From Lunularia cruciata (Eukaryota > Streptophyta > Marchantiopsida > Lunulariales > Lunulariaceae): DNA of 64,000 bases. Under the pieces are notes generated by a model. It saw nothing but the letters and a program-made list of their open reading frames with translations, was not told the origin of the DNA and ran no database searches. The DNA is taken from NCBI GenBank assembly GCA_948567375.1, contig OX419761.1:36060243-36124242 (forward strand), in the 5' to 3' direction. A program made the translations under genes and the position numbers. Of this stretch, positions 1 to 64,000 are shown one piece after another (positions within the stretch are counted from its first letter, which is position 1; each line of letters begins with the position of its first letter).

Positions 1-457
1 GGTCGATTTCAAACTATAAATGTCACCCGAGCCGCACAAGATAAATTGGCGGAGTTGAGGTAGATTGGCTTAGTGAGAAGCTACATCACACAATTTCAAA
101 ACATCATCATGCAAATTCCAGATATCCAAGAAGGTGAAGTTTTGGATTGATTTGTGCAAGGATTGAAGTCATGAACCAAATTGGAGGTCACTATGCGGGA
201 GCCACAAAACGTAGAAGAAGCCATGCAATTTGCTGAGCGTTTTGATTCCTTGGTTGCGACAACTTGGTCTCGACCTCGACCTACACAAAGCCTACCAGTA
301 CCACGAGTGGAAGAACCAGTACCAATGGAGATTGATGCTATCCAATGAAGACCACTTGGCACAGTAGATAAAGAAAGATTACAACAAAATGGAGGTTGCT
401 TTTATTGTCGCCAAGTTGGACATCGCATTGCTGAATGTCCACTTAGGAATGTGCGAC
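1..457 (+). pseudogene. gag C-terminal part with CCHC zinc knuckle (copy A1), broken
   Basis: C-terminal part of the capsid/nucleocapsid polyprotein that packages element RNA. A CCHC zinc knuckle is visible at about 399-447 (C-F-Y-C, then G-H, then C, spacing CX2CX4HX4C). Upstream, the reading frame is interrupted by TGA at 148-150 and 172-174. Both sit where arginine is expected, and the related copy D has CGC at the second site, so these look like CGA to TGA changes. A further TGA lies at about 346. The gag frame and the following pol frame differ, and the junction region near 500 carries a frameshift relative to copy D. The N-terminus lies outside the window. Confidence 0.8.
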
Positions 458-458
458 C

Positions 459-2534
459 TTGACAAGTTGCCCAGATGGAGTTTGTGGAACAAAATGTTCA
501 AGGAAACAAAGAATCCCAGTAGGAGATTTTGAGCCGCCTACTAGGAGCTTGATTAGTTCCAATGGGATTGAAGGCTCAACCTATGCAAGTTTGCTTCACT
601 TGCAAGGTACGATATCTAATCGGGGTTGTAGGATTTTGGTTGATTCTGGAAGTTCAGAAAATTGCATGTCTATGCAAGTAGCAAAGGAATTGGGTATTCC
701 TATCAAGCCAATGTTTGGAAGTAGTTTGATGATGGTGGATGGTAGAAAGGGTTTTGCATTCCGCACCTCACATCATGTTACCTTCAAGATTGGGAAAGAG
801 TACTTGGAGTGTATGAGGTTTGTAGTGGCACCTCTACACTATGATATCATTCTGGGTCTACCTTGGCTTGAACGTCATAAGGTTCAATTTGATTGGACCC
901 GACAACAAATTCAACACCAAGGTAGAAATTTCCGATTAGGTTGTCTGGCACTTCTGAGTAAGACGCCTAAGAATAGTCAGTCCCAAGATGGGGAGTTTGC
1001 CAAGAAGGAAACCATAGAGCAAGCTTGGAAGAGAGATAAGTCCCTGGAAGGGAAGTTTGTTAATGAAGCCGCCATAGAACAAGCTTTGGAGGAAGATAAG
1101 TCTGTATTTGCGGTGTGGGTCAAGCCGATTGCACAAGAACAATCTAAGGAGGGCCAAGAGCCTCATCAAGCAATGGTTGATCGGATAGTTCAAGAGTTTG
1201 CAGATGTGTTTCCGGATGATCTACCAAAGGGATTACCCTCCGATCAAGGTATACCCTTCAAGATCAAGTTATTGCCAGGGAGTACTCGAGTGAGTAGACC
1301 AATCTATTGGCTCTCACCAAAGGAGTTGGAGGAGTTGCGAACAACACTTACAGAGTTGTTGGAGAAGGATTTCATACGACATAGTACCTCTCCTTGGGGA
1401 GCACCGGTACTATTTGTTCCAAAGAAGGATGGAGGACTTCGTTTTTGTATTGATTACCGTGGACTCAATAAGCAAACCGTGAAGAATGCATATCCCTTGC
1501 CTCGGATCAATGACCTGCTTGATCAACTAAGTGGAGCATGCTACTTTTCCAAGCTGGATCTTCATAGTGGCTATTGGCAAATTCCTATTGAAGGAGAGGA
1601 CGTGCAAAAGACTGCCTTTCGCACAAGGTATGGACATTTCAAGTGGAGAGTTCTACCTTTTGGACTCACTAATGCTCCAGCAGTCTTCATGGATCAGATG
1701 CATCGGGTGTTGGAGGGACTATTGGATCCGTCCGTGGTGGCGTTCTTAGATGATATTCTAATTTATAGCAGGACAGAGGTAGAACACGTGAATCATGTGC
1801 AAGAAGTCCTAAAACGACTACGACAATGGAATTTCTACTGCAAGAAGTCAAAGTGTGCTTTTTGGCAAAAGGAGGTTACCTTCTTGGGTCATAAGATCTC
1901 ATCAGAGGGGATCAAGATGGAAGAAGAGAAGATCAAGGCCATTACTGATTGGCCTACCCCGAAGGATGCTACAAAAGTACGAGCATTCAATGGATTGGCC
2001 AGTTTTTACCAACGGTTCATCCACTATTATGCTCACATGGCTGCACCATTGACTGACCTCTTGGGAAAGAACTTTAGCTTCCAATGGACCACCAAGCATG
2101 AAGAAGCATTCCAGAAGTTAAAGCATATGGTGTCTTCAAGACCCATTCTTCAACCATATGATCCTCAACTACCTTGTGTGGTTGATTTTGATGCTTCTAA
2201 CTTTGCGATTGGAGCTGTGTTGCAACAAGAATTTCTAGATGGACTACATCCTATTGCCTTTGTGTCTCGCCGACTAAATACAGCTGAAAGAAATTACTCT
2301 GCTCGAGATCGGGAACAACTTGCAATGGTATATGCCACCAAGGTATGGAGGCATTATCTCTTGGGGAAACAAGTGATCATGCGAACTGATCACAAACCAT
2401 TGTTGCAGACCTTACACTTGGAGCACATGAAGAGTCGGCATCATCAATGGGAAGAGCAACTCCAATTGTTTGACATCAAACTTGAGTACAAACCAGGTCG
2501 GTTCCATGTCATCCCCGATGCTCTATCACGATGA
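459..2534 (+). pseudogene. Protease / reverse transcriptase / RNase H polyprotein segment (copy A1)
   Basis: The longest open stretch in the window (691 codons). It encodes the protease, reverse transcriptase and RNase H parts of pol. A retropepsin active site DSGSS lies near residue 62. Reverse transcriptase follows from about residue 270, with the PLPRI-DLLDQL motif, the [11 protein letters not shown] block and an FLDDI catalytic box (variant of Y-x-D-D) near residue 428. RNase H begins near 575 with FDAS, and has [12 protein letters not shown] and TDHKPLL further on. The first about 20 residues are out of the natural frame, so the apparent start is not biological. The stop at 2532 (TGA) replaces an arginine codon: copy A2 has CGA there and the protein motif is SRRPDL. 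Domain content is intact but the full Gag-Pol cannot be made without passing stops. Confidence 0.92.
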
Positions 2535-4016
2535 CCTGATTTGAAGGATCTTCCTCTCATCACGACGGCAATTACAATGGTGTCCATTGACCCTAAGGTC
2601 CATAATGAGTTTCAATCAGCTCTACAACAAGATCACTTCTTCCAAATGGTACACGGTCATCTGATAGCACGCGAAAAGGAGTACAACACCTTCTCCTTCA
2701 AGGAAAGCCTTTTATTCCATGAAGACCAGATCTATGTTCCAGCCAAAGGTGATCTTCAACTTATGCACCTTCAAGAAGCCCATGATTTACCAATAGCTGG
2801 TCACATGGGAGTGGACAAGACTTTGGGCACCCTCCAACGCCAATGGTGGTGGCCCAACATGACACAAGATGTTCGAGACTTTGTCCGATCATGTGAGAGT
2901 TGCCAACGGAACAAGGCCAGCAACCAGAAGCCGAGTGGACTCCTTCAACCACTCGCCATTCCATCTGCTCGTTGGGAGCATGTGAGCTTGGATCTCATCA
3001 CATCCTTGCCAAGGACCAAACAAGGACACACCGCAATTGTGGTGTTTGTGGATAAGCTTAGTAAGCAAATCCACTTGGCACCAACCTGTGATACCGTGGA
3101 TGCTCCAACCTTAGCGCAAATCTACTTCGACAATGTCTTCAAGCATCATGGGATGCCATGTGTACTCATCTCCGACCGTGATCCTTGATTTACCGAGAAG
3201 TTTTGGCAAGCACTCTTTTAGATACTCGGCACCAAGCTTGCTTTGTCCACTGCCTATCATCCTCAAACTGATGGACAAACCGAACGCGCCAATCGTACAT
3301 TGGAGGATATGTTGCGGGCCTTTGTCAATGTCCACCATACCAACTGGGATGAATGTCTTGCAGCTGCAAAATTTGCCAACAATTCCAAACAGGCAAGCAC
3401 TGGATTTTCTCCCTTCTTTCTCAATTTTGGCCAAGATCCGCTTGTTCTAGATTCTCTTCTTGCTCTCCCTCCCTCTCAGGTTCCTCATACTTCTACATTC
3501 TTGACCACTATATCCCAATCTCTCCAACAAGCCAAATCTCACCTCCTTGTTGCTCAGAATCGCCAAAAACAATATGCAGACCATCATCGTCGTGATCTCA
3601 CCTTTGAAGTTGGTGATAAAGTCATTGCTATCCTCTAGTAACCTCCCTCTCCCACTTGATACCCAAGTTTGTAAACTTGCTCCTAATTGGATAGGACCCT
3701 TTGATATCACCCACATTATCTCTCATGTGGCTTATCGACTTGCCTTACCTTCTCACATGCGTATCCATCCTGTCTTTCATGTTTCCAAGTTGAAACCCTT
3801 TGTTCCTAACCCTTCTTCCTTTTCCTCTTGAGTCCAACCTCCCCCTCTTCCTGTCCCTATCAATGATCATGAGGAGTACGAAGTTGATCGTATCCTTGCG
3901 CGTCGCCATATTCAACAAGGCCGTCGCCAACATACGGAGTACAAGGTCCTTTGGAAAGGATATCCCCTTCATGATACCACATGGGAACCTCTTTCTCACC
4001 TCTAGAATGCACAAAT
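2535..4016 (+). pseudogene. Integrase with C-terminal chromodomain (copy A1), interrupted
   Basis: Integrase inserts element cDNA into host DNA. The chromodomain of chromoviruses is known to steer insertion by binding chromatin. A HHCC zinc-binding module spans about 2776-2925 (H, H, then CESCQ). The catalytic core shows D in LDLIT, D in SDRD, and E in GQTERANR. A TGA at 3186-3188 directly follows SDRDP, where arginine is usual, and TAG lies at 3219-3221. A one-base difference near 3635 (compare A2) shifts frame before the GPF-like segment. The chromodomain at about 3874-4005 contains EYKVLWKGYP and TWEPLSHL. It ends in TAG 16 residues or so before the expected end. Confidence 0.9.
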
Positions 4017-4080
4017 GGCCATCAAGGAATTCAAAGCTTCACTGGCGACGAGGACGTCACCAACTAGCGGCGGGGGAATA

Positions 4081-4498
4081 TGTAACAATATGGAGTTTAG
4101 TGACAAAGTTAGTTGGGCTTACAAAGTAGAGAATAAGACAAAATAGCCTAGAATATTCTAGAAGTATCTAAGAAGCTTCTTAGGAGGCTTCCCAACTAGT
4201 TAACTTGCACCCTAAGCAAGTAGCTTCTAGAAGGAAGCTTCTAGAAGCTTCTAACTAGCTTAGCTTGCATGCCAAGTAGACGGCTTCTAGAAGGAAGCTT
4301 CTTGAGAAGCTTCCTAGTTAACTTGGCTTGCACTCCAAGAAAGCGGCTCAAGGGAGCTTCTTGAGAAGCTTCAAGGGTCATGTATGCTACCTATAAATAC
4401 CAAGGCCGAATGCTAGGCACTCAGAGTTTTCCCTCATTCAAGTGTCCCAATGTGAGTTTCTATTCTCCTATTTCTCTCCTCGGTTTCAGTCTTTTGCA
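4081..4498 (+). repeat. LTR 1 of family A (3' LTR of A1, abuts A2)
   Basis: Begins TGTAACAATATGG directly after a purine-rich tract (4068-4080) and ends CTTTTGCA, giving the usual TG...CA borders; 418 bp. The same sequence recurs at 7453, 9319, 15348 and 20458. Inside it are about three head-to-tail units of roughly 61 bp (about 4190-4372), each containing an ACTAGCTTAGCTTGCA-like segment followed by HindIII/XbaI-like AAGCTT and TCTAGA palindromes. A TATAAATA box lies at 4392-4399. Confidence 0.9.
4225..4399 (+). promoter_or_regulatory. Heat-shock-element-like nGAAn array plus TATA box in LTR 1
   Basis: Alternating GAA/TTC triplets separated by two bases form a perfect four-unit heat shock element at 4234-4251 (GAAgcTTCtaGAAgcTTC), preceded by TTCtaGAA at 4225-4232. 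More units follow: TTCtaGAA at 4285-4292, GAAgcTTC at 4294-4301, GAAgcTTC at 4306-4313, and GAAgcTTC at 4365-4372. A TATAAATA box starts at 4392. Heat shock factors are known to bind contiguous nGAAn units, so heat-inducible transcription of the element is a reasonable inference. No expression evidence is available here. Confidence 0.65.
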
Positions 4499-7452
4499 AG
4501 GACAATCTAAGGAGGGCAAAGAGCCTTATCAAGCAATGGTTGATCAGATAGTTCAGGCATTTGCGGACATGTTTCCAGATGATCTGCCAAAGGGCTTACC
4601 TCCAATCGTGGTATGCCCTTCAAGATTGAGTTATTGCTAGGGAATACTCTAGTGAGTACACCAATCTATTGGCTCTCACCAAAGGAGTTGGAGGAGTTGC
4701 AAACAACACTTACTGAGTTTTTAGAGAAGGACTTAATACAACATAGTACCTCTCCTTGGGAAGCACTGGTACTATTTGTTCCAAAGAAGGATGGAGGACT
4801 TTGTTTCTATATTGATTATCGTAGGCTCAATAAGCAAATAGTGAAGCATGCATATCCCTTACCTCGGATTGATGACTTGCTTGATCAATTGAATGGAGCA
4901 TGATACTTTTCCAAGCTGGATCTTCACAGCGGCTATTGGCAAATCCCCATTGATAGGGAAGATGTGCAAAAGACTACCTTTCGCACAAGGTATGGGCATT
5001 TTGAGTGGAGAGTTCTACCTTTTGGGCTCACTAATGCTCCAATAGTCTTCATGGATCAGATGCATTGGGTGTTGGATGGACTATTGGATTGGTACATGGT
5101 GGTGTTCTTGGATGATATCTTGATCTATAACAAGACATAGGTAAAACATGTGAATCACATGTAAGAAGTCCTAAGACGACTACAACAATGGAAATTTTAC
5201 TGCAAGAAGTCAAAGTGTGCCTTTTGGCACAAGGAAGTTACCTTCTTGGGTCACAAGATCTCATTGGAGGAGATCAAGATGGAAGAGGAGAAAATCAAGG
5301 CCATTACTGATTGGCCTACTCCAAAGGATGCTACAAAAGTATGAGCATTTAATGAGTTGGCCAATTTTTACCAATGGTTCATCTATTATTATGCTCATGT
5401 GGTTGCACCATTGACTGACATCTTAGGGAAGGACTTGAGCTTCCAATGGACCACCAAGCATGAAGAGGCATTCCAAAGTTGAAACATATGGTGTCTTCAA
5501 GATCTATTCTTCAACCATATGATTCTTAAATACCTTGTATGGTTGACTTTGATGTTTCTAACTTTGCAATTGGAGTCGTGTTGCAATAGGAATTCCCATA
5601 TGGACTACATCCCATTGCCTTTGTATCTTGCCAACTCAATATGGCTGAAAGAAACTACTCTGCTTGAGATTGAGAACTATATATTGGTGGCATATACTTG
5701 CAATGGTATATGCCACCAAGGTATGGAGGCATTACCTCTTGGGGAAACAAGTGATCATGCAAACTAATCACAAACCATTGTTGCAGACCTTACACTTGGA
5801 ACACATGAAGAGTCAACATCATCAATGAGAGGAACAACTCCATTGTTTGACATCAAACTTGAGTACAAACAAGGTCGGTTCCATGTCATCCCTAATGCCT
5901 TATCATGGCGACCTGATTTGAAGTCTCTTCCTCTCATCACGATAACAATTTCAACGGTGTCAATTGACTCTAAGGTCCAAAATGAGTTTTGGTTAGCTCT
6001 ACAACAAGATCACTTCTTCCAAATAGTACATGGTCATCTTATAGCATACAACAAGGAGTACAACATATTCTCCTTCAAGGAAGGCCTTTTATTCCATGAG
6101 GACCAGATCTATGTTCCAGCCAAAGGTGATCTTTGACTTATACGTCTTCAAGAAGCCCATGATTTACCAGTAACTGGTCACATAGGTGTGGACAAGACCT
6201 TGGGTACCCTCCAACGCCGATGGTGGTGGCCCAACATGACACAAGATGTTTGAGAGTTTGTCCAATCGTGTGAGAGCTACCGACGTAACAAGGCCGACAA
6301 CCAAAAGCCGAGTGGACTCCTTCAACCACTTCCCATTCCATCCACTTGATGGGAATACATGAGCTTAGATCACATCCTTGCCCAAGACAAAGCAAGGACA
6401 CACAACAATCATGGTATTTGTGGATAAGTTTAGTAAGCAAATCTACTTAGCACCAACCTATGATATCATGGATGCTCCAACCTTGGCACAAATCTACATC
6501 GACAATGTCTTCAAGCATCAGGGATGCCATGTGTACTCATCTCCAACCATGATCCTTGATTCACCGAGAAGTTTTGGCAAGCACTCTTCCAGATACTCGG
6601 CACCAAGCTTGCTTTGTCCATAGCCTATCATCCTCAAATTGATGGACAAATAGAACATGCAAATCATACCTTGGAGGATATGCTATAGACCTTTTTCAAT
6701 GTCCACCATACCAATTGGGATGAATGTCTTGTAGCTACAAAATTTTCCTACAACAATTCCAAATAGGCAGGCACTGTATTTTCTCTTTTCTTTCTCAATT
6801 TTGGCCAAGATCCGCTTGTCCCAAATTCTCTTCTTGCTCCTCTTTTGTCTCAGGTCTCTCATACTTCAACCTTCTTGACCACCATCTCCAAATCTCTTCA
6901 ACAAGCCAAATCTCACCTCCTTATTGCTCAAAATTGTCAAAAACAATATGCGGACCACTATCGTCGTGATCTCACCTTTGAAGCTGGTGATAAAGTTATG
7001 TTATCCTCTAGTGATCTACTCCTCCTACTTGATACCTAAGTTCATAAACTTGCCCCTAATTGGATAGGACCCTTTGATGTCACCTAAATTGTCTCCCCTG
7101 TTGCTTATTGACTTGCCTTAACTTGTCATATGTGCATCTATCCTCTCTTTCATATTTCCAAGTTAAACCTTTTGTTCCTAACCCCTCTTCTTTTTCCTCT
7201 TGAGTCCAACCCCCTACTCCTCTTGTCCCTATCAATGATCATGAGGAGTACAAAGTTGATTGTATCCTTGCACGTCACCACATTCAAGGAGTACACCGAC
7301 AACATACAAAGTACAAGGTCCTTTGGAAAGGGTATCTCCTTCATGATGCCACATGGGAACCTCTTTCTCACCTACATAACGAACAAATGACCATCTAGGA
7401 GTTTGATGCTTCAATGGCAACAAGGACATCACCAACTAGCAGTGGAGGAATA
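4499..7452 (+). pseudogene. Family-A internal region A2: 5'-truncated pol (RT, RNase H, integrase, chromodomain)
   Basis: Starts abruptly at the end of LTR 1 with sequence equivalent to about position 1137 of A1. The primer-binding site, gag and protease are therefore missing. Recognisable parts are reverse transcriptase ([12 protein letters not shown] near 4857, FLDDI near 5105), RNase H (about 5520-5900), integrase (GHIGVDKTLGTLQ near 6176, VDKFSKQIYLAP near 6420) and a chromodomain near 7237-7375 with YKVLWKGYLLHDATWEP. Many stops and frameshifts interrupt it, including the family-wide TGA at 6557-6559. More decayed than A1. Confidence 0.88.
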
Positions 7453-7878
7453 TGTAACAATATGGATTTTAGCGACGTAGTTAGTAAGGCTAACAAAGTA
7501 GAGAATAAGCCAAATTAGCCCAAAATATTCCAAAAGCATCTATAAAGCTTCTTAGAAAGCTTCCTGACTAGCTTAACTTGCACTCCAAGCAAATAGCTTC
7601 TAGAAGGAAGCTTCTAGAAGCTTCTAACTAGCTTAGCTTGCACGCCAAGTAGGCGACTTCTAAAAGGAAGCTTCTTGAGACGCTTCCTGGTTAACTTGGC
7701 TTGCACTCTAAGAAAGCGGCTCAAAGAAGCTTCTTGAGAAGCTTCTCAAGGGCCTTGTATGCTACCTATAAATACCAAAGCCGAAGCTCATGTTAGGCAT
7801 TTGGAGTTTTCCCCCATTCAAGTGTCCCAATGTGAACTTCCATTCTCCTATTTCTCTCCTCGGTCTTGGAATTTTACA
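7453..7878 (+). repeat. LTR 2 of family A
   Basis: Begins TGTAACAATATGG after a GGAGGAATA tract and ends ATTTTACA; 426 bp. Colinear with LTR 1 over its whole length, including the three internal subrepeats and the TATA box. It serves both as the right-hand LTR of A2 and as the sequence directly abutting A3. Confidence 0.9.
7595..7774 (+). promoter_or_regulatory. Heat-shock-element-like array plus TATA box in LTR 2
   Basis: The same four-unit alternating GAA/TTC element as in LTR 1 is perfectly conserved at 7607-7624, preceded by TTCtaGAA at about 7598-7605. Weaker matches follow towards 7743. A TATAAATA box lies at 7767-7774. The rest of the LTR shows point differences from LTR 1, while this 18-bp block does not. 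Confidence 0.6.
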
Positions 7879-9318
7879 AAAGTCCAACTCAAGTTTAAGA
7901 CCATTTTACAGCAAGATTCTTTCTTTTAAATGGTACAAGGTCATCTTGCAACATCCAACAAGGAGTTCAACACCTTCTCCTTCAAGGAAGACCTTCTACT
8001 TTGTGAGAATGAAATTTATGTTCCATCCAAGGATGATCTCTAACTTGTGTGCCTCTAAGAAGCCCATGACTTACCAGTTGTTGGTCACATGGTGTGGACA
8101 AGACCTTAGGTACTCTCCAACACCAATGGTGGTGGCCAAACATGACACAAGATTTTTGAGAGTTTATCTGATCATGTGAGAGCTACCAACACAATAAGGC
8201 CAACAATCAAAAACCAAGTGTACTCCTTCAACCACTCCCCATTCCATTTGCTTGATGGGAACAAGTGAGCTTGGATCTCATCACATCCTTGTCCAAGACA
8301 AAGCAAGGTCTCACAATAATCATGGTGTTTGTGGATAAGCTTAGTAAGCAAATCCATTTGTCACCAACCTTTGATACCATGGATGCTCCAACATTGGCGC
8401 AAATCTACTTTGATATTATCTTCAAGCATCTTAGGATGCCTTGTGTACTCGTCTCCAATTGTGATCCTTGATTCATTGGGAAATTTTGGCAAGCACTCTT
8501 CCATATACTTGGCACCAAGCACGCTTTGTCCACAGCCTATCATCCTCAAACTAATGGACAGATTGAACATGCAAATTGCACCTTGGAGAATATACTTTGT
8601 GCCTTCATCAACATCCACCCATACCAATTGGGATGAATGTCTTTCAGTTGTGGAGTTTGCGTACAATAATTCCAAAGAAGCAAGCACCGGATTCTATCCT
8701 TTCTTCCTCAATTTGGCCAAGATCCACTTGTTCCAAATTCTTTTCTTGCTACTCCTCCATCTCATGTCCCTCATACTTCCACCTTCTTGACCACCATATC
8801 CTAATCCCTCCAACAATCCAAATCTTATCTCCTTGTTGCTTAGAAGTGGTGGAAACAATATGCGGACCACCATCATCGTGATCTCACCTTTCAAGTCGGT
8901 GATAAGGTCATGTGGTCCTCTAGTAATAACCCTCCCACTTGATACCCAAGTTTGTAAACTCGCCTCCAATTGGATAGAACCCTTTGATGTCACCCAAATC
9001 ATCTCTCCTATTGCTTATTGACTTGCCTTGCCTTGTCATATGCACATCCACCTCGTCTTCCATGTTTCCAAGTTGAAACCCTTTGTTCCTAACCCATCTT
9101 CTTTTTCATGAGTAGTACAAAGTTGATGGTATCCTTGCACGTTGCCACATTCAACAAGGCCGCCAACAACATACGGAGTACAAGGTCCTTTGGAAAGAGT
9201 ATCCCCTTCATGATGCCACGTGGGAACCTCTTTCTCATCTTTAGAATGCAAAAACGGCCTTAAGGAGTTTGAAGCTTCAATGGCGATGAGTACGTCACCA
9301 ACTAGCAATGGGGGAATA
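7879..9318 (+). pseudogene. Family-A internal region A3: integrase/chromodomain remnant only
   Basis: Begins directly after LTR 2 with sequence matching about position 2594 of A1, so all of gag, protease, RT and RNase H are absent. The HHCC region (about 8041-8220) and the integrase core (VDKLSKQIHLSPT near 8329; family TGA at 8469-8471) are recognisable. So is the chromodomain (YKVLWKEYPLHDATWEPLSHL near 9175-9240). Numerous stops and indels. A GGGGGAATA purine tract precedes the next LTR. Confidence 0.85.
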
Positions 9319-9682
9319 TGTAACAATATGGAATTTAGTAATGAAGTTAGTTAGGGTTAACAAAGTAGCAAATAGGCCAAATTAGCCTAGAATATTCTAG
9401 AAGTATCTAGGAAGCTTCTTGGGAAGTTTCCCAACTAGCTTAGCTTGCACCCCAAGTAGGCAGTTTCTAGAAAGAAGTTTCTTGAGAATCTTCCTAGTTA
9501 ACTTGGCTTGCACTCCATAAAAGTGGCTCCCGGAAGCCTCTTGAGAAACTTCTCAAGTGCCTTGTATGCTCCATATAAACCAAAGCCTAAGCTCATGCTA
9601 GGCATTCAGATTTTTCCCTCATTCAATTGTCCCAATGTGATCTTCCATTCTCTTATCTCTCTTCTTAGTCTCGGTCTTTTAC
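9319..9682 (+). repeat. LTR 3 of family A (shortened)
   Basis: Begins TGTAACAATATGG and ends near CTTTTAC; about 364 bp, shorter than LTRs 1 and 2 because one of the internal subrepeats, the one with the perfect four-unit GAA/TTC block, is missing. A TATAAA box remains at 9574-9579. This LTR closes the tandem array. Confidence 0.85.
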
Positions 9683-11350
9683 TCCAATAAACTACAATAT
9701 ATCCATCTGCACTTATTTCTATTTATGATTTTTTTTGAAACATATGATATATAATGATCACATCAATAATGGAGATACAATCAAAGGTTTTACCACATAA
9801 ATGGGACAAATGACTTGCTAGAACAAATATCAAAGGTAAATAGGTCAAGATAGGTTAGGTAAAAAGTTTGAGTGTAGAGTAGAATATATATTTTCTTGGT
9901 TCTTTATGATTTGTGATATCTTGAGTTAAATAAAAGTATAGATTAGAATTAATAGATATAGAGTGAAACACATTTCATTTTGATTAAATCTTGAGATTAA
10001 ACATAAAATAATAAATTATGATTTGTAGATTTAGAGACATGAATGAAATATGAAGTGAATGTGTTTATTAATCTTGTTTCTTTTATCACATGTTTCACAA
10101 ATTTCAAATGTATCTAAGAAGTTCACTTGATTAATCAATACTAATTTCAATGATCCTTGTATTGAGAGATCTATATTATACAATAAAATTAAAATATTTA
10201 TAATCTTCAAGATTCAAATGAAAATTCAAGAACAATGGAAAATTTGTCTAATTTGGGGGTTTCTTATTGAGTGTCCAACCTCTTGAGACTAAAATAGAGA
10301 TCAAATTTGTAAATGGAATCTCTTATTCATTAGATGAGAGAACTATTTAAATCTAAAGTGCTATATAGTTCGATACATCTTTTATCATATGTGCACATAA
10401 ATATATAGTACAAAATATAGACCATATGCAAGAAATATTTGATCTTGTTTGATCCTCAATATATTCAATCTAAGAAATTACAGAATTGAAAATTATGATA
10501 AGAAAAAGTAAATAATGGTAAATTAAATTAAAATCTATGATTAAAAACCTTAAATTATGAAAGTTATACAAGAAAATCCAAATAAGAATAAATGAAAATA
10601 AAATTTGTAATCAATTAATCTAGAAGATAATCTATGATTTATTTTAAATTTTTCATATGTCTAAGTTTATTCTTTATGCGTCAATATTCAAATTATAAAT
10701 TTAAATCAACAAATCTAGAAGAGGATTTGTGTGAGATCTTTTCTAATGTCGAATATATCCCAATTAATAATGAAAACCGAAAACTATACTGAAAAATATA
10801 TCAAAAGTTTTAATTGCAAAATCTAGAGAAACATTCATATTTGATCTTGTATAAAACAAAGAATCATTCATAAAGCAACACATCTATAATAATCTAATTA
10901 AAATAATAATCAATAAGTTTAGAAAGGGATACACTGCAGACTATAATTAACATATTCAATAAGGATTTCTGTCCGATCCCTAACATGCACGATCTTGTTT
11001 GGTCTCATTTTCGAACCCATCCTCTTGTGTGTATGAGACTAGCATGATGTCCATGTACACCGATTTATTTCATTTGATCCGGTTTAGAAACTTGGTCCAA
11101 CCTTCAAAACACTTTTCGACCACATGATTTTCATAAGGTGAGAAACGAAACTCAAAAATGATAACCAACTAGAATCCATACAGATTTATTGGATCGGTTT
11201 CATAAACTTGCTCCAACCTTCAAAATAATTTACCATGCTATAAAAAATATTTTATAAGATGAGATATTGAACTTGAATAGAACTTGGTTTTGGATTAACG
11301 GTATCCAAAGAGGAGAAACCGATCGAATGATTTCAGTGTAGCATTTCACA
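9683..11350. other. AT-rich non-coding stretch
   Basis: I see no open frame with recognisable protein similarity, no LTR ends and no RNA gene here. The sequence is strongly AT-rich and looks like unconstrained intergenic DNA. Confidence 0.6.
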
Positions 11351-11562
11351 AGATGAGACATCAAACTAGGACTCTCACTTCGAAAAATTTCCCTATTAAA
11401 AGTTTCCAAAGAGGAAAATCCAAAATCACTGGCCTCCAGTTAGTGAAAAGCAAACTGACGGGACGCCAGTCACGATATCCTTCTACACCGGACAGGACAG
11501 CTCTCGGACCCATTATGAGAAACCTGTTTGAACGGATCCGTCAGTTTGGGGTCTTCCCCAAA

Positions 11563-12414
11563 CTTGTACGGCTTGATGGGGTCTTCCCATCCTTCGTGTT
11601 TTCTACGCAGTAGCCCGTTTTCTTTGAATGGATCCGTCAAAAGATTATATGTTTAGAACCCATCAAATAGATCTACATGTACTAAACTCAATATTTAGGA
11701 CTATCATACATCTACATTAAGCAAGGCACCTATGCAGTCTAATTCTGATTTATATCCAAATTGACCATGCTCAATATTGGCCCGAACATAAAGTAAGGTA
11801 ACCGTCCTCTAGGACAGCAGGAAAGTTAAAACACTCAGTGCCCAGAGTTGCAAAATCGCGACCATCCAGTATGCAAAGCAAGATATCGCCGCCCGGGGGG
11901 CTCGAACCCCCGACCACAAGGTTAAGAGCCTTGCGCTCTACCAACTGAGCTAGGGCGGCTTTTCTACTGAGAGGAATAACTGATTTTCTTAATCCAAACA
12001 TCCACAAGCTTTACCAAATAACGGTTTGTAGAGTCCTAAAGAGGTTTAGACTCTATAAGACCCACTGAATCGTCTTCTGTACCAGTACCTTGATGTCAGT
12101 CCTAAAAGGGTCCCAAATGACAACTGTGTAAACAATAAAAGAGCTTTTCCTCATGCTCATTCCTTAGCCTCACCCATCAAGAGTAACAAGATCTAGGCGA
12201 ATTGCAGAACCAGCAGCATGTCACTTCTTCTCGTGCTTCAGCAATTCAAATCAAGCAAAACCGTCTCTGCCATCCTCACACAGGTATGATGTTCAGCAGA
12301 TACATTCTATGATTATACGATGACTCTATAGGGGCTTAGCCCCATTTTACCTTTTTCGTCTCTCCCTTGTACAGCTTGATGGGGTCTTCCCATCCTTCGT
12401 GTTTTCTACGCGGT
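11563..12414 (+). repeat. Dispersed direct repeat (about 49 bp) flanking the tRNA gene
   Basis: A segment starting CTTGTACGGCTTGATGGGG at 11563-11611 recurs at 12366-12414 with a single mismatch by eye (CTTGTACAGC...). The two copies lie on either side of the tRNA-Lys gene, about 800 bp apart. Origin unknown. Confidence 0.7.
11887..11959 (-). tRNA. tRNA-Lys (anticodon CUU)
   Basis: Read on the minus strand, the sequence folds into a full cloverleaf. The acceptor stem is GCCGCCC/GGGCGGC, perfectly paired, with a G discriminator. The D-arm contains AGCTCAGTTGGTAGAGC (box A). The anticodon stem is CAAGG/CCTTG with loop CTCTTAA, giving anticodon CTT. The T-arm contains GGTTCGAGCC (box B). No intron and no encoded CCA, as expected for a nuclear gene. 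The body agrees with plant cytosolic tRNA-Lys. No strong T-run terminator is obvious immediately downstream. Confidence 0.95.
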
Positions 12415-12429
12415 CGCCATTTTTCGATA

Positions 12430-15226
12430 CATTCTCGGGAGTCAGCTAGTTTAACTTGTACCATCGTAAACAGTCATGGTGAGATTTGTCTCAAGAGTGT
12501 TTCTTAGGTAGGAAATTTACAAACACTACCCTAACAACAAGCTAGTCAAAATAGCTCGATGAGGTTTTCCAGAGGGAGAAGGCTCAGGATCGGCGAGACT
12601 ATCAATGTGCAAGTAGTGAGAATGACTTCACCACTAGAACTATATATGTACTGTCTTATTTCTCCGTTGTTGTAAGTACTTAGATAAACAAAGACTTTAT
12701 TCCAAAGTTAGTTGATCGAGTGCATGTATGGAGGATTCATCTAGGGAAAACTGAAATCCACAAATTTTTCTTATTCAATAATTAATATTGACCAAGATAA
12801 CAATGGATAAATAAAGAATACTACATAAGTTTCCTTTACTTAGCAACACACAATTAGACCCAAAGACTACTAGTGAGAAAGTGAAGAGAATGTAACATAT
12901 AACATTAGTAAGCTAAACACAAGGTGGATAATGACACATTATCATAATACCTTAATTCCCAATATCAAGAAATATGGAGTAAACTAATCAGAATATGGGT
13001 TATGTTTGATAAGTACATCTAACTTTTGTATAATTGTAATCAGAATGCTCTAAGGGTGTTTGATAAGAATTCTGACCCTTGCTCAATTGTACTCACGATA
13101 TTTCTGGTTTCTGTGATATTTAAGTGTTTAATGTTTAAATACCTAGCTTGTTCTTACTCTTACTTCACCAAGTACTCTTTCTTGCTTCTGCAATGGTGAT
13201 ATTTTAAGTCCTTGATGCGATTAGCTTGTTCTTGCTCTCACTTCACCAAGTATTCTTTATCGCTTATAAAATGATGATATTTAAGTCCTTAATGTGCTTA
13301 GCTTGTTCTTGCTCCCTCTTCACCAATTACTCTTACTTTCTTCTCCAATGTTTCTTTTAAATAATCTCTATGACTCCTTGCTTTAGACTTTCAATCTACC
13401 TCTTACCAACATGCCTTGTTATCTTTTATTGATGGTCAAGTCAATTGAAACTACAACGCTTGCACTCTCTCCTTCTTAAAGCTCATCCTTAGTTTGGCTA
13501 TGTTGTGTGCTTTACACACCTCACCAAAAGTTGGGGCACTTTGACTATTCTTGTGTTTCCCTTGAAATTCTAGATCTCTTCCTTGGTTGTCATTTTGTTC
13601 TCGTATATAACAAGATTTTTTTTCTCTTATATAACAAGAGTGTTTGCTTCCATTGTTGCTAAATATTACTTTCTAAGCTCATCCTTAGTTTGGCTCTACC
13701 TTTTTCTTTGCAGCCTCCACCAAAAGTTAAGCTGCTTTAGCTACTCCTATAGCCTCTTTGGAACTTTGGAGCTCTAACTCAATTGTCTCATGTGATCTCT
13801 TACACCACAAGAGTATCCATTGTTGCTAACTTGTACTTGATCTCCTCAAGTTTTGATATTCAACTCTTCATTCATTGTTTTCATTTCTTGTATTGTTGTT
13901 TGTAGCATCCTAAATATGCATAGAATAGTAACTAAATGCAAAAAGAAAAGATGGAAAATAGACAAAATTTACAAATAGCTTATTACAATAAGACATATAG
14001 ATATTATATGGTAAATACATAAAAAACCTTTTCCAACCAAACATCATATTAAACCCACTAAGTATCAAATTGGGAAGATGCATATAGAAGCACAAAATGC
14101 ATCCAAGATAAAGATGGTAAAATAGAAAAGATGATTCAAGTAAGAAAATAAAAAGTTGAACATAAGAACCATAGAAACCATGAACAAAGATTCAATTTTA
14201 AACAAAAAAAACCTTAAGAGCTTAAGAATTACTCCCTTCATCATGTCATGTCAAAATAGTAAGTAAAGCTTGGACTCTATCACCTTGGCTCCAACTTGGA
14301 CTCCTTGTAGCTAAAGCTTGGATTCCATCACTTTGGCCTCACTTGGACTCCTTATAGTTGAATTTTGGACTCTATCACTCTTGTCCCAACTGGACTCCTT
14401 TCTCTTATAGAAGGAATTAAATTTATCTTTTTCTTTACGTCTAGTCTTGTACACTTATGAAACAACACATTATAATCTATAAGATACACTTTTGCATATA
14501 ACAACTTATAAAATTTCTTCATCTTTCTTCTTCCCAAGGCTCAATGGTTAAGCACCTTGTTCTTACTTTACATAATGCTAAGAAAGGTAGCTAATATGTA
14601 TGGTTTGGCATGGATTCATAAAATTCCCTAATACCCAAATTTACCCTTGTTTAGGATATCATTGAACACAATTGTGATCTCCCTTGCAATTTGTACAAAA
14701 ATGAGCATATTTTACAAACTTGTTAATGTTGGACTTATTGATCACATTAGTATGAAAAGGAAATAGTATTTTGTATTAAAAATGGATAAAAAAATAAATA
14801 TATTCTTTGAGTAGTAAGCATGATGAATATCCTAAACATTCATGCAAAAAAAGAAAATATGCAACCTTTGTTGCATATATATGAAGTAAAAATAACCAAG
14901 GAATCATATTAGTGGAGGTTTGTTGAATGTCCCATCTATTGTGTCTACTATGATGCTCAAATTAAAGGTTACTTGAACAGCTAGATTTGAGCCTTAGTCT
15001 TACTTAATCTTTGCTTCTACTTTTGTATCTCAAGTTTCATTAGCTACATTTCAAGTCTTAACCATCGAGCATTTTGCATCTTTTACATATGTATGGGGTA
15101 TTGAGGCTACCTACGTTAACTTTATTACCTACTTATTTCAATTATGGCAAGGTGAGTTAATGAAAGTTAATGTTTCCCTTAAGCTTTGAAATAAGTGATA
15201 CATTGCAGCCCGCTTGAGTCCCCATC
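12430..15226. other. AT-rich intergenic region with degenerate tandem repeats
   Basis: No protein gene recognised. About 13110-13340 holds roughly three degenerate units of about 78 bp built on TTAGCTTGTTCTTGCTC and CACTTCACCAAGTA. About 14268-14402 holds roughly three units of about 60 bp built on CTTGGACTCTATCAC and TTGGACTCCTT. A phrase AAGCTCATCCTTAGTTTGGCT occurs near 13479 and again near 13675. These are simple tandem or duplicated non-coding repeats. Confidence 0.55.
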
Positions 15227-15347
15227 TGTAATGCCATTAGCTAGACATAGTATCTAGAAGTGAAAGTTGGCTTAGTAATATCTTGAAGGACCTTGTATAT
15301 AATGGTCTAAGTAGATCAAATAGAAGTGTCACCAAAACAATACTTCT
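15227..15347 (+). repeat. 5' LTR of element C, left part
   Basis: Begins TGTAATGCCATTAGCTAGACAT and matches the start of C's own 3' LTR at 31920 and of the family-B LTRs at 24258 and 30113. It stops at TACTTCT, exactly where element D's LTR (TGTAACAATATGG) starts. The matching right part of this LTR reappears at about 20788. Confidence 0.85.
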
Positions 15348-15775
15348 TGTAACAATATGGAGTTTACTAATGAGTTAGTTGAAACTAAAAAAGTAGCAAG
15401 TAGGCCAACTTAGCCAAGAATTATAAAAATATTCTAAAAGCATCTAAGAAGCTACTTGGTACTTTCCAAGTATTGGGTAATATGCATGCCAAGTGGTGAC
15501 TTCTAGGAGTTAGTTTCTTGGGAAGCCTCCCGATTAGCTTAGCTTGCATGCCAAGTATGTGGCTTTTAAAGGTTTCTCGGTTAGCTTGGCTTGCACTCTA
15601 AAAATGCAGCTTTTAGGAAGCTTCTTGAGAAGCTTCTCAAGAGTCTATATGTTTCCCTATAAAGACCAAATCCTAAGCTTATGCTAGTCATTTGTAATTT
15701 CCCTCATTCAAGAGTCCTAAGGTGATCTTTCACTATGATCTTCCATTCTCTTATTTCTCTCCTTGGTCTTTTATA
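15348..15775 (+). repeat. 5' LTR of element D (family A)
   Basis: Starts TGTAACAATATGG and ends near CTTTTATA just before the primer-binding site. Colinear with LTRs 1-3 but more diverged. The four-unit GAA/TTC block is not intact, though AAGCTTCTTGAGAAGCTTC-type segments remain. It also lacks a clean TATAAATA box (CTATAAAG at about 15658). Confidence 0.85.
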
Positions 15776-15776
15776 T

Positions 15777-15788
15777 TGGTATCAGAGC
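15777..15788 (+). promoter_or_regulatory. Primer-binding site (initiator tRNA-Met) of element D
   Basis: TGGTATCAGAGC lies two bases after the LTR end. This is the complement of the 3' end of plant initiator Met tRNA, the usual minus-strand primer of many plant LTR retrotransposons. Confidence 0.85.
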
Positions 15789-15789
15789 A

Positions 15790-18700
15790 AGAATGGGATG
15801 GATAGAATTTATGGACCACCAAATCCATTTCCACCAAACCATTCAAATTTTAGTGTCTATGTACTACCCAAGTGACATTTCATGTAGTTCATAATCTCAC
15901 GCTTTGGGAAGAATTTTTTGAATGTGATGACTTTGTCCAATGAACCCTTGGTACCTCTGATTATAACTTCTAGAGAATGGTGGATTTTTTGCATCTACAT
16001 ATTAACTTAGAAAATTTGTAGGTAGTTTGATAGAGTAGTAGCCATAGGGGCAATGCTTGAAGTTATCATTGCCATGTAGCAACTAATCAAGCACCTTACT
16101 CAATTGTTAGAAGAAATAAAGATCATCAACGACAAGAGCATATAGAGAGAGCACCATTCTAAGAAGGAGAAGAGAAAAATTGATTTCCTAAGCCCAAGGA
16201 ATTTGAAGGAAAGAACCTCTTGGGTGTAATGGAGAATTTTGTGTTTTGATTGTGAAAGATTTTTTGAAACGACAAGTTTTCAAGATGAATAGAGATAAAT
16301 TCTCTTGGCTTCAAGCCAATTGGGTGGAGTGGCAAAAGTATGGTGGCAATTCCAAGTGGAGCAAGCTAAATGGTAGTTTTTCACACCAATCTCAACATGG
16401 GAAGAATTCAAGAGTGCAATAAGTGCGCCAATCCAAGCTATAAATGCCATACGAGCTACACGAGATAGGTTCGCAGAATTGAAGTAGATTGGTTCTGTAA
16501 GAAGCTACATCATTCAATTCCAAAACACCATAATGAAAATTCCAAATATATTAGAAGATGAAGTTGTGGATGATTTGAAAGGGACTTGAAGTCACGCACC
16601 AAATTTGAAATGACCATGCGGGAGCCAAAACACTTGGAGAAAGCCATGTAGTTGGCCAAGCACTTTGATTCCTTGGTTGCAATAACTTGATCTCCACCTT
16701 TAACCTTCACAAAACTTGCCCACAATCTAAAAACTAGTGGAAGAGCAAGCACCAATGAAGATTGATGCCATCCAATAAAAGCCATTTGGCCCTATAGACA
16801 GGGAAAGATTACAACAAAATGGTGGTTGCTTTTATTATCACCAAATTGTGCATCATATTGTTGAATGTCCACTCAAGAATGGATGACCTCCACAATTTGT
16901 CCAAATGGAGTTGGTGGAGCATGATGATCAAGGAAATGATGATTCCTAGTAGGAGAACTTGAGCCACCTACTAGGAACTTGATTAGTTCCAATGGGATTA
17001 AAGGTTTAACTATGCAAGTTTGCTTCACTTGCAAAGTATGATATTTGATCATGGTTGTAGAATTTTGGTTGATTTTGGAAGTTCAAACAATTGCATGTCC
17101 ATGTAGTAAGCAAAGGAATTAAATATTCCTATCAAATTAATAATTAGAAGTAGATTGATGATGGCAGATGGTAGAAAGGGTTTTGCATTCCATATATCGC
17201 ATCTTGTTACATTCAACATTAGGAAAGAGTATTTGGAGTGTATGAGGTTTATAGTGGTATCTCTACACTATGATGTCATTCTAGGTTTGTCTTGGCTTGG
17301 CCATCATAAGGTTCAATTTGATTTGACCTGATAATAAATTCAAGTACAACACCAAGGTAAGAAAAACTGATTGGATTATCCAACATCTTTGAGTACAACA
17401 CCTAAAAATAGTCATTCCCAAGATGAGAAGTTTGTTAGTAAAACAGCCATAGAGCAAGCTTTGGAAGAAGATAAGCCTATTTTTTTTGAGTATATCAAGT
17501 TGATGTGCATTGAGAATCTGATGAGGACCAAAAGCCTCATCAAGCAATGGTTGATCAAATGGTTCAAGAGTTTGTAGATATGTTTTTGGATAATCTTTTT
17601 GGATAAAGGGATTACACTCCAATTGTGGTAGGCCCCTCAAGATTGAATTATTGCTAGGAAGTACCCTAGTAAGTAGACCAATCTATCAGCTCTCACCAAA
17701 AGAGTTGGATGAGCTTCAAATAACACTATTGGAATTGTTGGAGAAGGATTTCATATGACATAATACATCTCCTTGGGAAGACCTATTTGTCCCAAAGAAG
17801 GATGGAGGACTATGTGCTTTTGTTTTGATTATTGTGGCCTCAACAAACAAAAAATGACAAAATTCTTCAAAAAATGAAGAATGAAGAATGCATATCACTT
17901 GCTTCAAATTGATGACTTTCTAGATCAATTGAGTAGAGCATGATACTTCTCCAAGTTGGACCACCAAAGTGAATATTGGCAGATTCTCATTGATAGAGAG
18001 GATGTACAAAAGATTACCTTTTGCACAAGTTTTGTGCATCTTGAGTTGAGAGTTCTACCTTTCAAGCTCACTAATGCTCTAGCAATCTTCATGGATCATA
18101 TGCACTACGCATTGGATAGACTATTGGATTGGTACATGGTTGTGTTCTTGGATGATATTTAATCTATAGCAAGATGGAGGCAAAACATGCAAATCATGTG
18201 CAAGAAGTCTGAAGACAATTATGTGAATGGAAGTTCTACTGCAAGAAGTCAAAGTGTGCCTTTTGGCAATAAGAAGTTACCTTCTTTGGTCATAAGATCC
18301 CATCAGAGGAGATCAAGATGAAGAGGAGAAAATCAAAGCCATTATTGATTGGCCTACTCTGAAGAAAGCCATAGAAGTGTGGGCTTTTAATGGATTGGCA
18401 AGTTTTTGTCAGTGATTCATCCACTACTATGCTCATGTGGCCACACCATTGATTGACCTCTTGGGGAAGACCTCAAGTTGTCAATGGACCACCAAGTACA
18501 AAGAAGCATTCCAAAAATCTTCAAGACCCATTCTTCAACCATATGATCCTCAACTACCTTATGTGGTTGGCTTTGATACTTCTAACTTTGCCATTGGAGA
18601 CGTGTTGCAGCAAGAATTTCCAAATAGGTTACATCCCATTCCCTTTGTATCTCATTGACTAAATGTCATATAAAGTAATTACTCTACTTGAGATCAAGAA

Positions 18701-20457
18701 AAACTAGCAATGATATATGCCACCAAAGTATAGAGGCATTATCTCTTGGGGGAAATAAGTGATCATGCAAATCAATCACAAATCCTTGTCGCATACATTA
18801 CATTTGGAACACATGAAGAGTCAACATCATTGATGGAAGGAACAACTATAGTTGTTTGACATTAAACTTGAGTACAAACCTGGTAGGTTCCATGTCATCC
18901 CCAATGCCCAATCACCATGACCTGATTTAAAGACTCTTCCTCTTATCATGACGGCAATTACAATAGTGTAAATTAACTCAAAAAGCCCAAATTTAGTTTA
19001 GGAGCATTTTACAACAAGACACCTTCTTTCAAATGATAGAAGTTTCTCTTGCAACACACAACAAGGAATCTATATCTTCTCCTTCAAGGAAGGCCTTTTG
19101 TTTTATGAGAATCAGATCTATGTTCTAGCCAAGGGTGATCTACAACTTGTGTGCTTTTAAGAAGCCTATGACTTACCAATTGTTGGTCACATGGGTGTGG
19201 ACAAGACCTTGGGTACCCTACAACACCAATGGTGGTAGCCCAACATGGCACAAGATATTTGAGAGTTTGTTTGACCTTGTGAGAGCAGCCAACACAACAA
19301 GGCTAGTAACCAAAAAGCAAATGGCCTCCTTCAACCACTTCTCATCCCATTTTCTTGATGATAATAAGTGAACTTAGATCTCATCACCTCCTTTCCCAAG
19401 ACCAAACAAGGTCACACATCAATTATGGTGTTTGTGGATAAGCTTAGTAAGCAAAATCCATTTGGTACCCACCTTTGATACAATAAATGCTCCAACATTG
19501 GCCCAAATCTACTTCAACAATGTCTTTGAGCATCATGAGATACATTGTGTACTCATCTCCAATCGTGATCCTTGATTCACTGGCAAATTTTGGCAAGCAC
19601 TCTTTTGAATATTTGGCACCAGGCTTACTTTGTTCATGGCCTATCATCCTCAAACTAATAGACATACCAAACATGCAAATTGCACCTTGGAGGATATGCT
19701 TCATGCCTTTGTCAACATTCACCATACCAACTAAAATGAATGTCTTACAATTGCTAAGTTTGCTTACCATTATTCCAAACAAGCAAGCACCAGATTCTCT
19801 CCCTTCTTCCTTAATTTTGGCCAAGATTCACTTGTTCTAGATTCCCTTCTTGTTCCTCCTCTATCTCATGTCCTTCATACTTCCACCTTCTTGATCACAA
19901 TATCACAATCTATACAACAAGCCAAATCTCATCTCCTTGTTGCTCAAAATTTTCAAAAACAATACACTGACCAATATTGTCATGATCTTACCTTTCAACT
20001 TGGTGATAAGGTCAGGATTTCTTCTAGTAACCTACCCTTCTCACTTGATACCCAAGTCCATAAACTTACTCCTTATTGGATAGGTCAATTTGATATCACC
20101 TAAAATCATTTCTCTAGTTGCTTATCAACTTGCCTTGCCTTGTCATATGCAAATCCACCTTGTCGTTCATGTTTCCAAGTTGAAATCTTTATTTCTAAAC
20201 CATCTTCTTTTCCTCTTGTGTCCAACTTCTTCCTCCTCAACGATTATGAGGAGTATGAAGTTGATCGTATCCTTGCATGTTACCATATTAAATGTGACTG
20301 CCAATGATATATTGAGTACAATGTACTTTGGAAAAGGTATTCCCTTCATGATGCCACTTGGGAACCTCTTTCTCATCTCTAGAATGCACAAATGGCTATC
20401 TAGAAGTTTGAAGCTTCCATGGTGATGAGGATATCACCAACTAGCGGTGGAGGAATA
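15790..20457 (+). pseudogene. Degenerate gag-pol of element D
   Basis: Colinear with A1 but riddled with stops and indels. Visible remnants are: a zinc-knuckle region near 16815-16880 in which two cysteine/histidine positions are altered; a protease motif (ILVDFGSS near 17064); RT (FLDDI near 18150); RNase H (FDTSNFAIGDVLQQEF near 18570); integrase (VDKLSKQNPFG near 19432 after an indel, and the family TGA at 19573-19575); and a chromodomain near 20243-20390. The reading frame cannot be followed for more than about 110 codons anywhere. Clearly an ancient, dead copy. Confidence 0.85.
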
Positions 20458-20787
20458 TGTAACAACATGGAGTTTATTGATGATTTAATCAAGACTAACA
20501 CAAAAAAAAGACCAAACTAGTCAAGAATTATGAAAATATTGTAAAAGTATCTAGGAAGCCACTTGGTACCTTCCAAGTATTGAGAATATACATGCCAAGT
20601 GGTGATTTTTAGAAGGAAGCTTCTTGGAAGCTTCCAAGTTAGCTTTGCTTGCACACCAAGTAGGTGGCTTTTAGAAGGAAGCTTTTTGGGAAGTTTCCCA
20701 ACTAGCTTAGCTTGCACATCAAGTAGGCGATTTCTAGAAAGAAGCTTCTTGAGAGTTTCCTTATTAGCTTGGCTTGCACTCTAAGAA
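20458..20787 (+). repeat. 3' LTR of element D, truncated
   Basis: Starts TGTAACAACATGG. Matches the first about 330 bp of the 5' LTR and then breaks off into family-B LTR sequence of element C. Confidence 0.8.
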
Positions 20788-21258
20788 GATGGTGTTGATT
20801 TTGGAGACCTAAATGGATGAATTAGGCCTCCAAAATGAAATATTCTCCTTCCTTTGGGGAAAGAGGCATTGCTCTTGCTCCCTCCCCCCCCCCCCCTCCC
20901 CATGTTTGTCTCGTTGAGAGCTTTCCAATGATATCTCACTTATGTAGTTCTAAGCTTCTTAGAAGAAGATTCCTCAAAGATTCACTTTGGTCAAACTTGT
21001 TTGACCAACCAAATAGTACAAGGATCAACATGTCACCAATCCATACAAATAATCTAAAGGTGGAGCTCACTAACATATAACCAATCCATGTATTTGATCC
21101 AAGAGTGGAGCTCCCTTTGAATGGACACTCTTTGTTATATAATAAAGACAAGGTGTTGCTTTAAGGCATCAAAGTATTGAGGGATGAAGCTTTGTATTCC
21201 TCGTGTGTTTCTTCTCTTGTGTTTCTCTTGGTGGTTTTTATGTCCTTGGAACATTAAA
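20788..21258 (+). repeat. 5' LTR of element C, right part
   Basis: Continues the family-B LTR from the point equivalent to GGAGGCCTAAACGGATGAATTAGG in intact copies. A C-rich run at 20886-20899 is a local expansion of the CCCCCCTCCCC segment seen in the other family-B LTRs. A TATATAATAAAG box remains near 21137. The end is followed at about 21261 by ATGGTATCAAAGTGGG, a mutated initiator-Met primer-binding site. Confidence 0.8.
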
Positions 21259-21259
21259 A

Positions 21260-24257
21260 TGGTATCAAAGTGGGTGTTTAATCTAAGAGAGTGGATCATT
21301 CCTCTTGGAAGAACACGGGATATTGAGACTAAGTGATATCAAGGGGGAGAAGCATAGTGCAGTTATTAGATTAGGAGTGTTTTAAACAGAGGATGGGATG
21401 GATGTTCCCAAAGGACAATTCCTTATACCTTAATTTCCATTCTTGAACCTGTTCCACATCAAGATTATGTACATCCAAAGTGAGCAAGTGAGAGTATATC
21501 TCGTTTACCATTTTGAAGTAGAGTTCATAGACATAGTAATGAATTTTCCAAACTTGATGATTCTACCTATGGTGATACATGAGAAAGAGAGGGTGGTATT
21601 TGACAATATTTATTCAATTATCATGCAATGGATCTAAATATACCAAATCCGTTCCCTTTCAACAAGCAAGTAAAAATCCTTTATGTAGTTAGACCAAAGT
21701 GATGTTTAAGGATTCCGTAATCCACAATTTTGGTGAAGAATATATATTATCAACAAGTCATATCCTCAAAGGTCCCAATGGTTGTCCCAATTGTCCATGC
21801 ACTTCTTGAGTGATCATATTAACCCCCTATTGAAGTAAGCAATAGAAATTGAGCATTTATCGGGTGTATGAATCATGGAACCATAGTTGTAGGATCTGAT
21901 GCAAGGGATGTTGAATGAGTTTTGGTGGATCAAGATGACAATGAGGGCATTAAAAATTCAAGTACATACTTTCATATACAATCATGTAATGGAAGAAGTC
22001 AAATCAGCCCAAAACCCAATAACAATGACCAAAGTCAGAGTCCAAAGTTGGAGAATCACTCATACCAATGACATCAACCCCGGTCAACAAATAAAGCCAC
22101 ATTTATACTAGAAGGCTGGGGAGAAGTTTGAGGATGGAACAAGATAAGGATGAGAATGAAGAAGTAGAGTTAACTAATGGTCAGACAAAGAGGATTGAAT
22201 TTTTACCTAGTAAAGCAACACTCTCTATAGGAGAATATCAAGAATAAATTGAGTGAAAATTAGCTCATTATGATGTGATCTTAGGCATTTTATAGATGGA
22301 GCACTACAACCCCATGGTTGATTGGAGAAAGATAGTAAGAACTAGCCGATGGAAGCTCATTAGAGATAGAGAAAGATTGAAAAGGTAAGAATTACCTCTC
22401 TATGTCATAATTATTTATAAGATAGATAGATGTTTCATAGATCTAATAAGAGAAGTCCAGAGTGCAAAACTTGATATATAAATTTTGGAGAATTTAAAAG
22501 ATGTGGTGAATGAGTTTCAAGATGTCTTTCTTGATGATTTACCTCAAGATTAAGTAGAGTAGATCATAAAATCAAGCTATTTCTAGGGAAGATACCTCCT
22601 TGTAAGACCCCATATCAGCTATCACCTCATGAGTTGGAGGAGTGCAAGGCTCAAATTCAAGATATGTTATAGAAAATCCAACCCAAATATCACCATATGG
22701 GGCTCTTATCTTTTTTATGAAAAAGAAAGATGATACAATGCGCATGTGAATTGACTACGGAGCCTAAATCAACAAATAATGAAGAACAAATACTCATTAC
22801 CTTGCATGGATGACTTGCTTGATCAACTCAATGGGAAAAAGCACTTGACCAAACTAGATCTATAGAGCAGTTATAATCAAATCAGAATTGTGGAGGAAGA
22901 CATACACTAAATTGTCTTTCAAACAAGGTATGGTCACGTTGAGTACCTAGTGATGCCATTTGGCCTTGCCAACACACCAACCACTTTCATGAGTTTGGTG
23001 AATGACATATTTCATCCATACTTAGATAAGTCTATTGTGATTGTCCTTGATTTCATCTACAAGAATAGGATGATGAAGGAACACAAGAAACATCTACAAG
23101 AAGCTCTCTAGATTCTATGACAAAACCAATTGTAAACCAAAATCTCAAAGTGCAAGTTTGACAAGTCTGAAATAGATTACTTGGGGCATGAAGTAAGTAC
23201 AAAAGGTATCCAAGTGTTAATAGATGAAATAGAGGTTATTCATCAAAGGAAGTGCTCTAGAAGATCAGCTTCAACTCAAGAGTTTGATGGGATGAGTTTT
23301 ATTGTTGATTTATCAAGGACTCCTCCAAGGTCACACAACCTCAAACTACACTACTTGGCAAGGAGAAGATGTGGATATGGTGAACCATACAAGAATTGGC
23401 CTTTCAAAATTAAAAGATGCATTACTACATGCACCAATATTGAAATGATATGAACCAAAAAGTCCAATCAAGCTGGCTGTAGATGCATTAGGCATTGTGA
23501 TATGAGCAATACTAGAATAGGAATGGAATGATAGATGGGATCTAGTTGCATATTTCTCTCAGAATTTAATATTGATGGAGCATAACTATCACACCACAAG
23601 ACAAGAAGATTTGGTTATTCTCCTTGCAACCAAGCATTAGAATTACTATCCTGGCAAGAAAGCATTTGTAGTGGAGACATATCACAAATCTCTAGTCTAC
23701 CTCAAGACACACAATGATCTCTCTTGTTGATAGATTTGTTGGACAGAGTGGAGACAACGGTTTAACATGACAATCATATATGTAAAAGGCAAAAAGCAAC
23801 TTGTAGATGCATTCACCCAAATGCCTATGGAAAACAATCTAGTGATAGAGGTCAAGATGAACCCAATATCTAGCTAAGGATTCTTACTACTAAGAAGACT
23901 GACCAATAGATTATAGGAGCTCAATCATCCAAAGGCATAACCAATACCCAAGGAGGACTCACTCACCTTTTGTGATGGCAAGTTATGATCCCAGATGCCC
24001 CATACCTAAGAACCACCATCCTAGTGGAATGTCATGATTCCACCATTGCAAGTCATGTTGGAGTGGACAAGACCTTAAATGCAATCGAACACCATTACTA
24101 TTGGCCCAAGATGGGCAACAATGTGATGAACTATATTCAAATCTCCTTAGTCAACAAAATCAAAACTCTAATTAGGCTTCCACATGACTCCTTCAACCAT
24201 TTCTTATTCCTACACAATGTTAAGAGCAGGTGATCATGGATCTTGCTTGTGAATTGC
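21260..24257 (+). pseudogene. Element C internal region, left part (gag to start of integrase)
   Basis: Diverged relative of element B, colinear with it. Recognisable remnants are: gag (about 21390-22110); the protease-RT linker (about 22140-22560, including VDHKIK); RT (MPFGLANTPTTFMSLVNDIF near 22950, catalytic box altered to VLDFI); RNase H (about 23470-23860); and the integrase HHCC region (SHVGVDKTLNAIEHHYYWPKMGN near 24050). Stops and indels are frequent. It ends with the 5-bp ATTGC target site of element B; the integrase continues at 30857. Confidence 0.83.
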
Positions 24258-24997
24258 TGTAATACCAAGGGTTAGCTATATGATCTAGATGTGAAATTTG
24301 GTTTGGTAACATCTAGAATGATGTTATATATGATGGTCAAAATAGATCAGATAGAAGTATCACCAAAAGAGTACTTCTACTAATAGGGCAGAAACCAAAA
24401 TAGACTTGAGAACCTTAGAACCAATAGCTAGACATATGATTTAAAGGTGAGAATTGGTTTGGTAACATTTGGAAGGATGTTACATATGATGGACTAAACA
24501 GATCAGAAAGAGGTATCACCAAAAGGGGACTTCTACTAATAGAGTATGAATCGAAATATGCCTGAAATCTTTGAAGGCAATTTCGGAGGCCTAAACGGAT
24601 GAATTAGGCCTCAAAAATGTGCAGATCCCCCCCTCCCCATGGAGGAAAGGCTAGCCTTCCCTCCCCTTGCTTTGTCTTGTCGAGAGCTGTCCAACAATAC
24701 CTTACTCACGTGATTCTAAGATTCCTACAAGAAGATTCTCTAAAAGATTCCCTCCGGTCAAAGCCTATTTGACCAACCAGATAGGACCTAGACCAGACAG
24801 GTCACCCATCCAAGTAAGTAATCCAAGGGTGGAGCTTGCTGACATGTCACCTATCTGTGTCCCTAATCCTATGGTGGAGCTTCCTTGGAGGAGATCCTCT
24901 TTGTCTATATAATAAAGAGAAGGTGCTCCCTTGGGGCATCAAATGTTTGAGTGTGCAATCTGTGTTTTCTCTCTTCTCTTGTCCTCAGAGTATTACA
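24258..24997 (+). repeat. 5' LTR of element B
   Basis: TGTAATACC...GTATTACA, 740 bp. Contains a TATATAATAAAG promoter-like box at 24906-24917 and a GAGGCCTAA/TTAGGCCTC hairpin with a 9-base loop at about 24586-24612, shared with other family-B LTRs. Confidence 0.93.
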
Positions 24998-24998
24998 A

Positions 24999-25010
24999 TG
25001 GTATCAGAGC
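24999..25010 (+). promoter_or_regulatory. Primer-binding site (initiator tRNA-Met) of element B
   Basis: TGGTATCAGAGC starts one base after the LTR's terminal CA; complementary to the 3' end of initiator Met tRNA. Confidence 0.9.
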
Positions 25011-25136
25011 AAGTGTTCTAGTCCAAGAGAGTGGATCACCCCTCTTGGAATAGCATGAACTACTGAAACTGAATAATTTGAGGTGGAGAACATAGAGTAA
25101 TCGCTAGACTTAGGAAGGACTTTAGAGAGCGGATGG

Positions 25137-26690
25137 GATGGATGCACCGGGGAGACAATTTCCCGCACCTAGCTTTCCATTCTCAAACCCATTCCACATC
25201 AAGGTTATGTACATCCAGTGTGAGCAGATGAGAGTATCGCTAGTTTATCACTTTGGTGCGGAATTCATGGACAAAGTGATGAACTCACCAAACCCGATGA
25301 TTCTACTTGTGGTGATATATGATAGAGAGTGGGATTTGACGATCTACATTCTATTATGATATGGATATGAATGTCCCAAATCCTCTTCCTTTCAACACTC
25401 AAGTAGAAATCCGTTATGTAGAAAGGCCAAAAGTGATGTTTAGAGATTTTGTGGTTAGGAATTTTGGTGAGGAGTATTATCAACGAGTGATAGCTTTTGA
25501 GGTCCCAATGGTAGTTCCAATAGTTTGTGCGCCTTCCAGAGTGATTATATTGACTCTGTATTGAAGTAGACGTTAGCAATTGGGTGTTGCAGGAACCATG
25601 GATCCGTAGTTGCAAGAGTTGGTGCAAGGAATGCAAGGGATGTTGAATGAATTTTGAGAGATTAAGATGACCATGGAGACATTACAAAGTCAAGTGCAGA
25701 TCCTCAGGAACGATCAAGCCATGCAAGAAGAAGAGCCGTCTCAAAACCCAGTACCTGCGACTGAAGTACTTGGAGAGGCACCCATGCCTACGAACCTTAT
25801 CAACGATGAAGCCACATTGCTACTCCGGATGAAGAAGACCTGCAACATCGAGCCTTACAAGGAGCAGCGTACGATGGGAGTAGTGGAAAATATGATCTCA
25901 AGAAGGAATTGATATTTTTTATTGTTCTCAACATAGATCACAGAGCATGTTGCAGGCGTGTTTGCATGTGGGTACTTGACCGATAAAGCCCTCACATGGT
26001 ATGATGCTTGGGAACAATCCATGCTGGCAGAGAGAAGGGAGGTCACATGGACAACAATGCAAGAAGGACTGTTGAAGAATTTCCAATCGGTGGATTCTGT
26101 GCAGATGGCTCAAACCCGACTATGGGGATTGAGATAGAAGAATAGTGTACAAGAGTATGTGGAGGCATTTTTGGATCTACAAGTCACAATTACCGACATG
26201 AGTCAAGCAGAGGCTCTTGACAATTTCAAACAAGGGTTGAAAGAGCGGATTCGCCAAGAAGTCATGGTGCAAAACCCTCGCACGGTATTTGAAGCTATTG
26301 CTTGTACGCAGAGAATAGCAGGAACATTAGGTAGAGGTTAAGGAGTAGTTCCACCTCAACATTATCGGGCAGAAATGCCACACATGGGTGGACCAGTACC
26401 GATGGAATTGGGCAACCTTTGATTCCGGGATCGAGGAGCACGGCCGCTTCAAGGGGAGCGAGGACGGGTAGAAGAACAAAGAGATGGAGTCCCACGAGGA
26501 GAAGGGACTCAAGGAGAACAACGCCGTTGTTACAATTGTGGCCGTATTGGGCACATATCTACCAATTGTCACACTCGTTTCCCTAGAGGCCCTCGGCCTT
26601 TGTACAGGCAATCTTTGAACAACATGGAGAGGTACATTGAAGAGAAGGAGGTGGAAACCACTTTGGAAAATGAAGATTGCCAGTAAATGT
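25137..26690 (+). pseudogene. gag of element B with zinc knuckle
   Basis: Capsid-nucleocapsid region, open only in pieces. Recognisable segments are ITDMSQAEALDNFKQGLKE with KERIRQEVM (26190-26270), typical of the retrotransposon Gag domain C-terminus, and a CCHC knuckle at about 26527-26572 (CYNCGRIGH, then C five residues on). In-frame stops include TGA near 25656 and TAA at 26339. The N-terminal third is hard to follow and may contain indels. Confidence 0.78.
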
Positions 26691-26781
26691 ACCTCACTGC
26701 CTTATTGGCTCAATAAGGAAGTAGAGAAGCAAGGGAAGGAAGAAGAATAATGCGCAAAGATCCCGAAAGGCAACCTCACAA

Positions 26782-28824
26782 TTGATTGTCGTGAATGGAA
26801 TCCTAGAAGGTAATCAAGTGAGAGTATTAATAGATCCGGGAGCAACAGAGAATTTATTGTCTTGCTTTATTGCAATAAGCTTGGGAATGGATCTAGAGAG
26901 AGATGGAAGTGAAGAAGTAGAGTTACCAAATGGGAAAACAAAGAGGATTGAATCATTACCTAGACGGGTAACCCTCTCTATAAGAGAATATCAGGAAGCA
27001 ATTGAGTGGCGAGTGATACAGTTAGCCCGTTATGATGCAATTTTAGGCATGCCATGGATGGAGTAGTACAACCCAATGGTGGATTGGAGGAAGAAAGTAG
27101 TGAGAACCCACCAATGGTCAATCATTGGAGTTAAAGAAAAATCACACAGGCAGAAACTGCCTCTATATGTCATAGGGACGACAACTATTTGTAAGACCGA
27201 TAGATGTTTTATGGGTCTAATAAGAGAAGTCCAGAGTGCACAACTCGCTGGACAAATTCTTGAGAAATTGAAGGACGTGGTGGATGAGTTTCAAGATGCC
27301 TTTCCCAATGATCTACCCTCAGGATTACCACCTAAAAGGCAAGTAGATCACAAAATAGAGACACTCCCGGGGAAGACACCTCCTTGTAAGGCCCCATATC
27401 GCCTATCACCTCATGAGTTGGAAGAGTGTAAGACTCAAATTGAGGAGATGCTACAAAAATGGTTCATCCAACCTAGCGTATCACCATATGGGGCCCCTGT
27501 CTTGTTTGTGAAGAAGAAGGATGGTACAATGCGTATGTGCATTGACTATCGGGGTCTCAATTAGCAAATAGTGAAGAACAAATACCCCTTACCTCGCATG
27601 GATGACATGTTTGATCAACTCCATGGAGCGAGATACTTCACCAAACTGGACTTGCGGAGCGGTTACAATCAAATCCGAATTGTAGAGGAGGATGTGTACA
27701 AAACTGCCTTTTGAACCAGGTATGGCCACTTTGAGTATCTTGTGATGCCTTTTGGCCTCACCAATGCGCCTCCCACTTTCATGAGCCTAATGAACGACAT
27801 ATTTCGTCCATACTTGGATAAGTCTGTTATCATCTTCTTGGATGATATCTTAGTATATAGTAGCACGATGACAGAACACAAACAATATCTACAAGAGGTC
27901 CTCCAGATTCTAAGACAGAATCAGTTGTACGCCAAAATCTCAAAGTGTGAGTTTGGCAAGTCTGAAGTAGACTACTTAGGGCATAGAGTAAGTGCAGAGT
28001 GCATTCAAATATTGATAGATAAAATAGAGGTCATTCAAAAATGGAGTGCCCCAGAAGATCAGACTCAACTCAAGAGCTTCTTGGGGTTGACGGGATTCTA
28101 TCATAGATTTGTCAAGGACTTCTCCAAGGTTGCACAACCTTTAACGGCACTACTTGGCAAGGGGAAGAAGTGGACATGGGGAACTGCACAAGAGTTGGCC
28201 TTTCAAGAATTGAAGGCCGCCTTGCTACATGCACCAATCTTGAAGTGGTATGACCCAAAACGTCCAATCAAGTTGGCTACAGATGCATCAAGCGTAGCAA
28301 TAGGAGCAGTCCTACAACAAGAGTGGCATGACGGATGGCATCCAATTGCATATTTCTCTTGAAAGTTGTTACCGGCAGAGCGTAACTACCACACCACAAA
28401 ACAAGAAGAGCTGGCCATCATTCTAGCAACCAAGCATTGGAAGCACTACTTGGTTGAGAAGGCATTTGTAGTAGAGATAGACCACAAACCTCTAGTCTAC
28501 CTCAAGACGCAGAAGGATCTATCTCGTTGCCAAATTTGGTGGGCAGAGTGGTGACAATGCTTCAACATGACAATCACCTATGTGGAAGGTAAGAAGCAAC
28601 TTGCAGATGCATTCACCCGCATGCCAATGGCCAACAACTTGGTGGCAGAGGTTAAGATTAACCCTGAATTCTGGCAAGAGATTCTAGCTGCTACAAAAAC
28701 TGATCCACAAATTGTAGAAGTGCAATTGTCCAAAGGTGTCACCAGCACCCAAGGACTCACCTTTTGGGAGGGCAGATTGTGGATACCAAATGTCCTAGAA
28801 TTACGCACCACCATTCTAGCATAA
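26782..28824 (+). pseudogene. Protease / RT / RNase H of element B
   Basis: Protease motif near 26830 reads IDPGATEN, where DSGAT is normal, so the serine next to the catalytic Asp is replaced. RT has [13 protein letters not shown] and [13 protein letters not shown] blocks and an intact FLDDILVYS box near 27835. RNase H shows [14 protein letters not shown] and IDHKPLVYLK. Stops fall at 27067 (TAG), 27562 (TAG), 27712 (TGA in TAF-TRYG, arginine expected), 28360 (TGA in YFS-KLL, arginine expected), 28552 (TGA) and 28822 (TAA). Frame is otherwise largely maintained, so decay is mostly by point nonsense changes rather than indels. Confidence 0.9.
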
Positions 28825-28833
28825 TGTCATGAT

Positions 28834-30099
28834 TTGGCCATTACAGCTCATGTCGGAGTGGACAAGACCTTGGATGCAGTCAAGCGCCATTACTATTGGC
28901 CCAAGATGAGCAACGACGTGATGGACTATGTGCGTAGCTGCCTACTTTGTCAACAGAACAAAGCTCCTGTAAGGCTCCTTCAACCTCTCCCCACTCCTAC
29001 CCAACGTTGGGAACAAGTGAGTATGGATCTCGTCTGTGAATTACCCAAGACCACCTCAAGGTTTGACTCCATTGTGGTCTTTGTGGACCGGCTCAGCAAA
29101 ATGATTCATGTACGCCCTACCACCAAGGAGGTGACCGCTCCACAACTAGCTCAACTATACTTAGATGCAGTCTTTGCTCACCATGGCTTGTCTAGAGTAC
29201 TCATCATCGATAGAGGCACCCAATTCATCAGTTTGTTTTGGCAAACACTCTTTGGTTTCTTCAAAACCAAGTTGGCCATGTCTACAGCTTACCACCCACA
29301 AAGAGATGGCCAAACAGAGCGGGCTAATCGCACGATTGAAGACATGTTACGCGGCTTCACCTTAGAAGAGCAAGAGAGGTGGGACACCCTACTACCATTG
29401 GTGGAATTTGCTTACAACAATTCAGTGAATGCCTCCACCCAGGTCACTCCGTTCTTCTTCATGTATGGTGAGCATCCCTTCATACCTTCTAGCTTGATGA
29501 AGATCCATCCAGTGACTACCAAGGTTGATGCAATCAACACATTTGTTTCTGGAATCCAACAAGGTGTGGAGAGCGCCAAGCACAGGTTATAGATTGTGCA
29601 AAATCGACAAAAGCAGTATGCTGATGCACACCGTAGGCACATGGAGTTCAATGTTGGGGATCAAGTGTGGCTATCGACAACCAACCTCACATTAATTGGA
29701 TCTCGTAAGCTCAGACCTCGTTTTATTGGGCCTTTCTCGATTCTTTGTCGCATCGGCCCTATGGCCTATCACCTTGAGCTACAACCACACATGAAGATCC
29801 ATCCAGTGTTTCATATCTCCCTATTATGCAAATACGCTCCCCGATCAGGCCAAGGTCCTTCCACACAGGACATTCGACCCTGTCCGATAGTCATTGATGG
29901 CACAGAGGAATACGAAGTGGAGTGGATTCTCCAAAAGCGCATGCGTGGTACTCGCTATCCGCGGGTGGAATATCTAGTACAATGGAAAGGTTACCCCCTC
30001 TATGAAGCAACTTGGGAACCCACTGCCAATTTGGCACATGCGCCGGTGTTGGTGCAAGCCTTTGAGCAACAATTGCACAACAAGGACGTTGCGTCTTAA
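28834..30099 (+). pseudogene. Integrase plus chromodomain of element B
   Basis: The HHCC module is at about 28840-28970 (H in AHVGVDKT, CLLCQQ). The catalytic triad is intact: D in SMDLV, D in IDRGTQF and E in GQTERANR. One TAG at 29590-29592 (RL-IVQNRQ, glutamine expected) splits the core from the C-terminal part. The latter has the GPF-type segment PRFIGPFSIL and a well-preserved chromodomain at about 29905-30060 with VEYLVQWKGYPLYEATWEP. Apart from the single stop this is the best preserved integrase in the window. Confidence 0.92.
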
Positions 30100-30112
30100 A
30101 AGGAGGGAGGTC
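30099..30112 (+). promoter_or_regulatory. Polypurine tract of element B
   Basis: AAAAGGAGGGAGG directly upstream of the 3' LTR (which starts TG at 30113, after TC); the expected plus-strand primer. It overlaps the TAA stop of the chromodomain frame. Confidence 0.85.
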
Positions 30113-30851
30113 TGTAATACCAAGGGTTAGCTATATGATCTAGATGTGAAATTTGGTTTGGTAACATCTAGAATGATGTTATATATGATGGTCAAAATAG
30201 ATCAGATAGAAGTATCACCAAAAGAGTACTTCTACTAATAGGGCAGAAACCAAAATAGACTTGAGAACCTTAGAATCAATAGCTAGACATATGATTTAAA
30301 GGTGAGAATTGGTTTGGTAACATATGGAAGGATATTTCACATGATGGACTAAACAGATCAGAAAGAGGTATCACCAAAAAGGGACTTCTACTAATAGAGT
30401 ATGAACCAAAATATGCCTGAAATCTTTGAAGGCAATTTCGGAGGCCTAAACGGATGAATTAGGCCTCAAAAATGTACAGATTCCCCCCTCCCCATGGAGG
30501 AAAGGCTAGCCTTCCCTCCCCCTGCTTTGTCTTGTCGAGAGCTTTCCAACGATACCTTACTCACGTGATTTTGAGATTCCTACAAGAAGATTCCCTAAAA
30601 GATTCCCTCCGGTCAAAGCCTGTTTGACCAACCAGATAGGACCTAGACCAACATGTCACCCATCCAAGTAAGTAATCCAAGGGTGGAGCTTGCTGACATG
30701 TCACCTATCTGTGTCCCTAATCCTATGGTGGAGCTTCCTTGGAGGAGATCCTCTTTGTCTATATAATAAAGAGAAGGTGCTCCCTTGGGGCATCGAATGT
30801 TTGAGTGTGCAATCTGTGTTTTCTCTCTTCTCTTGTCCTTGGAGTATTATT
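30113..30851 (+). repeat. 3' LTR of element B
   Basis: 739 bp, colinear with the 5' LTR; the terminal CA is mutated to TT. Retains the GAGGCCTAA/TTAGGCCTC hairpin and the TATATAATAAAG box. Confidence 0.92.
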
Positions 30852-30856
30852 ATTGC

Positions 30857-31919
30857 CCAATATAACCTCAAAGTTTTACTCCATTGTAGTCTTTATAGAC
30901 CACCTTAGCAAAACGATTCATGTGGATCCTATGACCAAGAACATGATTACTCCAAAATAAGCTCAATTGTATTTAGATGTAGCCTTTTCTCACCATGGAC
31001 TATCTCAAGTGCTCATCATCGATCAAGACACTCCTTTCACTAGTTTGTTCTGGAGAACACTCTTTGGCATCTTCAAAACCAAACTTGTCATGTCCATAGC
31101 ATACCATCCACAAACCAAGAGAAAAATAGAGTGGGCCAATCACACTATTGAGGACATGCTCTAGTGCTTCACCTTAGAGGAACAAGAAAGATGGGACACC
31201 TTACTTCCATTGGTGGAATTTGCCTATAACAATTCAATGATTGCATCTACACATGTCACACCATTCTTCCTCATGTATGGAGAGCATTTCTCACCTTCAA
31301 GCCTAGTAAAGATTTACCTCATGGCTACAAAATTTGACATTGTTAGCACTTTTGTTCTAGAATCCAATAGGGTGTGGAGAATGCAAAGCATAGGTTGCAG
31401 ATCTCCCAAAATCAACCAAAAAAATATGTAGATGCACAACACTGGCACATGAAGTTCAACATTGGAGATCAAGCGTGATTAGCTACAACCAACCTCATGT
31501 TAGTTGGCCCTTGTAAATCTTAAACCTCATTTTATTAAGCCCTTTCACATCCTTCGTCAAATTGGTGTAGTGGCCTATCACCTTGAGCTACCACCTCACA
31601 TGAAGATCCATCTAGTGTTTTATATTTCCTTACTATGTAAATATGCACCCTAACCATCCCAATTTTCTTCTATACAAGAAGTTTGACCTTGTCCAATACT
31701 CATTGATTGCACAGAGGAATATGAAATCAAATGCGTTCTCTAAAAATGCATCCATGGTACCACCATCAACATATGGAATATATTATCCATTGGAAATGTA
31801 CCCATTATATGAGGCATCATGGGAGCCAATAGCTAACTTGACCCATGCACCAATGTTAGTGCAACCTTTTGAGTGACACCTTCACAACAAGGATGTTTCA
31901 TCCTAAAAGGGAGGAGGCG
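30857..31919 (+). pseudogene. Element C internal region, right part (rest of integrase, chromodomain)
   Basis: Continues exactly where 24257 left off. The integrase core contains HHGLSQVLIIDQDTPF and AYHPQTKRKIEWANH. The catalytic Glu is retained in IEWAN. A degenerate GPF region and a chromodomain (about 31706-31880, ending YEASWEPIANL) follow. Stops at 31162 and elsewhere. A purine-rich AAAAGGGAGGAGG tract lies just before the 3' LTR. Confidence 0.85.
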
Positions 31920-32492
31920 TGTAATACTATTAGCTAGATATAATATCTAGAGGTGAAAATTCTCTTGGTAATATCTTGAGGGATTTTATATATGATGGTG
32001 TAAGTAGATCAAATAGATGTGTCACCAAAAAAATATTTTCACTATTAGCGCAAAGGCCAAAAACACCCTAAAAACTTCAAAGCTAATTTTGGAGGTCTAA
32101 ACGGATGAATTAGGCCTCAAAAAATACACTATTGTAATTTTTTTTAGGAAAAGGTGTCCTCTTTTCCCCCCCAATGTTTGTCTATCAAGAGCTTTCTGAC
32201 TGTACCTCACCCATGCAGTTGTGAGCTTCCTTTTGGAAGATTCACTCTAGTCAAACTTGTTTGACCAACCAAGTAAGACAAAGATAAACATGTCACTAAT
32301 CCATGCAACTAATCTAAGGATGGATCTCATTGACATGTATTAATCCATGTATCTGATCCAAGGGTGGAGTTCACTTTGAGTGGATCTTCTTTATTATATA
32401 ATAGAGACAAGATTATCCTTTTGTGCATTGGAGTATTAAGAGATGAAGCCTTGTGTTTCTCTTGGGGGTTCTCTTGTCTTCAGACCATTACA
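31920..32492 (+). repeat. 3' LTR of element C
   Basis: TGTAATACT...CCATTACA, 573 bp. Shorter and strongly diverged from the 740-bp LTRs of element B; it lacks the second TATGATTTAAAGGTGAGAAT-like subsegment present there. Pairs with the split 5' LTR at 15227-15347 and 20788-21258. Confidence 0.85.
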
Positions 32493-35400
32493 TTATGATA
32501 GAAAAGAGTTGACTAGAGAAAATTGAAGAACACCAAAAGGATATAAGATAGAGCTAGAAGAGTACTAACACACAAAAATTATATAACTCGTAAACACATC
32601 TAAAGCACATCTAAAGCATAATCAACTTTGTTGTAAGATGGCAAAAAAAAGATAAACTCATGCGTATGTGGAAAAATAATACACCCTTTCTTTTTTAATA
32701 AATATTTTCTTATAGTTGGCCTTAAGAAGTTGATTCATTATCTTAATCACATACCAAGCAAGGTAGCCTTAATTTTGTAACTTTCTTACCTCACCTTGCC
32801 TTAATCTAGTACTTCACCTTTCTTAATTGAAGCTGCCTCTAAATCTTGTATTTTCTCATAAATTTGGATACTCACTTTGAATATTTGAAAATCATTAGAC
32901 ATGATCAACTATGCAAGGATCTTGTCCATTACCCACACTTAGCCTCTCTAATCAATGTGTTCAATAATGAATCTAACCAACATCTTTAGCAAGCTCATCT
33001 ACCAATTATAGGCTATATCAAGATTATCATCATATGTTATACCTTGATTGTGATGAACTAGTTTGATCTCTTGAGCCAAACATCCATATCATAGGAAGGT
33101 TTGAGATCTTTTTGGCTTGCCACTTCCCTTGCCATTTTGCAACTCAATTTTTTTATACTCATTATGAGCTTTGTCGTAAGGATATGGAGCATATTTCTAA
33201 CAACCAAATGTCCCAATGTCTTGTCAACCAATAGTTGGTTCTTCCAATTTCCTCTAAGTCTAACATTTTTCTTGCATTTCATTGGCCAATCTGGCCATGT
33301 CTTTAATGACCTATAGAATCAAGCTCAATCTAATTTATGCTTAAATGATTCACAAGCTAACTATAATTTTTACAATGAGTATCTTGCTGATCCTCTTCTT
33401 ATTGATACACACAATGGTGAGATCATCATACTTTTATTGGTCTAGCCTTCCTTATAGAACTTCTAGACAATTACCATTTTTTATGTCAAATTACATCTTC
33501 AAGCTTTCTAAGCACTATCTTTAAACATATACTTGAGAGGAACAATGTGATTTTGGCATAGTGAGTTAAAATAATTTTTTCACCTCCTATCAATTATAAA
33601 ATTTGTTGTTTTCCATAAGAAAAGTGGTTTTATGTATTTGAAAATTTAGGTTCCTTCATTGATCTCCTTGATCAATGATCTCCTTGTATTATTTTCATTG
33701 ACTGATCTCCTTTTATTATTTGGACCTTCATTTGCTAAATACCAAGCACTACAAATTTCCAAGTTATCTTATTACATCAACCTATTAGACTGACTCTTTG
33801 CACATCTTCATATTGATGAACTATGTAAAATGCTCCAAGCAGAAGGCATCTGACTCAATCTATATTATTCCTGTTTGATGATGCATTCTTGTTTGCAAAG
33901 TCCAACCATATAATATGTCAACCATATATTAATAGAGTTTCTTGTCCATTATAGAAAATTCACCTTAATACTTGTCAAAAAATGTCCATAATTGGCATTA
34001 AGTAGTACTTTCTCTTGTACCAATCACTTTTTAGTTGCACTTTTCCTTGTCCTCATTGGTAATGCATGTGGTACTTATCTATGGAGCCTAGGGACAAAAG
34101 GTTGTATCTAGATCTATCATGAGTGGTTTTGCACACTTGGAATTTCTAACTAAATTCCTAATCTTCCTTCTATTGAGTAATAAAAAAGTACAATCTAACT
34201 TGCAATCACAACATGCACCCTTGGTTTGTTGGATATCACTTCAATCATTGCCAAGGAGAAATACACAACATTCTTGAAGAAGAATTTTAAGTGCATTTTT
34301 TCATACCCATCCAAATCAATTGGCCGTATAATCAAGCATACAAGACACAAAGAGGATCCAAACACAATCAAATTAACCATAACTCTCCATGGTTCTATTA
34401 TATAAGTGCCTCCTATCATCCTTACTCTATTTAGGATTTTCTTCCAACTTGAACTCTAAGAGCTACTTTCAATCTATATTCTAGATTGGGTAATTCTCCA
34501 CTTTTTGATAGTGTCTTGTTAAGAGATAATCTCAAGGATTATTCTGAGATAATCTTTGTAGTATAGCTAATCCAATCAAAAAATCTAGAACTCAATAGAT
34601 AGCATGCAAGATATGCTATCCAATTATACATATCAAATCTCAATTTGATCACTATGGCTCCCTTGACAATGCCTTGAACTTAGTCTACATTTTTGTGGCT
34701 AAAAGCCCTAATCAAGATGCTCTTCCTAGTTCATGATAAATTTTGGTAGAGTTTCTTTGCAAAGGTTCAAGTTAGTATCAAGAGTTCTCCAACAAGCTTC
34801 CACTCTTTCAACCATGCAATCAAATGGGAAGTTTTGTATTTCATCAAAGTTGGAGATAGAATAACCTATTAAAGCTTATAATAGTAATTTTATTGAATTT
34901 TAATACATCAAATCCCTCTAATTATACAACTTAAGCCAAAAAAAATTTACACAATAGTCTTTTACTCCCTTTTCTAATGATACATAAAGTTTAGTTTCAG
35001 AATTCAAAACCAATCCTTAAGTGTGGACCAATTCCCAAGTTGCACTACCATTTGAACTCTATAGACTTAGGTGTACTTGATCCAAGATAGTGATTTCTCC
35101 ATCTGAGTTTTCCATACCAAATTTCACATAAGGATACAAAATCATGCAAAAAACAATTTTGTCAAATTTCACATGCTAATTTTAACTAAAAAATGAGATG
35201 TGGTCAAAACTCCAAATCTAATCGTAATCTATATACAAATGACTTGATTTCAGATACTCCAACTTCAATTAGTCATATCAATTTTAAAATTGACTCAAGA
35301 GGAATTTTCTTGAATGTAGCATAACCAAAAAAAATTCTACTCTCCATAGCCTTTGATAGGTCATGAAGTGTTATTTTAATATTTTGAGGATAGGAGAATC

Positions 35401-38400
35401 CGCCAAGAGAAACACAAAAAAAGATATCACTTGGTATAGATTAAACTCCCCTTGCTTCAATTAATCATATCTCAATTTGCAATCATTTAAATCTCACATT
35501 GGTCTCCATATTATAGCATGTCTATTCTTTTATTTAAAGGTTGTTTGTTTCCCAAATGCAACTTTCAAACACACCTAAATGTCCAAAACCCTACACTGAA
35601 TATGTTTTGATCCAAACTCTTGCACCTTTGACACTTAAGAACTCTCTCTTTTGACACATGGACCTCCAAACTCCACCTCCAAAGCCTTGAGAAAGATTTT
35701 TGGTCATTCTCCTTCTACAAAAGGATATAAATAATTGAATCTGAAACCTATTCATAAGTAAGCATATGGAGGATAATAGGATCCTTTTGATTAAAAGAAT
35801 CTTGGTTCTTTATTGATTATGCCATGAATGCAAGATCAAAATAAGATACCATCTAATCCCCAAAATAATCATGATGTATAACCTAAGGCGTAATGAGAAA
35901 AGGGTTTGGGACAGGAAGATTAAGAACATAAGAAGTTTCTTTGATCAAGCTTAATACTTTGATGCTCTATCTTCCATGCTCTACTACCACTCAAGACTTG
36001 CAAGACTAAAGCATGTTGCTCTCTACCAAGCATCCACTACTCATATAGACTAGAGCCCTAGATGAGGATAAGACCATAATCCATGTTGCTAATTAATTGG
36101 ATGAATATGATTGTTCATATTACTTGCATGTATATGATTGCTCATATGGCAATTGATCAATCCACAAGATCACTAGCATTGTATAGAAGAACAAATGAGA
36201 CCGCGGAGATTTATTGTATTGACCACATAGATATATTGGGCGCATTGCATATAGTAAAATACCAAGGATACATTATTAATTTTCACTCCTTAGGCAAACA
36301 ACAATACAACAATGCTATAGGTAGATAAGATTTATTTCCAACAAGACTCAAGTACTTTTGACTATTCAATATTATTTTAAGCTTATAAAGACATAATACT
36401 AGTTGTGTATATTTAAATTTCATATTATTGAGTTTGGTTGACAATATCTAATAGAATTTTTGTAAGCTTGTAGTTATTTTCTTTTGTTTTGATTCCTATA
36501 ACATCACACACAAAATAAGATTGTAGAAAGATCAGATAGGATCATCATAGAAAATGCTTGAGCTATGATAATTTTTTCTTGCCTTTGCAAGCACATTTGG
36601 CCTAATTAAATTCAAGAAGCAATTCACATTGCCAATCTATCAACTACAACAACAATTTTGATGTAGCATTTTTTTCACTATACAAATTTCTTCACCAACA
36701 TGTGGGTGGAACAACATTTTGTGATATTGGGCATATATGTGTATATGGATCTGTTGTCTTAGTCTACATACTTGGATAGAAATGCATCAAGGGTGGTAAA
36801 TTTGTCACTAGAGCATGCAAATTTTACCTAATTGAGTATGATTACGGAGCAAACAACCAAGTTTGGTTCCCTACCAAAAATGAAATTATTAGGACAACTT
36901 ATGTGCAACTTGATGAGAATACAAACACCTCTACTATTCCATGCTTAAATATTTGTAACGCCACTACTCCTTGTCAAGTGGAGCATGTTGAACTTTGCTT
37001 GTCATTCTTGCCTCTCCTCCCACAATTGCCCTTTGTAGTATTTAATCATATTCTTAAGTTTACTATTATTCCTCCCTTTGAGCTTGCTCCAACTTCATTT
37101 ATTGAGGATAACCTTAGTTTGAGTTTACCTTTATTACCATCATATCTTTTTATTACCATCATATCATATCATCATATCTTGTTGTCACTTTGTTGAATTG
37201 ATTGTTGTAAATGGTAGCCTGATTTACTCTTCCTTGACACTTTATTCATGCTCCAACTTCATTTATTGAGGATAACCTTAGTTTGAGTTTACCTTTATTA
37301 CCATCATATCTTTTTATTACCATCATATCATATCATCATATCTTGTTGTCACTTTGTTGAATTGATTGTTGTAAATGGTAGCCTGATTTACTCTTCCTTG
37401 ACACTTTATTCATGCCAAGGGTTTCCCACTTCCAAACTTAATCAGGCTAGCAATCTCCTTGCTTCCCTCACACCTACATTGTTTTTAGATCTTTGTTGCA
37501 CTTTCCCACAAAGATGATGAATGGTCACATACACAAGGAAGCAAGGTAACAATCTAATGTTGATAATAGAAAGAGGTACAGGTTTTTTATCAAAATCTTC
37601 TTGTTGTTTCCTTCTCTCAATAAAGTTGTACATTCTTATACTTTCTCTCATTTAATTTTGACCATCTTTGGTAATATATCTTAACTCTTTAATTAAAATA
37701 TTATGTTATATTTTTTAATATATTAAAAATATTTTTATATTATTATTATTCCATTTGATTCTCTATTTTGAGATTTCTTTAATGATAGAAGGGGAAGACA
37801 GAATCTTACTATGTCTTGTATTATTATTTTTAGTTTATATCATCTAATATCAAAGCTTTCAGTATAAGTAGTTTTTTAAAAGTCATCATGAAAGCTTTCA
37901 ATGGAGTATGTGTGCTCTAACTCAAAGTATCTAATATAGAAGAATATGACTATAAATGTCATGAGGAATATATGCGAGCTTGATATTTGTAAATTCTTTT
38001 CCATCAAACTGAACTCTGACAATGGCAAGAGCTCTTAAAATCATGTTTCATCTTTGAGGAAAATTCTCCATATCCATCTCCAACTTCATTTTCTATGCCA
38101 CGTCTTAATGAGGTCCTAACAAATCATTTTTAATCTTGAAGATAATTCTACACTTGTAGAACTAAAATGATGATATTCATACTCAATATCTAGATGCTTT
38201 GGAAAATCTTGTTGTAGTGGTTCAAAATGAGTTTCAATAGTATCTCATATAGTATATGATAGTATCTCATAGACACTTTGATGTCTTTGCTCCAATTCAA
38301 AGTTGGATGCTCGTAATGAGTTTCAATCATCTCAAAGATGTTTGTTGTCTTTGCTCCAATAAAAAAGCTCAATTTTGGTTACTGAAATGATGATATCCAA

Positions 38401-38890
38401 TTGAAGAAGTTTATTATCTTATCTATCTTGACTATCTTTATCTAGCTTTTGCCAAAAGGTACTCCCTCTAAAGATATGTAGTAATTTTCCCCAATAAATG
38501 ATTATTAGTATATTGCTTCTCAATGGTTGAAAATTTGCACATATGCTATATTTATAAGTGTAATACTAGGAAGTATGGGTGAGATTCTCCTATCATAATT
38601 AGACTGATAAAGACTTAATCCAACATAAAAAGTCAGCATACACAACATGCTCTTTAATATTTTACTTTTCTCAGCTTGTGTATGCAAACTTACAAATCAA
38701 CTCTTTGAGCATAAGTATTGGCTTGTTTAAAAATATCTAACAATGTTCTCAATGTTCTCTCTTATTGGAAATCCTACTTGAGATGAGGATCTCCCTTTAA
38801 ATTGCTAATCTTGCACAACTCTATACTTATTTCATAGAATATAGATGTTGTCTTGTTGGATTTGCGGATTAAATCACATATGTTTTGAGG
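32493..38890. other. AT-rich unassigned region
   Basis: No open frame here longer than about 100 codons, and none that I recognise. No LTR ends, TIRs or RNA genes found. It probably holds old, unrecognisable repeats. The one clear structure is the tandem duplication listed separately. Confidence 0.5.
37087..37414 (+). repeat. Perfect tandem duplication, 2 x 164 bp
   Basis: The segment starting CTCCAACTTCATTTATTGAG at 37087-37250 is repeated without a visible difference at 37251-37414. Each unit contains an imperfect ATCATATC-rich microsatellite-like core that could have promoted slippage. Identity implies a recent event. Confidence 0.92.
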
Positions 38891-38893
38891 AAA

Positions 38894-39150
38894 GCTTGAC
38901 ATTAAATTGATACAACCCTAATGTTTAAGTAACAAGTACTAGTTTCTACTAAAGAGTTCTCCTTTTATATATTGACATCTTAATATAGTGACATCTTTGA
39001 TATAGTGACACATTTTCCAAGGGAAGCTTGACCTTAAACTGGTACAACCTTGATGTTTATACTAACAAGCTCTAGTTTCTACTACAGAGTTCTCCCTTGA
39101 TATATTGATACCTTAATATAGTGGAATCTTTGATATAGTGAGATAAAACC
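38894..39150 (+). repeat. Tandem duplication of the pogo-like element's left end and flank
   Basis: A unit of about 128 bp containing AAGCTTGAC...TTAAA, a GATACAACC...GATGTTTA-like segment, TAGTTTCTACTA, then GAGTTCTCC and three ATATAGTG/ATATTGA motifs occurs twice in direct orientation (about 38894-39018 and 39025-39145). The second copy contains the better TIR. Divergence between the copies is moderate. Confidence 0.7.
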
Positions 39151-39725
39151 CTTGGACAAGTATATTTGCATCAAGATAGTGATACCCCTATCAGTATTCA
39201 ATATAGATACTCCTATCAATATTTGCTATAGGGACAACCAGAGGTGTCCACATTGTAATGTCAGTACTTTAAGGGAATGGAAATTTGAGAAATAGAGCAT
39301 TTATTTTGTCAATTACCGCCTTGAGTGATAGTACAATAGCTAGATCTTTATTTTGTATTCATTCTTTTTGAATATGTCCAATGTGCATTCTTGTGATGCA
39401 AACACCATGAGCAGCAAGACCAACATGGTGCACCCAAGCTCTTAGGTGTGCAAGACATGCGGTGAGTGTATATTTGCTCCAAGTTGGACCTTTGCCATGA
39501 CCTTGGCAGTTGTAAGAAATGTACAATTGGTCCATTTTTTCTCAAGAATTGGGTAACTTGAAATTGTGGCAATGCATTGGGAGTGCCAATGATGAGGTCT
39601 TGCTGAAAAACTCAATGATGTTAGTCATCCTATGAAAGAGGAAATTGTTAGTTGCACTAATTTGGAGATTTTGTCCTTGAGTTGCTCCTTCACAATTTTG
39701 TTTTGGACCCAAATCAATATGTCAC

Positions 39726-40462
39726 TATAATACCAAGAGCTAGCCATATGATCTAGATGTGAAATTTGGTTTGGTAACATCTAGAATGATGTTATACATG
39801 ATGGTCAAAATAGATCAGATAGAAGTATCACCAAAAGAGTACTTCTACTAATAGGGCAAAAATCAAATAAACTTGAAAACCTTAGAACCAATAGCTAGAC
39901 ATATGATTTAAATGTGAGAATTGGTTTTGTAACATCTGGAAGGATGTTACACATGATGTACTAAAAAGACCAGAAAGAGGTATCACCAAAAGGGGACTTC
40001 TACTAATAGAGTAGGAACAAAAATATGTTTGAAATCTTTAAAGGCAATTTTGGAGGCCTAAACGGATGAATTAGGCCTCAAAAATGTGCACAATCTCCCC
40101 CCAATAGAGGAAAGGCTGGCCTTCCTTCCCCCCTGGTTTTTCTTGTCAATAGCTTTCCAATGGTACCTTACCCATGTAATTCTGAGATTCCTATAGGAAG
40201 ATTCCCTAAAAGATTCCCTTTGGTCAAAGCTTGTTTGACCAACCAGATAGGACCTAGACCAACATGTCATCCATCCAAGTAAGTAATCCAAGGGTGGAGC
40301 TTGCTGACATGTCACCTATCTGTGTGCCTAATCCTATGGTGGAGCTTCCTTGGAGGAGATCCTCTTTGTCTATATAATAAAGAGAAGGTGCTCCTTTGGA
40401 GCATCGAATGATTGAAGGTGAAATCTATGTTTTCTCTCTTCTCTTGTCCTCAGAGTATTACA
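39726..40462 (+). repeat. Solo LTR of family B inserted in the pogo-like element
   Basis: TATAATACC...GTATTACA, 737 bp, colinear with the LTRs of element B (first dinucleotide TG changed to TA). There is no internal retrotransposon sequence on either side. It is flanked by GTCAC (39721-39725) and ATCAC (40463-40467), a 5-bp duplication with one difference. This is the product expected from recombination between the two LTRs of a full element. The GAGGCCTAA/TTAGGCCTC hairpin and TATATAATAAAG box are retained. Confidence 0.9.
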
Positions 40463-40467
40463 ATCAC

Positions 40468-42132
40468 TCATTTTTTGCTTGATTGATGAACTCACAATAG
40501 CATCACTTGTGCACATGCTTAAGTAGTTCCACAAGATTTCTGTCAAATCAATGATAGTGTTGATAGGCACAATGATGGAGACCTTGTCGTTGTCAAAATC
40601 CATTCCATCACTCAAAAGGTAGCTAGACTCTTCCATTACCGTATTGATTGTATCCTCATCAACAACTTCAGGCAAGCCAAACTCTTTGTCTTTGTCAAAG
40701 TCAATGAGCCCTATAAAGACTTCCTCCAAAGTGAAATCATTAAGACCCAAAGATTGCTAAAATTCATCTTGAATGCAAACATTAGGGAGCATAAAAGACA
40801 ACTTGTACACTACCGCATTGCTCTCACTAGCACTTGAAGACCAGTGTGGATTTCAATGTTTGCCTCTACAATTGTCATGAATGGCATGCACTTGGCCTTG
40901 ACAAAACAGCATTGTATGACATTTTTGGACAACCCACTATATACCTCCTTTAACCTTTGCAATGAGTTGCAAATATGAGTGTAATCTTTTAGTGGTAACT
41001 TCTTAGTGCTACCCTTTGGTTGGCCAGCTTTCCATAGTTTTCACTTGTTAAGAAGAGTATGTAGTTGTGCCTTGCAAAATTGTGCCTTCACAGATTGAGT
41101 AATACCTTGATCAAGAGGTTGATAATCACTTGTGGTGTTTGGTGGGAAGAAGATGATGACCAGGTTGCCAAACTTGAAACAATTCTCTTGAGAGCCATCC
41201 TTGTCCATCACTTTGGCTACAAAGACATGGGAACTGAAATTGTCTAAGAGGACATAGAATGTACTCTTGTGCAAGTGAGCTACACAATTTATATGGTGGA
41301 ATGGGCATAGCATTGATGACAAATTTTGCCACATTGTCACTTGATGATTGTAGATAATATTTTATGTCTTGTTTTTGTCTATGCCTTTTAATGCATTTGG
41401 GTTGTTTAACTTGCTTATAACTTGCAATACAAGCTTTTAGCTAGTGGCACTCACAATAGGAGTAATGATGATACATTCTTACAATGCTTGATGTCGCATC
41501 CATCAAATTATGTATGACATAAGAGTGAGAATCAGTTGTATGATATAGCATAGCAATCTCATCTAGATTCCAAATGTCGCTAAGTGCAAAATCTTACAAT
41601 AGCAAATTTTTTGGAGTCTAATCTCTATTTTAACAGGGTTGACCAAACTGTGCTCACCACAACTTTGGTGACTACTTGTCTCATGCTGCTTCAGATAGTA
41701 GTCTAGCCATCCATTGGATTCATTGAACTTTTCTAGGCTCAGTTTCAAGTCCTGGTTGATGCTGCATCCTTTTTGGCCAAGGTTCATATCACAAAAATGT
41801 AATACCCTGCTTTGTAGGACATTTCTAATGACGTTGAGAGATGGTGCATTGATCTTGACCTGCATATGCCATTGGTACAACATGTTTTGGGTGATTGAAG
41901 TCTTGAGAGGAATAGCCATGATTTTGCTATTTTTGGTGTCTTTCTTACTATCCAACACTTCCATGATAATGCTAACCTCTTTCATCATCTTCACAACAGC
42001 AAATCTAGATACACAAACTTGGTAGCAATGAGCTGTTGTTTCTTGCTACTCCGAACAAACTTGATTGTAGTCCTCCTTCTCTTCCAATGTCATTCTCTTT
42101 TGCTTGCCACCGTTCACCTCTATGTTAGGCAT
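40468..42132 (-). pseudogene. pogo/Tigger-like transposase (CENP-B HTH + DDE), broken
   Basis: Minus-strand coding remnant. It begins at ATG 42132-42130 with KQKRMTLEEKEDY, the usual start of a pogo-type DNA-binding domain. A TAG and frameshift follow. The CENP-B-type helix-turn-helix is seen near 41690-41780 as KFNESNGWLDYYLKQH. The DDE domain is at 41041-41340, with LLDNFSSHV and the diagnostic FFPPNTTSDYQPLDQGI. A C-terminal acidic part follows (PEVVDEDTINTVMEE near 40660). In-frame stops and shifts make it non-functional. In Tc1-mariner elements this protein cuts and rejoins the transposon ends at TA. Confidence 0.82.
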
Positions 42133-42339
42133 ATGCAACTCAATTAAACAAGAACACAATCTGGTGATATTTGGAGAAAAAATTGGACACTTTTGTTGAA
42201 GAACGAGCTCTGTACTGCGTTGCAAACCTGACTCTATGCAGTTATTTCAGTCTAAAAATAGCACATTAGGGTTTATGCTTTAAACTTGGTATAGTGACAC
42301 CCTCGATATAGTGACACCAAACGACAGGACAATTAGGTG

Positions 42340-42365
42340 TCACTATATATCGAGGGAGAACTCTG
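42340..42365 (-). repeat. Right terminal inverted repeat of the pogo-like element
   Basis: Pairs with 39085-39112. Immediately inward, TATAGTGACACC occurs twice more at about 42289-42318 in the opposite orientation, so the end itself folds into a hairpin (CTCGATATAGTGACACC against GGTGTCACTATATATCGAG). Confidence 0.75.
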
Positions 42366-42925
42366 TAACAAATCACGTGTGTCTCACCGAGGGATGTCAA
42401 ATAGAGTTCTCCTTTAGTGCTAGTCAAACCTTGAACGTTGAATACATGTGCAGGCATTTTTAAGCCTATTTCTGTAACATGCATGCGGTGTTTGTATACA
42501 TTTTCTGTTTTCCTATTTCTGGCACAAGCTAGAATAAATCAAACATCAGCATAAGACTTCACGGTCCCAGCTACGAGCTAAACAAAAGAGGTTTATCTGC
42601 ATTACGATCGCGGTTTTGTATCCGTCAAGATTGTGACCCTGTGACCAGCTCACGTGTCGACTGCTAGAAGCCTCATCAGGAGCTTGCTTCTGCTCCATGC
42701 AAATAAGGTGGTTTCATGAGCCAGCTTCTTCTTCCTGGTTGCTTTGTAAATCTCATTGTACAAGCATGGAGAGGTCAGATAAGTTTTAAAGTGCAGTGAA
42801 TGTGCATAGCTGTGAGTCTGCTTTTACGAGTGAAAATACCGATGAAGTTGTAGTTTAACTTTGTGGGAAAGCAAGCCTTGTCTTCTCCCGCTCATGACCT
42901 TTTTTGAACTAAAATCCAATCAGAC

Positions 42926-44183
42926 ATGACACCAGACTTCTGTTTTCACGTACAATTTTCTATGGTTATATCTCTCGTTGTTTGGAAGTTAGCCGCGACG
43001 TGTGTTGCTAGTGAAACGCTCTGTACACTGAATCTCCTAGCAAACTACAAACACCTGGGACCAGTTCTAGAAAGATTGTTCGTAACTATGAAAACCAGAG
43101 TCTTGCCGTGTGCACATAAAGCATACTCAGACTTCCTTGCCAAACTTAAGGTAATCGCTCTGGCAAAATCCTTGGCTGCTACATTCAAGAAAAATTGTTT
43201 CTTTCCAACCTGCTAGATCTTTTGTTTGAGATACTTCACCTTTCTACTCTTCCCCAAATGATGATGGTCGATCGAATTGGCAGGACTTGTGCAAGCACCT
43301 CTGTTCTACTGGTAATGTAATCAACGTTAAGGACCTCTATTTGCACTTTGTTCTCTGGAAGACTAGCTGTTTGTAGTTGTCACCATGAAACTATTGCAAT
43401 AGAACTATCTTTCTTGCAACAACACCGAAAGATCAGCGAAACACTTCTCTTTTCAACCTGTCCACCTCCGCAGTATGTGCAGTGGTTCTTGGATTGGATT
43501 ATGTGTTACTAGTGCTGGAGTTCTGGAATCAGACATTCTTATTCGTCTTTGTTTAGTCTGCTAAGGGCACTTCCAATTCAAGAATATGTTAAACGATATA
43601 TATGATCGAGGCTAACAGTTATTTGTATAGTTTATATGCACTACCAGTTTTAAATTTCATGGTGAAATGGAGCTCCTGAAGAATCTAACTTTTGCTCCCT
43701 GTATTCTATAAACATGAACTGAAGGTGCTAAGTTGGTTGAGCACCTATCCAGAATTGAGCCTATCCGGCACTGTTACATGTGAAACCAGTGCACACAGCC
43801 CTAATGAGGTGGAGGTCGCGGCAGCCGTTAAGTATATCTTTGACCTTGGTCCCTCAGTCCAATGCTGCAATAACAACTGCTTCGGGTCCAGGTGCACTAC
43901 CATGCATGAGGAGGGGGAAGCCGCGGTGGCGATTTGTGGGGTCTGTACGCTTGGGGCCTGTTTTAAGTGCGATGACGCTGCTGGATTGCTTGAACAAGTC
44001 CACTTACAGTGTGCCGCGGACGTAGGTGGGACTAAGCGAGTTGGTGGATACTACTATCTCGATGCAGGTGATGAAGACAGTGATCAATGGCTTATAGTCT
44101 ACCGCACAGGCGAGCTAACTGGCGATGGTTTAGTAGTGCCTTATCATTTCAATGCAAGCAGGGGAATCTCTAGAACTCCATAA
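42926..44183 (+). CDS. Candidate two-exon gene for a small secreted cysteine-rich protein (unrecognised family)
   Basis: Not recognised. Exon 2 has a 163-codon open stretch ending with TAA at 44181-44183, without an early ATG. It is rich in cysteine, with CCNNNC, RC, ICGVC, ACFKC and LQC, then a GGYYYLDAG segment. The stretch 43780-44180 is visibly more GC-rich than its surroundings. Upstream, 42926-43150 is open and has a signal-peptide-like segment from Met at 42962 (MVISLVVWKLAATCVAS). It ends at AAG|GTAATC, a good splice donor. Joining 43150 to an acceptor at 43724 (CTGAAG|GTG) keeps phase and would give 227 residues. The model is inference. The cysteine pattern looks like an apoplastic or effector-like protein, but I assign no function. 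Confidence 0.35.
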
Positions 44184-46098
44184 AGATCGTAACATTTCCG
44201 CGTTCGACAGTCTATTTAGAAGTCTATCTAGGCTCAGCAGTTCTACTGCCGGAGACTATAACAAAGATAACAACTTTGTTCAATAGAAGAGTTTACTTCA
44301 GCCCAACAGTGTTTCATGTTTTCCACTAGCTCCGTAGTATCATCTCCGGTACCATCGTTGTGTCAGCTCCACTGAAAGTAAGGTGAAAGAGTCGTAGGTC
44401 TTCTGTTTTAATTCTCGCAGAGGGCAAGAACTATCTTCAAAACTCGAAGCGTGTGCGCTGTGCAGCAATTGGAACTAAATAATAAGATTCTGACGTGGTT
44501 CTGTAATCTGCAAATAGCGGTTATAAAAGAATTTAAGAGCTTGATTAGACAAATGAATGATTCACTAACCGGAAGTTGATTGTGGATGTCAGCACCTTCA
44601 CAACAGCTAAAAAGTCTTTCGGTCTTTGAACAAGTAAGATAAGCCTTTAAAAGGCTTGACTGCGCAACCTCCGCTAAGCTTCAAAGTTCTGCTATAAACA
44701 GGACAATTTGATGAGATAAGAAACATAAGGACGGTGGATAACAGGTACGAAACGAAGCTTTTAGAAAGGCCCTAAACTCTAGCGGAAACAGAAGCTTCCC
44801 CAGCAGAATCTTCAAAGTTAGACTCATTTACTCCGAAAAGCAATACGGTCTTCTAAACTGGCACTAATCACGTTTACACTGGGCTATATTGGATAAAATT
44901 TGCTAACCACTGTATAATTGGAATTTTTGACTCCATAGAACTAGCCCACTACGGGCCTGTCTAGATTGAAATAAACCGCGTACAAAAAACTTGGTACAAC
45001 TGCCTTATAACAGATCATGACTAGAATTACAGCAAATCTAGATTTGCTATAATTCTAGTCAAGATTCTGCAAACAGCCTTCATGAGACCCGGTGGAGAGG
45101 GGCCCCGACTCTCGGTACGGGAGACAATTGCGTGCTTGTCCTGTGGCTCTTCAAGTAAGGCCGCAGATAAAGTCTTCACAAAATTATATGGTTCAGTATG
45201 AGAAGACTCGTCCTCGTCCATCGAAGTTTCGGAAACTGCATCCGTACGCAAATCCGCACGATCACTACCAAGTGTATCGGTGTATGGAATTTGAATTCCT
45301 CATCCAATCGCGGTACAAGATTGTTTCAATTTTTCGAAAAAAGTGGTTCCATTCTTCCGAATCCATGTTCTCCAGAAGTTTGAAAATAGAAGCATCATCA
45401 AAATTAGGATCTCATGTAATAGACCAATCCGCCATCGACTACTGTCATGCCTTCCTCAGAATCTTTATGTTGTCACCTGCGAACTGCAAAATCGGAGCTT
45501 TACTTTTTCTCGACCTGTAGCGGTAGAATATTGTTCCAATCTTCCAAATCGAACTGAAATCGTCTTATCTTCAGGAATGCCTATGATAGTTATCATTGAA
45601 TACTCTCAGCTCCTTCAAAGTCACCTGCGAGAATTATTTTGTCTGCTGACCTTTTGGCTTAGACCCAATTGAACATAGACTCTCTCTACGCATGCACAAT
45701 GAAACACTTCAAGATCGGGATGGTTAAATTTTTGGCTCCGGAGCTGATCGAACATAGGCTTCGTATATAAGTACAATTACCGAACCGATTTGGTATATGG
45801 CTCCTCCTTCTTGTGGTGCCAGGTTGGAACTCCACGGTTTCATTGGCCTGGAGGAACGGTGTGCTCGTTGGCATGAGAAGCCCATAAGAATTTGCTACCT
45901 TCTTTTGCTAATTGTGATCGACTGAAGAGCTTGCTTGTTCGTAACAAATGGAATAACCACCGAAGGTATGGTTGCTTTTCCAGGTTGCTGTTGGAAGCTC
46001 TATTACAAGCTCTTAAAAGTCTGTGTTTATATGCATCTAAGCGTACATCATTAACTTGTGTAAATGGGAGCTTAAAGCTAGTGATTCTTATACTAGTC
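44184..46098. other. Low-copy non-coding DNA, no gene recognised
   Basis: Composition is closer to balanced than the left half of the window. A minus-strand open stretch at 45027-45251 (74 codons, acidic MDEDESSHTEPYNFV segment) and a plus-strand one at 45092-45520 overlap. Neither has recognisable similarity, and I do not call them genes. Confidence 0.5.
45019..45060. repeat. 42-bp near-perfect palindrome
   Basis: GACTAGAATTACAGCAAAT at the left arm is the reverse complement of the right arm with one mismatch, meeting at a central CTAG (XbaI-like TCTAGA) with no loop. It could extrude as a cruciform. No flanking duplication or coding capacity is evident. Confidence 0.85.
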
Positions 46099-46788
46099 CA
46101 CATTTTGGGATCGAGATCAGAGAGGCCGGGAAGGTACTGTCCTGCGGGTCCGGTCCTGTTTGATGGCCAATTATCTTGAAAGTTTCTCTAGAAGTTGCGC
46201 AAGAGAGTCTTGTCTTGAGATCTCCAGTATTTCTATTCAAGAGAATGCAAAAGGAAGAAACCTGTCAGAGCGCTGGAGTGCCTTCACCGCAGGCGGAATG
46301 AGCGCACACATTTTGGGATCGAAATCCGATAGGTCGGGAAGCTACTGTCGTGTCCAATCCTGTCCAGCCTTCTCTGGAGATTAATTTCTCGAGAATTTCT
46401 GTTCAAGAGGCTGCAAAAGGAGTAGACCCGTCTTGACATCTCCAGTATTTCTTTTCAAGAGAATGCAAAAGGAAGAGACCCGTCAGAGCGCTGGAGTGTG
46501 TTCACCGCGGAATGAGCGCACACATTTTGGGATCGAAATCAGATAGATCGGGAAGGTACTGTCGTGTGCAATCCTGTCCAGTCTTGTTGGAGACAAATTT
46601 CTTGAGAATTTCTGTTCAAGAGGCTGCAAAAAGAGTAGACCCAGATAGGTCGGGAAAGTACTGTCGTGTCCAATCCTGTCCAGTCTTGTTGCGAGACAAA
46701 TTTCTCGAGAATTTCTGTTTAAGAGGCTGCAAAAAAAGAAGACCCGTCAGAGCGCTGGGGTGCCTTCACCGCCGGCGGAATGAGCGCA
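46099..46788 (+). repeat. Tandem array of about 210-bp units
   Basis: Units start with CACATTTTGGGATCGA at 46099, 46307 and 46521 (spacings 208 and 214 bp). They end with a CAGAGCGCTGG...TTCACCGC...GGAATGAGCGCA segment (near 46270-46306, 46485-46520 and 46748-46788). Within the third unit an inner block of about 111 bp (GATAGGTCGGGAA...GGCTGCAAAA) is itself duplicated. Units differ by scattered substitutions. Short open frames run through the array but are not conserved between units. Confidence 0.85.
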
Positions 46789-49700
46789 GCAGGACGTTCA
46801 TCAAGCAGGACAACCCATGGCCGTGAAGCCAAGGCTATCCACAGTATTCGCGCACTGGCACCCGAGCCACAACTCATCGTCCGGGGTGTGGGACTTGTCT
46901 GTGAAAGTGTTCACAGATCAAGATGTACGTACTATAGAACAGATCCTGTTCAAGTATAGTCGTGACAGGAGAGCAGGATGGAGCTTCCCATATACGTTCT
47001 ATCTAGCCTATCACAAAACGTATGGTTTATTGAGCACATTAGTATCACCGTCGAACAGTGTCTGTCTGATGACACACTCGTTTGGATACAACATCATGCT
47101 TGCTAGTAGAGTGTTGTTAGTTTAAATCGAGATATTGAATACTTGATAAATTAATTTGATGTTTTCAAATCTAATCATTTGTGTGCTTGTGATATTCTTG
47201 CTCATACTTTTTATTTTTTATTTTTTATTTTTTTGGTTGTTGCACTTGTTTTGAGTCTTTAACCGCATAGCCAGGAAAGCAGCAATTGCAGCTTCATTCT
47301 CAAGTAAGAAGGAAATGGTCGTGAAAAGTAGCACTATCCTTGTACAAAGCAAAATAATTAATTCACTATCTCAAAACAAAGAGCCTGCCTGCACACACGA
47401 GGCGAGCCCGTGGGCTTTAACCACTCTTTGGTATTTGGTTTCTCTCAACTTGTGTTGGAAAATACCTTTTAGTTTAGCGGATTCATGATTTTTGAAACCT
47501 TTTTAGTCTTTTTGGCTATTTAAAATCTTGAATTAACATTTTCAGAATTTTGATTAGACAAGTACTAAAAGGTTTGCAAAAATCAAGAAAGATAATTCAA
47601 TGTTTACTTATTCTTGGTTTTTGTGAGTGACTGTTAGTAGAACTCGGATTCTAATATGGTTAACGAAAGGAATTGCCTCAACTTAATATTCTTTTGGCCT
47701 AAGGAAAGGAATTTATCTTTTCCATGACAGCTTTGTTTCTTCTCTTTACGAATTCATTCTCTTTCGAAGTGTATGCAATGGTCATTTGCCTTTCAATTGC
47801 GTTTGTTACAATTTCTTTGTTGTTGTAATGTAAAAGTGGTTGTTTGTCCTTCACACTGTTAAAATTTCTTTGTTTCATGGAACAAAAATTCTCTTCCTCT
47901 ATCAAATCTGATTTCTTCACAATTTTTCTTGTTTCTCGATCAGTATAATGAAATTTCAAACGTGCACATACTTCTATTTTAGCTTGATAAAAATACCAAT
48001 ATTTTTCTGCTATGATAATCTTATTATATCAATAGGAATTTTTTAGTATGATGTGCCTCTTTCACTTTAACTAGACGTTGTAGATCCTCATGTGATAAAT
48101 CAAGAATCTCCCTTGTATGATAAAATTCTACTTTTTTAAATGCTCTTCAATTGATATGTAAAGCCAATCAACTTTGCTTTACATATCAGTTGTTGGGCCG
48201 GGTACATATGTGTACCAATGATAATTCTCTTACCCATCTCCTTCTCATGAAGCTTGATCAAACGTTATGCATACATATGCTTAAGCATTTCATACCCGAG
48301 GTTACTTTGAAGTTACCTCCTCCTCATGGAGCTTAATCAAACTTCATACATATATGTGCTTAAGCATTTCATTCCCAAGGTACTTTGGAGTTCTCTCACT
48401 ATAAGAGCGTGTCCAAGAATTAAAGAAACGTACTCTTAGGCTCTAAAAATGAGAGAGCTTGGGTTGTTTTCGTTCGCGGACTGAACGAGTCTCGCCGACT
48501 TCAGTCCTATTTAACCATCCGGGGTTGGTGGGGTTCAAGTCGAAAGACAGACGAGACTTCTAACTTATAGCAATTCTTTTTTTACACTTTTAACAAAAGC
48601 ATCGTTACTATTTGCTACGTCATTAATGAGACACGTTTTATTTTCAAAAATCACTTCTCTTCTACATTGTAACCTTACCCATATTCAATAAGTTATGTAT
48701 CGTTCCTTATACATCTCATACACAAAAATCACTTTGGTACTTCTCCCGAGTGAAAGTATAGCTACCTTGCCTACACCTTCATTTGATACTTTTGACCATC
48801 TCCCTTTCTAACCTTGTGATTTTCTTTAATTGACTTGAATTTAGAAGGAAAAAATTAAAAACCTCTCTATATGAGATGTCATATGATTGTATGCTCAAAA
48901 ATCAATCCATCAATTGCGCATTGCCTTCTGAAAGCTGCTAGAGGTCAATAAAATAAATGAGATGTTTCTTCACTGAAGTCAATTTCTCCATAACAAGCAA
49001 AATTTCTGTTTGATCTTCTTTTCTTATGGAGTTCTTTGTACTGATTCTAGATTCATAGGCATAGTGCACTAGCTTCCTACAAGAATTATAATTACACTAC
49101 TTGTACACTTTCCCCATTCCTCCTCATTGATCAATATAAGGTTTTTCTTTGCAAGTCTTTGAATTCCTAAAGAATATCCTTAAATTACAATTTCATTCTT
49201 GTTGTACAATTACAATCCTTCATTCTGTTATTCTTTGTAGTTTATCTTTTCTTGAAACCTTTCTTGATAGATTCCTCTTTTATGTAACTTGGTGTAGATC
49301 TTCAAGCAGGAAGTTCATTGGATTTGACTAAATTGTGAAGATTTAATATATTATTTGCCTCTTAAGATCATCTTGTACGAACAAATTTGTCAACTCAGCA
49401 TAGAAATAAGTTTATTTCCTTATGCACAAAACAATAACCAATGGCTGAGATAACTGCTAGATTGTTAATTGTTGGAAGAATTTAATCTTCATTTTTAAAA
49501 TTAAGCAATGATATTTTTGTATTTTCCATTCAAATGTTTAATCTATGTACGATTTATTGATATGGAGTTTCATCATCAGACTATTAATCTTTTCTTTAAG
49601 AAATGCCTTTTTACTAGTAGAGTTTGTCTCATACTTCTTTGGCTGATTCCACTCTCTAGATACGCACACAAAATATTTGAATGTTTAACAATGCGATGAT

Positions 49701-52540
49701 ATTTCTCTCTTTAAACTCTTTGTATTTTCAGTTATCTCAGTTATCTTTCTTTAATCACTATTTCACTATCAAGATGATGATGGTACATTACCAAAAGAGC
49801 TCTCTCTCTCTCCAATACTTAAATTTATCTAACTCATTGAATTCTAGGAAGTACAATTTGTCTTGCGTCTTATATATTATTTTGAAATCTTCTTTAAGTA
49901 CAGTATCTAAGGCTTTTATATAAGCGTTCCAAGCTTTGCTACTTGTCTTTCATATTGTAGATTATTTTGAAAGTCTCGTTAAGTATAGTATCTAAGTTTT
50001 ACTCATAAACTGTGTTGCTCTATTCCTTTCTCTCTCTTCTCTGCTCCGATACCATGATACAAGAGACATCTACAAGAGACATATAGAGAACAATAAAAAT
50101 GAATTCTTTGTTTGAATTGACAATGTAGTATTTATCATAATTCTAAAGTGTGTTGTTTCAGCTCCACATTTAACTGACGAGGCGAGTCATGAACTCTTCT
50201 CTTCTCTCATCTAAGGAACTAACATACACTCCATTCTCTTATTGTATACATGTCACTTTCTCGTGACCTATGGCTTTATTCTCTTATTGCATACATATCA
50301 CTCTCCTATGAATTAAAAGTACAAATCCAAATCTATACATCTTTATTTTCCAGCGAACTATAGATACCCTCTCATTAATATGTTTTTCTTCTTTGGTATT
50401 CGAGTTACCTGATAACCAACTTAATTTGTATTCTAACATGTGTATTAAGAAAGTGTATAATATCATATCGAGCCTCGCTCGTCTTCCCCCGTTTCTTGGC
50501 ACGGCTACTCTTAGGGTCTTTAATTTACAATTTGATCGTGATATCTACGCGAGTCTTTCCTGTTCGTTTTCATGTGCATTAACGGTTTCATTGCAGGTTT
50601 TTATCTTCGGTTCATCTCTCACGCTTACTTCTCTTTCGATCTATAGTGTTACTCCGCATTTCCATTCCATTCCTCTCCATGCGTCGTTGATTACCCCTTT
50701 CGGTTTACATACGTTGTTTAACAAGTTTGTGTACAGCTCTTTTAGCTTCGGATCAACTTTTAATGTCGTTGTTTTGTTTTGTTTTTTTGCTTTTCTGTTC
50801 GGCACTTTACATTTCATTTACTTTCCGCATGTTCCTTTCACTTATTTAATGTTTATTCAATTATTTCTTTGCAATTATCCATATATAATTTCCATGCACA
50901 TATGCACTTTTGATTCGATCGTGATTCCCTCATTTTTTGAATGGTTTCTATTCTCATTTCCCAATATATTTTATAACCTCGCATATTGCACTTACCAACG
51001 ATTCGGTTCCGAGCAATCGGCCCCTTCAAGAGTTCAAATTTGTGCATACGTACGAAGGTTGGCTTCTGCCCCACTTAATCGACGTGATGGACGTAAGTTC
51101 CTTCACCTTGTACAGCATCCACAGGAGCATTTCCGCAGTGCGTACTTGCACGTTTCAAACTAATCTGTAGTACGCGTTTACTCTGCATGTTCGCCTATTC
51201 TACGGTAATCGACATATCCATGGAGGATGCTTTTGAGACCTTTCAGTCACCAATGAAACTCGGTGCTTTACATTTCAAGCTCATCTTCGTGCCCTTCGTG
51301 ACTGTAGTGACAGTAAGGTTCCTGTAGACCTTATCTGATGAAGCAAGGCGGGCATAGTGTCAATGAGTTTTATTGGGGGAAAGTCGTTATTAGTAAGCAA
51401 GCAATACTATCCATTCAGGTGCATCACAATGAGTTTTAACGATTCGGCTGGGCTATTGCATCTCAGTTAGTAATGTGCTTGGTCTAAGCGCTTGCGAATC
51501 TATCGTGAATTACGTGATATGGGCAAAATCGAGGTTCTGTTCTATCATTCTTTACTCTCCCAGTGTGCCCTTACTCCACTCTCTCAACAACGGCTCGTCC
51601 TGAGAGTAGCTCGAAAGTGAGAAAACTCTAGTACAAGTAGTATATAAATTCCGAGATCATCACGTTCTTCGTTTCCTTTCCTTACTGCTGTTACGCAAAA
51701 GAACGAAGAAATTTTAACTTTCCATGGGTGGACCTTCGAGGGAAGTAAGTCTTATAAATCCAAATGATACAGTCAAATTCAGCCACAATTGCAAAAATCG
51801 TCGCATTCCTGGTTATCTAAGAACCTTGAAACTGTTTCTGAGCTTAACGCTGTGAGGAGATCTTCTGTAGTCTTTAATTGATGGAGATGAGAGCGAGAAG
51901 TAAGTCCCATATCACTCAATTCTACACTCCAAGTCAGCCATAGAAATCGTCGTATCTCCTTGCTGTGTTAAAAGCTGAAAAGTCGAGACAATGTACGGTC
52001 ACTGGTACCCCAGCTTGGATTGACAGCTGAACTGGATAAGATTGCTATCTCCAGCTAACAAAATGTTTACAAGAACTTGTGCTAATCAAATAGTATGCAA
52101 ACTAGTCAGTAACCTGTTCTGATCAGTATTACATGGACATGAATTCGATTTGCTCTGAGGTCTCGTCAAGGCTCACTCTCAGGCTGAAATCCACATTCTG
52201 CAGACATTGACGAGACCATCAAGCAAAATCATGTTACGTGATTTGGCAAGGGCCCACAGGCAGTATTCCACAAGCGACTAACTATACCAACACAGATCTC
52301 ATAGATATGACGCGCAGAATTTGAGGCTAGAAGATCACAACAGTACTGGAGCAGGTTGGGACCTGTTTCTTATTGCATCTAGATGATCGCAATTATCTTA
52401 TTCCACAACCCTGGCGAATGAGATGATATGCATTATATGAAATGCCACGCTTATATAACTTTCCAATATTACATTTCAACATTACAATACTGGCATCTGA
52501 CCTGTGCTGGCCAAAAGGTTACGTTTATTTCAAGGCACAT
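46789..52540. other. AT-rich intergenic region with no confirmed gene
   Basis: An open stretch of 102 codons at 46817-47125 and one of 256 codons at 50393-51163 (T-rich, hydrophobic, poly-Phe/Leu/Ser composition) are the only sizeable ones. The latter looks like a consequence of T-rich sequence. Neither resembles a known protein. A hairpin with 16-bp arms (one mismatch) and an 11-base loop lies at 48149-48191. Confidence 0.45.
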
Positions 52541-53057
52541 GTTGTCTCTAAAGTTACAATACTCAAGTTGACTCTGTGCGAAACTTATAGCTTCAGTTAA
52601 TATGCTGAAATCCTTGGGACACTCGAGCACTTAAGCTTACAGGTGCCTCGGAAGAATGTTGAATCCCGTAGAAACTCTGGCCACGCATAATACCTAGAAT
52701 ACTGTAGAATTCTATTCTACTCTACTGGTAGCTTTTCAGCCTCTCGAGCATTGCCTAATATTCACTTCACAAATGAAGTTGACATAATGGAGAATGAGAC
52801 ATGTTGGGATGAAGTACTGATTTACAATCTACTGAAGTAAGGTAGGTCACCCCTGCGAAAGAGATTCCTATGAGCTGTATTCTACCCATTTCGTCAGACG
52901 GTTTTGAGCTCGCCGGAATTCCTGACTCTGGCTTAAATGTACAAGACCGCGTATGAATTTAAGAATTCTCCTATCTAGTCTAATTTGATGGATCGAGATC
53001 CGGTGAAAGAATATATGCTTACTAATTTAACGGATCTTTCTGGTGAAGGACTAAAAC

Positions 53058-53825
53058 TTAGTTGACAGAGTTGCACTGTGTGCGGACCTCTCCATTGGTG
53101 GAGGTAAGCACGCCCATTTTGCTCGTCTTGGTCATGGCAACAGTGAATTCGCCGCTGAAGTGGGAACTAGCTCTTTTCATAGCCTGCACGATCCGTTTAC
53201 CTTCCGTCGTTCTCCTCAAAGTATCGTCGGATTTGAACAGAACCTTGCCCCGAAGAACATTGGAAAAGAAATTAATATTCCAGGAGTCAACGGACTTGCT
53301 CTGATCCATCTTCATCTTGGTGGGGGAGTCACCGAACTTGCATTGCCTCTTCAAAGATGCTGCGAGTGTAGCCCCGATGGATGGGTCAGTTGGTATGGTA
53401 CTGGAGAAGTTGTAGACGCGGGATTGAAAATTCCTGCATTGCGCGAAACCAACTGTGTGGGAACCAGCACACGTACGGTATATAAGACACATTTGATCTA
53501 GAATTAGATATCAGCTGCCAGGGGACAAAGAGCAAAACTTCCCAATTTCTATCAAGCTGAACGGCGAATCCTGGTCATGCCAACAGCGAATATCTGCCCC
53601 ATGATTAGTTTTTATTTCTGTAGCTGTGAAGAAGGCTGCGGACTAATCACGCACCTGAAAGTACAACCATCTCACGAGGAGTGAAACCCTTCTAGAGAAC
53701 ATGGAGGCTAGTGTCTGGAAGTCAGCAAACGGCGGAGGCAGGTCGTTGTTGGCTTCATTTGCAGATGAACTGAACCCATCTAGTCGGCTCAACGGAACAG
53801 CCCAGTTCATTCCTCCGGATCCGAA
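53058..53825 (-). pseudogene. Class III peroxidase pseudogene (exons 3-4 only)
   Basis: Homologue of the intact neighbour, reduced to its last two exons: exon 3 equivalent 53655-53825 and exon 4 equivalent 53058-53464. Exon 4 has the same 407-bp length as the functional copy and is open. It carries the proximal-histidine motif GSHTVGF and ends RTQCNSVN. Three lesions argue for death. Exons 1-2, with the signal peptide and distal heme site, are gone. Exon 3 is 171 instead of 172 bp, with a one-base loss in the FSKKGF-equivalent segment that shifts frame. The splice acceptor before exon 4 reads CTG rather than CAG. The long open exon suggests fairly recent loss. Confidence 0.88.
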
Positions 53826-55575
53826 CTGCGACGTATGATTGAGATTTGTATAAGCGAAATCAGAAACAACATTATATCATAGTGAAGACAAGTGAGGTAT
53901 TGCTGGTGAAGACAAGTGAGGTAGCTCTTGATTGGCAAGGGCGCTCATGGATCTAGAACATCTTGATCCAAGAGAATTTGTAGACACGAAAGTTGAAAAC
54001 AGTACGAGAAGATCATATTCGAAACAGAGAGCCTAAACATTCTGGCATCTTATCAGATAAGTATACTTACTATCTACAAATCGGCGAGGAAATTCTGGAT
54101 CGGCTCACATATCCCCTATCTCAAGCTGACTTTCGAGAAGGCAGACCTGGAGAGGTGATGGACATTCCGTCAACGCCTGATACCTCTTATACAACGCTCA
54201 GTTAGCTTTGAAGTCGGTGTGCTTCGGTCACTGCTACAGTAGAATCAGTACTGTGTATCAGAGGCTTTCTCTATGTGTCCATGATCATATGGCATCGCCG
54301 CCAACGAAGCCTGTGGGATGGGACTTGATGCAACACTGCTTACCGATGGTGGTCCTTCCCTCTTTTGAGATTACGATCATCATCGAGCTCAGTTCAGCAC
54401 ATCAAGCTTACCATAAAGCTCTGCTCAGAGCGATTAGTCCACACCCATGAAACAAAATTCTCGTCGTCCATGTTCCAAGTCCTGATATGGATTGTTCGCC
54501 ACGCTTGTGCACTCCAAAATTATTGCAGTTCAAATTTTTCAAAAAGTTAGATTTTTTTATTAACATGTACTAAACGCTCACAAACGTAAGCAATAAGATG
54601 ATTACATCAAGGAGGTGAACTATCCAGCCCCAGTTTGATTCACCAAACTGAGTTTGACTAACCATTTGAGATAGATGGTCTTATTCAGTCTCATCGCATA
54701 GTTGGATATGACATTCAATAAACTACGCATGCCAATCATATGTAAAGCGATGGACGCGTCTGAACTGTAAATAAAAACGCCCGGGTTGAAACTGCAAAAA
54801 TATATTTTATATAGCTTTCATAATCAGATACTTAACCTAGAAGTCAAGAATATCACAACTATGGTTCAAGTTGACGAAGAATATGAAGTGGATCTTTCAA
54901 TTCAAATCTTTAGTTGTCGTGATCTCTACCTAGTTACAGATTACACATATCCCGCGTAGAGGTGAGAATATATTACACTAACAGACAGAAAAAAGTTTAA
55001 AATCCCGAATGTGATCCGTATAGTAATAACCTACGTTTTAACCGGGCGATTCAAGAATACATCGACATCCGACATGTATGGAAACAAAATGTTTACATTT
55101 ATTGCACTGCTGATATGATAATAGAGATTGCAGTGTAATGGATAACAAGTTTGACCCTACTCTAAATTCTAAGCTGAATCCATTAGTTAATGATTGAAAT
55201 CTTCGAGACCCTGGAGGGCTTAAGCTGAGGGATGGCTCATAGGAAAGCCCGATCGGAAATAAGAGGGCACTTCTAGCCACGCTGAGTAGCTACGTAGAAA
55301 TCTTTTCTACATTAGCCAGTCAGTTCTCTCGAGCAATGAGGTTAAATTGATGTTGACATGATTGATAAAGGGGACGAGCTGGGATGAAACGCTATCTATG
55401 GTAAACTAAGCTAGTTAATTATTCCCTGTGACTACGATCCCAATAAATTTAAACTCATCTACGGGTTTTGAGGTCGCTGGAAGTCATGACTCCTGGCTAA
55501 AAGCTGAAACACCCATAAATGAATCTAAGATGTTCTGATTAGTGTGAGTGAAACTGTGAGATGATCGAATGGAAC

Positions 55576-57029
55576 CTAGTTGACGAGGTTGCACTGGGTG
55601 CGGATCTCTCCGCTGGTGCCGGTTAGCACGCCCAGCTTGCTCATCTTGTTCATGGCAGCAGCGAATTCGCCGTTGAAGGGGGAACCACCTCTATTCATAG
55701 CATTCACGATCTTGCTACCTTCAGAAGTTCTCTTTAGCGCGTCGTCGGACTGGAACAGAACCTTGCCGCGGAGAACATTGGAGTAGTAGTTGATATTCCA
55801 GGTGTCAACACTGGTGCTCTGGTCCATCTTGATCGTGGTGGTGGTGTCACCGAACTGGCATTGCCTCTTCAGAGAAGCTGCAAAAGTAGCTTCGATAGAT
55901 GGGTCAGTTGGCGTGGTGCTGGAGAAGTTGTAGAGACGAGTCTGGAAGTTCCTGCAGTGAGCAAAACCAGTGGTGTGGGAACCTGCACATATGCAGCAGA
56001 TATGACAGACTTAGTCACAACGTTCATGTCAACTAGCACGGCCTCATAATGAAGCAGCAGGTTTAGAGTACCTCAAGGTAGAGGATTTAGGCTGTGGATG
56101 TGTTTGAAATTTTATCACATATTACCTGAAAGGACAATCATCTCACGATTGTTGAAACCCTTTTTAGAGAACATGGAGGAGAGGGTCTGGAAGTTAGCGA
56201 ATGGGGGTGGCAAATCGCTGTTAGCTTCGCTGGCAAATGAGGAGAACCCATCACGTCGGCCTAGTGGAACAGCCCAAGTCATTCCTCCGGTTCCGAACTG
56301 CAGAACACAAGCGAAATCAGAGGCTTATTTATAAGTTTATGGTGAAATAGATTATCACAAGTGGAAATTTTCGAGGCAGCTTTAAAGGAGAACAACAGTA
56401 GAAATTGGAAACATTAGAAGCCTGACGATTTCAATCCCTCGCTAGCTACTTCCATTCGGTTTCTTGCAAGAAGTGTCAATTACCGCAACCATGGCGTCAC
56501 GGGCAGCTAGAGCGAGTATGTCTGAGCAGGATACGGTGCTTGGGCATAAAGCCTCCAACTGGGTCTTGATATCATCAATGACTTCGAATCCTCTCAGGGA
56601 ATCAACGTTTCCTGCAGCAAACTTTTCACCATTGGCGCCGTCCAGGAGTACAGAACCTTCGCATCCCTTCAATATAAATTACAGTTCGTTGGTGTCTCTT
56701 ACACAAGCTCGCTCTTTAAGTTTATGCATTACGAACGTTAATTTCAGACTGATACTTATTTTAACACCAAAGAGAACATATATCCCTCCGGATGTGTATC
56801 GGAATAGCAGAAGTTTGACAAATACCCGAACGAAGCAGTCGTGGAAGTGCAGACGAAGGAGAGCAGGGCCCAAAGTCCTGTCCTTCGCGACCCACGATCT
56901 GGCAATCTCAGCAACTTTGGCTGTTGCACTCGGACATGAGGAATTATAGAAAGTGTCACTCAATTGAGCGCTAGCGGTGGCTGCGATTGCAGCAAAGACC
57001 ATAAAAGCGAGAAAGCTTCGTGTTGCCAT
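55576..57029 (-). CDS. Class III (plant secretory) peroxidase, four exons
   Basis: Coding exons on the minus strand: 57029-56826, 56666-56484, 56297-56126 and 55982-55576. All introns are GT-AG and the joined length is 966 bp (321 residues plus TAG). Residues 1-21 form a signal peptide (ending ATASA), and the mature chain begins Gln-Leu. The distal heme site RLHFHDCF is near residue 60. It is followed by [10 protein letters not shown], where most family members have GCDGS. Then come [22 protein letters not shown] and the proximal-histidine motif LSGSHTTGF. C-terminal domain residues include [10 protein letters not shown] and FNGEFAAAM, then RTQCNLVN. Length and layout are typical of class III peroxidases, which use H2O2 to oxidise phenolics in the cell wall or vacuole. 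Physiological substrate unknown. Confidence 0.93.
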
Positions 57030-57114
57030 GTTGAACAACTTCAGAGCGCGGTACGTACTGAAACACATCACATAAATCAATACGAGATTCAGAGTCAAGC
57101 ACAGACATCCAGTC

Positions 57115-57124
57115 AATATATAGG
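57115..57124 (-). promoter_or_regulatory. TATA box of the peroxidase gene
   Basis: CCTATATATT on the minus strand, about 90 bp upstream of the start codon at 57029. Position and sequence fit a plant core promoter. The equivalent segment is deleted in the left-hand pseudogene unit. Confidence 0.6.
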
Positions 57125-57790
57125 CGTTGTATCAAGTCATCAGTCAATCATCAGCTACGTCATGACTGCAAACCTAGCGACTAGTCGGTAAGCTCCGAAT
57201 TGTAAAACATCTCGATTCAATTGCATTCTGACATACTAATGACGTAACAACAGAAAACTACACTCCAAATAAAGAGCCCAACCATTCTGGCCAGCTATCT
57301 ACAACGAGTATGCTTACTGTCTAGAATTCGGAAAATGTAAATCCTCTCTCAGATCTTCCTCTGTCTAGAATTCGGAAAACGTAAATCCTCTCTCAGATCT
57401 TCCTCTCTCAAGCTGACGTTTGAGATGGTAGACCTGAAGAGTTGATCGATTTTCGTCAATGCAAGGATACATTATATACAAGGCTGAAGTCGGATTCCTT
57501 ACGCCGGGGAAACAGCAAACTGCCGACTGTGCAGCTGGTAATTTCCTTGTGTCTTCGTGATCCCATACCTTCGCCGCCAGTTAAGGCTATTCAGTGGGAG
57601 TTGATGCAACACTGCTTACCAGATTGCGGCTATTCCAGTTCAGATTCCCTTTTCCATCAGACTTGTCAAGTTTACCTTGGATCTCTTGTGCGCAAAACTG
57701 ATCATGATCTGGTGCTGTACGAATGAGTCTCTTTGTGGGCCACAGCAGTCCGTCCATGCCTGGGAGCTCACAATTCTAAACCTGCAATCT

Positions 57791-60780
57791 GAATTTGAAG
57801 GCTTTGAGTTTCCAACTATAGGCTGTATCAATGTCACTATTTGCTTGACAATTTCTTAACATGTGGATCCAGATACCCATTCCCAACGTGTGTTTGTAGA
57901 AGGGTGTAGGACTACAAGCTCGACCTCTGGACAGGAGAAAGGATGCACGTAAGTAGTGCACACAGAGAAAGGTTTGTTTAGAGTGTGATCTGTCGTCATC
58001 TACTTGGGAACGTGCAGTAACAGTGGAATAGAAGAGAATTCTGGCCTAGAGCAATGATGGACCAAGTCTCTTCCAGCTTTAGGTATTTTTCTTTTTTCTT
58101 TTTTAATGTCCCTCCATATATACAGCATATGTCATTCAATCAAAAGCCAAAATATATGTGTTATCTTGAGGCTTGTCAGTTTATTCTTTCTGATGAACAT
58201 GGTGATCGTATTTTACTTCACCTTGAACAGTGAAGTCCTGATAATAATCAGTGCTAAGAACGTGGTGACAAAATTCAATTCTTTCTCAAAGTTGAAAGAG
58301 GGTATGTTTATATTTGAAGTGGTTTCAAAGTCAGAGATTACTGATTAAAATCCTCTTTTGTAGTCATGCTAATGTGGTGAGCTGCTTGGTGAAAATATAT
58401 CAATTGTTTAAGAGAAAAGCCTGGTTAGGTGTTTCATATTGTAGTTATGTATGTATAGTCTAATGTGTGATTCTCATGCAGATTAGACCAGAGACTGTGA
58501 CTGCTGGCCAGAGAATATTCTCCTCTCTCTCCCCCTTAAGGAAGAGGAAGGGAACCTTTGTGGTTCTTTGGTGGTCTTGAAGCAACTTTATAAACTATAT
58601 AATTTCGGATTTAGAAGACGGTTTGAATTAAAAGTAATTAGAAAATCATTCCCTACTGAAACATAAAGCAGCATTAAAAATACAGTCGATAATTTAACGG
58701 TAATGATTGCATCTACAACCATACCGATGTGTATATACACAACCCTCTTAATAAGTTATTCTACTTTAGGTTGTTAGAAATTAGAATTTTTTTCTTTGAA
58801 TAGTACCCAGTGAAAACTCCAATCAAGCAAGAAATAGTGTTAATAGATAGGTCTGAGAACGTATAACTACCCTTAAATGAACATATAAAGTAAAATGGTG
58901 CCATGATAGAAGTATACTATATTTAGAAGATATTAAGATAATAAGGTCATGAGCTTAGAGGACGTTACCAGCGGATAACATATTACGTATATGAAGGGTG
59001 ATTGATCTTTCATAGGTATGTTTTGTCATGTTTAAAAATTATGATGATTTTGTTATATCTTTTATCTTGGTGGCAGTTTAAAATATAATTTATTTTTTAG
59101 AAATTAGATAATGTAAATCAATAACAAATATTACTATAATAAATTAAACTATCATATTTCTCATTGAAATTATTAATGATCAAATCTATTTATGCCAGTG
59201 AAGTAAATGTTGTCAAGATTACAGTTATTAAAGATTAGGAATACATTAAATATATTTAATAATTTTTATTCCTTTACTTATAAAAGTGTGTTCATTTTTC
59301 TCATGTAAATATATGATGTAATTTTTAAAAGGCTATATTTTTCAATTGCTTAGGTCAAAAATTAAAACTGTATCGTTCTCAATAAACTACAACTAGTACC
59401 ATCTTAGTGAAAGTATTATTTCAGTTCATAAATATATACTCATATAAAATGTATTCAGTTCTAAGATATAATTTTGGATGTACATATAAGCATGCATTGA
59501 ATAAAGCTAAGATTAAGACACTCCTATTCAATTTGCAAGCGTGGCCAGAGTTAGGGTATGAATATGTGCTTTCTCAATATACTTTTCCCAAAAATATCAA
59601 TATAACATATAATTACAATCATAATCATAATTTTGTATCAATTTGGTCTAGAAATGTAAGAAAAAATGAAAATTTCAAGAGGATGATTGCTATAGTCAAG
59701 TATGCACTCTCTGCAGATCCGACCTAAAAAAAATGGACAGAGAAGAAAAAGATTTCTTTGAAGATAATAAACATTCACACATTTTTTTAAGATTTCTAAA
59801 GATGAATCAAATATATCACTGGGAAATTTGACAAGATGGCATGAGAATAATTCAAAAATAAAAACTTTGTATGAGTTAATTTACCACTTCAAAATAAAGA
59901 TACTTCCAGATACTTTGAAGACGTTTGGTAATTTTTTGTATCCATTTGTAATCTATATAAATTACAAATGGATATTATTTTCAAGAATGAATATCACAGA
60001 AATCACTTATCAAAATGAAGAGATTATAATATATTCTAAGCTCACATGCAATATAAGGAGAAACGATAGCAAGTGTTTGTTTTTAGTTTCTTGTTATCAT
60101 GATCATCAACAATATGAATATGATTGTTATAAACCAAAAAGAATTACAATTTCATGGATACTTCAATTAAAAAATCCGAATGAGAATTTTATTGTCACTA
60201 TGTTTAGCATTTTAATAATATTTTCAATCTTAAGAACATCTGTATCATTGTTTCTTCATTAACAGTGATTCATGTATTTTTCTATAAACTTATTGGAAAG
60301 TAACTTATAATAGTGGGTAAAAATTTGTAATTTTATATGAGGAAAATTAAAGAATAAGAATAAGTTATCTCTTTCTTTAGATTTCTAAAATATATTATGT
60401 TCAAGTATCTTTGTGGAAATGAAAAGAGTTTACTTCCTTATTACTTCAAGATTTACTCTAAGATGAAATGAAATTTCTTATTAAATGCAATTTCCCATGA
60501 AATTTATTTTGTAGTGAAATTTTCCATACATAGACTCAGTAGTAGTTGCTCATTAAGCTGCATGGTGAATGCAAGGAAGATAATTGATACCTTGGTTTTC
60601 AACTTTATGATCAACTCAAAAATGGTTCTAGTTGGATTAATTAATGTGCACAAATGTAAATGAAGTTATAAGGACCCTTTGGATTTCAAACAAGCACATA
60701 TATCTTAGAACGAACACGAAAAAAGCAAACAAAAAAGTCGCAAAAAAGTCGACGATTGCCTAGAGGAACCGAGTTTCCAC
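57791..60780. other. AT-rich intergenic region
   Basis: Two open stretches (59407-59727, 106 codons; 59828-60262, 144 codons) are rich in Ile, Asn, Lys and Tyr and follow base composition. I recognise no protein. A perfect 12-bp-arm hairpin (TCCATTTGTAAT / ATTACAAATGGA) lies at about 59940-59971. Confidence 0.45.
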
Positions 60781-60889
60781 TGAATATAAATATGAGCTAT
60801 CACAACACTCCGGTGGAGAGGAAGGCCAGAAGATAGAAGATGAGCGCTTTCATCGTTGCCTCCGGATTCAGCAGTAGTACTGAGCTCAC

Positions 60890-60962
60890 TGGTTGGTACT
60901 ACCGTGAGCTGCATGAGCCCCGAGTAATTTTCCAGTCGAGCATTACCTGTTACCCACCAAGC
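60890..60962 (-). pseudogene. psbC: Plastid psbC fragment 1 (N-terminal part of CP43), nuclear copy
   Basis: On the minus strand the sequence encodes AWW, then GNARL, then after a deletion and frame change GKLLGAHAAH. These match consecutive blocks of CP43, the photosystem II antenna protein (AWWAGNARL...SGKLLGAH). About 13 bases between the blocks are missing and five bases near GGG differ. The fragment ends after AHG. It is directly fused at its upstream side to a chlN-like fragment. Too short and damaged to be functional; a nuclear plastid-DNA remnant. Confidence 0.7.
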
Positions 60963-61018
60963 AACACAACAATACGACAAAACGTATGATAATTACCTGT
61001 TTCAAAAGTGAGTGAGCG
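60963..61018 (-). pseudogene. chlN: Plastid chlN fragment (N-terminal part), nuclear copy
   Basis: Minus-strand reading gives [12 protein letters not shown], then after a one-base slip SCVAW in another frame. This corresponds to the start of the light-independent protochlorophyllide reductase subunit N ([21 protein letters not shown]), with two codons (CE) missing. chlN is plastid-encoded in many non-flowering plants and absent from angiosperms. Only about 56 bp; identification rests on the rare TGNYHTFC string. Confidence 0.65.
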
Positions 61019-61020
61019 TT

Positions 61021-61031
61021 TTTTATTTTTA

Positions 61032-61081
<50 letters not shown>

Positions 61082-61085
61082 TATT
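61021..61085. repeat. (TTA)n microsatellite
   Basis: About 15 consecutive ATT/TTA triplets preceded by three TTTTTA units, between the chlN-like and second psbC-like fragments. A slippage-prone simple repeat. Confidence 0.95.
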
Positions 61086-61309
61086 GTAATTGACATATAT
61101 ATCATTAGCCACAGTTCAATCAAGTTCGCTTGAATTGAAAGAATTTCGATCGGCAAAATATCAAGCATTGGCTTCTTCGCAATGTATTGGAGGTTTGGTT
61201 TTTGTTCCTTCCTTTAAGGGAAGATGCTGTTTGGATTGACGTACAATACGCCTTATTTCTCCCAACCCCACCCCGATTAGTTTTAAACTCTTCGTGTCCG
61301 GAAGACACT

Positions 61310-61458
61310 TCGATCCTTTTCTTCGTAAAGCAGAGCTTTAAAAGCTAAAAGAAAAGCAGCAGCACCTAATAAAATTGAATGAATAGCTAAAATTATAGTA
61401 GTCATTTTACTCTTATCTATCCAAACATAACCAAAAAATGGAAAAGAATCTACAAATA
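61310..61458 (-). pseudogene. psbC: Plastid psbC fragment 2 (middle part of CP43), nuclear copy
   Basis: Minus-strand reading [38 protein letters not shown] matches the CP43 segment [39 protein letters not shown] across about 40 residues. Frame is intact over this stretch but there is no start, and flanks diverge at once on both sides. It corresponds to a part of psbC well downstream of fragment 1, so intervening psbC sequence was lost or never inserted. Confidence 0.85.
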
Positions 61459-61514
61459 TTATTCACTCTATAAAACCATGTTGAGATGGTCAAAAAAGCG
61501 CTAAACCTACGGAC

Positions 61515-61602
61515 TTATTACTTTTACTTACAACCGTAACGAATGTCAGCACAATCTGAAGGAGAATATGCTGAAGCTTTGCAAAATCATTATGAAGCTA
61601 TG
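61515..61602 (+). pseudogene. ycf3: Plastid ycf3 (pafI) fragment, nuclear copy
   Basis: Plus-strand reading [20 protein letters not shown] (61543-61602) matches the first tetratricopeptide region of Ycf3, a photosystem I assembly factor ([20 protein letters not shown]). Preceding bases resemble TYYRDG with a one-base loss. The match stops exactly where a trnC-like sequence starts. Opposite orientation to the psbC fragments. Confidence 0.88.
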
Positions 61603-61653
61603 GCCAAGTGGTAAAGGCAGAGGACTGCAAATCCTTTATCCCCAATTCAAATG
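61600..61653 (+). pseudogene. trnC-GCA: Partial plastid trnC-GCA, nuclear copy
   Basis: ATGGCCAAGTGGTAAAGGC, then GAGGACTGCAAATCC with anticodon GCA at 61627-61629, and CCCCAATTCAAAT match plastid tRNA-Cys from the D-arm into the T-arm. The 5' acceptor strand is replaced by ycf3 sequence (sharing ATG at the join) and the 3' acceptor strand is lost. It cannot fold as a full tRNA. Confidence 0.82.
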
Positions 61654-61839
61654 TGCCTCGTCGGGGTACTATACCACTAAGTCCCGCTCTTTTGTATAAA
61701 ACCAAATAGTACTATACCCACAGAAGGAAGCAAACATAAACATGGAGTACAAGCGCACTTAGAAAAACTGCAGATGAGCACGAGGTTAATGCAGAAAGGG
61801 CAAAAAAACTGCTGAGAAACAAAGACCAAAAGGTCCCTT

Positions 61840-61898
61840 ACTTTACCCACAACAGTAGCAGAATGAATATGGTCTCCACCAGATAAACGTACTGTCAA
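61840..61898 (-). pseudogene. rbcL: Plastid rbcL fragment, nuclear copy
   Basis: Minus-strand reading RLSGGDHIHSATVVGK matches the RuBisCO large-subunit segment RMSGGDHIHSGTVVGK. Flanks do not continue as rbcL. An adjacent minus-strand stretch at about 61917-61985 (IPELDGQNEIARVEWAREG) looks coding-like, but I cannot assign it. Confidence 0.75.
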
Positions 61899-61989
61899 GC
61901 TTTAGCTAAAATAGGGTAGTCTACCTTCTCGTGCCCACTCAACACGAGCTATTTCATTTTGGCCATCAAGCTCGGGAATGCTTAACTGT

Positions 61990-64000
61990 ATCATAAATAG
62001 ACGTCCATAATTCGAGGATTTTTCTTACTTGATATCGGTCATTTAAGACTTTAACTTATGGAGTTATACTAAAGGAGCTTCCGTGGATCCAAAGCTAAAC
62101 ATCGAGAATCAATATAACATACGCGTGGTAAAAGGCTGCCAAAAAGAAAGAATGTGTGCTTTGTCGTAAGTCAATTATGACTTAATATCAGAGTATTCAA
62201 AGAGGTCAAACTTTGATATTTCCACTCGCTCACTATCTTGCAGAACCTTTTAAACACTAGGATATTAAAGCTTGATTCAACTGATTAGTTATACAGTATT
62301 TTTTTATCTTCTTATCTTGATTAGCTGTTTCTTTTTGGAGGTTGTTTGTAATGGAGCTTGACCGCGACTTAAAGGAAAGCAAACAATAGGTTTAAGATTG
62401 GATTTAATGTTGGATTGTATTGAGAATGGATTACTCTTGTAATCCGGGCTAACTTTTTGACTTTGAAATTTAACATTAGGTACTCTTGAGAATGGAGGAT
62501 TTATGTTATTGCTCAAGGCGTAATTTATGTCAAAAACCTTTGTTCTAGTTATTTGAGTGAAAAATATTACAACATGTAAATATTTTATAAAACTTACTCT
62601 TCAGTTTCAGAATTTAAAAACTGCTAAGAATCAGCTCGATATAAGTCCTATGTTTAGCTGTAAGTTATCATCTGAAGCATATCAATGTGGAAGTAATAAT
62701 CAAGCAATTGGTTGCTTAAAAGTTTATACCAAGCTGTTGTATGTTCAGTTTAAATGTAAGTCGCTCCATGATTGGGCAATAAAATATCATTATTATCATA
62801 CGAAGTCTCTACACTAACTATCTTGAGCTAAATTAATTTTATGATATTTGGTTGGGCCAACTGCAGCAAACCATCTAAAAATGGTTTAATCTGAAAGGAG
62901 ATATCGAATGAGTAAAGTAAGCATAGATTAATCTTATCCTGATTCACTATAAGGTTGAACTCATGAACACCAAAGGCCAAGTCGATGCAACGATTAGTCA
63001 AATAATAATTTGCTTATGCTTGGTATACTGCAAAATTGAAGTTTTAAGCATTTAAATGCACTTTGAACAGATTACCTTAGAACGCACAAACATGGTTAAT
63101 GGGTTACATAGTATCACTATCAAATGTGAACAAGCTAGACTCTGATTATTTGAATCATATTTGCTTTATCTTGTGTGGTGCAGTGAAAGTGATATAGTAT
63201 AGTACCAGATCCAAGATCACACTCTTTAGGGAATTAGTGTGCACCGGAGAAGAATGACTCATGGAGCACGGGGTTTGCTGGTTAATTTGAGAATAATAAA
63301 GAACAATTGGCAATTACTTCACTTAAAATGAACAGGTTTCATTTTAAAACTTAGTCACTATCCTAAAAACGTTCACAAACTCTACCACTGAACGCACATG
63401 AAACCAAGCCTAGCAATCATGCACTAAGTGTGATTTTATTAGGACGATAGAAGGTGTGAATTATTGAGTTTCGGTTGATTTCCGGGCATTAAAATTAGCT
63501 CTCTCCTTGCCAAGCAATTATATAATAAGTACGTATTTTACTCCCAGGATTACAATTAGTCTTCCTATGCCAAACAAGTTATATAATACGTATGAATCTT
63601 ATTGAAAACATAATAGGTGCGGACGAATGATTTTCAGATGATTCGGACAGGACGTCTCCGGTGAGAGTGGTACAACTGAACCAGAGTTTGAAGTACGTGT
63701 TACGAACCCGGTCTGTTTACTACTACAGGAGTGATCTAGTATTGTAGTTTTAGAACGTTCACACCTTAAGATTCCACCCTGTGTTTCAATGATTAGAGGT
63801 TCTTCAACCAAGTAGCAATAGGCAGTCCCGTGAGGAAACAAACTTACTGCCAATGGCAGAACCTACATGTAGGTATACTGTTTCCGCCAACACTGGATCA
63901 ATAGCAAACTTTCCAGATATTCCAAAATTCCGGTAAAGGTGCAAAACTGATTTGGAGTGGGTCTTTTTCATGATAATACTGGTAACAATCAAATCCTCTA
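61990..64000. other. Unassigned right end of window
   Basis: No recognised gene. Two minus-strand open stretches at 63599-63853 and 63804-63992 run towards the window edge. They could belong to a gene outside but carry no motif I know. Confidence 0.4.

Follow-up and report, generated by a model that had tools for sequence, protein, structure and literature searches.

A non-random heat shock element module in the LTR promoter of a highly amplified chromovirus of Lunularia cruciata

A highly amplified chromovirus of the liverwort Lunularia cruciata, called family A here, carries a strongly non-random promoter module of heat shock elements (HSEs) in its long terminal repeats (LTRs). The module was read in a 64,000-nucleotide stretch of the genome (the window), and its central part is a perfect four-unit HSE ("4P"). 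Activation by heat through host heat shock factors (HSFs), in the fashion of the retrotransposon ONSEN, would most likely be its function. We consider it probable, judging from the promoter anatomy, that the family-A U3 contains an HSF-responsive enhancer which amplifies the chromovirus under heat or proteotoxic stress.

The window contains these parts of family A:

447-3188, plus strand: pol, with protease, reverse transcriptase and RNase H (447-2534) and the zinc-binding part of integrase (2535-3188), from Pfam
3832-4002, plus strand: part of a chromodomain, enclosed by stops, at the C-terminal end of integrase (PF00385 Chromo in Pfam, E 4.1e-12, above cut-off)
4081-4498, plus strand: LTR1, the 3' LTR after the polypurine tract GGCGGGGGAATA, from direct reading and comparison with insertion L003/L004
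4437-4454, plus strand: R-region sequence TTCAAGTGTCCCAATGTG, used as the family anchor, from genome match counts
7453-7878, plus strand: LTR2, from direct reading
9319-9690, plus strand: LTR3, short, 3' end approximate, from reading (82.6% identity to LTR1 over 340 sites)
20458-20800, plus strand: LTR of copy D, diverged, 3' end arbitrary (65.1% identity over 318 sites)

The pol region matches gag-asp_proteas (4.7e-9), RVT_1 (1.2e-38), RT_RNaseH_2 (1.6e-33) and Integrase_H2C2 (1.6e-22) in Pfam, i.e., protease, reverse transcriptase, RNase H and integrase in the Ty3/gypsy order, with integrase recognised via its zinc-binding domain; the integrase core region (3189-3831) contains stops. This order and the C-terminal chromodomain bear out the first-pass annotation, which had called the host element a Ty3/gypsy chromovirus. 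Membership of COPIA78/ONSEN is ruled out by the pol order, in which integrase comes after reverse transcriptase and not before it as in Ty1/copia, and by the chromodomain; family A can only resemble ONSEN in how it would work, and never be an ONSEN.

A complete-looking insertion elsewhere in the genome, of which the two ends were read (L003/L004), has an LTR of about 423 bp that starts TGTAAC and ends TTTACA, a primer-binding site (PBS) TGGTATCAGAGC which we take to be that of tRNA-Met, a polypurine tract and, on both sides, the 5-bp sequence GTGAG as a target duplication. Family A is a chromovirus-type LTR retrotransposon, and its sequences are numerous: the R-region anchor is matched 6475 + 6555 times in the genome when one mismatch is allowed (1 + 0 for the reversed control), and the LTR/PBS junction has 2603 + 2670 matches (control 0).

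Several other features of the window were recorded. A second Ty3/gypsy remnant lies at 27715-29592, with a Pfam integrase match at 28825-29592 and a frame at 27715-28362 that is reverse-transcriptase-like on reading. A 164-bp unit is perfectly duplicated in tandem at 37085-37415, and a plant U3 snoRNA (46741-46963, minus strand, 113 bits) adjoins tandem repeats of 103 and 214 bp. An Rfam match to IsrR at 61321-61423 was borderline (52.5 bits, with a cut-off of 52) and was judged to be probably chance.

The promoter module itself is made up as follows:

4151-4163, plus strand: three-unit HSE GAATATTCTAGAA, from the chain scan; 5' of the subrepeats and unrelated in sequence to the 4P block
4172-4372, plus strand: tandem subrepeats of about 60 bp (3.3 copies by TRF), carrying more two-unit GAA/TTC pairs
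4234-4251, plus strand: 4P HSE of LTR1, GAAGCTTCTAGAAGCTTC, from direct reading, pattern scans, genome-wide counts and presence within laboratory HSEs
4392-4399, plus strand: TATA box TATAAATA of LTR1, from direct reading
7607-7624, plus strand: 4P HSE of LTR2, from the chain scan and direct reading; TATA box at 7767-7774, also by direct reading

The 18-mer GAAGCTTCTAGAAGCTTC occurs once each in LTR1 and LTR2 and consists of four alternating GAA/TTC units at a 5-bp pitch. Both blocks had been claimed in the first-pass annotation, which placed them inside tandem subrepeats of about 61 bp, and both were recovered in that setting. It had also put all units within about 170 bp upstream of the TATA box; this holds for the 4P blocks (140 bp upstream in LTR1, 142 bp in LTR2), but the whole array starts about 220 bp upstream. 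In 79 of 100 sampled copies the TATA box lies equally far from the R-region anchor, and direct reading together with genome counts confirms a canonical HSE, by sequence, at promoter distance from it. The three-unit HSE, about 70 bp upstream of the 4P block, is an addition to the earlier description, and for this site (4151-4163) GAANATTCNNGAA is present in 49 of the 100 sampled LTRs.

The block had been described as unchanged between two LTRs that otherwise differ, and it is indeed identical in LTR1 and LTR2 despite an overall identity of 89.2% (398 aligned sites). As also described, it is missing from LTR3 and degraded in copy D: LTR3 has no 4P block but retains a three-unit array at 9390-9402, and copy D has no chain of at least three units. 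The U3 of LTR1 (4082-4390) is very poor in symmetric methylation sites, with 4 CG and 2 CHG among 127 cytosines on both strands and a CpG observed/expected ratio of 0.15; for comparison, the pol region (447-3188) has 126 CG and 126 CHG among 1230 cytosines.

In 40 Markov simulations of the window, no four-unit chain arose. When the U3 of LTR1 was Markov-shuffled 100,000 times, a four-unit array appeared in 4 cases and an array of at least three units in 426. With two mismatches permitted, the 4P pattern is at chance in the window (7 matches vs 6.34 expected), so among HSE patterns in the window the perfect form alone stands out. Tandem subrepeats do exist here and could have multiplied a random HSE-like motif of no effect. 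However, given how few shuffles contain a four-unit array and that the cores are conserved within the subrepeat array (see below), such an origin is highly improbable.

Another proposal is that the palindrome AGAAGCTTCT has a different role (e.g., for another transcription factor, a hairpin, recombination or packaging), with its likeness to an HSE being a by-product. The block is a perfect palindrome in tandem repeats, and direct-repeat deletions in it are frequent, both of which agree with this proposal. It nevertheless keeps an exact 5-bp phase across four alternating units, it has the sequence-unrelated GAATATTCTAGAA upstream of it, and its 18-mer is found within laboratory HSEs, i.e., in the synthetic HSE2 of the HSE2-lacZ construct of a yeast Hsf1 study (PMC4214751, in the passage cited) and in the HSE pull-down oligonucleotide of an HSF1/HSF2 study (PMC8492855, likewise). 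We therefore regard a different role as quite unlikely.

Across the whole 566-Mb genome, the 4P pattern has 7083 sites and its reversed control 117. For the 18-mer there are 5213 exact occurrences (control 0) and 10664 at up to one mismatch; arrays of five units are rare (67 + 71 matches vs 7 + 2 for the control). Family-A LTRs hold 48 of the 50 first-listed 4P sites in contig order, 21 of them assigned by an exact anchor no more than 450 bp away and 27 more by BLAST. The other two are L001, in a different LTR-like sequence, and L002, which is unrelated. Eight large contigs total 558.0 of the 565.8 Mb assembled, which agrees with a liverwort whose karyotype comprises eight autosomes plus one small sex chromosome.

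The L001 site (G000:C1:359785-359807) has five HSE units close to a TATA-like motif and may hint at a second HSE-bearing family. A 23-mer, GAATTTTCAAGAATGTTCAAGAA, was seen at 10 of the 100 listed five-unit sites (e.g., G000:C6:30424808, L002) and is apparently part of a different repeat that bears a five-unit pattern.

LTRs were sampled by taking 100 copies in position order from exact matches to the R-region anchor, a choice that takes no account of the HSE. The best array in the LTR promoter was 4P in 43 copies and 3P in 40, with none in 17; one of the 43 (L080) was later removed because it is not homologous across the LTR, and the array counted for it may be a neighbouring copy's.

Conservation was assessed in an alignment of 103 rows, 5 of which were dropped for low homology, using 95 sampled rows; the P values are guides, because tandem units may homogenise and the columns are non-independent. 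In the 4P, the minor fraction averages 0.029 over the 12 core letters vs 0.090 in base-matched LTR columns (P 0.008), and 0.058 vs 0.102 for the linkers (P 0.17). Other 5-bp-paired GAA/TTC letters outside the 4P give 0.045 vs 0.097 when pooled (P 0.0002), and the core of the three-unit HSE at 4151, taken alone, varies no less than matched columns do (P 0.44). When the comparison is confined to the subrepeat array, the 48 paired core columns have 0.033 vs 0.090 for base-matched letters (0 of 10,000 draws, made with replacement wherever a base class ran short), with the linkers intermediate at 0.062. The comparison with the rest of the LTR that the first-pass annotation had proposed thus favours the HSE, whose core letters vary about one-third as much as matched letters of the same array. 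Other parts of the LTR are better conserved than the 4P block: by mean identity, the R region comes first among 378 windows and the 18-bp window of the block comes 50th.

These figures bear on whether the HSE is a fossil, i.e., a site inherited from the founders which binds HSF in vitro, in a family that is silenced or otherwise driven, so that its abundance would reflect recent amplification only. Genome-wide counts alone cannot separate fossil from function, as the whole LTR is repeated thousands of times, and a tree-based selection test was not robust. The reduced variation of core letters relative to their own array, with linkers in between, and the constraint on paired cores outside the 4P nevertheless argue against a mere fossil, and we hold it to be unlikely.

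The tree-based test sets internal (source-lineage) branches against terminal ones. The 4P core has 2 internal and 25 terminal changes, compared with 461 and 1341 for the other 342 columns (Fisher P 0.04; P 0.005 with base-matched draws), and the TATA columns show no internal depletion (8 internal, 20 terminal). Over five trees, the P value for internal changes was 0.004-0.014 in three and 0.056-0.059 in two, and that for the fraction ranged from 0.005 to 0.30, so the test is suggestive of core selection but tree-dependent. A genome-wide count of core vs linker variants (10664 - 5213) was rejected as a selection test because it is confounded by a direct-repeat deletion form of the block: 18 of the 24 one-mismatch core variants in the 100-copy sample carry that form's letter. 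Excluding those letters, single variants in core and linker stand at 6:7, which is too few to decide. The first-pass annotation had staked its reading in part on a genome scan for intact four-unit blocks against neutral expectation; the scan gave enrichment along with core conservation, and the reading withstood it, with one form of the test depending on the tree.

The 4P also decays with age. LTR pairs (17) were defined by nothing other than spacing and strand, with 14 being position-ordered and 3 coming from the best LTR1 matches, which makes the latter biased. In the six young pairs (divergence at most 1.7%), the 4P is in both LTRs of four, in one LTR of one and in neither of one. In the eight older pairs (at least 3.6%), four of which aligned with more than 100 gap columns such that some may be false pairs, the corresponding numbers are none, five and three. 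All three biased pairs (0-0.3% divergence) have it in both LTRs. On the tree, terminal branches of 4P copies (41) are shorter than those of other copies (30; P 0.0001) and of deletion forms (24; P 0.005).

One recurrent route of decay is a direct-repeat deletion of about 15 bp that converts 4P to 3P. It is found in 24 of 95 rows and accounts for about 21 separate tree changes, while 23 SNP columns of similar frequency have 3 to 21 each. The deletion is therefore frequent in origin and seldom the founder of new groups, which fits selection for four units, although high recurrence alone could give the same result. Retention of the site in younger copies is equally predicted by plain decay.

If host HSFs do activate family A, the enhancer would consist of the perfect 4P about 140 bp 5' of the TATA box, the separate three-unit HSE and several two-unit subrepeat sites. 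Heat or proteotoxic stress would bring trimeric host HSF onto the HSE units, the bound HSF would recruit Pol II to the LTR to make genomic RNA, and this RNA would give rise to new insertions, each adding another HSE. After insertion, the 4P would decay by point mutation (often G/A or C/T) or by the recurrent deletion. HSF binding in the host, heat induction and heat-driven amplification are thus steps that we infer. In Brassicaceae copia elements, heat response correlates with high-affinity heat-responsive sites such as 4P (PMC5059998, in the passages cited), and the cited part of a Marchantia study has MpHSFB1 binding an HSE in a gel shift (PMC12445474).

The host side of this scheme was also considered. 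The HSF DNA-binding domain is matched at two genome loci: all 100 domain positions at one, which has four stops in its span (perhaps an intron), and positions 1-59 at the other; two is few for a land plant. Among 28 HSP20 matches, the upstream kilobases of 20 were read and contained one three-unit array and no four-unit array, against a background of 1/42, but in 14 of the 20 the last open stretch lacked a Met codon, so these regions may not be promoters. HSP20 promoters are therefore a weak yardstick for host HSEs, and with arrays at background they count against the scheme rather than for it. The earlier reading of the LTR as an HSF-type promoter accordingly stands in part: the canonical HSE, its distance from the TATA box, the thousands of copies and the conserved core favour it, but the 20 HSP20 upstream regions read showed no similar HSEs.

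A wider claim is doubtful: that one chromovirus has placed about 6,800 four-unit HSEs (an extrapolation to all 7083 sites of the 48/50 share in the initial 4.4 Mb of a single contig) in a genome with two detected HSF loci, that heat drove its Ty3/Gypsy bursts, and that the sites act as an HSF sink which rewires the heat response.

Family A resembles ONSEN/COPIA78, as described in the cited parts of two studies (PMC3907296, PMC5059998), in having an LTR with a 4P HSE and a second, weaker site, and ONSEN's element is likewise present in full-length copies and absent from fragments. Nearly all LTR cytosines are CHH in both cases (all of them in ONSEN 1 and 2, and all except 4 CG and 2 CHG of 127 in the family-A U3). 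They differ in that ONSEN is a Ty1/copia element (A. thaliana has 24 copies, A. lyrata 55), whereas family A is a Ty3/gypsy chromovirus with thousands of copies; HSFA2 binding and heat induction have been demonstrated for ONSEN, while family A is known from its sequence.

Among gypsy elements, moss RLG2 (also from a bryophyte) is heat-induced and moss RLG1 is repressed by heat shock (PMC7466625), and heat-induced elements are described from Cryptomeria and pine (PMC9780303). Bamboo PHRE1 and PHRE2 were studied in heat as well, but their LTRs are tied to TCP, DOF and GATA factors (PMC8656106). Unlike for family A, the cited passages of these accounts mention no HSE. The genome of L. cruciata was reported to be enlarged by Ty3/Gypsy bursts (PMC9985172; a 580-Mb assembly, taken to be that of this species, vs 566 Mb here), and HSEs likewise go unmentioned in the cited part of that account. 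A search of titles and abstracts in open-licence PMC full text found none on HSEs in liverwort or gypsy retrotransposons, which is weak as an absence. Caenorhabditis Helitrons similarly supply a large share of HSEs (almost two-thirds in C. elegans), but they are animal DNA transposons, and HSF-1 binding was found there by ChIP-seq (PMC6927752, in the passages cited).

Heat-induced gypsy elements and transposons as major HSE carriers are thus already known. The HSF-driven retrotransposons in the literature cited are copia elements of flowering plants, whereas the present case is a gypsy chromovirus of a bryophyte with the strongest class of HSE in thousands of copies. This suggests convergent capture of a heat-shock switch as a route to transposon success, and it puts forward a directly testable reason for bursts of retrotransposons in a genome that is otherwise stable. 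Family A is, besides, a natural case of a small HSF set facing thousands of high-affinity sites.
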